Below are positions 1 through 38,912 of a stretch of DNA of 38,912 nt, in pieces. The DNA is from a virus. The stretch covers positions 1 through 38,912 of IMG/VR virus record IMGVR_UViG_3300048587_000047; one strand, 5' to 3'. Position 1 is the stretch's first letter. Every line of letters begins with the position of its first letter. The translations under genes and the position numbers were made by a program. The notes beneath the pieces were generated by a model. It was not told the origin of the DNA. It did no database searches and saw only the letters and a list, made by a program, of their open reading frames with translations.

Positions 1-303
1 TTCGTGCCAACGACCTACATCGAACCCTTCGGCAACGTGGCGGTCGAGGCGCAGGGCTGCGGGACGCCGGTCATCTCGACGGATTGGGGAGCGATGACCG
101 AGACGGTGGAGCATGGCAAGACCGGATTCCGGTGCCGGATGCTCTCCGAGTTCGTGGAAGCGGCCACCAAGGTTGACCAACTCGACTATGCCTATATTCG
201 TGAACGCGCCCAGCGGCTCTACTCGCTCGAGACCATAGCAGAACGATATGACCGCTATTTCCGACGCCTTCTCACGCTGTGGGATCGCGGCTGGTACGCC
301 TGA
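1..303 (+). CDS. Glycosyltransferase family 4, C-terminal part (5' truncated by window)
   Basis: The reading frame is open from the first base, so the start lies outside the window; only about 100 C-terminal residues are visible. They carry the EX7E signature of GT4 (retaining, GT-B fold) enzymes in the segment EPFGNVAVEA, followed by the usual CGTPVISTDWGAMTE stretch that binds the nucleotide-sugar. Such enzymes transfer a sugar from an NDP-sugar to an acceptor in the cytoplasm. It sits directly upstream of the lysis genes and, on a circular map, would follow the tail fibres at the other end of the window. I infer a role in decorating a fibre protein or the host surface; the acceptor cannot be told from sequence. 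Confidence 0.8.
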   Translation, partial: FVPTTYIEPFGNVAVEAQGCGTPVISTDWGAMTETVEHGKTGFRCRMLSEFVEAATKVDQLDYAYIRERAQRLYSLETIAERYDRYFRRLLTLWDRGWYA

Positions 304-339
304 TCAACAACCTTGCAGCTTGCACAAGAAGAGGAGCAG

Positions 340-690
340 ATGATGTCGCCGCCTATCCCAACGCCATCGTTCGACCGCGACATCGGCGCGCTTCAGGCGA
401 CCGTTGCCATGATTGTGGATGAGATGAAGGATCAGGCGGCACTCCATGACCGGATGCTTCGCTCTCAACAGGAGCAATACAACATCGCCGTCTCAGATCT
501 GAAAAACATGGTCACGGATGCAAACGAACAGATCCTTGAACTCAAGAAGGAAGTCACCGCCATGAAGAGCCTGATTGATCAGGCCAAGGGCGGATGGAAG
601 ATCCTCGTCGGTGTCGGAACCATTTCCGCCGCCATGGGCGCCGTCATCGCCAAGATTGCTTCTTTCGTCTGGAGTATCCCGAAACTGTAG
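340..690 (+). CDS. Coiled-coil protein with C-terminal membrane segment (lysis-associated, XhlA-like layout)
   Basis: The ATG at 340 (or 343) is preferred over an upstream TTG because GAGGAG precedes it. The 116-residue product has a long polar helical part (about residues 14-82, coiled-coil character) and one membrane span (about 86-108, WKILVGVGTISAAMG). This layout resembles XhlA-type haemolysin/holin-accessory proteins of phage lysis cassettes, although no family motif settles it. It is the first gene after the glycosyltransferase and lies just upstream of an exported protein and the lysozyme, which supports a lysis-linked membrane role. Confidence 0.6.
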   Translation: MMSPPIPTPSFDRDIGALQATVAMIVDEMKDQAALHDRMLRSQQEQYNIAVSDLKNMVTDANEQILELKKEVTAMKSLIDQAKGGWKILVGVGTISAAMGAVIAKIASFVWSIPKL

Positions 691-700
691 GAGAACACGC

Positions 701-1102
701 ATGCGCCGTCTTGCCGTTCTGGCCGCCCTCGTGGCGGCTTTCGTGTTTCTGGCGCCGGTCCTCGCGGCGGCGCACGACCCGTATACCGGCCTCCGAGATC
801 CGGTATTCGGCAACGGCTGCTGCGGCGGCGAGGATTGCGCAATCCTCAAGGTGGAGCCCGGCATGATCGAGGGCGAGCTCGACGGCTACCGGATCCGCAT
901 GACGGCCGATCAGGCCCGGCAAATCAACCCCTACCGTACGGCGCCGGTCGACACCCTCATCACCTGGGACCGCATTCAGCCCAGCTGGGACGGCAATTTC
1001 CATATCTGCCTTCGCAGCTACGACCCCGTGATGCCCTTCACGGGTGAGCCCGACGATAAGAAAGGCTCCGCCTACTGCTTCTGGGCGCCCCCCAACACCT
1101 AG
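701..1102 (+). CDS. Small exported cysteine-rich protein, unknown function
   Basis: The ATG at 701 follows TAGGAGAACACGC, a good ribosome site that begins in the stop codon of the preceding gene. The 133-residue product starts with a typical signal peptide (MRRLAVLAAL, hydrophobic core, cleavage expected after the Ala-Ala-Ala at 22-24). The mature part has five cysteines (40, 41, 46, 103, 126) with the cluster NGCCGGEDC, suggesting disulfides in the periplasm. No spanin features (lipobox, long coiled coil) are visible, so I do not call it Rz or Rz1. Position in the lysis cassette suggests an envelope role, but function is unknown. Confidence 0.7.
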   Translation: MRRLAVLAALVAAFVFLAPVLAAAHDPYTGLRDPVFGNGCCGGEDCAILKVEPGMIEGELDGYRIRMTADQARQINPYRTAPVDTLITWDRIQPSWDGNFHICLRSYDPVMPFTGEPDDKKGSAYCFWAPPNT

Positions 1103-1113
1103 AGGAACTCCCC

Positions 1114-1614
1114 ATGAAAGCATTCTATGACAGTCTGCAATTGCATCCGAACATACGGCACGGCCATTCACGGCGTGGCGCACGCACTCGAACGTATCGC
1201 ATATGGAAGGCAATGCGAATGCGTGTGTTTGGGCGGATTGACCCCCACAACTACATGAATCGTGGGATCACCATTGACCCGAGGTGGAATGACTTTTGCA
1301 ATTTTCTTTCTGATATGGGGGCTGCCCCGGACGGTATGTCTATCGACCGGATAGATAATGATGGTCCATATAGCCCCAAGAATTGCAGATGGGCAACTGC
1401 CGCGCAGCAAGCCAGAAACAATCGTCGCAATCGGTGGGTAGAGTTTAATGGGGAGAGGCTTATGCTCAAGGATGCCGCCAAACTTATCGGCGTAACCGGA
1501 AGTGCTGTAACAAATCGCGTAACACGTCTCGGCGTCAGTTACCAAGAGGCTTTTGACGCTCTGGCTGCAAAACCTTTGAAAGTCCAGCGAACTCAGAATG
1601 GGAGGTTCGCGTGA
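1114..1614 (+). CDS. HNH-type (homing-like) endonuclease
   Basis: The 166-residue protein carries the block seen in many free-standing phage HNH/homing-type endonucleases: GITIDPRW, then DGMSIDRIDNDGPYSPKNCRWAT, then the Gln/Arg/Asn-rich QQARNNRRNR. A C-terminal segment (KDAAKLIGVTGSAVTNRVTRLG) looks like a helix-turn-helix for DNA binding. Start ATG 1114 is preceded by AGAGGAAC. Base use looks more AT-rich than the flanking genes, in line with recent mobility. It sits inside the lysis cassette and ends by overlapping the lysozyme start (GTGA), so it is probably an intruder using the late transcript. Cleavage target unknown. Confidence 0.75.
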   Translation: MKAFYDSLQLHPNIRHGHSRRGARTRTYRIWKAMRMRVFGRIDPHNYMNRGITIDPRWNDFCNFLSDMGAAPDGMSIDRIDNDGPYSPKNCRWATAAQQARNNRRNRWVEFNGERLMLKDAAKLIGVTGSAVTNRVTRLGVSYQEAFDALAAKPLKVQRTQNGRFA

Positions 1615-2234
1615 AGACGTCTCGTTCCGGCATCGACCTCATCAAGAAATGGGAAGGTTGTCGCCTCAAGGCATATCAGGACAGCGTTGGCGTATGGACA
1701 ATCGGCTACGGCCTGACATCTGCCGCCGGTATCGTTCCTGTCACTAAGGGAATGGTCATCACGCAACAGCAGGCGGATGACTACCTGGTACGATCACTGG
1801 TCAAATACGAGGCCGCCGTCACCAGGGCACTGACCCGCGCTCCGTCTCAACCGCAGTTCGATGCCATGGTGAGCCTGTGCTACAACATCGGGCCGGGAGC
1901 TTTCGCCGGAAGCACCCTTGTCCGCCGGTTCAACTCTGGCGACATTCCCGGCGCGGCGGACGCCTTCCTCATGTGGAACAAGGCGGGCGGCAAGGTGCTG
2001 CAAGGGCTGGTGAACCGCCGAATGGATGAGAGGGCGTTCTTCCTCCGATCCGCCACCGCCCCCCAGAAGCCGCCGGAAGCCGCTCCGCCTCCCCCGGCTA
2101 CCCCTGCCGCCCCCGAGCCCGCGCAGCCCGTCCAGCCCCAGCCGGAGCCTCCCGGCGCCAGCCTCGCGGCGTGGGTGCTCGGTGCCGCCGCTGCTCTCAT
2201 CGCCGCCCTCGCAACCTGGATGATGAAAGGATAA
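1611..2234 (+). CDS. Endolysin: GH24 phage lysozyme with C-terminal membrane anchor
   Basis: Cleaves the MurNAc-GlcNAc bond of peptidoglycan at the end of infection. Residues 1-150 match the T4-lysozyme family: E15, D24 and T30 keep the spacing of the catalytic E-8-D-5-T triad (KKWEGCRLKAYQD, then WTIGYG). Residues 151-182 form a Pro/Ala-rich linker and 185-204 a hydrophobic span ending in WMMKG, so the enzyme appears tail-anchored rather than secreted by a SAR or signal peptide. GTG start at 1611 has GGGAGG upstream and overlaps the previous stop by 4 nt. A C-terminal anchor is unusual for the T4 family; release would depend on holin action. Confidence 0.92.
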   Translation: MKTSRSGIDLIKKWEGCRLKAYQDSVGVWTIGYGLTSAAGIVPVTKGMVITQQQADDYLVRSLVKYEAAVTRALTRAPSQPQFDAMVSLCYNIGPGAFAGSTLVRRFNSGDIPGAADAFLMWNKAGGKVLQGLVNRRMDERAFFLRSATAPQKPPEAAPPPPATPAAPEPAQPVQPQPEPPGASLAAWVLGAAAALIAALATWMMKG

Positions 2235-2238
2235 TACC

Positions 2239-2358
2239 ATGGACCGTATTTCCGCCTACTGGACCGCCCTTGTCGCCCGCCTTGGCGTCCCCGGTGCCAT
2301 TGCCGTGATCGCCGCGTCGGCGCTGGTGCTGCTGATCCTGCTCGCGGCCATCCTGTGA
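2239..2358 (+). CDS. Very small single-span membrane protein, possible holin component
   Basis: A 39-residue reading frame begins 5 nt after the lysozyme stop. The product has a short amphipathic N-terminus (MDRISAYWTALVARLG) and a strongly hydrophobic stretch (about residues 18-39) that runs to the C-terminus. The Shine-Dalgarno could be the AAAGGATAA at the end of the lysozyme gene. Its place between lysozyme and two other membrane proteins suggests a pinholin-like or holin-accessory role, but at this size the assignment is inference from context. Confidence 0.5.
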   Translation: MDRISAYWTALVARLGVPGAIAVIAASALVLLILLAAIL

Positions 2359-2367
2359 GGTGACGCC

Positions 2368-2580
2368 ATGAAGCTCGTATATGATTGGCGCGAGGCGTGG
2401 CGCTGGTTCAGCGTTCAGGCGCTGGCCATCATCGCCGTCCTGCCCATAGTCTGGCCCGCTCTGCCGGCCGATGTCAGGGCATGGGTGCCGCCTGAATGGC
2501 AGCCGTGGATACTCGTGGCGCTCGCCATTGGCGGCATCGCCGGGCGGCTGGTAGACCAGAACAAGGCACCGCCCGCGTGA
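2368..2580 (+). CDS. Phage holin-like membrane protein, two spans
   Basis: The 70-residue product opens with KLVYDWREAWRWFSVQ, a conserved start of a small holin-like family common in alphaproteobacterial and other proteobacterial phages. Membrane segments fall at about 16-31 and 46-60, separated by a short loop (ADVRAWVPPEW). The C-terminus (RLVDQNKAPPA) is polar. The ATG follows GTGAGGTGACGCC, and the gene stop overlaps the next start (GTGA). Size, topology and place just after the lysozyme make a pore-forming lysis role likely. Confidence 0.7.
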   Translation: MKLVYDWREAWRWFSVQALAIIAVLPIVWPALPADVRAWVPPEWQPWILVALAIGGIAGRLVDQNKAPPA

Positions 2581-2990
2581 TCGGACTTGCCGTCACAATC
2601 GCAAAATATCTGACCGGGGATTTTCTCGGCAAGCTGCTCGAGCTCTACAAACTGAAAGAGCAGGGCAAGGTTTCTCAGGCAGAATTTGACAGCCGCGTGA
2701 GGATCGCAGCCGAGGAAGCTGGGGCGCGGATCGAGGCCAGCTGGGCGCAGGCGGCGGCGGACACGGCGAAGGCCACTCAGGCTACGCTCAAGGCATCGCC
2801 AATCCTGCAGCGGGCATGGGCAGCCACGCTGTTCCTGCAAGTGTCAGTGCTGGTGTTCTATCAGATCGGCGCCCCGGCCTTTCAGGTCATGACCGGCGCG
2901 GCGTGGCCTTCGCCCGGCGTGGCGCTCGAATGGTCCTATCTGCTCATTGCGACGATGCTGGGGGCTGGGCCGCTGGTGCTGAGGCGCTAA
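2577..2990 (+). CDS. Holin-family protein (GTA_holin_3TM-like)
   Basis: GTG at 2577 overlaps the previous stop by 4 nt, pointing to coupled translation. The 137-residue product has a helical N-terminal half with a charged Ala/Glu-rich segment (about 30-75) and hydrophobic spans at about 80-96 and 117-134, with a possible weaker amphipathic one near 8-20. This resembles the three-TM holins found beside gene transfer agents and phages of alphaproteobacteria. It is the last gene of the rightward lysis cassette and converges on the leftward operon, overlapping its final small gene by 4 nt. Confidence 0.6.
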   Translation: MIGLAVTIAKYLTGDFLGKLLELYKLKEQGKVSQAEFDSRVRIAAEEAGARIEASWAQAAADTAKATQATLKASPILQRAWAATLFLQVSVLVFYQIGAPAFQVMTGAAWPSPGVALEWSYLLIATMLGAGPLVLRR

Positions 2991-3064
2991 TAGAACAACA
3001 GGCCCGCGCAATAACCTGCGGCAAAAACTGCAATATCCATAATGACATAATGCCATAGTTTCAT
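2987..3064 (-). CDS. 25-residue membrane peptide at the end of the leftward operon
   Basis: This short frame encodes MKLWHYVIMDIAVFAAGYCA plus five more residues, almost wholly hydrophobic after residue 7. The ATG is 5 nt past the preceding stop and has AAGGA about 10 nt upstream, so initiation is plausible. Its stop lies inside the last codons of the converging holin-like gene. Single-span micropeptides are common at the ends of phage early operons, but there is no homology evidence here; expression is an inference from spacing and ribosome site. Confidence 0.4.
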   Translation of the reverse strand: MKLWHYVIMDIAVFAAGYCAGLLFY

Positions 3065-3068
3065 GGCG

Positions 3069-3362
3069 CTAGTCCTTCCCCATCATCGCCCTGATGGCGG
3101 CGGCGATTTCGTCTCCCGCCTGTTCAGCGGCAGCATAAGGCGCGGTAGCAAGATTGCCGTGAGTTCTCGCCGGAAATGCTTCCGCCACCTTCGCCGCTTC
3201 CTCCAGCACCACGGAGAGGGCGGCGTCTGCATCGGCCAACTCGCTTTCGCGCGCATCCGCATAGAGGTTGTCGAAGATAGGGGCATTGGGGCGGGTTGTG
3301 CGCCAGCGGTCATACATCGCTCTCGCCACCCGCTCTCTCAGCGCCTCGCGTGCGTCAGTCAT
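3069..3362 (-). CDS. Small phage protein, unknown function
   Basis: ATG at 3362 has CAGGAG upstream and lies within the last codons of the preceding gene, so a more upstream ATG is not needed. The 97-residue product is helical and acidic: DAREALRERVARAMYDRW, then ARESELADADAALSVVLEEAA. This is a pattern I associate with small uncharacterised proteins in early operons of rhizobial and other proteobacterial phages. No catalytic motif, metal site or membrane span is visible. Confidence 0.6.
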   Translation of the reverse strand: MTDAREALRERVARAMYDRWRTTRPNAPIFDNLYADARESELADADAALSVVLEEAAKVAEAFPARTHGNLATAPYAAAEQAGDEIAAAIRAMMGKD

Positions 3363-3588
3363 CGGTGTTCTCCTGCGGCAGGGGGAGGATGATGGCGGGG
3401 CACTGCCCGCCAACTTCATCAATGGCTACGCCGACAATCATTTTGTGCTTTTCGGTCTGCCACGCCTTCAGCATGGCGAGGCAGGCGGCGCGGGCTAGTT
3501 GGCTTGTAGTCACAAACTGGTTATGTCTCAGCGGGGTGATAGCTTCTTTGGCTGCCTCCAGCGCCTCGGGCGGGATGGTGATGTTCAT
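3355..3588 (-). CDS. Small phage protein, unknown function
   Basis: The true start is taken as ATG 3588, which overlaps the upstream stop (ATGA) and has GGTGGAG just before it; an in-frame extension upstream would only be the antisense reading of the neighbouring Ala-rich repeat. The 77-residue product begins MNITIPPEALEAAKEAI and contains a helical middle (SQLARAACLAMLKAWQ) followed by a beta-like end. Many phage early proteins start with such a PPEALEAA segment, but no function is known to me. Confidence 0.6.
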   Translation of the reverse strand: MNITIPPEALEAAKEAITPLRHNQFVTTSQLARAACLAMLKAWQTEKHKMIVGVAIDEVGGQCPAIILPLPQENTDD

Positions 3589-4166
3589 TGTTCTCCACCA
3601 TTGACCACACGCAGAAACTCGGCAGTTTGATCGGTCTTCGCCTCCGCCAACGCCGCCGCCCTCGCCGCCGACTCTGCCTCCCACGCCGCCGCCCTCGCCG
3701 CCGACTCTGCCGCCCACGTCGCCGCCCTCGCCGCCGACTCTGCCGCCCTCGCCGCCGACTCTGCCCCCCTCGCCGCCGACTCTGCCTCCCTCGCCGCCGA
3801 CTCTGCCCCCCACGCCGCCGCCTCTGCCTCCCACGCCGCCGCCCACGCCGCCTCTAATTCGGCGTCACTTGCCTGCCCCCTGGCGTGGCGCTCGGCCACG
3901 TTCAGAGCCGCAATGCTGCGCTCATCCGTCATCAGGTGCTGGACCTGACGGGCACACCACACAGCATACAGCCGCCACTCACGGGCGTGCTGCGGCTCGG
4001 CGCGGCAGCACCACAGGGCGTCATCTAGTCCATTGATTTCGACAATCCGCGCATAGGGCAGCGGTTCGTCATCGGCTGCGGTCTTGCCCAAGCCTTTCAG
4101 CAGTTTTTCCCAGCCGTCTGAACATGGGCCGTGAGTGCGGATGCGGTTGAGGGTTGTGGTTATCAT
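3585..4166 (-). CDS. Imm-5-like protein with Ala-rich heptad repeats, copy A
   Basis: Residues 1-100 form a conserved globular part (MITTTLNRIRTHGPC, IVEINGLDDALWCCRAEP, LYAVWCARQVQHLMTDERSIAALNVAERHA). This resembles domains annotated in databases as Imm-5-like or putative immunity proteins. Residues about 105-177 are a low-complexity helix built on a 7-residue unit of type xAESAAR repeated at least four times in a row, then longer Trp-containing variants. The tail EFLRVVNGGEQ is conserved with a second copy at 11050-11682 in the same operon. Biochemical function is unknown; the immunity label is family nomenclature only. Confidence 0.7.
   Translation of the reverse strand: MITTTLNRIRTHGPCSDGWEKLLKGLGKTAADDEPLPYARIVEINGLDDALWCCRAEPQHAREWRLYAVWCARQVQHLMTDERSIAALNVAERHARGQASDAELEAAWAAAWEAEAAAWGAESAAREAESAARGAESAARAAESAARAATWAAESAARAAAWEAESAARAAALAEAKTDQTAEFLRVVNGGEQ
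3645..3855. repeat. In-frame tandem repeat encoding the Ala-rich helix of copy A
   Basis: The DNA is an imperfect tandem array of GCC/GAC/TCT triplets with a 21-nt core unit (on the + strand, variants of gccgactctgccnccctc), interrupted by longer variants. Because units are multiples of three, gain or loss of a unit keeps the gene in frame. The array keeps several other frames open on both strands, which produces spurious long ORFs. Confidence 0.75.
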
Positions 4167-4501
4167 GCTTCCTCCTTTTTCGGCGGTGGCGGGAGGGGCA
4201 TCCAGTGGGTAGGGTCAACTCCGCTCATGTGAACGCTGCTGTAATCATCCCAGTTTTCGATGCACTCATACCAGCCTTCTGGCAGGCAATAGCGGTCGTT
4301 GGCTTCGTCGTACTCGTGCCAATCGCTGCAATCGTCATTATTGGTTTCAATGGTGAGTTTTGGAGCATAGAACGCCACTACCCTGCGCCATTTTTTATAT
4401 GGCGTTTGGTATGCCAGCAGCAGCCGCGTCCCGTTTTTCGGAACCGTCTCTATCGGCTGCCACGGATCAGGCGCATCTGCACCGGCTATCGTTATCCTCA
4501 T
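4163..4501 (-). CDS. DUF551-like phage protein
   Basis: ATG 4501 overlaps the preceding stop (ATGA) and has GGAAGG upstream. The 112-residue product has the DUF551 hallmarks: WQPIETVPKNGTRLLLAY near the N-terminus and the C-terminal THWMPLPPPP. The middle holds an acidic, aromatic-rich insert (DDCSDWHEYDEANDRY, GWYECIENWDD). DUF551 proteins are common small phage proteins whose role is not established; no catalytic residues are recognisable. Confidence 0.7.
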   Translation of the reverse strand: MRITIAGADAPDPWQPIETVPKNGTRLLLAYQTPYKKWRRVVAFYAPKLTIETNNDDCSDWHEYDEANDRYCLPEGWYECIENWDDYSSVHMSGVDPTHWMPLPPPPKKEEA

Positions 4502-4752
4502 CGCCGTGCCTTCCGCTTCGATTTCTTCGCCTTGCGTTGGGCCTTCTGGACGGCCTTCTTGACCGCCTTCGGCTTTGCGGCCGCCGCCGTGATCACGTTC
4601 GGCTCCTGCACCACCTTGAACGGATTGGCCGAATGATATTGCACGATCCGCGCGCACGGCACTTTCTGGACGGTCATGCCACCCGGCTCATAGGCGACCG
4701 GCGAGACGCACGCCGCGCCGGTCGAGATTATGATGGCGAGAAGAGTGCTCAT
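4498..4752 (-). CDS. Small leader-peptide protein with Lys/Arg-rich tail (LAIII family copy 1)
   Basis: The 84-residue product begins with a short hydrophobic leader ending in a possible lipobox-like AAC (STLLAIIISTGAACVSP). A conserved core follows (PGGMTVQKV, ARIVQYHSANPFKVVQEPNV), then a very basic tail rich in Lys, Arg and Ala (KKAVQKAQRKAKKSKRKARR). The core is nearly identical to the gene at 6060-6260, and the leader matches the mini-gene at 5424-5492. Start overlaps the upstream stop (ATGA). Likely membrane-targeted or periplasmic; the basic tail, not shared with its paralogues, could bind nucleic acid or membrane. Function unknown. Confidence 0.65.
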   Translation of the reverse strand: MSTLLAIIISTGAACVSPVAYEPGGMTVQKVPCARIVQYHSANPFKVVQEPNVITAAAAKPKAVKKAVQKAQRKAKKSKRKARR

Positions 4753-5147
4753 CCCGCCTTTTGCCCGTCAATCAGCGACTTGGCATTCTGATAGATGCTC
4801 TGGCTGACCTTGTAGGAGCCCTCCAATGGCATGCGCCATGAATACGTCCAGCTACCGCATCCGTCACGATAGGTAACAGAACTGGTGACAACCGCATCAT
4901 CTCCACCGATCTCATACGGTGGAGTATGGATTTCAAACCACGGCATGCGGGAAACAGGATCATCCTCGTTTGGGCCGATCCTGAGCCACTCGGAGCCATC
5001 AGGCATGAGGCAGACGCAAAAGACCTCATCATTGTCCTTAAGAATGCGGGCCGGAACCCATTCGTCCATCCACCATACCCAGCCGACATCTCCAATGGCT
5101 GTGTCTCCAACAAAACCGTGCATCGGCTTGAAGGTTTGATCGGTCAT
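4749..5147 (-). CDS. Phage protein of unknown function
   Basis: ATG 5147 is preceded by AAAGGAAACCGGGAA, 13 nt after the preceding gene ends. The 132-residue product is acidic and aromatic-rich (GDVGWVWWMDEWVPARIL, PDGSEWLRIGP), beta-strand-like, with the C-terminal part helical (KVSQSIYQNAKSLIDGQ). It shows no membrane segment or metal motif. I do not recognise a family. It is embedded in the leftward early operon with a 4-nt overlap to the next gene. Confidence 0.6.
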   Translation of the reverse strand: MTDQTFKPMHGFVGDTAIGDVGWVWWMDEWVPARILKDNDEVFCVCLMPDGSEWLRIGPNEDDPVSRMPWFEIHTPPYEIGGDDAVVTSSVTYRDGCGSWTYSWRMPLEGSYKVSQSIYQNAKSLIDGQKAG

Positions 5148-5160
5148 TTCCCGGTTTCCT

Positions 5161-5427
5161 TTATTGATTCGTTGCGATTTCAGGCATGATCAATGCACGG
5201 TCGCGGATCATCCGCGCCTTGGCGGCTTCCACGTCCTCCAGAATCCCATCCCGGTATCGGCACCATTCTGGCGTGCCGCCAGGTTCCATCTGGCGCGGCG
5301 GGTCTTCGGCGCGGCAAGCATGAGGAAAAAGACGGAATATGCACATGCTGCACGACAGCGTGATCGCCAATGTCTCATGGTCAATGCTGGCCGATGGGCC
5401 GAAGGATTTATCAGGACGTTTCATCAT
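5161..5427 (-). CDS. Small cysteine-containing phage protein, unknown
   Basis: Start is the ATG at 5427 (a second ATG follows at once), overlapping the preceding mini-gene stop (ATGA). The 88-residue product ([20 protein letters not shown]) has Cys at 26, 29, 38 and 56; the pattern CSMC ... HAC ... C could bind zinc. The C-terminal half is helical and charged ([19 protein letters not shown]). An upstream in-frame extension would run through the hexamer repeat and is rejected because the neighbouring genes use that DNA in other frames with overlapping starts and stops. Confidence 0.55.
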
Positions 5428-5492
5428 TCCGCCGCCGCCTTCACCAGCTTCGGCTTGCGCGTCGGGATCACGATGGCGAGGAGGGGGGTCAT
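5424..5492 (-). CDS. 22-residue mini-gene: internal-deletion derivative of the LAIII family
   Basis: The frame encodes [20 protein letters not shown] plus two more residues. Its first 11 residues match the leader of the paralogues at 4498-4752 and 6060-6260, and its last ten ([10 protein letters not shown]) match the C-terminus of the 6060-6260 protein. It therefore looks like that gene with the central 40-odd codons deleted. Both ends keep 4-nt ATGA overlaps with the neighbours, so it may be translated by coupling. It may be a decayed gene rather than a functional peptide. Confidence 0.5.
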
Positions 5493-5662
5493 TCCCCATC
5501 CCCATCCCCATCCCCATCCCCATCCCCGTACCCGGACCCGGACCCGTACCCGGACCCGGACCCGTACCCGTACCCGGACCCGTACCCGGACCCGGACCCG
5601 TACCCGTACCCGGACCCGTCCTTTTCCGGATCATACCCAGTAACAAAGATCATCACTCCCAT
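5489..5662 (-). CDS. Gly-rich (GY/GS/GD dipeptide repeat) protein
   Basis: ATG 5662 has GGAGGG upstream and lies inside the end of the previous gene; its stop overlaps the next start (ATGA). The product is 57 residues: a conserved-looking head ([15 protein letters not shown]) then alternating Gly with Tyr, Ser or Asp. I have the impression of similar short heads followed by Gly-Tyr/Asp/Ser repeats in other proteobacterial phages. The repeat is encoded by 6-nt units, so it can expand or contract in frame. Likely unstructured; no function known. Confidence 0.55.
5493..5625. repeat. Hexanucleotide tandem repeat (CCCCAT then CCCGGA/CCCGTA)
   Basis: On the + strand the tract runs as five CCCCAT-type hexamers, then alternating CCCGGA and CCCGTA hexamers in short higher-order patterns. 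It codes, on the minus strand, the dipeptide repeat of the 5489-5662 gene. The unit length is a multiple of three, so slippage changes length without frameshift. Other frames read as long RT or PG dipeptide ORFs, which are artefacts. Confidence 0.9.
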
Positions 5663-6036
5663 GACCCACCCTCCACTGCAATAATGGACGCCGCCGCATC
5701 TGGTTTGCAGTCGATCAATGCGCAGGCGTTGAACACCGTGACCGTGGCCTGTGCCGGGCTGAACTTGCAATTACTTGCCTTGACGCCATAACGCGCACAA
5801 TCGATCAGCGTACCGCCTTGCGCAGCGTGCCATTTCCACAGCTGCCTAGCGTTGGTCAGATGAACGGTCGATCCGTCGTTCCCGGCATATTCTCCGAAGA
5901 GAACGCCAGCGTCGCGGCTCCGTACAATGACCGGGCGTCCGATCTTGCCAATGGCTTCTTTTGGCGGTTCTGACTTCACGCCGTTCAAGACGCCAGCAAG
6001 GGCGATGGCTTGTTCAACCGTCAGTGATATCGTCAT
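5653..6036 (-). CDS. DUF6948-like phage protein
   Basis: Start ATG 6036 ([17 protein letters not shown]) has CAACAGGAG upstream. After a helical N-terminal segment, residues 30-120 match the pattern I know from DUF6948-type phage proteins: [17 protein letters not shown], then [26 protein letters not shown] and a final Cys-containing helix [13 protein letters not shown]. These are compact beta-rich proteins of unknown role found in early operons of many tailed phages. The longer in-frame upstream extension would cover a neighbouring gene and lacks a ribosome site. Confidence 0.65.
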
Positions 6037-6059
6037 CTGCTCATCTCCTGTTGATTCTA

Positions 6060-6260
6060 TTACTCCGCCGCCTTCACCAGCTTCGGCTTCGCTACCGAGA
6101 CGACGTTCGGCTGCTGCACAGCCTTGAACGGATTGGCGCTGTGATACTGGACGATCTTGGCGCACTCGACCTTCTCAACCGTGACGCCACCCGGATCCGC
6201 CGTGAGCGGCGAAACGCAGGCCGCGCCGGTCGTGATGATGATGGCGAGGATGTGGTTCAT
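6060..6260 (-). CDS. Small leader-peptide protein (LAIII family copy 3)
   Basis: The 66-residue product has the same plan as 4498-4752: a short hydrophobic leader ending AAC (NHILAIIITTGAACVSP), the near-identical core AKIVQYHSANPFKAVQQPNV, and a short tail KPKLVKAAE instead of the long basic one. ATG 6260 overlaps the preceding stop (ATGA). It is probably targeted to the membrane or periplasm, though the leader lacks the usual N-terminal positive charge. Function unknown; the duplication suggests selection for dosage or variation. Confidence 0.65.
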   Translation of the reverse strand: MNHILAIIITTGAACVSPLTADPGGVTVEKVECAKIVQYHSANPFKAVQQPNVVSVAKPKLVKAAE

Positions 6261-6742
6261 TCGCCGTTGCTGGCCTTGTCGTGCAGGCGCGTGATCGTCG
6301 CCACCGGCTTCGGCGCGGCGATCTCCTTGGCGGCGCGGCGGGCGGCGTCGGACACAAGCCCGATCTCGCGCTGCAGCAGGCGCTTGGTGCTGGCACGCTC
6401 CGGGCTGAGTTGCGTCTCGTTGATGACCGAAACCTTGACGTTTGTGCGGCCCAGCGCGCGGCCTACGCGGTGGAAGGCGGCAATGCCGCTGGACAGGGCT
6501 CCGTCCGGTGTCAGGATCAGGAAGCACTTGCCCTCGGCCTTGACCTCCAGCGCCTTTTCGCGAAACACCCGCTTCCGCCAGGCATTTGTGACCGACATAA
6601 ATCGGCTTTCATCGACGCGCACGCCGGTCAGCTGCTCAACTGTTTCGTACGGTATACGCGCGCCTGCCTCGATGGTGAGGCCCTTCATCAGCCGGTCGAC
6701 TTCCGGTCCTGTCGGCACGCCTCCGAAAAACAACTTGCTCAT
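6257..6742 (-). CDS. Phage protein of unknown function (MSKLFFGG type)
   Basis: ATG 6742 has CAACAGGAGAATAGC upstream; an in-frame ATG ten codons earlier lies before that ribosome site and is not used. The 161-residue product starts MSKLFFGGVPTGPEVDRLM, has an Arg-rich middle (SRFMSVTNAWRKRVFREK) and a hydrophobic strand FLILTPDGAL, and ends in a helical basic tail. I recall uncharacterised phage proteins with this head, possibly DNA-binding, but I know no function. It is separated from its upstream neighbour by the GGCNN repeat spacer. Confidence 0.6.
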   Translation of the reverse strand: MSKLFFGGVPTGPEVDRLMKGLTIEAGARIPYETVEQLTGVRVDESRFMSVTNAWRKRVFREKALEVKAEGKCFLILTPDGALSSGIAAFHRVGRALGRTNVKVSVINETQLSPERASTKRLLQREIGLVSDAARRAAKEIAAPKPVATITRLHDKASNGE

Positions 6743-6766
6743 GCTATTCTCCTGTTGAAATGAAAT

Positions 6767-6836
6767 GGCCATACGGCCCCTTGCCTAGCCAAGCCTAGCC
6801 ATGCCGTGCCCAGCCGCGCCTTGCCCGGCCGAGCCA
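6767..6836. repeat. Degenerate GGCNN pentanucleotide array 1 (intergenic)
   Basis: In the spacer between two leftward genes the + strand shows GCC every five bases for about twelve units (ttGCCtaGCCaaGCCtaGCC and on), i.e. GGCNN on the transcribed-RNA-sense minus strand, with the two N positions varying freely. The first 37 bp (6767-6803) are identical to 7598-7634. Five-base periodicity rules out coding. It ends shortly before the CAACAGGAG ribosome site of the 6257-6742 gene. Confidence 0.85.
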
Positions 6837-6839
6837 TAC

Positions 6840-7508
6840 CTAACTCAATCTCTTCACCGCCGCCGTGAACATGCCGAACGTGCCAGGGGTCTTGCTGCTG
6901 GGCCGCCAGTCGCCAAGCCCCTTGTACTTCCCGGCCATCTCCAGAATGTCGCTCAGGACATCGTCCGTGATCTGCTCATCTACAACCAGCAACTCACCAG
7001 AAGCGGACCACTGATCGAAACGGGGGCGCACCCGCACATGCTTCGACTGGCCGATCTTCGCGCGCTTCTTGAACAGCGTGAAACCCATCTTCCGCGCGGC
7101 TTCCTCGTGCTTCGCGAAATCCTTTTCCTTCATCAACCGGTCAAGCTGCGATGTGTCAATGCTCTTACCTGCGCTCATCAATTCCCAGCCGACGGCACGA
7201 GGCATGATCCCGGACTGACTTTGCGCCTTGAACGTCTTGCCGCTCTTGCCGCCGGGCACAAGCACCATCGTCGCTCCTTCCATGAGGCAGCGCATGATGT
7301 TGTCGGTGGGAATAATAATCCGCCCGCTTTCGTCCCGGTACAGGTTGCCGATCCAGCGGAACGCCGGGCTGCGGTCGTCACCGGCCTTCGATGCCTGCTT
7401 GTTGTCAGGATGCAGCTTCCACTTTTCCATGACGTCGGACCAGTCGATATCATCGTGGTGCATCAGCAGCGGCTGAGTACCGGTAATCGTAATGTGATAA
7501 GTCCTCAT
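6840..7508 (-). CDS. Conserved phage protein with RAMP/Cas7-like features, unknown function
   Basis: The 222-residue product starts at ATG 7508 after CAACAGGAGAGAGAA. It opens with a strand-turn typical of RAMP-fold proteins (MRTYHITITGTQPLLMHHD). It continues with a helix IIIPTDNIMRCLMEGA, a basic FKKRAKIGQSKHVRVRPRF segment that could contact RNA or DNA, and ends with a Gly-rich KYKGLGDWRPSS loop followed by a short strand. The order (GT-PLLMH, central helix, C-terminal GxGxW) is reminiscent of Cas7-type proteins, but no CRISPR genes or array are present. I infer a nucleic-acid-binding protein at most. Flanked on both sides by GGCNN repeat arrays. Confidence 0.65.
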   Translation of the reverse strand: MRTYHITITGTQPLLMHHDDIDWSDVMEKWKLHPDNKQASKAGDDRSPAFRWIGNLYRDESGRIIIPTDNIMRCLMEGATMVLVPGGKSGKTFKAQSQSGIMPRAVGWELMSAGKSIDTSQLDRLMKEKDFAKHEEAARKMGFTLFKKRAKIGQSKHVRVRPRFDQWSASGELLVVDEQITDDVLSDILEMAGKYKGLGDWRPSSKTPGTFGMFTAAVKRLS

Positions 7509-7534
7509 TTCTCTCTCCTGTTGTTCATACGAAC

Positions 7535-7749
7535 CCTAGCCGCGCCTTGCCTCGCCCCGCCACGCCCAGCCCAGCCACGTGAATTCCGTTGTAAATTGGC
7601 CATACGGCCCCTTGCCTAGCCAAGCCTAGCCATGACGCGCCAAGCCGTGCCCTGCGACGCCGAGCCCCGTGAAACTCTCTGTGATCGGCTCTACAGCCCC
7701 ATGCCTGGCCCTGCCACGCCCAGCACTGCCCAGCCCAGCCACGCCCGGC
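7535..7749. repeat. Degenerate GGCNN pentanucleotide arrays 2-4 (251-bp intergenic region)
   Basis: The gap 7509-7759 has no convincing gene. It holds three blocks of GCCNN pentamers on the + strand, at about 7535-7579, 7598-7670 and 7694-7749, separated by short unique pieces (around gaattccgttgtaaattg and gtgaaactctctgtgatc). Block 7598-7634 is a perfect 37-bp copy of 6767-6803. A 45-codon frame starting at 7763 overlaps the previous stop but is made of repeat and is not credible. The gene after the array (6840-7508) starts just downstream. Confidence 0.85.
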
Positions 7750-7759
7750 AAAAACGTGC

Positions 7760-7999
7760 TCATGGCGCGGCGTCCGTCTGTTCAACCGCCTCGATGACCG
7801 CAGGCGCAGCCGCTTCCGGCTCCATGCCCAGCATCCCGCCAAGCGCCATGTCACGGGCCGTCGCGCTGTCCTTCACCCATGCCTTGAGAAGTTCAAGGTC
7901 GCGGATATGGGCGTCAATCCGCTCCACCAGCTGATCGGCCATGTCGTTGCCCGCCGCCTTCTCGGCGCGCAGTTCCTGCACAATTGTCAGAATGTTCAT
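7760..7999 (-). CDS. Small helical phage protein, unknown
   Basis: ATG 7999 overlaps the upstream stop (TGATG). The 79-residue product is helical and acidic (MNILTIVQELRAEKAAGNDM, VERIDAHIRDLELLKAWV) with a Glu/Ala-rich C-terminal third. The ribosome site is weak, so translation is probably coupled to the gene before it. No motif is recognised. It is the last gene before the 251-bp GGCNN repeat spacer. Confidence 0.6.
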   Translation of the reverse strand: MNILTIVQELRAEKAAGNDMADQLVERIDAHIRDLELLKAWVKDSATARDMALGGMLGMEPEAAAPAVIEAVEQTDAAP

Positions 8000-8184
8000 C
8001 ACCGTATTTCCCAATCCATATCGTTGCACCTGATCCGGGTAATCGCGCGGGGCCGGTTGTCGTGCCGGAATCCGCCGTCAAACTCCGGTTCGCTCGGAAT
8101 GCGCACAATGCGGGACAACCAGATGATTGCGGCGGCAACTAGAACGGCAACGGCAATCACGGCATGTAATGCAAGATCAGTCAT
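7999..8184 (-). CDS. Small membrane protein, single N-terminal span
   Basis: ATG 8184 follows TAGGAGCAAACA, a strong ribosome site. The 61-residue product has one hydrophobic helix (about residues 5-25, LHAVIAVAVLVAAAIIWLS) and a polar Arg-rich tail (IVRIPSEPEFDGGFRHDNRPR). No lipobox is visible. It might be an early membrane effector, for example for exclusion or host takeover, but this is only suggested by topology and operon. Confidence 0.6.
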   Translation of the reverse strand: MTDLALHAVIAVAVLVAAAIIWLSRIVRIPSEPEFDGGFRHDNRPRAITRIRCNDMDWEIR

Positions 8185-8193
8185 TGTTTGCTC

Positions 8194-8586
8194 CTATGTG
8201 TCCGGGTCTGCTTCGCGGCGCTTGGGAAAGCCGCGCGATGGGATTGGGCGACTGGATTTCGGCCATAGGCCAGCATGCTTGAGCCGAATGCGCCGTTCCT
8301 TCGCCCTGGCGCTGTTTTCGTCGGAGGTCTTCTCGGCATGTGCCGCAGCAATGACCAACTGCAAGTTTGTTTCGCGGTTCTCTCCACCGTCCTTCAATGG
8401 GACGATATGATCCGCGTGGGTTTTCTCCCCCGCCCTGACCTTGAGGCCAGTCAGAGCGCATCTGCCTTTCTGGCGCAAAAACAGACGATCAATCACAGAT
8501 TTCGGCGGGCGGGCATCGGGCGTCCTCCCGATCCATTCGGCCACTGTACGGCCTGTCAGAACGAAGTCAGCCATTGCGAGGCTCAT
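8194..8586 (-). CDS. HNH endonuclease
   Basis: The product (130 residues, or 126 if ATG 8574 is used) has a classic HNH core: GRCALTG, then THADHIVPLKDGGEN, then NLQLVIAAAHAEKTSDEN. The first His of HNH is in ADHI, the Asn in ETNLQ and the second His in AAHAEKT. The zinc-ribbon type second CxxC is absent. The N-terminal part (TGRTVAEWIGRTPDARPPKSVIDRLFLRQ) is shared by many phage HNH proteins. It overlaps the preceding gene and lacks a strong ribosome site, so coupling is likely. A possible role is host or phage DNA processing during recombination. Confidence 0.8.
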   Translation of the reverse strand: MSLAMADFVLTGRTVAEWIGRTPDARPPKSVIDRLFLRQKGRCALTGLKVRAGEKTHADHIVPLKDGGENRETNLQLVIAAAHAEKTSDENSARAKERRIRLKHAGLWPKSSRPIPSRGFPKRREADPDT

Positions 8587-8899
8587 TGAACATCATGACA
8601 GGGTGGACGAAACGCCAGAGAAACGGCTTGTTCCGGTCCTGTTGCGTGATGGCTTCGATCCATCCCCGGTCTATCAGTTCGTAAACCAGCCAGTGGACGG
8701 TTGATTCCGCCATGCCCAACTCTCTGCCGGCCCCGCGGTAACTGAACACAAACGCCTCATCATGCGGGCGGTTGGCCACCAGCCAACGATACAGCCGCGC
8801 CTGTGCTGGCGTCATGCCGTATCTCTCCCGGCCATCGACGGGATGGCCCAATGGGAAGGCCGGGACGGTATCTTCCGAATGTCTGGCAAGCGCGGTCAT
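8567..8899 (-). CDS. Winged-helix DNA-binding protein
   Basis: The 110-residue product contains a MarR/GntR-like winged helix: MTPAQARLYRWLVANRP, then FVFSYRGAGRELGMAESTVH as the helix-turn-helix, and a wing with GWIEAIT. ATG 8899 follows CCAGGAGGCCGC and overlaps the preceding stop by 4 nt. It may regulate the operon or take part in replication; phages often carry such single-domain HTH proteins near recombination genes. Confidence 0.7.
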   Translation of the reverse strand: MTALARHSEDTVPAFPLGHPVDGRERYGMTPAQARLYRWLVANRPHDEAFVFSYRGAGRELGMAESTVHWLVYELIDRGWIEAITQQDRNKPFLWRFVHPVMMFNEPRNG

Positions 8900-9330
8900 G
8901 CGGCCTCCTGGGATTGGCTCGGATCAATGCCGGTCTGAGCGGCAATGTAGGCAAAAACCTTCTCCACCACGTCGCGGAATTCCTTTTTCGGCAGCGCGCG
9001 CCGCGCCATGCTCCGAGCCGTGAAGATCGTCACCACGTCGCCGCGAACGGTGGCGATGCAGTATTGATTTTGCATCTTGAACGCATTGGCTACGGCAGGC
9101 GCTGCGGCCTTCGATCCAACTGCCACGGTCATCGCATCGCAGTAGCCAATGGCAATGAGCACATGCTTCCGCATTATTTCCGCATTCGGCCAGCGATCAC
9201 GGAACTCGTCGCGGAGATTGGCGTGAACGTCGCGGAGCGTGGCGAAGAACATCCGGCGCATATTGTCCGCGCTCATGTAATCGCCGCTGATTTCCTCGCC
9301 GCAATTCGGGCACTGAATGGGCTTGCTCAT
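8896..9330 (-). CDS. Phage protein with N-terminal CPNCG knuckle, unknown
   Basis: The 144-residue product begins MSKPIQCPNCGEEISGDYM: a single CxxC (C7, C10) that may be half of a zinc site, perhaps completed by C84/H76-region residues or by dimerisation. The rest is mostly helical (ADNMRRMFFATLRDVHANL), then a beta segment (QYCIATVRGDVVTIFTA). ATG 9330 overlaps the annealing-protein stop by 4 nt. Placement next to the Bet/RecT-type gene suggests a link to recombination, not demonstrated by motif. Confidence 0.55.
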   Translation of the reverse strand: MSKPIQCPNCGEEISGDYMSADNMRRMFFATLRDVHANLRDEFRDRWPNAEIMRKHVLIAIGYCDAMTVAVGSKAAAPAVANAFKMQNQYCIATVRGDVVTIFTARSMARRALPKKEFRDVVEKVFAYIAAQTGIDPSQSQEAA

Positions 9331-10250
9331 GCGGACGCCTCATTCTCGATCCGCTCAATCTCTTTTTTCAGCGCCAGCGCATCCGTCTTGTTTCGCGCCC
9401 AGAATTCCTGAAGCGGTATCTTGTTCATGTTCCGCCATTGCAACACTTCGTGAGGCTTCATCGTGCGAAACCGGTCAAGGATCATGTCGGTGGCCTTGCC
9501 AAGCGGAATGCGCTCCAACCCGTCACCCATGTCAAAAAGAATGGCCTCAGCGCCGCCAATCATCGCAAGCCGCGCCTCAACATTGGCTTGTTCCGCAATT
9601 TCGGTTGCGGTCAGGTCAATAGTCTTCGCCCGGTCAATTTCTTCGTCAGAGTAAATGGCGCTCAAATCTTCCGGCCATGCGCGTCGGATGGCTTGGGCCT
9701 CGGCGCATTTGGACAACATCACGCGCGGCATCTTGCGCCAGTTGTCCTTGTTAGGGTCCAGTTGCATCGTCCCGTCTTTGCGGAACTGGCGGCGTCCGTC
9801 TTCGCCGCTTACCCATTTGCCGCCTTCCACAATGGGCGCAAATTCGTCCCAGTATGCGACTGCCGTCACCTCATGCCATGCGCCGTGCGAGTGCTGGAAA
9901 ACGGACACTTCCGCTGACACAAGTCCAAGCGGGTTCGTAGCATCGTTCGCAATCGACGGATCATAAGTGAACCGTGGCGCGCGAGTGTCTGGCCTGTATT
10001 CTCCGCTCCGCTTGGCAACAGACCGGAAACCGTCAATGCCGATCACAATCGACATGCGCCGCCGATCCGGTTTGTCCTTATTGAACACAAATGCGTAGAT
10101 TTGCTTCCGTAGCGGGTCCAAGCCAAGCTGCGCGGAAACATGCAAGAACTGGTCAAACTCCACCGAGTTGCAGTCAGGGTTCATGCGCTGGATCAACTGA
10201 ATCTGCGCGGGACGGAATGCATCCGTCAATGCAACAACATTGCTCATCAT
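9327..10250 (-). CDS. Phage recombination protein Bet/RecT-type single-strand annealing protein
   Basis: Anneals complementary single strands during phage recombination and replication. The 307-residue product shows the family layout: an N-terminal helix region (AQIQLIQRMNPDCNSVEFDQ), the strongly conserved GLDPLRKQIYAFVFNKD, IVIGIDGFRSVAKRSGEY, EVTAVAYWDEF, then MPRVMLSKCAEAQAIRRAWP and ATEIAEQANV. A lysine/glutamate-rich C-terminal helix follows. ATG 10250 overlaps the upstream stop (TGATG); a TTG one codon earlier is unlikely. The usual exonuclease partner is not seen; the HNH and Gp157-like neighbours complete the local set. Confidence 0.9.
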   Translation of the reverse strand: MMSNVVALTDAFRPAQIQLIQRMNPDCNSVEFDQFLHVSAQLGLDPLRKQIYAFVFNKDKPDRRRMSIVIGIDGFRSVAKRSGEYRPDTRAPRFTYDPSIANDATNPLGLVSAEVSVFQHSHGAWHEVTAVAYWDEFAPIVEGGKWVSGEDGRRQFRKDGTMQLDPNKDNWRKMPRVMLSKCAEAQAIRRAWPEDLSAIYSDEEIDRAKTIDLTATEIAEQANVEARLAMIGGAEAILFDMGDGLERIPLGKATDMILDRFRTMKPHEVLQWRNMNKIPLQEFWARNKTDALALKKEIERIENEASA

Positions 10251-10756
10251 CAAACCCTTATCGCTATGGTTTCGCCGCCGTTGCTCATCATCGCCCCAGG
10301 AACCTCGCGGCCCGCCTTGAGCGCATCGCCAACGGCCTTCTTGTCGAGATTGGGATCAACGGGCTTCCAGAATTCTGCTGGGATGGCAGCCTCATCCAAT
10401 ATCAGTACGGAAGGCGGAACAGGCTTGCGCGTGATGGTCCCGGCAGGCGTTTCAACTGTCTTGATTTCGCCGGATGCCATCGCGGCAAGAATGGCAACGC
10501 GCCGCATTGCAATGCGTTTTTCAATGCGGGCGCGCCGCGCAGATAGCCGCTTGATCAGTTCTGACAGGCCATCCACAAGCCCGGCATCGGAAACATTGTG
10601 TTCTGCGGCAATACAGATCAGGCCGCGAAGATCAATCTCGCCTTCCAGAGTGTCGCGGATCACGTCCACGTCATCGCCTGCGATTTTGCGCAACTGCTCT
10701 TTCAGAACATCTGCGGCTTGTATGGCTGTGTGCAGCCTGTAATCGATATCGCTCAT
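10250..10756 (-). CDS. Siphovirus Gp157-like protein
   Basis: ATG 10756 follows AAGGAGGCAACA, the best ribosome site of the operon. The 168-residue product has a coiled-coil N-terminal half (RLHTAIQAADVLKEQLRKIA, LIKRLSARRARIEKRIAMRR) and the diagnostic C-terminal block IKTVETPAGTITRKPVPPSV, LILDEAAIPAEFW, NLDKKAVGDALKAGREVPGA. These match the Gp157 family known from Streptococcus phage Sfi21-type genomes, usually next to annealing proteins. Members have been linked to phage resistance, but the mechanism is unclear. It is translated ahead of the annealing protein. Confidence 0.85.
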   Translation of the reverse strand: MSDIDYRLHTAIQAADVLKEQLRKIAGDDVDVIRDTLEGEIDLRGLICIAAEHNVSDAGLVDGLSELIKRLSARRARIEKRIAMRRVAILAAMASGEIKTVETPAGTITRKPVPPSVLILDEAAIPAEFWKPVDPNLDKKAVGDALKAGREVPGAMMSNGGETIAIRV

Positions 10757-10766
10757 TGTTGCCTCC

Positions 10767-10868
10767 TTACTGGCAAACCGGCCACATGCTGGCCGCGAGG
10801 GTGATGAGGCCGAAGCTGTACGCGAGCACTGCAAAGCCCCAGAGCATCTGAGATGCAGCGCGGCTCAT
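10767..10868 (-). CDS. 33-residue membrane protein
   Basis: The frame starts at ATG 10868, overlapping the upstream stop (ATGA), and ends at a TAA just before the AAGGAGG of the Gp157-like gene. The product (SRAASQMLWGFAVLAYS and on) has one hydrophobic stretch from about residue 8 to 28 and ends MWPVCQ. Coupled start and fitted spacing make it a likely real small gene, of unknown function. Confidence 0.5.
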   Translation of the reverse strand: MSRAASQMLWGFAVLAYSFGLITLAASMWPVCQ

Positions 10869-11053
10869 GCGTCGTCGCCTTCTTGATCGTCACACCTGGG
10901 CGTGGGCATGTGCTTGGGCGGCTCGTAGCCCGTGCCATGACACCGCTGGCATTCTTCCCAGCTTGGGCGGTCGCTGGGGTTTACGAGTGACTGCGCCCAG
11001 ATTTGGCCGTTGCCCTCACAATCGCGGCAGAGCATCGCGTGGCGGGCGGTCAT
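10865..11053 (-). CDS. DnaJ-type zinc-finger mini-protein
   Basis: The 62-residue product has two CxxCxGxG knuckles (C9-C12 in CRDCEGNG and C35-C38 in CQRCHGTG), the arrangement of the DnaJ cysteine-rich domain, with a 22-residue spacer. It has no J domain. Small proteins of this type are frequent in phage early operons and may bind zinc and nucleic acid or protein partners. ATG 11053 overlaps the preceding stop by 4 nt. Confidence 0.65.
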   Translation of the reverse strand: MTARHAMLCRDCEGNGQIWAQSLVNPSDRPSWEECQRCHGTGYEPPKHMPTPRCDDQEGDDA

Positions 11054-11682
11054 GGCCGTGCCTCCGTCTCAGTGACAACACGCAGGAACTCAAATTTTTG
11101 AGTGTCCCTTGCGGCTTCCGGTGCGGCGGCCCTTGCGGCGGCCCTTGCGGCGGCCCTTGCGGCGGCCCTTGCGGCGGCCCATGCGGCTTCCGGTGCGGCG
11201 TCCCTTGCGGCGGCCCTTGCGGCTTCCGGTGCGGCGTCCCTTGCGGCGGCCCTTGCGGCTTCCGGTGCGGCGTCCCTTGCGGCGGCCCATGCGGCGGCCC
11301 ATGCGGCTTCCGGTGCGGCGTCCCTTGCGGCGGCCCATGCGGCGGCCCTTGCGGCGGCCCTTGCGGCGGCAAACTCTTCCTTAGGCGCATCGCCCCGCGC
11401 ATACCGCTCCGCAACATCCAGCGCAGCGATAGAGCGCGGGTCCGTCATCAGGTGCCGCACTTGACGGGCGCAAAACACCGCAAATAGCCGCCACTCGCGG
11501 GCGTATTGAGGTTCAGCACGGCAGCACCACAATGCATCATACAGCCCGTTGATTTCGACGATGCGAGAAAATGGCAACGGCTCATCGTCGGGAGCGGTCT
11601 TGCCAAGTCCGGCCAGCAGCTTGCGCCATCCATCCTCGCAAGGGCTATGCGCACGGATGCGGTTGAGGGTTGTGGTAATCAT
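11050..11682 (-). CDS. Imm-5-like protein with Ala-rich tandem repeats, copy B
   Basis: Residues 1-100 are a close paralogue of the protein at 3585-4166 (MITTTLNRIRAHSPCEDGW, EINGLYDALWCCRAEPQYAREW, CARQVRHLMTDPRSIAALDV). The C-terminal end (EFLRVVTETEARP) also matches. Between them, about 104-192, is a different Ala-rich repeat built from AAAR and a 12-residue unit of type RDAAPEAARAAA. The product is 210 residues. The repeat should be a long helix. Family label immunity-like is by resemblance only; the role in the phage is unknown. Confidence 0.7.
   Translation of the reverse strand: MITTTLNRIRAHSPCEDGWRKLLAGLGKTAPDDEPLPFSRIVEINGLYDALWCCRAEPQYAREWRLFAVFCARQVRHLMTDPRSIAALDVAERYARGDAPKEEFAAARAAARAAAWAAARDAAPEAAWAAAWAAARDAAPEAARAAARDAAPEAARAAARDAAPEAAWAAARAAARAAARAAARAAAPEAARDTQKFEFLRVVTETEARP
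11118..11372. repeat. In-frame tandem repeat encoding the Ala-rich helix of copy B
   Basis: The + strand is an array of gcggcccttgcg 12-mers alternating with ggcttccggtgcggcgtccc-type 20+ nt segments, forming about four 36-nt higher-order units and runs of the 12-mer. All units are multiples of three. The unit sequence differs from that in copy A, so the two repeats expanded independently within related genes. Confidence 0.85.
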
Positions 11683-11900
11683 GACACCGACTCCACCTTT
11701 TCGGCTTCCGCAGCACGCTCAGCGATCGGCACAAGGACGAATCCAAGCGAGTTGGCGCAATCGGTCAATTCCTCAATGGCGCGCTTGAGCGGCCATCCGG
11801 CACCGTTGTCATCGGTCTTCGCCATGATGACGGCATAAGCCGCCATTGCGAGGTATCGGGCCGCGTCAGTGGCGCGGAAACTGGCGTGGGTGATGTCCAT
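11679..11900 (-). CDS. Small phage protein, first gene of the leftward early operon
   Basis: ATG 11900 has CCGGAGAGC upstream; an in-frame frame extension upstream would cross the promoter and is rejected. The 73-residue product is helical (MDITHASFRATDAARYLAM, PLKRAIEELTDCANSLGF) and ends in a Glu/Ala-rich tail. No family recognised. As the promoter-proximal gene next to the repressor it occupies the position where phages often place an antiterminator or regulator, but it has no basic N-type motif. Confidence 0.6.
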   Translation of the reverse strand: MDITHASFRATDAARYLAMAAYAVIMAKTDDNGAGWPLKRAIEELTDCANSLGFVLVPIAERAAEAEKVESVS

Positions 11901-11926
11901 GGGGTGCTCTCCGGTTGATTGAGAGC

Positions 11927-11955
11927 AAGATAGCTGCACTATCCCAAAAAGGCAA
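11927..11955 (-). promoter_or_regulatory. Leftward early promoter with overlapping operator palindrome
   Basis: On the minus strand TTGCCT (11955-11950) and TATCTT (11932-11927) are 17 bp apart, giving a sigma70-type promoter about 27 nt from the first gene. Between and partly over the -10 lies a 15-bp palindrome GATAG-N5-CTATC (11929-11943), well placed to block RNA polymerase. I infer it is bound by the CI-like repressor or the Cro-like protein. Confidence 0.55.
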
Positions 11956-12002
11956 GCGAAACTTGACAGTCAGGTCGAAGAAACTGCTAAACCTCTATCG
12001 CA

Positions 12003-12317
12003 TCAAATTTTTTTGGGTGGTTTCATCGTCCGAATTGTCGTCAAAAATGACTGTTTCAAAATGGCCGCCACATCGGATGGAAGCTCGCGCAACTCCGCAT
12101 CAACCGATTCATTCTCATCTGGTGTTCCGAGAAGCTGGGCTAGGGAAATATCAAAAAATCGCGCTAAAATAGAGAGGTTCTCAAGGCTTGGCGTTGTTGT
12201 TCCCCGCTCCCATTGCTGAACGGCGGCCCTGGTGACGCCTACGATATCGCCTAGTTCCGCTTGGCTCATACGCTTGGCTGAGCGCAATTCCTTGATCTTC
12301 TGAGCAAATCTTGACAT
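12003..12317 (-). CDS. CI-like repressor (XRE-family HTH)
   Basis: The 104-residue product has an N-terminal XRE helix-turn-helix (KIKELRSAKRMSQAELGDIV, then GVTRAAVQQWERGTTTPSLE as recognition part) ending LSILARFFDISLAQLLG. The C-terminal 35 residues (DAELRELPSDVAAILKQSFL) are too short for an S24 autocleavage domain, so induction by RecA-stimulated cleavage is unlikely; dimerisation by the short tail or an antirepressor is more plausible. ATG 12317 follows AAGGGGCC. It is divergent from the Cro/YdaS-like gene, the usual layout of a lysogeny switch. Confidence 0.85.
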   Translation of the reverse strand: MSRFAQKIKELRSAKRMSQAELGDIVGVTRAAVQQWERGTTTPSLENLSILARFFDISLAQLLGTPDENESVDAELRELPSDVAAILKQSFLTTIRTMKPPKKI

Positions 12318-12399
12318 GGCCCCTTCTACTCCCCTCTAATTGCCATGTCGCGGAAAGCGGCTCTTGACATAAAAAGAAAGCCGCGCTATCTCTTGCGGC
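12318..12399. promoter_or_regulatory. Divergent switch region between repressor and Cro-like gene
   Basis: This 82-bp gap contains the rightward promoter and several inverted repeats: GCGGCT (12357-12362) against AGCCGC (12379-12384), and GCCGC (12380-12384) against GCGGC (12395-12399) flanking the -10. The element GCTATCTCTTGC overlaps the -10 and is similar to GCTATCTTGC at the leftward promoter, so both promoters may share an operator half-site. A promoter for the repressor itself is not obvious. Confidence 0.5.
12364..12392 (+). promoter_or_regulatory. Rightward early promoter, apparently giving a leaderless transcript
   Basis: A perfect TTGACA (12364-12369) and TATCTC (12387-12392) are separated by 17 bp. 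The start of transcription would fall at about 12399-12400, the A of the ATG of the Cro-like gene. No Shine-Dalgarno is present upstream of that ATG, in agreement with a leaderless mRNA as known for the lambda cI transcript from pRM. Confidence 0.6.
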
Positions 12400-12603
12400 A
12401 TGAAACCGAAGCGCCCGCATATCCTTCTCCACGCCGCCGAAAAGGTTGGTGGCATGGCGCGTCTTGCTGGCGAGTTGGGCATTGCCCGGCAGGCCATCTA
12501 TCAATGGACGATTATTCCGGTTGATCGCGTCAAGGATATTGAACGGATCACCGGCATTCCGCGCCGCGAACTGCGTCCCGACATCTTCGGAGACGCCGCA
12601 TGA
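12400..12603 (+). CDS. Cro/YdaS-like HTH regulator
   Basis: The 67-residue product (LLHAAEKVGGMARLAGELGI, then ARQAIYQWTIIPVDRVKDIE) matches Cro/YdaS-type helix-turn-helix proteins, with AGELGIARQAIYQW as the HTH and RITGIPRRELRPDIF as the typical C-terminal end. It is the first gene of the rightward operon and lies opposite the repressor, so it likely represses the repressor promoter and tunes early transcription. The ATG lacks a ribosome site (see promoter). Confidence 0.8.
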   Translation: MKPKRPHILLHAAEKVGGMARLAGELGIARQAIYQWTIIPVDRVKDIERITGIPRRELRPDIFGDAA

Positions 12604-12899
12604 CATCCCTTCCCCTGCCAGCCCAGACCTACCCCCGGACCTCCCTCCGGGTCAGGGCAGCGCGCCACACACCGCGCGGCAGCAACTTGGCCCCGGCATC
12701 CGCCACTTCCCGCCGGGGCCACTTCTCATTCCGTAAGCTTGCGGATGATTTCCGCGCTGATCGCACCAATGCCCGCGGGGCTGTTCTCCACCCGGCATCC
12801 CGTGAGCCGGGCGCGGCGACAGATAGGCGGTTTCTCCATGCCGCCGAGTCGCGCCCGTTTCCATCGCATGAAGTCAATCACATTGAGAGGGCGGCATGA
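12600..12899 (+). CDS. Doubtful reading frame of 99 codons in the early-right operon
   Basis: This frame overlaps the Cro-like stop (ATGA, with GGAGA upstream) and its own stop overlaps the next start (ATGA), exactly as expected for a gene of the operon. Yet the translation is rich in Arg, Ala, Pro and His and lacks recognisable structure, and a competing 37-codon frame on the minus strand (12726-12839, ends GAISAEIIRKLTE) looks at least as protein-like. No family is recognised for either. If neither is real, 12604-12895 is a gene-free stretch with nothing else visible. Confidence 0.35.
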   Translation: MTSLPLPAQTYPRTSLRVRAARHTPRGSNLAPASATSRRGHFSFRKLADDFRADRTNARGAVLHPASREPGAATDRRFLHAAESRPFPSHEVNHIERAA

Positions 12900-13495
12900 G
12901 AAGACTGCGGGTGCTCATCGCCTGCGAGTTTTCCGGCGTGGTGCGCCGCGCCTTCCGTGCGCTGGGCCATGATGCATTCTCTTGCGATTTGCTCCCCGCT
13001 GATGATGCAAGTGAATACCATTATCAAATAGATGCAATTAACGCTGCGTATGCTTGGAATTGGGATTGGGATTTGATGATTGCTCACCCCCCTTGCACCC
13101 ATCTGGCCGTCAGCGGTGCGCGCTGGTTCAAGGACAAGCAGCGTGAACAGGCCGAATCTCTCGACTTCGTGAGGCGACTTCTTGAAGCGCCAATCCCGCA
13201 CATTGCACTCGAAAACCCCATCAGCATCATAAGCAGCCGCATCAGGAAGCCTGATCAGATCATCCAGCCATGGCAGTTCGGCCACGGCGAGACGAAAGCA
13301 ACCTGTCTATGGCTCAAGAACCTTCCCAAGCTGACGCCCACAAACATCGTAGAGGGCAGGGAGGCCCGCGTTCACAAGATGCCGCCCGGTCCTGACCGGT
13401 GGAAGGAACGGAGCCGCACGTTCGAAGGCATCGCTGCGGCGATGGCGGAACGATGGGGCGCCTATGTCGCATCGCAACGGAGAAATGCCGCATGA
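12896..13495 (+). CDS. DNA C5-cytosine methyltransferase-like protein, compact
   Basis: The 199-residue product has motif I-like RVLIACEFSGVVRRAFRALG, then SCDLLP, the catalytic loop HPPCTHLAVSG (Cys67) and the ENPIS motif (106-110), i.e. motifs I, IV and VI of cytosine-5 methyltransferases. The target recognition domain and the canonical QRR/RxR motif VIII are not evident, and the end (RSRTFEGIAAAMAERWG) stands in for motifs IX-X. It is half the usual size, so specificity may be relaxed or it may act on modified bases. Overlaps the VRR-NUC-like gene by 4 nt. Confidence 0.75.
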   Translation: MRRLRVLIACEFSGVVRRAFRALGHDAFSCDLLPADDASEYHYQIDAINAAYAWNWDWDLMIAHPPCTHLAVSGARWFKDKQREQAESLDFVRRLLEAPIPHIALENPISIISSRIRKPDQIIQPWQFGHGETKATCLWLKNLPKLTPTNIVEGREARVHKMPPGPDRWKERSRTFEGIAAAMAERWGAYVASQRRNAA

Positions 13496-13761
13496 GCATC
13501 CGCCGCCACAACGCTCGCAGGGACGCGAACGAATCCCGGATCATCGCCGCGCTTGAGGCCATGGGATGCATCGTCCACCGTATGGATACCCCTTGCGACC
13601 TTCTCATCTGGCACCGTGGCACCGTCTACCTGGCAGAGGTGAAGACGAGGACGGGCCGTCTCACCCGCGATCAGCAGCTTTTCATGGAGAATTGGCCAGT
13701 GACGATTTTGCGGAGCGTGGATGATGCGATTGCGTTTGCAGGCGGGAAGGTGGCGGCATGA
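13492..13761 (+). CDS. VRR-NUC/PD-(D/E)XK-type small nuclease
   Basis: The 89-residue product begins MSIRRHNARRDANESRIIAA at an ATG overlapping the previous stop. It carries D36 in PCDLLIW, E49-V-K51 in YLAEVKTRTG, and RDQQLFMENW, the D...ExK...Q pattern of restriction-fold VRR-NUC proteins found in phages, often beside helicases. It could resolve branched DNA or nick during recombination. An extension upstream in the same frame is only the antisense of the methylase frame. The next gene, a helicase, overlaps it by 4 nt. Confidence 0.75.
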   Translation: MSIRRHNARRDANESRIIAALEAMGCIVHRMDTPCDLLIWHRGTVYLAEVKTRTGRLTRDQQLFMENWPVTILRSVDDAIAFAGGKVAA

Positions 13762-15137
13762 ACCCGGCTTATGCGGAATTCCTCGCGCGCAAAGCGCCGC
13801 GCGCTCAGTCTTCAGGCTTTGAGCCGAAGTCGTTGCCAGATCACCTGTTTGACTTCCAGAAGGAATGCGTGGCGTTTTGTCTTCGGCAGGGCCGCGCGGG
13901 TCTATACCTAGACACTGGCCTTGGGAAAACCCGTTGCCAGTTGGAATGGGCTGCACAGTCTGCGGAGCAATCTAACGGCAAGGCGCTGCTTTTAACACCG
14001 CTTGCCGTGGCCAAGCAGATTGAGCGGGAAGCCCGTTCGCTTGGATATGAAGCCCGCGTGATCCGCGATCAGTCGGAAGCCCGTGACGGTATCAACATCT
14101 GCAATTATGACCGGATCGACAAGCTGGACGTTCAGGAATTCGGCGCTGTGTCGCTGGATGAGAGTTCCATTCTCAAGAGCTTTGGGGGACGGACTAGCGA
14201 TGCGCTAATTGGTCTGTTCTCTAGCCATCGTTTCCGCCTTTCCGCCACGGCTACGCCAGCGCCGAATGACCATATGGAGTTGGGCAATCAATCTGCATTC
14301 CTGGGCATTATGCCAGCGAATGAAATGCTCATGCGGTGGTTTATCAATGACACCAAAGAGGCATCGCAGCAATGGCGGCTCAAGGGCCACGCTGCGGAGG
14401 ATTTCTGGGACTGGATGGCCTCATGGTCGCGTATGGCGCAAAACCCGGAAGACCTGGGATTTGACGGCTCGCGCTACATCCTCCCGCCGCTGAACGTCAT
14501 CCGCCACAAGGCCGCCGGCTCGAACGTCAAGCCCATGGAAGGTTCATTGTTTGCCGCTGATTTGAGCGCAACGAATATGCATGATGTGAAGCGCCAGACA
14601 GCCACGGCCCGCGCCGAACTGATTGCGTCGATTGCCGACAATTCCGAACCGTTCATCGTCTGGACGGACACAGATTACGAGGCGGATGCCGTCAAGGCCA
14701 TCATGCCGGACGCGGTTGAAGTTCGCGGGTCCATGCCGATTGAGAAGAAGGAAGAGAACCTGGAGGCATTTGCGCTCGGGCAAGCCCGCGTCATCATCAC
14801 AAAGCCCAGCGTCGCGGGATTTGGCCTCAACTGGCAACATGCTCATTCCATGGGATTTGTGGGGCGGTCATTCTCCTATGAAGCTTGGTATCAGGCCGTC
14901 CGCCGTTCATGGCGCTTTGGCCAAACAAAGCCAGTGAATGTGCATATCGCAGTTGCCGAAGGCGAAGATCAGATTGGCCGCGTCATTGACCGCAAGGCTG
15001 CGGATCATGACACCATGCGTAGCGCAATGGCTACGGCAATGCGCCGGGCGGGGCATCGGGCTGCGGCCATCAAGGTTTCATACAATCCAACGCATCAGGG
15101 GAGGTGGCCATCATGGCTAAAGAGTTTCGCTGCTTGA
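13758..15137 (+). CDS. SNF2/DEAD-like superfamily 2 helicase
   Basis: ATP-driven DNA translocase of 459 residues. Visible motifs: Q-like LFDFQKECV, Walker A DTGLGKT (52-58), Ia LLLTPLAVAKQ, II LDESS (133-137), III SATATP (162-167), and in the second RecA domain IITKPSVAGFGLNWQ and motif VI QAVRRSWRFGQ (379-389). The motif VI form is typical of SNF2-like phage helicases. It overlaps by 25 nt a DNA methyltransferase gene. This helicase-methylase pairing recalls the two activities in P1 DarB. A role in antirestriction or replication-coupled methylation is inference. Confidence 0.88.
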   Translation: MNPAYAEFLARKAPRAQSSGFEPKSLPDHLFDFQKECVAFCLRQGRAGLYLDTGLGKTRCQLEWAAQSAEQSNGKALLLTPLAVAKQIEREARSLGYEARVIRDQSEARDGINICNYDRIDKLDVQEFGAVSLDESSILKSFGGRTSDALIGLFSSHRFRLSATATPAPNDHMELGNQSAFLGIMPANEMLMRWFINDTKEASQQWRLKGHAAEDFWDWMASWSRMAQNPEDLGFDGSRYILPPLNVIRHKAAGSNVKPMEGSLFAADLSATNMHDVKRQTATARAELIASIADNSEPFIVWTDTDYEADAVKAIMPDAVEVRGSMPIEKKEENLEAFALGQARVIITKPSVAGFGLNWQHAHSMGFVGRSFSYEAWYQAVRRSWRFGQTKPVNVHIAVAEGEDQIGRVIDRKAADHDTMRSAMATAMRRAGHRAAAIKVSYNPTHQGRWPSWLKSFAA

Positions 15138-16012
15138 ACCAGGTATCAGGCGACACATTCAGCGCCATCAATGGCGATTGCGTGGACGTGGTGCGTCAGT
15201 TACCGGATAAGTCTGTGGGGTTTTCCGTCTATTCGCCTCCGTTCGGTGATTTGTTCATCTATTCCGACAGTGAAGCCGACATGGGCAATTCCTCATCGGA
15301 TGGGGAGTTCTTCGATCACTACGAATTTCTGATCGAGGAAATGGCCCGAGTGATGAAGCCGGGGCGACTTGTGGCGGTGCATTGCAGCGATCTGCCATTC
15401 CGCAAGTGGAAGGATGGCAAGATCGGCATCAAGGACTTTTCTGGCGACATCATCCGCGCACATGAGCGGCACGGGTTCACGCTTCACAGCCGGGTCACGA
15501 TCTGGAAATGCCCGGTTGTCGAGATGACGCGCACCAAGGCGCTTGGGCTTCTGTACAAGCAATTGCAGAAGGACAGCAGCAAGAGCCGAACCGGAATGCC
15601 GGATTATCTGCTTGTATTCCGCGCACCTGGGGAAAACGATGAACCGATAGGCCACACGCCGGATGAATTCCCGGTAGACCAATGGCAGCAATGGGCGTCG
15701 CCAGTTTGGGTGGACATTCAGCAGACAAATACGCTCAACGTGAAGATGGCGAAAGATAACAAGGATGAGAAGCATGTTTGTCCGTTGCAACTTGACCTGA
15801 TCGAACGCGCGATGATCCTGTGGAGCAATCCCGGCGACGTGGTTCTTTCCCCGTTCATGGGCATTGGCTCCGAGGGATATGTCGCGGTCAAGCTGAAACG
15901 GAAGTTCATCGGCGTCGAACTGAAAGAGGCTTACTGGCGGCAGGCGTGCAAGAATATCGCAGGCGTCGAAGCGCAATCCGCCAGCCTGTTCGATTCACTG
16001 GTGGCGGCATGA
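15113..16012 (+). CDS. DNA methyltransferase (N4-cytosine/N6-adenine, SPPF type)
   Basis: ATG 15113 is chosen because GGGGAGG lies 8 nt upstream; a GTG at 15104 falls inside that site. The 299-residue product has the catalytic motif IV SPPF (41-44) near the N-terminus and the AdoMet motif I FMGIGSEG (248-255) near the C-terminus, followed by KRKFIGVELKEAYW. This is the permuted beta-class order found in many N4-cytosine and N6-adenine enzymes. The region 130-165 (KCPVVEMTRTKALGLLYKQL) may recognise DNA. SPPF rather than DPPY leaves N4-cytosine and N6-adenine both possible. Confidence 0.85.
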   Translation: MAKEFRCLNQVSGDTFSAINGDCVDVVRQLPDKSVGFSVYSPPFGDLFIYSDSEADMGNSSSDGEFFDHYEFLIEEMARVMKPGRLVAVHCSDLPFRKWKDGKIGIKDFSGDIIRAHERHGFTLHSRVTIWKCPVVEMTRTKALGLLYKQLQKDSSKSRTGMPDYLLVFRAPGENDEPIGHTPDEFPVDQWQQWASPVWVDIQQTNTLNVKMAKDNKDEKHVCPLQLDLIERAMILWSNPGDVVLSPFMGIGSEGYVAVKLKRKFIGVELKEAYWRQACKNIAGVEAQSASLFDSLVAA

Positions 16013-16221
16013 CGGAACTCTGCGCCGATTGCAAGTGGATGCAGCGCGACAACCAGATGCGGTCCCGCTGCTGTTCTCCCCAGCTTACCCGGCTCAGGCT
16101 GGCTGGCATCATCGTCAACTTCGAGCGTTCAGACGAACCGGAGCCGGATCGGAGCCATGATCTCGGAACTGGAAAGTGCGGTCCAAATGCGCTCAACTTC
16201 ATCAGGAGGAAGGGTCTATGA
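16009..16221 (+). CDS. Small zinc-binding-type phage protein
   Basis: The 70-residue product starts MTELCADCKWMQRDNQMRSR at an ATG overlapping the methylase stop. Cys 5, 8, 21 and 22 plus the C-terminal TGKCGPNALNF form the pattern of a small phage family with an N-terminal CxxC knuckle and a C-terminal CGP-A-F/W end, preceded by a conserved NFERSDEP segment. It is probably zinc-binding; function unknown. Confidence 0.65.
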   Translation: MTELCADCKWMQRDNQMRSRCCSPQLTRLRLAGIIVNFERSDEPEPDRSHDLGTGKCGPNALNFIRRKGL

Positions 16222-16604
16222 TGCCGGGAATCCCCCAGGAAACGCTTTCCGAACTGGTGGCGCTTCGCCAGCGCGTGAGTGACCTTGAGGCCGAGATGGC
16301 GGAATTCAAATCTCAGCAGGCCGATGAACTCCGCAACGTCCATCAGACGTTCGGCACGTCCATAGGACAGACGCGGATGCTCGTTGCCCTTGCCAAGGGC
16401 GGCATCATGAGCCGCGAACAACTCATGCACTTCGGCGTGGATAACCACGAATTTGGCAGTTACCGGCTCGTCGATACCATGATCAAGCGTATCCGCCGTG
16501 CCGTGCCGTGGATCAAGATCACCACGCATTACGGGCTTGGCTATGAACTCACTGGCGAAAGCCTTGCGATGGTCCGTGCCGCAATGAGGGGGAAGGCGTC
16601 ATGA
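16218..16604 (+). CDS. OmpR/PhoB-type winged-helix protein with coiled-coil N-terminus
   Basis: The 128-residue product lacks a receiver domain. Residues 9-45 form a coiled coil (VALRQRVSDLEAEMAEFKSQ) and 53-113 a winged helix of the response-regulator C-terminal type: VALAKGGIMSREQLMHFG, LVDTMIKRIRRAVPW as recognition helix, and the wing ITTHYGLGYELTG. Start ATG 16218 overlaps the previous stop and has AGGAGGAAGGG upstream. It likely binds phage or host promoters as a coiled-coil dimer, without phosphorylation control. It lies just before the GcrA-like gene. Confidence 0.75.
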   Translation: MMPGIPQETLSELVALRQRVSDLEAEMAEFKSQQADELRNVHQTFGTSIGQTRMLVALAKGGIMSREQLMHFGVDNHEFGSYRLVDTMIKRIRRAVPWIKITTHYGLGYELTGESLAMVRAAMRGKAS

Positions 16605-17092
16605 TCGATAGTTTCTGGACCGATGACAAGACAAATATACTCCGCTCGATGATCAAAGACGGGAACAGCATGCGCGAGATTGCGCTGGTGCTGGGATGTT
16701 CGCGGAATGCCGTCATCGGCAAATGGCAGCGCATCCGCATTGCCGAAGGCCACCAGCCGCTGCCGAAGGTCAAGACGCCGTGTGGTAAGTCAAAGACGGC
16801 TCGTGAGCGTCCGGGGCTGGCATCTAGGGCCGCCGGCGGCATCATGCCGGTCCTCAAAATCACCCCTCCCAAGCGCCCGCGCCGCGCCATCAGCATCTTG
16901 GACGTGACCGGCTGCAAGTGGCCGGTTGGCTACAATGTTAACGTTCCTGGCGGGCATACCTTCTGCAATGCCGCGCTCCACGATGACCGGTATTGCGAAT
17001 ATCACGTCAAGGAGAGCGGCGCGCATTTGTCCGATGAACTGATCAAGAAGACCGTTAATTCCGTCTTGAGCAGCCTGAAGAGGGCGGCGTGA
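16601..17092 (+). CDS. gcrA: GcrA-like cell-cycle regulator
   Basis: The 163-residue product has the GcrA layout: an N-terminal HTH (WTDDKTNILRSMIKDGNS, then MREIALVLGCSRNAVIGKWQ), a variable basic linker (about 50-98), and the C-terminal signature CKWPVG (105-110), FCN (121-123), RYCEYH (130-135). In Caulobacter GcrA binds sigma70 RNA polymerase and activates promoters with GANTC sites methylated by CcrM. A phage copy could redirect host cell-cycle transcription or drive phage promoters. It overlaps the OmpR-type gene by 4 nt. I saw no GANTC in the three recognisable phage promoters. Confidence 0.87.
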   Translation: MIDSFWTDDKTNILRSMIKDGNSMREIALVLGCSRNAVIGKWQRIRIAEGHQPLPKVKTPCGKSKTARERPGLASRAAGGIMPVLKITPPKRPRRAISILDVTGCKWPVGYNVNVPGGHTFCNAALHDDRYCEYHVKESGAHLSDELIKKTVNSVLSSLKRAA

Positions 17093-17096
17093 GAAT

Positions 17097-17948
17097 ATGA
17101 GCTACTCCGCGATGGCATGGGCAAGAGCCATAAAAACTGGTTCAGCAACGACAAAAGCCGTTCTTTTGGCCGTGGCAAACTATGCCGATGAAGAGGGCAT
17201 TTGCTGGCCTTCTCAGGAGCAGCTTGCGGAGGATACCGAACTTTCCCGGCATAGCATCATGCGGGCGCTTGACCATTTGGAAGATTGTGGATTTTTGAGC
17301 AGGGAGAGGAGGCATCGTGGCGATGGGTCACGGTCATCCGACATGATCATGCTTGACCTAAGTCGCACACAGCAACGTAGCACACAGCTACGTAGCAGTG
17401 AGCAACGTAGCACACAGCAACAACCTAAGTCGCACGGTGCTACAGCAGAACCTGTCATAGAACCTTCAATACCTTCCTTAAGCGCGCGCGAGGCAAAAAC
17501 GGATTGTGAGGAAAAGTTGGCATTCGATGCCTTCAATGACCTTGCATCTGAACTCGGATTGCCAAAGGCGCAAACTTTCAACGCCAGCCGCAAGGCAAAA
17601 ATTAAACAACGCCTGAACGAATGTGGCGGCTTGATTGGCTGGATGGATGCATTGGCGAAAATCCGGGGAAGCCCGTTCCTGTGCGGTGACAACGACCGGG
17701 GATGGAAGGCCAATTTGGATTTCGTCCTTCAACAATCCAGTTTCACACGCCTCATGGAAGGGAGCTATGACAGACAGGTACGGCAATCCTCATCCCAATC
17801 TCCCAAGTCAAAACCTTCCCTCCGTGACGGATTCGACATGCTCGATGCCGTCTTTGATGAGGCCATCCGGCGCGCAGATGGACGAGGCCAGGAAGGCGGC
17901 AAAGAAAATACTGGCGGCGTACCCGGATTACGGAAAAGCGCCGCCTGA
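17097..17948 (+). CDS. Phage replication initiator-like protein (HTH, O-type) with iterons in its gene
   Basis: The 283-residue product has an N-terminal winged helix (MAWARAIKTGSATTKAVLLA, WPSQEQLAEDTELSRHSIMR, ALDHLEDCGFLSRERR), as in phage O-type initiators and HTH_36 proteins. A Gln/Ser/Thr-rich linker (about 85-125) follows, encoded by 15-bp DNA repeats, then a helical C-terminal domain (AFNDLASELGLPKAQ, NASRKAKIKQRLNECG). The gene order initiator then loader-like gene resembles lambda O-P. The last 182 nt also encode the start of the next gene in another frame. Confidence 0.75.
   Translation: MSYSAMAWARAIKTGSATTKAVLLAVANYADEEGICWPSQEQLAEDTELSRHSIMRALDHLEDCGFLSRERRHRGDGSRSSDMIMLDLSRTQQRSTQLRSSEQRSTQQQPKSHGATAEPVIEPSIPSLSAREAKTDCEEKLAFDAFNDLASELGLPKAQTFNASRKAKIKQRLNECGGLIGWMDALAKIRGSPFLCGDNDRGWKANLDFVLQQSSFTRLMEGSYDRQVRQSSSQSPKSKPSLRDGFDMLDAVFDEAIRRADGRGQEGGKENTGGVPGLRKSAA
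17357..17435. other. Putative phage replication origin: iterons inside the initiator gene
   Basis: Four 15-bp direct repeats lie end to end from 17361 to 17420 (agtcgcacacagcaa, cgtagcacacagcta, cgtagcagtgagcaa, cgtagcacacagcaa). The array is bracketed by two copies of cctaagtcgcac (17357-17368 and 17424-17435). The stretch just downstream (tcatagaaccttcaatacct) is less GC-rich. Iterons inside the initiator gene is the lambda ori-in-O arrangement, so I infer this is where the protein binds. Confidence 0.55.
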
Positions 17949-18390
17949 GTACATCATCAACTTTGCCGAAGCACTGTCATATTTGACCGCAGATGAGATT
18001 GCTGCGGTTACCGATCCACGGACGGGTGTTGCCAGCCGTTGCCAATTCTTGCCCACGATTGCGGACGTGCATGCCTTGTTGCGCGAAAGGATTGAAAGGG
18101 AAGAGAAATTCAAACCGGCGCACACCGTATACCATAGACTGCAACCAGATGTCGGCCCATGGGACGAGGAAACTGATTACGAGCGCAAGCGCCGGGTGGT
18201 GAGAGAAATTTTAGGATACAATCCCGGCGATGACAGAAACCCGCCAAAGCGGGAGTTTTCCGATCCCACGGCGGAAGACATCAAGAATTTGAAACTCAAG
18301 ACGCCAGCCGCGCCGCCAACGCCCCAGCTGATCGCCAAGCTGGAGGCCGATGGCTACCCGTTCATCCCAAAGCGGACCGACGCAGCGTGA
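17767..18390 (+). CDS. Putative replication partner (helicase-loader position), unknown family
   Basis: ATG 17767 has GGAAGGGAGCT upstream and gives 207 residues; ATG 17878 (MDEARKAAKKILAAYPDYGK) is an alternative that would cut the overlap with the initiator gene from 182 to 71 nt. The conserved-looking core is YGKAPPEYIINFAEALSYLT, then CQFLPTIADVHALLRERI, and a charged end. I recall similar proteins next to initiators in rhizobial phages. The position mirrors lambda P, but no AAA+ motif is visible, so loader function is inference. Confidence 0.6.
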   Translation: MTDRYGNPHPNLPSQNLPSVTDSTCSMPSLMRPSGAQMDEARKAAKKILAAYPDYGKAPPEYIINFAEALSYLTADEIAAVTDPRTGVASRCQFLPTIADVHALLRERIEREEKFKPAHTVYHRLQPDVGPWDEETDYERKRRVVREILGYNPGDDRNPPKREFSDPTAEDIKNLKLKTPAAPPTPQLIAKLEADGYPFIPKRTDAA

Positions 18391-18959
18391 ACCGAAATCC
18401 CATCGGCCCAACTCCAGAGCGCCTTGCCAAGGCCGGGGACCAAGTCGAGGCATTCACCGCCGCCGACAGCGTCCATTACCAGGCTATCCGCATGCTGGAC
18501 GGTCACCCGCTGGAACGGCTCGCCAGCCGCGGCGTGATAAGTGGCGATCAGTACCAGGCCGGGACCCGCTTCTACGGCGACTGGTACTATAGCGGCCTCG
18601 CAGCATCGGGTGTCATAGACCCCGCTCGCGAGGTCGTGGACGGTGGCCTGATCATGCACGAAAGCGACCGCAAGCTCGCCGCCATGACCAGCTACAAGCG
18701 CGCTGTCCAGGCCATCGGCATGATCCACTCGACCGTGATCACCGATCTCGTGCTGTTGGAACAGCCCGTCGAGGAATGGGGCCGGAAGTGGTTTCGCCAG
18801 AAGGCGCCCAAGCTGGCCAAGGCGCAGGCCCATGCCGCTCTCATCCTCGCCCTTCAGGCCTTGGACCACCACTACTACGGCGAGCGCAAGACCCGCCCGC
18901 ACGTCGCCCATGCCGATGACTACAGGCCGGTTATCAACCCGGAAGATGCAACCTCTTGA
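18387..18959 (+). CDS. DUF6456-like protein, possible late regulator
   Basis: GTG 18387 overlaps the preceding stop (GTGA). The 190-residue product has an N-terminal region (AADSVHYQAIRMLDGHPLER) and a helical core (GDQYQAGTRFYGDWYYSGLA, MTSYKRAVQAIGMIHSTVIT, LVLLEQPVEEWGRKWF, AHAALILALQALDHHYYG). It resembles the DUF6456 type of alphaproteobacterial proteins. It is the last gene of the early operon, followed at once by a promoter and a terminator. That is where lambdoid phages keep the antiterminator Q, so a late-switch role is worth testing; no sequence relation to Q is claimed. Confidence 0.65.
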   Translation: MNRNPIGPTPERLAKAGDQVEAFTAADSVHYQAIRMLDGHPLERLASRGVISGDQYQAGTRFYGDWYYSGLAASGVIDPAREVVDGGLIMHESDRKLAAMTSYKRAVQAIGMIHSTVITDLVLLEQPVEEWGRKWFRQKAPKLAKAQAHAALILALQALDHHYYGERKTRPHVAHADDYRPVINPEDATS

Positions 18960-18985
18960 CGGGTACTCGAAAATGTGTTCACTAT
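18956..18985 (+). promoter_or_regulatory. Candidate late promoter
   Basis: TTGACG (18956-18961) and CACTAT (18980-18985) are 18 bp apart; the -35 overlaps the stop codon of the preceding gene. A transcript would start near 18992 and run straight into the terminator at 18997-19024 before reaching the late genes. The -10 is imperfect, so this is a moderate call. Confidence 0.4.
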
Positions 18986-18996
18986 GGCACAATTCG

Positions 18997-19024
18997 AAGG
19001 CCTCGCCACTAAGCGGGGCTTTTT
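18997..19024 (+). terminator. Intrinsic terminator before the late genes
   Basis: The hairpin AAGGCCTCGC - CACTAA - GCGGGGCTTTTT has a seven-pair GC-rich stem with one G-T pair, extended by A-T pairs, and is followed by a run of five T. It separates the early-right operon from the HNH/terminase genes. Confidence 0.65.
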
Positions 19025-19148
19025 GCGTTTCAGGTTGTCGCAGGGTCTGGCCTCACCATCCGCCAAGACTGGCAACCGTCCTCGATGCCGCCGAAGGGAA
19101 CAGAGATCGGAAAGCCGTAAGCCTCCACGACACGGGGCCACGAATTAC

Positions 19149-19481
19149 ATGCCAGATCATCGCAGCCCGGAAGCCCAAGCCTATCGCCATCTGTACAAGA
19201 CCGCAGCATGGCAGCGCCATCGATGGTCGATCCTCGTCCGTGACCAGTTCACCTGCCAGAAGTGCGGCAGGCTCGAAGGCCGGACATCGCAGCTTGTAGC
19301 GGACCACAAGACCCCGCACCGCGGCAACCATGAACTGTTCTGGGACGCGGCCAATCTCTGGACGCTCTGCAAGCCATGCCACGACAGCGGCAAGCAGTCC
19401 GAGGAGCGAACCGGCTACAGCAAGGCAATCGGCATCGACGGTTGGCCGACAGATCAAAAGCATCCGGCGAATGCAACCTAG
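19149..19481 (+). CDS. HNH endonuclease of the terminase-cos module
   Basis: The 110-residue product (MPDHRSPEAQAYRHLYKTAA start) has the core WSILVRDQFTCQKCGRLEGR, LVADHKTPHRGNHELFWDA, ANLWTLCKPCHDSGKQ: two CxxC zinc pairs and the H-N-H residues in DHK, NLW and CHD. This type lies immediately before the terminase genes in HK97-like phages, where it assists terminase cleavage at cos (shown for HK97 gp74). A longer in-frame version from 18975 would pass through the terminator and is not preferred. Confidence 0.88.
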   Translation: MPDHRSPEAQAYRHLYKTAAWQRHRWSILVRDQFTCQKCGRLEGRTSQLVADHKTPHRGNHELFWDAANLWTLCKPCHDSGKQSEERTGYSKAIGIDGWPTDQKHPANAT

Positions 19482-19608
19482 GGGGGGGTAAATCTTTAGG
19501 GTGATTTGTTTTCCAGACCGGTGGGGCCTCAAAAAAACCCATAAACCGTAATTTTCGCGTTTTGGGTGTGTTTGTTGAAAATCTGAAACTGGCTGAGGAG
19601 GCCGTGAA
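19482..19608. other. Intergenic region upstream of TerS, candidate cos/packaging site
   Basis: The gap begins with eight G in a row (19481-19488) followed by taaatctttagggtgattt, then a more AT-rich part with A7 and T-rich tracts. The G-run next to an HNH gene and in front of terminase is the usual place of cos in HK97-like phages. The cut positions cannot be read from sequence alone. Confidence 0.35.
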
Positions 19609-20031
19609 GTGAAACGCAAGCGCGGCAGGCCGTCGGCTGCATCGTTGATGACGCTGGCGAACCCTGCCGATACGCTGGAGATCGTCGAGCGGCAGAAGCC
19701 GCCGCATGACCTGACCGACGAAGAGATCGAGGTCTGGCACGCCGTTGTTTCGACGATGCCGGCGGACTGGTTCGACCGGGCGACGGTTCCGATCCTCGGG
19801 CAGTATTGCCGCCATGTCGTTCAGGCGCGGCGTCTGGCGGAGTTGATCGAGAAGGCAACGTCGGACCCGGGGCTCGGCATCGAGGACTATGACCGGCTGC
19901 TGAAGATGCAGCAGCGGGAGAGTGGGGCAATCACGAGCCTCGCGACGAAGATGCGCATCACGCAGCAATCGACGACGAACCATCGTGGCAACAAGAAAAC
20001 GCAAGCCGGCCGCAAGCCCTGGGAAGGCTGA
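19609..20031 (+). CDS. terS: Terminase small subunit (P27 family)
   Basis: Binds the packaging site and recruits the large subunit. GTG 19609 follows CTGAGGAGGCC. The 140-residue product has the basic N-terminus KRKRGRP, a helical middle (DLTDEEIEVWHAVVSTMPAD, WFDRATVPILGQYCRHVVQA) and the P27 family end MQQRESGAITSLATKMRITQ followed by a Lys/Arg tail. The C-terminal 47 nt overlap the large-subunit gene. Confidence 0.88.
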   Translation: MKRKRGRPSAASLMTLANPADTLEIVERQKPPHDLTDEEIEVWHAVVSTMPADWFDRATVPILGQYCRHVVQARRLAELIEKATSDPGLGIEDYDRLLKMQQRESGAITSLATKMRITQQSTTNHRGNKKTQAGRKPWEG

Positions 20032-21586
20032 GGCGGCTTCGCCTTGGGCGCCATACACCAGCCGCGCCGAACGCAACATCGCGTGGGTCGAGCGTTATCT
20101 ACGCGTGCCGGAAGGGCGGTTCGTCGGCAAGCCGCTGGTGATGGCGGAGTACATGCGGGAGGACTTCCGGGCGATTTACGACAACCCGCACGGCACGCGC
20201 CGGGCGATCCTGTCGAGGGGCCGGAAGAACGCCAAGACCACCGAGGCGGCGATGATCCTGCTCCTGCACTTGTGCGGGCCGGAGGCGAAACCGAATTCGC
20301 AGCTGAACTCGGCCGCCCAGTCGCGAGACCAGGCGGCCATTCTGTTCAGCCTTGCGGCCAAGATGATCCGGCTTTCGCCGGAACTGTCGGCTGTGACGGT
20401 GATCCGAGACACGGCGAAGCAGCTGGCGTGTCCTGATCTGGGGACGCTGTACCGGGCGCTGTCGGCGGATGCCTCGACGGCCTATGGCTTGAGCCCGGCG
20501 CTGACGGTGCATGACGAGCTGGGCCAGGTGAAGGGGCCGAAGTCGGACCTTTACGAGGCCTTGGAGACAGCGACGGCGGCGCAGGAAAGCCCGCTGTCCA
20601 TCATCATCTCGACGCAGGCGCCGAACGATGGCGATCTGCTCTCGATCCTGATCGATGACGCCTTGACGGGGAGCGACCCGCGCACCGTGCTGCGGATGGC
20701 TTCCGCGCCGGAAGGTCTGGACCCGTTTTCGGAGGATGCGATCAGGGCGGCGAACCCGGCGTTTGGCCTGTTCATGAACCCGGAGGAAGTGCTGGCGATG
20801 GCGGCAGACGCCAAGCGCATGCCGAGCCGCCAGCCAGAGTATGAAAACCTGATTCTGAACCGGCGCGTGGCGATGAACACGCCGTTCGTGTCGCGTGTGG
20901 TGTGGACCGAGTGCGCTGGCGCCGTTGCCGATGATTTCGCTGGCCATGACGTCTTCGCCGGGCTCGACCTGTCGGAGACGAGTGACCTGACGGCGTTCGT
21001 GAAGGTCGCGCAGATCGATGGTGTCTGGCACGTGCAGCCGGTGTTCTGGCTGCCGGAGGCGGGGCTTGCCGAGAAATCACGGCAGGACCGGACCCCGTAC
21101 GACATCTGGGCCAAGCAGGGCCACATCGAGACGACGCCGGGGCGGTCGATCCAGTATGAATACGTCGCCGCGCGGCTGTTCGACGAACACCAGCGGGTGG
21201 CGTTCCGCAAGATCGCGTTTGACCGCTGGAACTGGAAGCACCTGAAGCCATGGCTTCAGCGGGCCGGTTTCACGGAGGACGAGCTCGATGGCGATCATGC
21301 GATTTTCGAGCAGTTCGGGCAGGGGTTCGGAAGCATGTCGCCGGCGCTTCGGACGCTGGAAAGCCTGCTGCTCAACGGAGAGATTGCGCACGGTGGCCAT
21401 CCGGTCCTGACCATGTGCGCGGCGAACGCAACGACACAGACGGACCCAGCGGGGAATCGCAAGTTGAGCAAGTCGAAATCGCATGGCCGGATCGACGGTA
21501 TGGTCGCGCTTGCCATGGCGGTGGGGGTGGCCGAGGCGCACATGCCCGCCACTGACGTCGGAACCTCCTTCTGGGAAGCCGCCTGA
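19985..21586 (+). CDS. terL: Terminase large subunit (HK97/YmfN-like)
   Basis: Packaging ATPase and nuclease, 533 residues from GTG 19985 (ATRKRKPAASPGKAEAASPW); the frame is open further upstream but within the small-subunit gene. Walker A-like SRGRKNAKTT (77-86), Walker B VHDELG with catalytic Glu, coupling motif IIISTQAPND, then the RNase-H nuclease with FAGLDLSETSD (first Asp), KIAFDRWNW and the final SHGRIDGMVALAMA (last Asp). The order and length fit HK97-type terminases that make cohesive ends. Overlaps the portal start by one base. Confidence 0.95.
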   Translation: MATRKRKPAASPGKAEAASPWAPYTSRAERNIAWVERYLRVPEGRFVGKPLVMAEYMREDFRAIYDNPHGTRRAILSRGRKNAKTTEAAMILLLHLCGPEAKPNSQLNSAAQSRDQAAILFSLAAKMIRLSPELSAVTVIRDTAKQLACPDLGTLYRALSADASTAYGLSPALTVHDELGQVKGPKSDLYEALETATAAQESPLSIIISTQAPNDGDLLSILIDDALTGSDPRTVLRMASAPEGLDPFSEDAIRAANPAFGLFMNPEEVLAMAADAKRMPSRQPEYENLILNRRVAMNTPFVSRVVWTECAGAVADDFAGHDVFAGLDLSETSDLTAFVKVAQIDGVWHVQPVFWLPEAGLAEKSRQDRTPYDIWAKQGHIETTPGRSIQYEYVAARLFDEHQRVAFRKIAFDRWNWKHLKPWLQRAGFTEDELDGDHAIFEQFGQGFGSMSPALRTLESLLLNGEIAHGGHPVLTMCAANATTQTDPAGNRKLSKSKSHGRIDGMVALAMAVGVAEAHMPATDVGTSFWEAA

Positions 21587-22806
21587 TGTCCTGGTGGACG
21601 CGGCTGTTCGGTCCGAAGGAAGCGAAGTATTCGACGCTGGACCTTTTCCGCGAGATCTACGGCGGGCCTCCGTCAAAGACGGGCATCTCCGTCAATTGGG
21701 CGTCGGCGCTTGAGGTGACAACGGTTCTGGCCTGCCTGCGGGTGATTGCCGAAGGCATCGCCCAGGTTCCGTTCAAGGTCTACTTGGATGAGAATGGCGG
21801 CCGTCCGGCGCCGGATCATCCGCTGTACGACGTGATCTACCGGCGCCCGAACCGCTGGCAGACGAGTTTCGAGTTTCGCGAGACGGTTGCCTTTCACGCG
21901 GCGTTGACGGGCAATGCCTATGTGTTCATAGGACGCGTGGGGAGCGCGCGTGAAATCCGCGAGCTTGTGCCGCTGGAACCGCAGTTCGTCACCGTCGAAA
22001 AGAAGGCGGACGGCAAGATCGCGTACAAGTACAACCCCGCAATCGGGCAGGGTGTCGAGTTCTCCGCCGACACGATATGGCATATCAAGGGGCCGTCGTG
22101 GAACGGATTCACCGGGCTCGATGCCGTGCGCCTGGTGCGCGAGGCCGTTGGTCTGGCGATTGCGTCCGAGGCCGCGCATTCCGAGATGCACAAGGGTTCC
22201 GCCAAGATGAGTGGAATCTATAGCGTGGATGGAAGCCTTTCGAAAGAAAAGTATGAGTTTCTTTCCGCGTGGCTGGACAAGTATGCCATGGGCGGCGAGC
22301 GCGCCGGCAAGCCGATGATCCTCGATCTTGGGGCGAAGTTCACGCCGACGCAGATGACTGGCGTCGACGCCCAGCACCTTGAGACGCGGGCCTTCCAGAT
22401 CACCGAGATTTGCCGCGGGTTCCGCGTCATGCCGATCATGGTGGGGTACAGCGACAAGGCGGCGACCTACGCAAGCGCGGAGCAGATGTTCATTGCGCAT
22501 GTCGTGCATACGCTCTCGCCCTGGTACGAGCGGATCGAGCAGAGCGCCGATGTCAACCTGCTGACTGAGGATGAGCGCAGGCAGGGCTACTATACGAAGT
22601 TCACACCGAATGCGCTGATGCGCGGCGCTGCCCGCGACCGTGCCGAGTTCTATACGCGCATGGTGGGGTCTGTGAACGCCACGCCAGGCATCATGACCCG
22701 CAACGAAATTCGGGCTCTCGAAGAACTACCGCCCATCGAAGGCGGTGATGAGTTGTTCGACCCGACGCCGCAGGCCGCTCAGGCGGCCGATGGACCGGTA
22801 CGATAG
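21586..22806 (+). CDS. Portal protein (HK97 family)
   Basis: Forms the dodecameric DNA channel at the head vertex. The 406-residue product starts MSWWTRLFGPKEAKYSTLDL at a TGATG overlap. Family features: ALEVTTVLACLRVIAEGIAQ, VPFKVY, HPLYDVIYRRPNRWQTSFEF, TGNAYVFIGR, IWHIKGPSWNGFTGLDAVRL, and TYASAEQMFIAHVVHTLSPW in the stem/clip region. The C-terminus (NEIRALEELPPIEGGDELF) is the standard end. Confidence 0.95.
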   Translation: MSWWTRLFGPKEAKYSTLDLFREIYGGPPSKTGISVNWASALEVTTVLACLRVIAEGIAQVPFKVYLDENGGRPAPDHPLYDVIYRRPNRWQTSFEFRETVAFHAALTGNAYVFIGRVGSAREIRELVPLEPQFVTVEKKADGKIAYKYNPAIGQGVEFSADTIWHIKGPSWNGFTGLDAVRLVREAVGLAIASEAAHSEMHKGSAKMSGIYSVDGSLSKEKYEFLSAWLDKYAMGGERAGKPMILDLGAKFTPTQMTGVDAQHLETRAFQITEICRGFRVMPIMVGYSDKAATYASAEQMFIAHVVHTLSPWYERIEQSADVNLLTEDERRQGYYTKFTPNALMRGAARDRAEFYTRMVGSVNATPGIMTRNEIRALEELPPIEGGDELFDPTPQAAQAADGPVR

Positions 22807-22814
22807 GAGCAGCC

Positions 22815-23495
22815 ATGGACCGCATCGAGATCAAATTGGCGTCGGACGACTTCGACGCCAAGACCGGAGAGTTTTCGGGCTACGGCGCCATCTTCGGCAA
22901 TCTTGACAGCTACGGCGACGTCATCGCCAAGGGCGCATTCAAGACCACGCTGCGAGAATGGGAAGCAAAAGGAGATTTGCCTCCGATGCTTTTGCAGCAC
23001 GGCCAGCGCGGATTTGGTCCCGCAACTGACGGAATACCGATTGGCGTCTGGACGGTTATGGAAGAAAACGCCAAGGGGCTGAAAGTGCGCGGACGGATTG
23101 ATCCGCTCGATACAGACGAAGGGAAGAAGGTCTATGCCGGTCTTAAGAACCGGACGCTTAAGGGCCTTTCCATCGGGTTTAAGCCTGTCAAGTTCTCGCG
23201 TGGAGTGAAGCCTGCTGACCCTCCGCGCACTCTTGAAGAAATTCATTTGATGGAAGTGTCCATCGTGACGTTCCCAGCTAACGACAAGGCGCTTGTGACG
23301 GGCGTCAAAGCCGCCGAGAGTGTCAAGACCATTCGAGAATTTGAGGACTTCCTACGGGATGTAGGGGGCTTCTCACACGCCAAGGCGAAGGCAATTGCCG
23401 CGTCTGGGTTCAAAGGCCATTCGGAACCTCGGGATGAGGACGGTGGTGAGTTGGCGGATCTGATCCGCCGAAACATCAACTCCATGAAAGGTTAA
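22815..23495 (+). CDS. Prohead maturation protease (HK97, peptidase U35)
   Basis: Cleaves the capsid N-terminal scaffold. ATG 22815 follows AGGAGCAGCC. The 226-residue product has the herpesvirus-protease-like pattern: FSGYGAIFGNLDSYGDVIAK, GAF, H62 in MLLQHG and S119 in LKGLSIGF, with the following EEIHLMEVSIVTFPAN that supplies the third active-site region. The C-terminal 60 residues are charged and probably removed or used for targeting. Confidence 0.94.
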   Translation: MDRIEIKLASDDFDAKTGEFSGYGAIFGNLDSYGDVIAKGAFKTTLREWEAKGDLPPMLLQHGQRGFGPATDGIPIGVWTVMEENAKGLKVRGRIDPLDTDEGKKVYAGLKNRTLKGLSIGFKPVKFSRGVKPADPPRTLEEIHLMEVSIVTFPANDKALVTGVKAAESVKTIREFEDFLRDVGGFSHAKAKAIAASGFKGHSEPRDEDGGELADLIRRNINSMKG

Positions 23496-23499
23496 TCCC

Positions 23500-24831
23500 A
23501 TGGAAATTGCAGAACTCAAGCCCCTGATTGAGAAGCAGGGCGAGGCTTTTGAAGCCTTCAAGGCCGCGAACGACGCCAACCTGAAGAAGCGCGATGTCGT
23601 CATCGAGGAAAAGCTGACGCGGATCGAGACGGATCTGGACAAGGCCGTCGAGGCCAAGGCCGCTCTGGAGCGCCAGATTGCAGCCGAGAAGAATGAGCGC
23701 GAAGAGCTCGAACTCCGTCTCTCCAAGCTCGGCACCAAGGGCACTGGCGATGACAAGTTCGACGTCGAGCTCAAGTCATTCAACGACGCGCTCAAGGCCT
23801 CCGCCAAGGATCGTCAGGTTGCCTACGAGCCGGTCGACGCAGACGGTTATCGCGCCTACAAGTCGGCCTTCCGCAACTTCATGGCGAAGGACGCGCGGCT
23901 GCTGACGGCGGATGAGGTGAAGACGCTCTCGGTCGGTTCCGACCCGGACGGCGGCTATCTCGTGACGCCGGACACCGGCGGCCGCATCGTGACCAAGGTC
24001 TACGAAACCTCGGAGATGCGTCAGATCGCGTCGGTTCAGGCGATCTCCAGCGACAAGATGGAAGGCATCGAGGATCTGGGCGAGGCTGGTGCCGGTTATG
24101 CCGGTGAAAGCGCGCAGGGCTCCGACACAACCACGCCGCAGGTCGGCAAGTGGTCGATCCCGGTGTGGATCATCGACAGCGAGCCGAAGGCCACGCAGTC
24201 GATCCTCGATGACGCCTCGGTCGATATCGAGGCATGGCTCTCGGCCAAGGTGGCGGACAAGTTTGCGCGCTTCGAGAACTCGGAGTTCGTGAAGGGCGCC
24301 ACCAAGATCCGCGGCTTCACTTCCTACACGACCGCCGCCGATTCTGGCTCCGGCGTGACCTGGGGGACCATCGGCCACGTCGCCACGGGGACCAATGGCG
24401 CCTTCGGCTCCACGGTTGCCACGCAGGCGGACAAGCTGATCGACCTGGTTGGAACCCTCAAGCAGGGCTATCTGGCGAATGCCCGATGGGCGGCTCCGCG
24501 CGCGGTCCTGACTGCGATCCGCAAGTTCAAGATCGGCGCGACCACGGACGCCTATGTCTGGCAGCCCGGCCTTGCCGCCGGCCAGCCGGAGACGATCCTC
24601 GGCTATCCGGTGTCGCGGATGGAGGACATGCCGTCGCTTACCACGGACAGCCTGTCCATGGCGTTCGGCGACTTCCGCGCGGCCTACCAGATCGTCGACC
24701 GCGTCGGCATCCGCGTCCTGCGCGATCCGTTCACCGCCAAGCCCTTCGTGAAGTTCTACACCACCAAGCGCACTGGCGGCGGCGTCGTGAATTTCGAGGC
24801 CATCAAGCTGATGAAGTTCGGCACCTCGTAA
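23500..24831 (+). CDS. Major capsid protein (HK97 fold)
   Basis: Assembles the icosahedral shell. The 443-residue product has an N-terminal coiled-coil delta/scaffold domain (about 1-110, KPLIEKQGEAFEAFKAANDA, LERQIAAEKNEREELELRLS) expected to be cut by the protease, then the HK97 body: DPDGGYLVTPDTGGRIVTKV, WIIDSEPKATQSILDDASVD, NSEFVKGATKIRGFTSYTTA and TILGYPVSRMEDMPSLTTDS, ending FVKFYTTKRTGGGVVNFEAI. A strong terminator follows, which fits high, gene-specific expression. Confidence 0.96.
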   Translation: MEIAELKPLIEKQGEAFEAFKAANDANLKKRDVVIEEKLTRIETDLDKAVEAKAALERQIAAEKNEREELELRLSKLGTKGTGDDKFDVELKSFNDALKASAKDRQVAYEPVDADGYRAYKSAFRNFMAKDARLLTADEVKTLSVGSDPDGGYLVTPDTGGRIVTKVYETSEMRQIASVQAISSDKMEGIEDLGEAGAGYAGESAQGSDTTTPQVGKWSIPVWIIDSEPKATQSILDDASVDIEAWLSAKVADKFARFENSEFVKGATKIRGFTSYTTAADSGSGVTWGTIGHVATGTNGAFGSTVATQADKLIDLVGTLKQGYLANARWAAPRAVLTAIRKFKIGATTDAYVWQPGLAAGQPETILGYPVSRMEDMPSLTTDSLSMAFGDFRAAYQIVDRVGIRVLRDPFTAKPFVKFYTTKRTGGGVVNFEAIKLMKFGTS

Positions 24832-24838
24832 CGAATCA

Positions 24839-24867
24839 GGCGGGGGCGGCATCGTCCCCGCCGTTTT
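24839..24867 (+). terminator. Intrinsic terminator after the capsid gene
   Basis: GGCGGGG (24839-24845) and CCCCGCC (24856-24862) form a perfect 7-bp stem with a 10-nt loop, followed by GTTTTCTTT. It probably terminates part of the late transcript and stabilises capsid mRNA. Confidence 0.7.
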
Positions 24868-24901
24868 CTTTCCCCCTCAACACTGACGAAGGAAATTCAC
24901 C

Positions 24902-25330
24902 ATGCTTCGCGACATTGCGAACAACCTGACCCTTAAGAGGGCGGTTTCTCCCCAGGCGGCGCGCACTGACAACACCGCCATCGTTTCCGAGATCCTTGAC
25001 GTGAGGAACTTTGAGAGTGTGATGCTGGCGGTGCAGCTCGGCGCGAACACCGATGCCAATGCCACCTTCACCGTCCTACTGGAGGAGTCAAACGACTCCG
25101 GCATGTCCGGTGCGAACGCGGTATCGGATGACGACATGAACGGCACGGAAGCCCTCGCCGGGTTCCAGTTCGACGACGACAATGAGTGCAGGAAGCTCGG
25201 TTACGTCGGCAACAAGCGTTACATCCGCGCGACGATCACGCCTGCGGGCAACGATAGCGGCAACATTTTCCTTGCCGCCTCGTGGGTGTGCAAGCCGTGG
25301 CGCATGCCGGCCGAGAATCCCCCGGCCTGA
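24902..25330 (+). CDS. Putative head/structural protein, unknown family
   Basis: ATG 24902 has GAAGGAAATTCACC upstream. The 142-residue product is beta-rich and acidic (NFESVMLAVQLGANTDANAT, FTVLLEESNDSGM, DDNECRKLGYVGNKRYIRAT, IFLAASWVCKPWRMP), resembling small structural proteins encoded between capsid and connector genes in alphaproteobacterial siphoviruses. It sits between two terminators, so it is expressed as its own unit or by read-through. A decoration or head-stabilising role is plausible but not shown. Confidence 0.6.
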   Translation: MLRDIANNLTLKRAVSPQAARTDNTAIVSEILDVRNFESVMLAVQLGANTDANATFTVLLEESNDSGMSGANAVSDDDMNGTEALAGFQFDDDNECRKLGYVGNKRYIRATITPAGNDSGNIFLAASWVCKPWRMPAENPPA

Positions 25331-25354
25331 TCTGACTGACACCTGAACCCTGAG

Positions 25355-25379
25355 GGGCGGCTTCCGGGCCGCCCTTCTC
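25355..25379 (+). terminator. Hairpin, possible weak terminator
   Basis: GGGCGGC (25355-25361) pairs with GCCGCCC (25368-25374) around a 6-nt loop, followed by TTCTCATTT, a poor T-run. Likely a partial terminator or mRNA-stabilising hairpin between structural genes. Confidence 0.5.
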
Positions 25380-25396
25380 ATTTCAGAAGGCTGCTC

Positions 25397-25972
25397 ATGC
25401 TCGCTCCAGTCCGCACGGTTGCACCCACGGAGGCGCTGCTTTCGCTCAGTGACGTGAAGGCGCATCTGCGCGTCGACCACGCCGACGAGGACGCGGTCAT
25501 TGTCGGGCTGATGGATGCCGCGCTCGCGCACCTTGACGGCTATCGCGGCATTCTCGGGCGGGCTCTGGTCACGCAGACGTGGACAGTCGAGTTCCCATCG
25601 TTTTCCGACCGCCTGGAAATCCCGCTCGCGCCGGTCCAGTCCGCGACGGTCCAGTATTACGACAGCACCGACAGCATCCAGACGCTGGCGGCATCGGTCT
25701 ATGCCGTGCTGACGGACGGGCTCAGCCCATACATCACGCTGAAATACAACCAGCAATGGCCGCAGACCTACACCCGCGATGACGCGGTGAAAATCACATT
25801 CGTGGCCGGGTACGGAGGCGCATCGAGCGTCCCCCCGGCGATCCGCGCGGCGGCCTTGCTGCTCATCGGCCACTGGTACGCCAACCGCGAGGCGGTCAGC
25901 GAGGCCCAGATGGCAGAAGTTCCGCTCGCGGTGTCCTCGCTGCTCGGTCCTTTCCGCCGCGTCGGCACCTAA
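25397..25972 (+). CDS. Head-tail connector (gp6-like adaptor)
   Basis: The 191-residue product has the gp6/YqbG-type helical core: SLSDVKAHLRVDHADEDAVI, GLMDAALAHLDGYRGILGRA, then beta-rich VTQTWTVEFPSF and LAPVQSATVQYYD, and the C-terminal IRAAALLLIGHWYANREAVS. Such proteins form the ring docking under the portal. ATG 25397 follows AGAAGGCTGCTC. Confidence 0.88.
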   Translation: MLAPVRTVAPTEALLSLSDVKAHLRVDHADEDAVIVGLMDAALAHLDGYRGILGRALVTQTWTVEFPSFSDRLEIPLAPVQSATVQYYDSTDSIQTLAASVYAVLTDGLSPYITLKYNQQWPQTYTRDDAVKITFVAGYGGASSVPPAIRAAALLLIGHWYANREAVSEAQMAEVPLAVSSLLGPFRRVGT

Positions 25973-25996
25973 CCCCTTCCACCACAGGAGATCACC

Positions 25997-26407
25997 ATGA
26001 CTGACATCTCGATCACTGCCGCCAACGTGCTGGCCGGCACGGGTGCCGACACCGAGAACGGTACGCTCGGCGCGACCGTCACCGCCGGTCAGGTGCTGTA
26101 CAAGGCCGCCGCCGATGGCAAGTGGTATCTGGCCGACAACAATTCCGCATCTGCCGAGGTGCGCCAGGCCAAGGGCATCGCCCTCAACGGCGGGGCCGCG
26201 GGCCAGCCGGTGCGGGTGCTGAAATCCGGCCTCTGCACCATCGGCGGGACGCTGGTGGCTGGCGTGGCCTACTATCTCAGCGACACGCCGGGCGGCATCT
26301 GCCCGGTGGCTGACATCGGGGCGGGGGAATACTCGTGCCTCGTCGGCATGGCCACCACCACCGCCATCCTCGATGTCCGGTTCCAGTATTCGGGCGCATC
26401 GCTCTAA
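25997..26407 (+). CDS. Capsid-cement/DUF2190-like structural protein
   Basis: ATG 25997 follows ACAGGAGATCACC. The 136-residue product is a compact beta protein (VTAGQVLYKAAADGKWYLAD, AKGIALNGGAAGQPVRVLKS, VAGVAYYLSDTPGGICPVAD, ATTTAILDVRFQYSG). The pattern of GQxVY, GIAL and YYLS strands matches small phage capsid-cement or fibre-base proteins of DUF2190 type. The gene lies between connector genes, which supports a virion role. Exact location in the particle is uncertain. Confidence 0.65.
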   Translation: MTDISITAANVLAGTGADTENGTLGATVTAGQVLYKAAADGKWYLADNNSASAEVRQAKGIALNGGAAGQPVRVLKSGLCTIGGTLVAGVAYYLSDTPGGICPVADIGAGEYSCLVGMATTTAILDVRFQYSGASL

Positions 26408-26410
26408 GCC

Positions 26411-26740
26411 ATGGATGCCGGGCGTCTTGACCGCCGCATCGTCCTGAAGCGCCGGAAGTCCGGCGAGAACGGGTTCGGAGAGCCCGTGGACGAGTGGACT
26501 ACCGTCGCCACGGTCTGGGCGCATGCCGCGCCAGTAAGCGATGGCGAGCGGTGGCGGGCGGGCGAGACGCTGGCGTCCCGGCTGAACCGCTTCACCGTCC
26601 GCTATTCGGCCATGGCGGCTGCGCTCGATCCGCGCGACCAGATTGAATACGACGGGCGCACCTGGGACATCCAAGGCGTGAAGGAAATCGGACGCCGGGA
26701 GATGCTCGAGATCACGGCGGCGGCGAGGGCTGAGTCATGA
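26411..26740 (+). CDS. Head closure (head-tail joining) protein
   Basis: The 109-residue product begins DAGRLDRRIVLKRRKSGENG, then DEWTTVATVWAHAAPVSDGE, FTVRYSAMAAALDPRDQIEY and WDIQGVKEIGRREMLEI. This is the standard pattern of SPP1 gp16/HK97 head-closure proteins that plug the connector after packaging. Its stop overlaps the next start by 4 nt (ATGA). Confidence 0.9.
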   Translation: MDAGRLDRRIVLKRRKSGENGFGEPVDEWTTVATVWAHAAPVSDGERWRAGETLASRLNRFTVRYSAMAAALDPRDQIEYDGRTWDIQGVKEIGRREMLEITAAARAES

Positions 26741-27309
26741 AGGTGACCGTTTCGACCACCGGATTCCGCGCGCTTGAGCAGGCGCTGGCGGAGCTGCCCA
26801 AGGCCACGGCGCGGAACGTGCTGAAGCGGACGCTGACCAAGGCGGGCCAGCCGATTGCCGGCGAGGCATCGCGGCTGGCGCCGGTGGATACCGGCAAACT
26901 GGCGGGGCGGATCATCGTATCGGCCCGGCTAAAGAACAAGGTTGGCAGCGCAGAGTATGCCGCCGCGATGCGCGCGGGGCTTGGCCGGCAGGCGGCCACG
27001 GCGGCGCTGCGTCAGGCCCGGCGCGATGCCAAAGGGCAAGGCTCTTTCGCGGAGATGTTCGTCGGCCCGGCGCGCGGCGTTCTGGCCTATGCCCACCTGG
27101 TCGAGTTCGGGACCGCGAAGACGGCTCCCAAGCCTTTTATGCGCCCGGCATGGGATAGCGGCAGACGCGAGGCGCTGGACATCATCCGGCGCGAGTTGGG
27201 CAACGAGATCATCATGGCCGCCAGGCGTCTCGGGCGGAGCAAGAAGGCCACGGCGGACGCCAAATACCGGGCTTCCATCGCGGCGCTGATGGCGCACGAG
27301 GCCGCCTGA
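26737..27309 (+). CDS. Tail completion/neck protein, HK97 gp10 family
   Basis: The 190-residue product shows GFRALEQALAELPKATARNV, EASRLAPVDTGKLAGRI and AYAHLVEFGTAKTAPKPFMR, PAWDS, the conserved HK97-gp10 elements. An internal insertion-like helix (GLGRQAATAALRQARRDAKG) and a basic tail make it longer than most members. It joins head and tail during assembly. Confidence 0.9.
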   Translation: MKVTVSTTGFRALEQALAELPKATARNVLKRTLTKAGQPIAGEASRLAPVDTGKLAGRIIVSARLKNKVGSAEYAAAMRAGLGRQAATAALRQARRDAKGQGSFAEMFVGPARGVLAYAHLVEFGTAKTAPKPFMRPAWDSGRREALDIIRRELGNEIIMAARRLGRSKKATADAKYRASIAALMAHEAA

Positions 27310-27704
27310 TGGAGGAGGCGCTTCGCAGCTACCTTTTGGCGGGGACGGACCTCTCGGCGCTGGTGGCCACGCGCATCCATTGGGTTCGATCTCCGCAGGG
27401 CGCGGCGTCGCCAAGGATCGTGCTCTACCGCATCAGCGGCCTGCGCGACATGCACATGCAAGGCCCGTCTGGCCTCGTGGCAAGCCGGGTACAGGTGGAC
27501 TGCATCGGGGCCAGCTACGGCAGCGCGAAGGCCGTGGCGCGGGCCGTGGAGGCCAGACTGAGCGGCTACAGCGATACGGCATACGATATTCGGTTCGAGG
27601 GCTGCTTCCTGATCGGGGAGCGCGACGATTTCGAGGATACGAACACGCCAGACAAGCTGTTCCGCACCTCGCTTGATTTCAACATCTGGCACAAAGGAGC
27701 CTGA
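27309..27704 (+). CDS. Tail terminator (DUF3168, gp11-like)
   Basis: Starts at a TGATG overlap. The 131-residue product has MEEALRSYLLAGTDLSALVA, SPRIVLYRISGLRDMHMQGP, then VQVDCIGASYGSAKAVARAV and SLDFNIWHK, the strand-helix pattern of DUF3168 tail terminators that cap the tube and set final tail length. Confidence 0.88.
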   Translation: MEEALRSYLLAGTDLSALVATRIHWVRSPQGAASPRIVLYRISGLRDMHMQGPSGLVASRVQVDCIGASYGSAKAVARAVEARLSGYSDTAYDIRFEGCFLIGERDDFEDTNTPDKLFRTSLDFNIWHKGA

Positions 27705-27706
27705 CC

Positions 27707-28120
27707 ATGCCCGCCACCACGGCAGTCATCGGTTACAACACCGATTTCGCAATCTATAACGGTTCTAGCTATGTGGACGTGGCGGAAGTCACCTCGATCA
27801 CCTGGCCGGGCTACAGCCGCGACGCCATCGACGCCACGAACATGGCATCGCCAGACCAGTTCCGCGAATACATCCCCGGCCTGATGGACGCGGGCGAGGT
27901 CACCATCGAGATGAATTACGTCCCCAATCACGCGGACGTGATCATCGCGGCGCTGACGGCGGCCACCGCAGGGCAGTTCAAGATCACTGCCGCCAACGGC
28001 GCGAACGTGGTGTTCACCGCCATCGTGACCGCCTATCAGCCGCAGGCGCCGGTCGATGACAAGATGACCGCCTCGGCTACGTTCAAGATCACCGGCAAGC
28101 CGACCTGGGCGGCGGCCTGA
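27707..28120 (+). CDS. Major tail tube protein
   Basis: The 137-residue product has TSITWPGYSRDAIDATNMAS, EYIPGLMDAGEVTIEMNYVP and FTAIVTAYQPQAPVDDKMTA, SATFKITGKPTW, the hallmarks of phage and GTA tail tube proteins (stacked hexamers forming the DNA tube). Its short length fits the simple beta-sandwich without an Ig-like extra domain. Ribosome site AAAGGAGCCTGACC precedes ATG 27707. Confidence 0.92.
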   Translation: MPATTAVIGYNTDFAIYNGSSYVDVAEVTSITWPGYSRDAIDATNMASPDQFREYIPGLMDAGEVTIEMNYVPNHADVIIAALTAATAGQFKITAANGANVVFTAIVTAYQPQAPVDDKMTASATFKITGKPTWAAA

Positions 28121-28437
28121 TGCCTAACCCGCACCGTGGCGAAGTCAGCCTGAAGGCTGGCGAGAAAACCTACACGCTGGCCTTCACGATCAATTCCGTC
28201 TGCGAGCTGGAGAACCATCTCGACAAGAGCCTGAGCGACATCGTGGCGGGCATGGGCCGGGTGTCGGTGGTGCGGGCCGTGCTGTGGGCTGGGCTCCGCC
28301 ACCATCACGGCGTCAGCATCGAGGAAGCCGGCGACATCATGCACGAGGCCGGGGCCGCGGCGACGTCCGAGGCTATCAACAAGGCGATGATGCTGGCATT
28401 CCCACAGCCCGCGGGGGCCGCCGGAAAAAACCGGTAA
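28120..28437 (+). CDS. Tail assembly chaperone (GTA gp10-like), zero-frame product
   Basis: The 105-residue protein starts at a TGATG overlap and has HRGEVSLKAGEKTYTLAFTI, NSVCELENHLDKSLSDIVAG and RAVLWAGLRHHHGVSIEEAG, typical of the GTA-family tail chaperone. Near its end the sequence A AAA AAC (28425-28431) is a canonical -1 slippery heptamer in the right frame, two codons before the stop. Ribosomes that slip would make a longer fusion protein with the next frame, as lambda gpG/gpGT. Confidence 0.88.
   Translation: MPNPHRGEVSLKAGEKTYTLAFTINSVCELENHLDKSLSDIVAGMGRVSVVRAVLWAGLRHHHGVSIEEAGDIMHEAGAAATSEAINKAMMLAFPQPAGAAGKNR
28425..28431 (+). promoter_or_regulatory. Programmed -1 ribosomal frameshift site
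   Basis: In the chaperone frame the codons read GGA AAA AAC CGG TAA, so the heptamer A-AAA-AAC has the X-XXY-YYZ form. Slipping one base back gives reading AAA AAA CCG GTA AGG, entering the frame that stays open to 28775 and encodes the chaperone extension. A downstream GC-rich region could stimulate slipping. Confidence 0.78.
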
Positions 28438-28775
28438 GGCCGGAAGCGCGGACGGACTGGGCCGGAGCCCACCTGAACTGGGTGGCGGCGGGGTTCGACC
28501 CGGGGCGCTTCTGGCAGATCACACCGATGGAAGCGGACCGCGAGATGAAGGGCGCGATGCGCCGTCTTGAGCGGGAAGCGGATGAACGCATGTCTCTGGC
28601 CTGGCACATCGTGGCTCTGGACCGGACGAGGAAGCTGCCGAAGCTGGAAAGCCTGCTGATCGGCAACCGGCCCGGCAACGGCAGGCGGCAGACGCCTGAA
28701 GAACACCTGATTGCGCTGAAATCCATATTCCTCGCCTTTGGCGGCGATCCCGAGGAGCTGAAGACACTGCAATGA
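28431..28775 (+). CDS. Tail assembly chaperone, -1 frameshift extension (T part)
   Basis: The frame has no ribosome site or convincing start of its own at the 5' end but codes a protein-like sequence: RPEARTDWAGAHLNWVAAGF, FWQITPMEADREMKGAMRRL, LIALKSIFLAFGGDPEEL. The fusion made by slipping would be about 218 residues (104 from the first frame, 114 from this one). The extension would bind the tape measure, by analogy with lambda gpGT. Its end overlaps the tape-measure start by 4 nt. Confidence 0.7.
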   Translation, partial: PVRPEARTDWAGAHLNWVAAGFDPGRFWQITPMEADREMKGAMRRLEREADERMSLAWHIVALDRTRKLPKLESLLIGNRPGNGRRQTPEEHLIALKSIFLAFGGDPEELKTLQ

Positions 28776-30340
28776 GCCAGGCAGAAATCGGCAATCTCAT
28801 GGTCCGGCTGGGGATCGACACGGCGGCATTCGCCAATGGGCTGAAGCAGGCTCAGTCATCCCTCGCGGGGCTGCAGAAATCATTCTCGACCCTCGGCGCC
28901 GCCTTCGCTGGCATGCTGGGCGGCCTTGGTATCGGCGCGCTTGGAGCAGCTGTTACTGATGCCATCAAGCAGATCGCCCAGATTGGCGATCTCGCGGAGA
29001 CGATAGGGATCACCGCCGAACAGGTGCAGGTGTTCAACCGCATGGCGCTGGCGTCCGGCACGTCAGCCGAGGTAATGGCCAAGGGCCTGCAGGAGATCGC
29101 GGAGCAGTCAACCGACGTCAATTCCAAGCTGAGCAAGCTCTTCGCCGCGAACGGGCTCACGGCGCAAGGCCGAGATACCAACGCGGTGATCCGCGACTTC
29201 ATGGATCTGCTGCGCAACGCGAAGACGCCAGCCGATCAGCTGGCGATGGCCACCGGCGTTCTCGGCACCCGCGTGGGCCGTGAGCTGGTGGAGGCGTTCC
29301 GCACCGGCGCGGAGGGCGTCGATACCGCCACGCAGGAAATGGTCGCGAGCGGCGTCTACCACAGCAACGAAGAGGTTGCCCGGCTTCAGGAGATCGAGGA
29401 AGCCTACAACCGCACCACCGCGAACATCGCGACCATGTGGCAGCGCATGGTCGTAGGCATGGTGGAGGCCGCCTCGCTGCATGTGCAGGGCATTCAGGAG
29501 ATGTTCGCCAACCTGAGTTCCGACAAGCCGTCGGCCATTCAGGAACTCTGGGCGATGCTGAACGGAGATCAGTATCGCGGCAAGCCAGTGGTGAACATGG
29601 GGCCGATGGGCGGCGCCGGGCAATTCGCCTTCCCGTCCCTGAAACCGACCACCAACCCCTTCGCCAATGTGCCGGTGCTGAAGCCTGAGAAGGGCAAGAA
29701 GGAACGGCAATCGACAATCGAGGACATCTACGGCGCGGGCAAGGCCGTTTCCGCGCTGGAGGAGCACCTGAAGAGCGCGACTCCCGAGGCCAGCCTGTTC
29801 TCGGACAGCCTGCTGCGCATTGGCGATACCATCCAGTACGGTCTGAGCGATGCCATCTCCGGCCTGATCACCGGCACCATGAGCGCGAAAGAGGCGTTTG
29901 CGCAGATGGCTCAGAGCATCATCCAGAGCCTTGCCGACATCGCTGCCGAGATGGCGGCCAATAGCCTGATCAGGATGTTTCTGGGCGGGCTGACCGGCGG
30001 AGGCGGCGCGGGGATCAACATCGGTGGAATGGTCTTCGGCGGCCTGTTCGCCAATGGCGGCTATCTGGGCTCCGGCAAGTGGGGTATCGCTGGCGAGGCC
30101 GGCCCGGAGATCATCCACGGCCCGGCCCGGATCACGCCGATGGACCGCATGGGCGGCGGCGAGATGGCTGTGACGGTGAACAATTACGCCGGGGCTCAGG
30201 TTTCGACCAGGCGCGGCATGAACGGCGGCCTTGAGATTGATATCGTCAAGGCGGAGATCGCGAAGGATCTGGCGCGCGGCGGCAACCCCATCGCGCAGGC
30301 GGTGGAGCGCGGCTATGGGCTGCGGAGGGCCGGGCGCTGA
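28772..30340 (+). CDS. Tail tape measure protein (short)
   Basis: Helical scaffold that sets tail length, 522 residues. The N-terminus IGNLMVRLGIDTAAFANGLK and the helix with Ser/Ala/Gln repeats (QSSLAGLQKSFSTLG) are typical. TIGITAEQVQVFNRMALASG, LGTRVGRELVEAF, an ISGLITGTMSAKEAFAQMAQ segment and the C-terminal FANGGYLGSGKWGIAGEAGP, EIIHGPARITPM match lambda-H-type tape measures. At about 0.15 nm per residue the tail would be some 75-80 nm, short for a siphovirus. Starts inside the chaperone extension (ATGA). Confidence 0.9.
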   Translation: MSQAEIGNLMVRLGIDTAAFANGLKQAQSSLAGLQKSFSTLGAAFAGMLGGLGIGALGAAVTDAIKQIAQIGDLAETIGITAEQVQVFNRMALASGTSAEVMAKGLQEIAEQSTDVNSKLSKLFAANGLTAQGRDTNAVIRDFMDLLRNAKTPADQLAMATGVLGTRVGRELVEAFRTGAEGVDTATQEMVASGVYHSNEEVARLQEIEEAYNRTTANIATMWQRMVVGMVEAASLHVQGIQEMFANLSSDKPSAIQELWAMLNGDQYRGKPVVNMGPMGGAGQFAFPSLKPTTNPFANVPVLKPEKGKKERQSTIEDIYGAGKAVSALEEHLKSATPEASLFSDSLLRIGDTIQYGLSDAISGLITGTMSAKEAFAQMAQSIIQSLADIAAEMAANSLIRMFLGGLTGGGGAGINIGGMVFGGLFANGGYLGSGKWGIAGEAGPEIIHGPARITPMDRMGGGEMAVTVNNYAGAQVSTRRGMNGGLEIDIVKAEIAKDLARGGNPIAQAVERGYGLRRAGR

Positions 30341-30840
30341 TGACCATTTCCGCCGCTCTCAAAGAGATTTACGCGAGCGCGCCGACGACGCAGCGGTTCA
30401 TCGAGACGCTGGCGTTCTCGCACTCCCTCTTCCCGCAGACCTACTACGTTACCTCCGATAACCAGCCGTGGCAGTTCCTGCTTGAAACCGGCCAGATGGT
30501 CACCTTTGTGGCGATGCCGTTCCGCATCGTCCTGCCGTCGCTGGACGGGCAGGGGCAACAGGACATGGGACTGACCATCGCCAACATCGGACGCGACCTG
30601 GTGGACCCGCTGGAAGCCGCCATCGCGCTCCCGGAAGAGCCGATCCGCTGCACATATCGGGTCTACCTCGACACCGCGGCGACGGTCCCTCAGAACGACC
30701 CGCCGCTATCCCTCATCATCACGGGCGTCCAGGTGACGCGCGAGGCGGTATCGGCCACGGCGACGCGCACGGACGTGCTGAACAGGGCTTTCCCCTTTAC
30801 CTTCTACCGCTACAGCGACTTTCCGGGGCTCAGGCGATGA
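30340..30840 (+). CDS. DUF1833-like tail protein
   Basis: The 166-residue product starts at a TGATG overlap: SAALKEIYASAPTTQRFIET, LAFSHSLFPQTYYVT, then MPFRIVLPSLDGQGQQDMGL and CTYRVYLDTAATVPQNDPPL. This matches the DUF1833 pattern found between tape measure and NlpC/P60 genes in lambdoid and rhizobial phages, where it takes the place of minor tail proteins M/L. Probably part of the distal tail tip. Confidence 0.78.
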   Translation: MTISAALKEIYASAPTTQRFIETLAFSHSLFPQTYYVTSDNQPWQFLLETGQMVTFVAMPFRIVLPSLDGQGQQDMGLTIANIGRDLVDPLEAAIALPEEPIRCTYRVYLDTAATVPQNDPPLSLIITGVQVTREAVSATATRTDVLNRAFPFTFYRYSDFPGLRR

Positions 30841-31232
30841 TCCTGGACCAGTTCATCGGCCTGCCGTACCGGGAAGGGGCGCGCGGGCCGGATGCCTATG
30901 ACTGCTATGGCCTCGTGGCGGCGGTCCTGAAGGCCGTGCGCGGCGTTTCTCTGCCGGACTGGTATCAGGCCGCCCCCGGCCCGCAATCGGCTTCACGGGC
31001 GATCTCTGCCGCGCTGGCGGGAGAGGTGGACGGCGGACGCACGGTGCCGGTCGAGACGCCGGATGATATGGACATCGCCATCGTTGGAAGCCGGGCTCGG
31101 CCGCATCACGTCGGGGTTGTCGTTTCCGGCGGCGTTCTTCACGCCTCACGGGCATTCGGTTCCGCCTGGCACCCGCTGCCGCGCTTCCGGCTGCTGTATT
31201 CTCATACGGAGTTCTGGCGATGGCATCGCTAG
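30837..31232 (+). CDS. NlpC/P60 tail-tip peptidase
   Basis: The 131-residue product has the NlpC/P60 fold signature: YDCYGLVAAVLKAV with nucleophile Cys23, RPHHVGVVVSGGVLHASRAF with catalytic His91. Acts like lambda gpK, a tail-tip peptidoglycan endopeptidase used in DNA entry or tail assembly. Overlaps its neighbours by 4 nt upstream and 13 nt downstream. Confidence 0.9.
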   Translation: MILDQFIGLPYREGARGPDAYDCYGLVAAVLKAVRGVSLPDWYQAAPGPQSASRAISAALAGEVDGGRTVPVETPDDMDIAIVGSRARPHHVGVVVSGGVLHASRAFGSAWHPLPRFRLLYSHTEFWRWHR

Positions 31233-33499
31233 TCCTTCTCCGCAATCCGCTGGCCCCGCATACCCGCGAAATCTTCCCGGTTGATACCGGGACGCGCGTC
31301 ATCGACTGGCTTCAGGCAGAGCACCCGCGCGGCTTCGGCATGCCGGTGCGGTTCTATGTCAACGGCGTGGAAAAGCCGCTCGATGACCTGGACTACGCCG
31401 TCCTCGATGATGACGTCGCGGTCATCGCGCTGATGCCGGCGGAGCCGATCTCGCTCTCCGCGCTGGCGATCAACCTCCTGATCTCCATCGCGCTGGCGGG
31501 CGTCAGCTACTTCGCCATGAGGATTTTCGCCCCCAAGGCGGAGCAGGGCAAGAAGGGCGGGACGGCGACGTCCGTGTTCGACGTGGCGTCGGACCAGAAC
31601 GCGGCGCGCATCGGTGACCCTATCCCGGTGGTCTACGGAACCGTCATCACGACGCCGGACTATGTGGCGCAGCCCTATTCCTGGTTCGACTGGTCACAGT
31701 CGAGCCTGAGCAGCCAGCGGTACAACGGCGTCCAGTATCTCGACCTCATCATGTGCGTCGGCCATGGCGACATCGACGTCTCGGATGTGTATGTCGGGGA
31801 TACGGAAACTGCCACGCTGGCCTCCGGCATCGTGACCTGGCAGGCGTTCAAGCCATCGCAGCACAATTCGACGCTCGGGACCATCGCGGCGGCCATGGGT
31901 GGCGGGTTCCACGAGAACGTGGTTTCGTCGCCCGAAGTTGACAACCAGGAGTTCCTCAAGGCGAATGACACCGCTGGGCCCTTCGCGGTCTGCAAGCCGG
32001 GACAGCAGGGGTCGAAGTTCCAGATCGATATCCTGTTTCCGGCCGGGCAGTTCCGTCCTGACGACAGCGGCGACATTCGCGGACGCAACACGCAGTTCCT
32101 GGTGGAATACTTTGAGATCGATGACGACGACACGCCGGTCGGCCCGACCTATTCGACCACGGTCACCACCAGCACGATCCTGAGCACGAGCATCACCGGC
32201 CCGAACCTCACGACGACGAGCACGTCCTCGACATCGGACAAGAACCGGACGGAGATCTCGTCGCCGCTGCGCCGGTCGTACATGTTCACCGCGCCGAAGA
32301 GCGCGCGCTGGGCCGTCAAGCTGACCCGCATCACCGACGCGCCGAATGCCAACAAGGGCGGCGACCGGTTCATCTGGTCTGGCCTGAAGCTCTACGCCGA
32401 CTATCCCGCTGGTGATGCCTACGGCAACGTCACGCTTCTGGCAGCCCGGATCAAGGCCAGCCAGGGGCTCGGGTCCAATGCCTCGATCCGCATCCGCTGC
32501 AAGGCGTCCCGCCTGCTGCCGCCGCCCGCTGGCGGCACGCTGGCGGCCTCGACCAATCCCGCTGACGCCTTCGCGGATGTCTACGTTGATACGACCTACG
32601 GCGCGGGACGCCCGCGCACGGAACTCGACACCGCCACGCTGACGAGCCTGCGCTCCACCTGGTCTGCCTACCAGTTCAACTACGTCTTCCGCGCGCCCGG
32701 CACGGTATGGGAGGCGCTGCGGACCATCACCACGCCGTTCGCCGCGGAGCCGCTGCCACTGGGGCCGATGATGTCGGTGGCGCAGGATGGCGTGAAGGCC
32801 GTCCGCTCGGCGCTGTTCACGGACGCCAACATCGTGGCCGGATCGATGACGGTCAGCTACAGTTTCGACGAGGAAGATGCCGCCGATGGCGTCGAGATCG
32901 AATATCTTGACCCGAAGGACTTCCGGGAGTCCTACACGACTTATCCGACGAATGCGCTGCGGCCTGACCGGTTCGCGCTTCCCGGCGTCACGAATGCCAC
33001 GCACGCGGCGCAGTATGCGCGGTTGACGTGGCAGCGCAGCCGGTCACAGCGGAAGCGGGTCAGCTTCGACACCGAGCTTGAGGGGCTTATCCTCCAGCTC
33101 GGGGACCGGATCGGCATCTCGCACAATGTCCCGCGCTGGGGTGACGGCGGATTGGTGATCGCGCGGAACGGCACCATCCTGACGGTAGACCACGCTCTCG
33201 ATTGGAGCGGCGGCGAAAAGCAGATACTTCTCCGCAAGCCGGACGGCAGCGTCACCGATCCCATCGCCGTGACGCGCGGGTCGCGGGACAACATCGTCCT
33301 GTTGCCGTCCTCCCCGCCGACGACAGTCAACTACGACAATGAATACGAGTATACCTCTTTCGCCTTCGGTGACGCCACGACGCTGGTCCGTGATTTCGTC
33401 GTGGTCGCCACGAAGCCGACAGGCGACGGCACGGTGACCGTCGAGGCCGTCAACTACGCGCCGGAGATATTCACCGGCACGATGAGCTTCCTGGTGTAG
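31220..33499 (+). CDS. Tail tip central protein, TipJ/host-specificity J-like, with I-like N-terminus
   Basis: The 759-residue product joins two units that are separate in lambda. Residues 1-100 look like gpI: a ubiquitin-like part (RVIDWLQAEHPRGFGMPVRF, YAVLDDDVAVIALMPAEPIS) and a hydrophobic span LSALAINLLISIALAGVSYF. From about 120 the J-like body begins (ARIGDPIPVVYGTVITTPDY), with a Thr/Ser-rich stretch near 305-345 and fibronectin-like or beta modules to the end (DALDWSGGEKQ-type region, FAFGDATTLVRDFVVVATKP). It likely forms the trimeric tip hub and contacts the receptor. Confidence 0.87.
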   Translation: MASLVLLRNPLAPHTREIFPVDTGTRVIDWLQAEHPRGFGMPVRFYVNGVEKPLDDLDYAVLDDDVAVIALMPAEPISLSALAINLLISIALAGVSYFAMRIFAPKAEQGKKGGTATSVFDVASDQNAARIGDPIPVVYGTVITTPDYVAQPYSWFDWSQSSLSSQRYNGVQYLDLIMCVGHGDIDVSDVYVGDTETATLASGIVTWQAFKPSQHNSTLGTIAAAMGGGFHENVVSSPEVDNQEFLKANDTAGPFAVCKPGQQGSKFQIDILFPAGQFRPDDSGDIRGRNTQFLVEYFEIDDDDTPVGPTYSTTVTTSTILSTSITGPNLTTTSTSSTSDKNRTEISSPLRRSYMFTAPKSARWAVKLTRITDAPNANKGGDRFIWSGLKLYADYPAGDAYGNVTLLAARIKASQGLGSNASIRIRCKASRLLPPPAGGTLAASTNPADAFADVYVDTTYGAGRPRTELDTATLTSLRSTWSAYQFNYVFRAPGTVWEALRTITTPFAAEPLPLGPMMSVAQDGVKAVRSALFTDANIVAGSMTVSYSFDEEDAADGVEIEYLDPKDFRESYTTYPTNALRPDRFALPGVTNATHAAQYARLTWQRSRSQRKRVSFDTELEGLILQLGDRIGISHNVPRWGDGGLVIARNGTILTVDHALDWSGGEKQILLRKPDGSVTDPIAVTRGSRDNIVLLPSSPPTTVNYDNEYEYTSFAFGDATTLVRDFVVVATKPTGDGTVTVEAVNYAPEIFTGTMSFLV

Positions 33500-33501
33500 C
33501 C

Positions 33502-33897
33502 ATGGCTGAACAGTATCCGGCATCCCTGCCGAAGCCGCTTCTGAACGGCTACGGGTTCGCCGTCGCATCCGGCGTGATCCGCTCCGGGACGGACACGGAC
33601 CAGGCGCAGCGCCGCGTGTTCGACACCATGCCGCACACGTTCACGCTGTCCTTCCTGCTGACCGTCAGCGAATGGTGGACGTGGTCCCAGTGGGTGGCCG
33701 ATTATGGCCATGGCTGGTTCGAGATCGACATTCCGACGCTTTATGCGGGACGGATCGACCTGAACGTCTCGACGGTCCTCGTGCGGCTGATTTCCGGCGT
33801 ATCGGCGGAGGCCATAGGGCAGGAGTGCATTCGCGCATCGGTGGCCGCCGAACTGGCGCCATCGGCCATCGCGGCCTATCTCGAGGAAGTGCTGTGA
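33502..33897 (+). CDS. Tail fibre-associated protein, copy 1
   Basis: The 131-residue product has EQYPASLPKPLLNGYGFAVA, TDQAQRRVFDTMPHTFTLSF, VSEWWTWSQWVADYGHGWFE and a Val/Ala-rich beta end. It shares its plan with the next gene (YP-LP-P start, R-RR, a W-W-W/Y segment, then beta strands), pointing to tandem duplication. Proteins of this type are common beside the J-like gene in rhizobial phages; role probably in tail-tip assembly. Confidence 0.65.
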   Translation: MAEQYPASLPKPLLNGYGFAVASGVIRSGTDTDQAQRRVFDTMPHTFTLSFLLTVSEWWTWSQWVADYGHGWFEIDIPTLYAGRIDLNVSTVLVRLISGVSAEAIGQECIRASVAAELAPSAIAAYLEEVL

Positions 33898-34406
33898 CGG
33901 ATTACCCTTCCGGCCTGCCGGCGCCATCCGTCGAAGGTTACAGCGTCGATACGCAATACGGCATCTCGGCCATTGCCTTCGAGAGGGGTAACACCCGCCA
34001 GCGGCGCGGCGCGAAACGCGAGCGGCACGTTTCCAGCCTTTCGATGGTCCTGTCCATATCTGAACTCTGGCAGTGGCAGTCCTGGGCGAACCGCTACGGC
34101 TATGACTGGCATTACATGGATCTGGCAAGCTCCTACTCCGGGGCGACATCTGACGTGCTGGTGCCGCACTATGTGCGCTACATCGGGGATATCTCGGTGC
34201 AACAGCTATCGCCGACGCATGTGCGGGTGGCCGTTCAGGCCGAACTGAACGTCAGCGTTCTTCCTCTCGCGGCGGAGGAATTGCCGGCAGACTGGATCAT
34301 CGCGGGAACGCCTGCGAGCCCGTCAACCGACACCATCACGGCGGGAACGCCTGCGAGCCCGTCAACCGACACCATCATTGCCGGGCCAACCGGCCTGACA
34401 GCCTGA
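33894..34406 (+). CDS. Tail fibre-associated protein, copy 2 with repeat tail
   Basis: GTG 33894 overlaps the previous stop (GTGA). The 170-residue product mirrors its upstream neighbour: TDYPSGLPAPSVEGYSVDTQ, NTRQRRGAKRERHVSSLSMV, SISELWQWQSWANRYGYDWH, RYIGDISVQQLSPTHVRVAV. It carries an extra C-terminal tail in which the 13-residue unit AGTPASPSTDTIT is repeated. The tail could link to a fibre or be a flexible spacer. Confidence 0.65.
   Translation: MTDYPSGLPAPSVEGYSVDTQYGISAIAFERGNTRQRRGAKRERHVSSLSMVLSISELWQWQSWANRYGYDWHYMDLASSYSGATSDVLVPHYVRYIGDISVQQLSPTHVRVAVQAELNVSVLPLAAEELPADWIIAGTPASPSTDTITAGTPASPSTDTIIAGPTGLTA
34302..34379. repeat. 39-bp tandem duplication in the fibre-associated gene
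   Basis: The unit gcgggaacgcctgcgagccc plus 19 nt is present twice, starting at 34302 and 34341, nearly identical, coding AGTPASPSTDTIT and AGTPASPSTDTII. It is in frame and looks recent. Confidence 0.9.
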
Positions 34407-34416
34407 CAGGGATACC

Positions 34417-35808
34417 ATGGCAGACACACTCGCCCGGATGAGGCAGCTCGTCGGTAGCACAGCCGACTGGGCCGCCAACAACATCGTTCTCGGAGATGGC
34501 GAGATCGGCATCGAGCGCGTTTCGTCATCGGACATCCGTTTCAAGGTGGGCGACGGCGTGACCGCGTGGGCATCCCTCGAATATGCGGCGGCAAGTAATT
34601 CGATCAACTCAGCCGTCCAGACGGCACTTGACGCGAAGCTGTCGAAATCCGGCGGCACGATGACCGGGTTCATCGTCCTGCACGCCGATCCGTCATCCGC
34701 GCTCCATGCCGCCTCGAAGCAATACGTTGATGCGGCCGATACCGCGCTTTCGACATCGATCAGCGGCAAGCTCTCGACATCCGGCGGGTCGATGTCCGGC
34801 TTCCTCACCCTCCACGCGGACCCGTCCTCCGATTTCCACGCGGCCACGAAACAGTACGTGGATGATGCCGACGATCTCAAGGTTGACAAGGCGGGCGACA
34901 CCCTCACCGGGTTTCTGACACTCCATGCCGATCCGTCCGACGATCTCCATGCCGCGACCAAGGGCTATGTCGATGACGGGGCCTATCAGACGACGGTTGG
35001 GGGTTCCGCGACCTATGCCGGGAAGGTGGTGAGGACGAATGCGTCCGGCGTGATCGATAGCTCACTCGTCCCGGTCGCCGGATCGTACAAGGGATCAGTT
35101 GACGTGACCGCAGCATATGCGCTGTCCGGTCCGTTCTCGAACGGCGACTATTACGCCGTATCGATCTCCGGCAGCGTCGATAGTTCATGGGACGACAAGA
35201 TCACCGGAAGCCCGGCAACGGCTGGCTCCGGCCAGTTCCTGATCTATAACTCGACAAGCGGAGATTTCGACCTCGTGGGCGAGGACACCTCGTCCACCGC
35301 CATCGACGGGAAGCTCGACAAGACCGGCGGCACGATGACGGGGTTCATCACACTGCATGCCGACCCGTCCTCTGCCCTGCACGCCGCGACGAAGCAGTAC
35401 GCCGATACCATGTTGCCGAAGGCTGGCGGCACGATGACCGGAGCGCTGACGCTTTCCGGGGCCCCGTCGAGCGGGCTTCACGCCACGACGAAAACCTATG
35501 TGGATGGCGCCGACGCGCTGGCCGCCAAGAAGGCCAGCAACCTTTCTGACCTGACATCGGCGGCGACGGCACGCACCAATCTCGGCGCGACGAGCGTCGG
35601 CAGCGCGGTCTTTACCGCGGCGTCGGAGTCAGCCGCGCGGACGGCCATTGGTGCTACCGCTACCGGAAGTTCGCTCATCACCGCAGCCGATGCCGCTGCC
35701 GGGAGGACCGCGCTCGGACTTGGAACGGCTGCAACCAGAAACATCAGCGTCGGCACCACGGAGCCTGGCAGCCCGTCCACCAATGATCTGTGGGTGGATA
35801 CGAACTGA
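34417..35808 (+). CDS. Tail fibre protein with tandem fibre repeats
   Basis: The 463-residue product has an N-terminal module (RQLVGSTADWAANNIVLGDG, DIRFKVGDGVTAW) like those that attach fibres or precede receptor-binding parts. Then come at least five repeats of the form GGTMTGF-LHADPSSALHAATKQYVD, at roughly 75-115, 117-155, 155-190, 300-330 and 335-370. Between them lies a beta module (AGSYKGSVDVTAAYALSGPF). The end TTEPGSPSTNDLWVDTN is a usual fibre-collar end. The repeat makes a triple-stranded fibre likely. Confidence 0.85.
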   Translation: MADTLARMRQLVGSTADWAANNIVLGDGEIGIERVSSSDIRFKVGDGVTAWASLEYAAASNSINSAVQTALDAKLSKSGGTMTGFIVLHADPSSALHAASKQYVDAADTALSTSISGKLSTSGGSMSGFLTLHADPSSDFHAATKQYVDDADDLKVDKAGDTLTGFLTLHADPSDDLHAATKGYVDDGAYQTTVGGSATYAGKVVRTNASGVIDSSLVPVAGSYKGSVDVTAAYALSGPFSNGDYYAVSISGSVDSSWDDKITGSPATAGSGQFLIYNSTSGDFDLVGEDTSSTAIDGKLDKTGGTMTGFITLHADPSSALHAATKQYADTMLPKAGGTMTGALTLSGAPSSGLHATTKTYVDGADALAAKKASNLSDLTSAATARTNLGATSVGSAVFTAASESAARTAIGATATGSSLITAADAAAGRTALGLGTAATRNISVGTTEPGSPSTNDLWVDTN

Positions 35809-36653
35809 TGGCAATCGATTTTGTCGGCTGCAAGGTCGCTGGCAAGGCCGGAGCAGCGTCCGGCAACAGCACGATGACGCTCAGCAGCGGATTGAGCGGC
35901 GGCATCTCGTCATCCGTGGCGGAAGATGACCTCGTGATCGCCATATTCGGCGTCGGCTCATCCGGTGCCGTGGCGGCCCTCAACCTCGATATAACCGATG
36001 GCGTGAACGATTACACGCTGATCGGCTCGCAGCTTTTCTCGAACGACAACTATGAAGCCCATCTGCGTGTTGCCTACAAGTTCATGGGGCCGACACCCGA
36101 TGCCTCGGTGATTTTTGGACCGACGCGGAACGCGGACTATGCCGGCGTCACCATGGTCATGGTGTTCAGAGGGGTTGACAAGACAACTCCGCTGGATGTC
36201 GCGGCGACAACCGCCACGGGGCTGAATACAAACCGCCCGACGCCGCCAGCCATAACGCCATCGACGGCAGGAGCGTGGATTTTCTCCGCTGCCGCGTCAG
36301 CTCACAACGGCGGAGCGCAGAACTATTACAACGTGACAGGATACACATCCACGAATGGCGCCGCGCAGAACGATACGGATGATGTCAACATTCTCGGGGC
36401 CTACAAGAGCGACTGGACGAGCGGCACATTCACGCCGACGCAATGGCTGCATGACGCCACGGACTCCACGAATTTCAGCTGGGCCGCGCTGACGCTTGCG
36501 CTTCGCCCCGCAGCTACTGCCGGAGGCAATATCAAGGTGTGGAACGGCAGCGCCTGGGTGGCGAAACCGGTGAAGGTCTGGAACGGCAGCGCCTGGGTGG
36601 CGAAGCCGGTGAAGGTCTGGAACGGTTCCGCCTGGGTGACAACGGATTATTGA
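35808..36653 (+). CDS. Fibre-linked protein with KVWNGSAWVAKPV repeats
   Basis: ATG 35808 overlaps the stop of the preceding fibre gene (TGATG). The 281-residue product is a beta-rich domain (AEDDLVIAIFGVGSSGAVAA, MGPTPDASVIFGPTRNADYA, GVTMVMVFRGVDKTTPLDV, NNFSWAALTLALRPA-like end) followed by three copies of KVWNGSAWVAKPV, the last ending TTDY. Such end-repeats of WNGSAWV type are common at the C-termini of phage and bacterial fibre proteins and could bind glycans. It probably acts as a receptor-contacting or side-fibre protein. Confidence 0.7.
   Translation: MAIDFVGCKVAGKAGAASGNSTMTLSSGLSGGISSSVAEDDLVIAIFGVGSSGAVAALNLDITDGVNDYTLIGSQLFSNDNYEAHLRVAYKFMGPTPDASVIFGPTRNADYAGVTMVMVFRGVDKTTPLDVAATTATGLNTNRPTPPAITPSTAGAWIFSAAASAHNGGAQNYYNVTGYTSTNGAAQNDTDDVNILGAYKSDWTSGTFTPTQWLHDATDSTNFSWAALTLALRPAATAGGNIKVWNGSAWVAKPVKVWNGSAWVAKPVKVWNGSAWVTTDY
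36534..36647. repeat. Three 39-bp tandem units (KVWNGSAWVAKPV)
   Basis: Units start at 36534, 36573 and 36612 (aaggtgtggaacggcagcgc, then aaggtctggaacggcagcgc, then aaggtctggaacggttccgc). The first two are almost identical at DNA level; the third drifted at its end. Unit number can change without frameshift. Confidence 0.9.
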
Positions 36654-36674
36654 TGATCGAGGTGACAGAGCGCC

Positions 36675-37035
36675 ATGTCCAGCATTCAAAGCACGCCGCG
36701 AAAGGACTTCTACGTCCATATCGGGGCTCCAGACCCAATCATCGTTCGCTTCAGGGCTGGCGGCGAGGATGGCACGCTCGTCGCATTCGACAGCACGCTC
36801 AAGTTCACGTTCACGACGCCGACTTCCACAGTGACGCTGGGCGTCGGGACCGGGATCACGCTGTCGGAAGACGAGTCGGTCGCGGATGCGCGGGCGACGA
36901 TACAGATGACGGTGGCGCAGTCGCGGACGATCCCGGAAGGGGCTCTGACGAAGTACGAGATGCAACGGACCGTGGGTTCGCGCGAGGAGGTGTTCCTGAT
37001 GGGCAATCTCATCGGTGAGGGCGGGGGGAACGTCG

Positions 37036-37046
<11 letters not shown>
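36675..37046 (+). CDS. Small virion-associated beta protein, unknown
   Basis: ATG 36675 is preceded by GAGGTGACAGAGCGCC. The 123-residue product is beta-strand-like: [80 protein letters not shown]. The arrangement resembles the N-terminal domain of BppU-type baseplate proteins, which binds other tip proteins. It lies between two fibre genes, so a connector or baseplate role is plausible. Confidence 0.6.

Positions 37047-38912
<1,866 letters not shown>

Follow-up and report, generated by a model that had tools for sequence, protein, structure and literature searches.

The stretch of viral DNA analysed here (IMG/VR record IMGVR_UViG_3300048587_000047, positions 1 to 38,912; hereafter the window) carries a divergent member of the recently described VIPR systems. 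We estimate at about 93% the probability that the locus is a phage-borne VIPR system whose four pentanucleotide arrays are vrRNA guides. The assignment draws on the array statistics, the homology and fold of the Vipr protein, its genetic linkage with the arrays, the hairpins at the array tails, and the hypervariability of two bases per repeat unit between two sister loci.

VIPR, made known in a bioRxiv preprint (April–June 2026), is a CRISPR-like RNA-guided DNA silencing system, thought to serve phages against rival phages (PMC13142463). Its parts are the phage RAMP protein Vipr and vrRNAs of 9–16 YNNGG repeats, in which GGY is constant, NN is hypervariable and the 3' tail is structured. Recognition of double-stranded DNA is by the NN pairs, with one base skipped from each pair to the next, and binding silences transcription (PMC13142463). 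Seven types have been published, encoded mostly by viruses or proviruses, and satellites and prophages make up most of the natural targets (PMC13142463). The experiments were done with SUSP1 and P. fulva and cover few clades; the SUSP1 vrRNAs were detected by small-RNA sequencing and Vipr pull-down (PMC13142463). The VIPR principle is known, and what is added here is a lineage, short tails, an interposed vrRNA and a sister-locus comparison.

The window belongs to a virus record with terminase, portal, capsid, tape measure and tail genes, the terminase having relatives in several genera. The leftward early operon encodes Gam-like, RecT-like (9327–10253) and weakly NinB-like proteins and an HNH endonuclease, followed by the vrRNAs and vipr. 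A repressor-like gene at 12003–12317 suggests a temperate phage, and we consider this life style probable.

Four arrays with GGC at a 5-nt period were found on the minus strand around the gene at 6840–7508, with 9, 11, 8 and 12 units (A, B, C and D, respectively). On the plus strand they appear, in the order D, C, B and A, as GCC runs at 6783–6835, 7539–7576, 7614–7666 and 7703–7745. No further period-5 GGC or GCC run of at least five was present on either strand of the whole 38.9 kb window. Each block had 6–10 GCC pairs at 5-nt distance, compared with means of 0.3–0.7 and maxima of 3–5 in 2000 dinucleotide-preserving shuffles, so that each array lay beyond all 2000. The autocorrelation of the upstream spacer peaked at lags 5, 10 and 15 only, with values of 0.45–0.49 versus 0.21–0.30 at the remaining lags to 14. 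In the unit consensus (n = 40), positions 1–3 were G in 38, G in 39 and C in 39 units, and positions 4 and 5 used all four bases. The initial annotation, which had described four blocks of GGC every five bases in the RNA sense with the other two bases free, was borne out by these unit counts and shuffles. It was also right in taking the arrays to be non-coding and to flank a RAMP-like gene.

The arrays differ in length and in their variable letters. Array A (7687–7745, minus strand) has nine units at 7745–7701, one of them with TGC in place of GGC, and its NN letters read 5'–3' GT TG TG AG TG GT AG CA AT; a possible tenth, degenerate unit (TGC-CG) stands in front. Array B (7598–7666, minus strand) has 11 units at 7666–7612 with the letters TC GT AG AC TT GC AT TA TT TA AA. 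The eight units of array C (7523–7576, minus strand; units 7576–7537) read TG TG GT GG GA AA GC TA, and its end lies immediately ahead of the vipr ribosome site CAACAGGAG. Array D (6767–6840, minus strand) has 12 units at 6840–6781, the first being GGT, with the letters AT TC CG AA GC TG AC AT TA TT TA AA. Its first base coincides with the final base of the vipr stop codon (6840). The extents given earlier needed correction here, since the downstream array reaches 6840 and overlaps that stop codon.

The 37-bp block reported as shared between 6767–6803 and 7598–7634 is real, and spans the terminal repeats of B and D together with the tail common to both. In register, 16 of the 22 NN letters of B and D agree (permutation p 0.002), which makes them paralogues within the window. 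The ribosome site CAACAGGAG, said to be common to three genes, was present at three places on the minus strand (7523–7515, 6757–6749 and 6053–6045). Scanning the window for Rfam families and tRNAs gave nothing, and promoters and terminators were predicted near the arrays no more often than by chance.

Every array closes with GG and a hairpin of 4 bp whose loop is GTAK, a feature missed in the initial annotation. All four tails lie on the minus strand: A at 7700–7687 (GG-GGCT-GTAG-AGCC), B at 7611–7598 (GG-GGCC-GTAT-GGCC), C at 7536–7523 (GG-GTTC-GTAT-GAAC) and D at 6780–6767 (GG-GGCC-GTAT-GGCC). With the sister array included, three of the four stem pairs changed on both sides and all cells were paired, while in a slid control, with the partner shifted by one to three columns, stem pairing was at most 50%. 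These compensatory changes, from three distinct stems, are modest evidence for a structured tail. In predicted folds of the four arrays the tail hairpin was the only common structure, and it was part of the minimum-energy fold in only two. Among 192 arrays from IMG/VR loci, whose ends are not easily located by rule and whose tails vary by clade, tail folding was mildly stronger than in shuffled sequence (mean −7.2 versus −5.8 kcal/mol, lower in 65%).

A stem-loop resembling the T-arm of tRNA, e.g., CCGGGTTCGAGTCCCGG, was present in many vrRNA tails, those of the actinophages LittleE, Trine and prophiBWHA-1 among them. Such tails were seen downstream of the GGY arrays of loci L020, L024, L031, L033, L037, L040, L044–L046, L049–L052 and L055. 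The stem-loop could mark a tRNA-like 3' end or a processing signal; the main text of PMC13142463 makes no mention of tRNA.

The gene framed by the arrays (vipr, 6840–7508, minus strand) encodes a 222-aa RAMP/Cas7-like protein homologous to SUSP1 Vipr. It matched phrog_4652 (E 6e-29), which is without function in PHROGs, and had no Pfam match. Identity to SUSP1 Vipr was 27% over the full length (E 9e-19). With the window protein alone, phmmer retrieved PDB entry 36pp (8e-13), and a profile of 53 family members retrieved exactly one solved chain, again 36pp, 'SUSP1 Vipr protein' (E 6e-68). The window protein as modelled by AlphaFold (mean pLDDT 77) resembled Csm3/Cas7 backbone subunits, with a best Foldseek E of 7e-6 and, by VIA-align, a Z of 11.5 and an rmsd of 4.0 over 161 aligned residues. 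Homology and fold together confirm the label 'RAMP-like' given to this gene earlier.

The minus-strand gene following array D (6257–6742, 161 aa) occupies the vap position and is a candidate vipr-accessory gene. Its product had a weak collinear similarity to SUSP1 Vap1 (E 0.012), and hhalign gave a P of 0.0043 but a probability of 8%. The AlphaFold model (pLDDT 38) was too poor for a structure search. That the gene is a Vap is only possible.

We compared the window with a sister locus, L001 (IMG/VR record IMGVR_UViG_3300006805_000745), which has the same four-array layout, a Vipr 94% identical and a next gene 99% identical to those of the window. The regions were 90.6% identical over 2 kb, and the GGC frames and all tails were kept. 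The NN letters of A were identical (18/18), whereas those of B, C and D agreed in only 6 of 22, 6 of 16 and 8 of 20 positions. Agreement in these three arrays is not far from the one in four expected by chance, and thus appears near random. With GGC and tails kept, change is concentrated in those letters that the VIPR model calls code. We accordingly read GGC as the scaffold and NN as the programmable code, as the sister comparison indicates. Within each phage, guides B and D had their 3' repeats in common, and these repeats differed between the two phages (window 7598–7634 and 6767–6803; L001 array B from 2839 and D from 3669), the sharing being significant for the window pair only. It looks as if the two guides had been duplicated or converted together.

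On the VIPR model, and by analogy with the SUSP1 and P. fulva experiments (PMC13142463), the leftward early operon would be transcribed through vrRNAs A, B and C, vipr, and then vrRNA D. Each vrRNA would comprise 8–12 GGY-NN units and a 3' hairpin cap. Vipr subunits, as RAMP proteins related to Cas7 and Csm3, would coat the vrRNA into an RNP, hold GGY as scaffold and display the NN dinucleotides. The NN pairs would read double-stranded DNA under the 1-nt skip rule, giving 16–24 bases per guide, and binding would repress genes of a rival phage or prophage in the same host by silencing their transcription. An earlier proposal that the arrays are a track bound by protein or RNA holds in spirit, as they fit a track bound by the RAMP-like protein; the two free positions, regarded there as varying freely, correspond to the VIPR guide code and are not filler.

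We searched for targets with exact NNx patterns (1-nt skip), taking A, C, D and L001 D singly and B only as merged with D. The 18 bases of vrRNA A matched IMG/VR once, in L010, a contig of 48% GC, with the skip base off the wobble position. The 16 bases of vrRNA C had three matches, namely one integrase gene in two contigs and one DNA methylase-like gene. We took the matches of A and C as chance, since the contigs had 44–48% GC versus 62% in the window and no skip fell at the main-frame wobble. Neither vrRNA D (22 bases) nor L001 D (18 bases) nor a merged B/D pattern matched IMG/VR, and vrRNA D was without a match in the genome contigs. A positive control, SUSP1 vrRNA1 (20 bases), had no match in IMG/VR either, so exact IMG/VR scans are a weak target finder and the null result carries little weight. 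Within the window genome itself, no 1-nt-skip match exceeded 15/24, as expected if guides avoid self. Skip lengths of 0, 1, 2 and 4, applied to 169 vrRNAs against the gathered loci, gave no clear excess once seeded matches were set aside. One vrRNA of L085 (2939) agreed under the 1-nt skip rule in 19 of 22 letters with a site in the related locus L084 (257). This might reflect VIPR-against-VIPR targeting, and is only a lead, about 0.4 such matches being expected by chance on our own estimate.

The absence of a target from these scans, and the loss of a consensus base in three units of A and B (TGC, CGC and GTC), would also suit arrays that are decayed or inert copies in a VIPR locus that has lost its working guides. 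We consider such decay quite unlikely, because 37 of the 40 units are intact, the tails are intact and covarying, and the sister loci have kept GGC and tails while the NN letters changed, which argues for selection.

The arrays are a companion of Vipr well beyond this pair of loci. GGY arrays adjoined the Vipr homologues in all seven annotated phages examined (SUSP1, wV8, LESphi2, LittleE, Trine, prophiBWHA-1 and MakoManhole), and were also found beside Vipr homologues in three plasmids of Azospirillum and Bradyrhizobium. In IMG/VR we examined 80 Vipr loci, counting as an array at least one run of at least six GGY units. Arrays were found on the vipr strand in 75 of the 80, on the opposite strand in none, and in dinucleotide shuffles in none (0/80 each). 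The loci were chosen by Vipr protein motifs alone; as the arrays played no part in the choice, the association of array and vipr is independent of it. The pattern stood both against shuffles and in the spacers of related phages, the two comparisons named beforehand as able to overturn it.

This association bears on two further explanations, both raised in the initial annotation. One is that the operon's own RecT-like annealing protein (9327–10253) uses the arrays as substrates in recombination or replication. The protein is encoded upstream of them, and the 37 bp common to B and D imply duplication or conversion at least once. We regard this as very improbable, as the arrays follow vipr in diverse phages (seven annotated phages, three plasmids, 75 of 80 IMG/VR loci) and are confined to the vipr strand, a restriction not required of a DNA recombination signal. 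That they are 5' leaders controlling translation of vipr and the downstream gene, through structure or altered ribosome loading, can practically be dismissed: C and D do end just ahead of the ribosome sites CAACAGGAG that serve vipr and the 6257–6742 gene, but no gene starts directly after A and B, the four predicted folds share no structure beyond the tail hairpin, and arrays accompany vipr in phages of many kinds, also lying downstream of genes. A side role of the arrays in cis regulation is possible.

The three plasmids (L016, L017 and L018) are large. In the two from Bradyrhizobium, metallophosphoesterase and AAA ATPase genes follow the Vipr homologue and GGY arrays, perhaps an arrangement of the defence type.

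Among known systems, the locus most invites comparison with the VIPR of Escherichia phage SUSP1. Both have a phage-encoded Vipr RAMP, four vrRNAs around its gene, GGY-NN pentamers, a structured 3' tail and a small gene adjoining vipr. The window Vipr is 27 aa longer and only 27% identical, and its units are almost always GGC, while those of SUSP1 are mostly GGT. Three arrays lie upstream of vipr and one downstream, compared with one upstream and three downstream in SUSP1 (PMC13142463), and, unlike in SUSP1, a vrRNA stands between vipr and the gene that follows. The tail is a short 4-bp hairpin, with no pseudoknot seen, again unlike SUSP1. Array C, with eight units, falls one below the published range of 9–16, within which A (9), B (11) and D (12) lie. 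As far as can be read from the DNA, the anatomy of the window fits VIPR on every point except the identity of the accessory gene and the eight units of array C.

With the Csm3/Cas7 subunits of class 1 CRISPR-Cas (types III and VII) the protein shares the RAMP fold and, by analogy, would share an RNA-coating role. Unlike in class 1 CRISPR-Cas, a guide under the VIPR model is read in NN pairs and not as a contiguous stretch. Repeat scans of the window detected no CRISPR repeat-spacer array, and no cas genes lie beside vipr; the only Cas9 matches (E 0.008) were to the HNH endonuclease gene.

When 62 Viprs were placed in a tree, those of the window and of L001 paired with each other, and a very long branch set the two apart, outside the other 60. 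The sample was drawn with motifs of SUSP1-like and actinophage-like Viprs, and the long branch therefore indicates distance, not a new type. No close Vipr relative was found in 84,980 genomes. The pair might represent an undescribed VIPR lineage in which Vipr is larger and branches deeply, the tail is minimal at 4 bp, and a vrRNA lies between vipr and the gene of an unrelated accessory protein; B and D would be paralogous guides, kept as a pair and tracking variants of one rival gene. We hold this combination to be rather doubtful. When their reverse strands are translated with each skipped base as the wobble base, B and D give alignable peptides such as LYNYIVQALRE and LYNYIANVLTE.

The code by which VIPR guide RNAs read DNA is gapped, and the system may predate CRISPR. 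The locus described here is a distant relative of the VIPR clades studied by experiment and offers four readable guides. Its pairing with L001, in which mainly code letters have changed, is a natural test of guide re-programming and of the constancy of the code across the family. The scan also yields a simple way to detect such systems, namely by a RAMP gene with GGY recurring at 5-nt intervals on its strand.

Elsewhere in the window, two paralogous proteins (phrog_18326) are encoded on the minus strand at 3585–4166 and 11050–11682, both genes having long tandem repeats, with 33-bp units at 3644–3852 and 36-bp units at 11106–11370. At the right end of the record (37323–38882) there were period-9 repeats with units such as ACAGGCCCT and GGCGCAACG, which look like collagen-type Gly-X-Y coding sequence.
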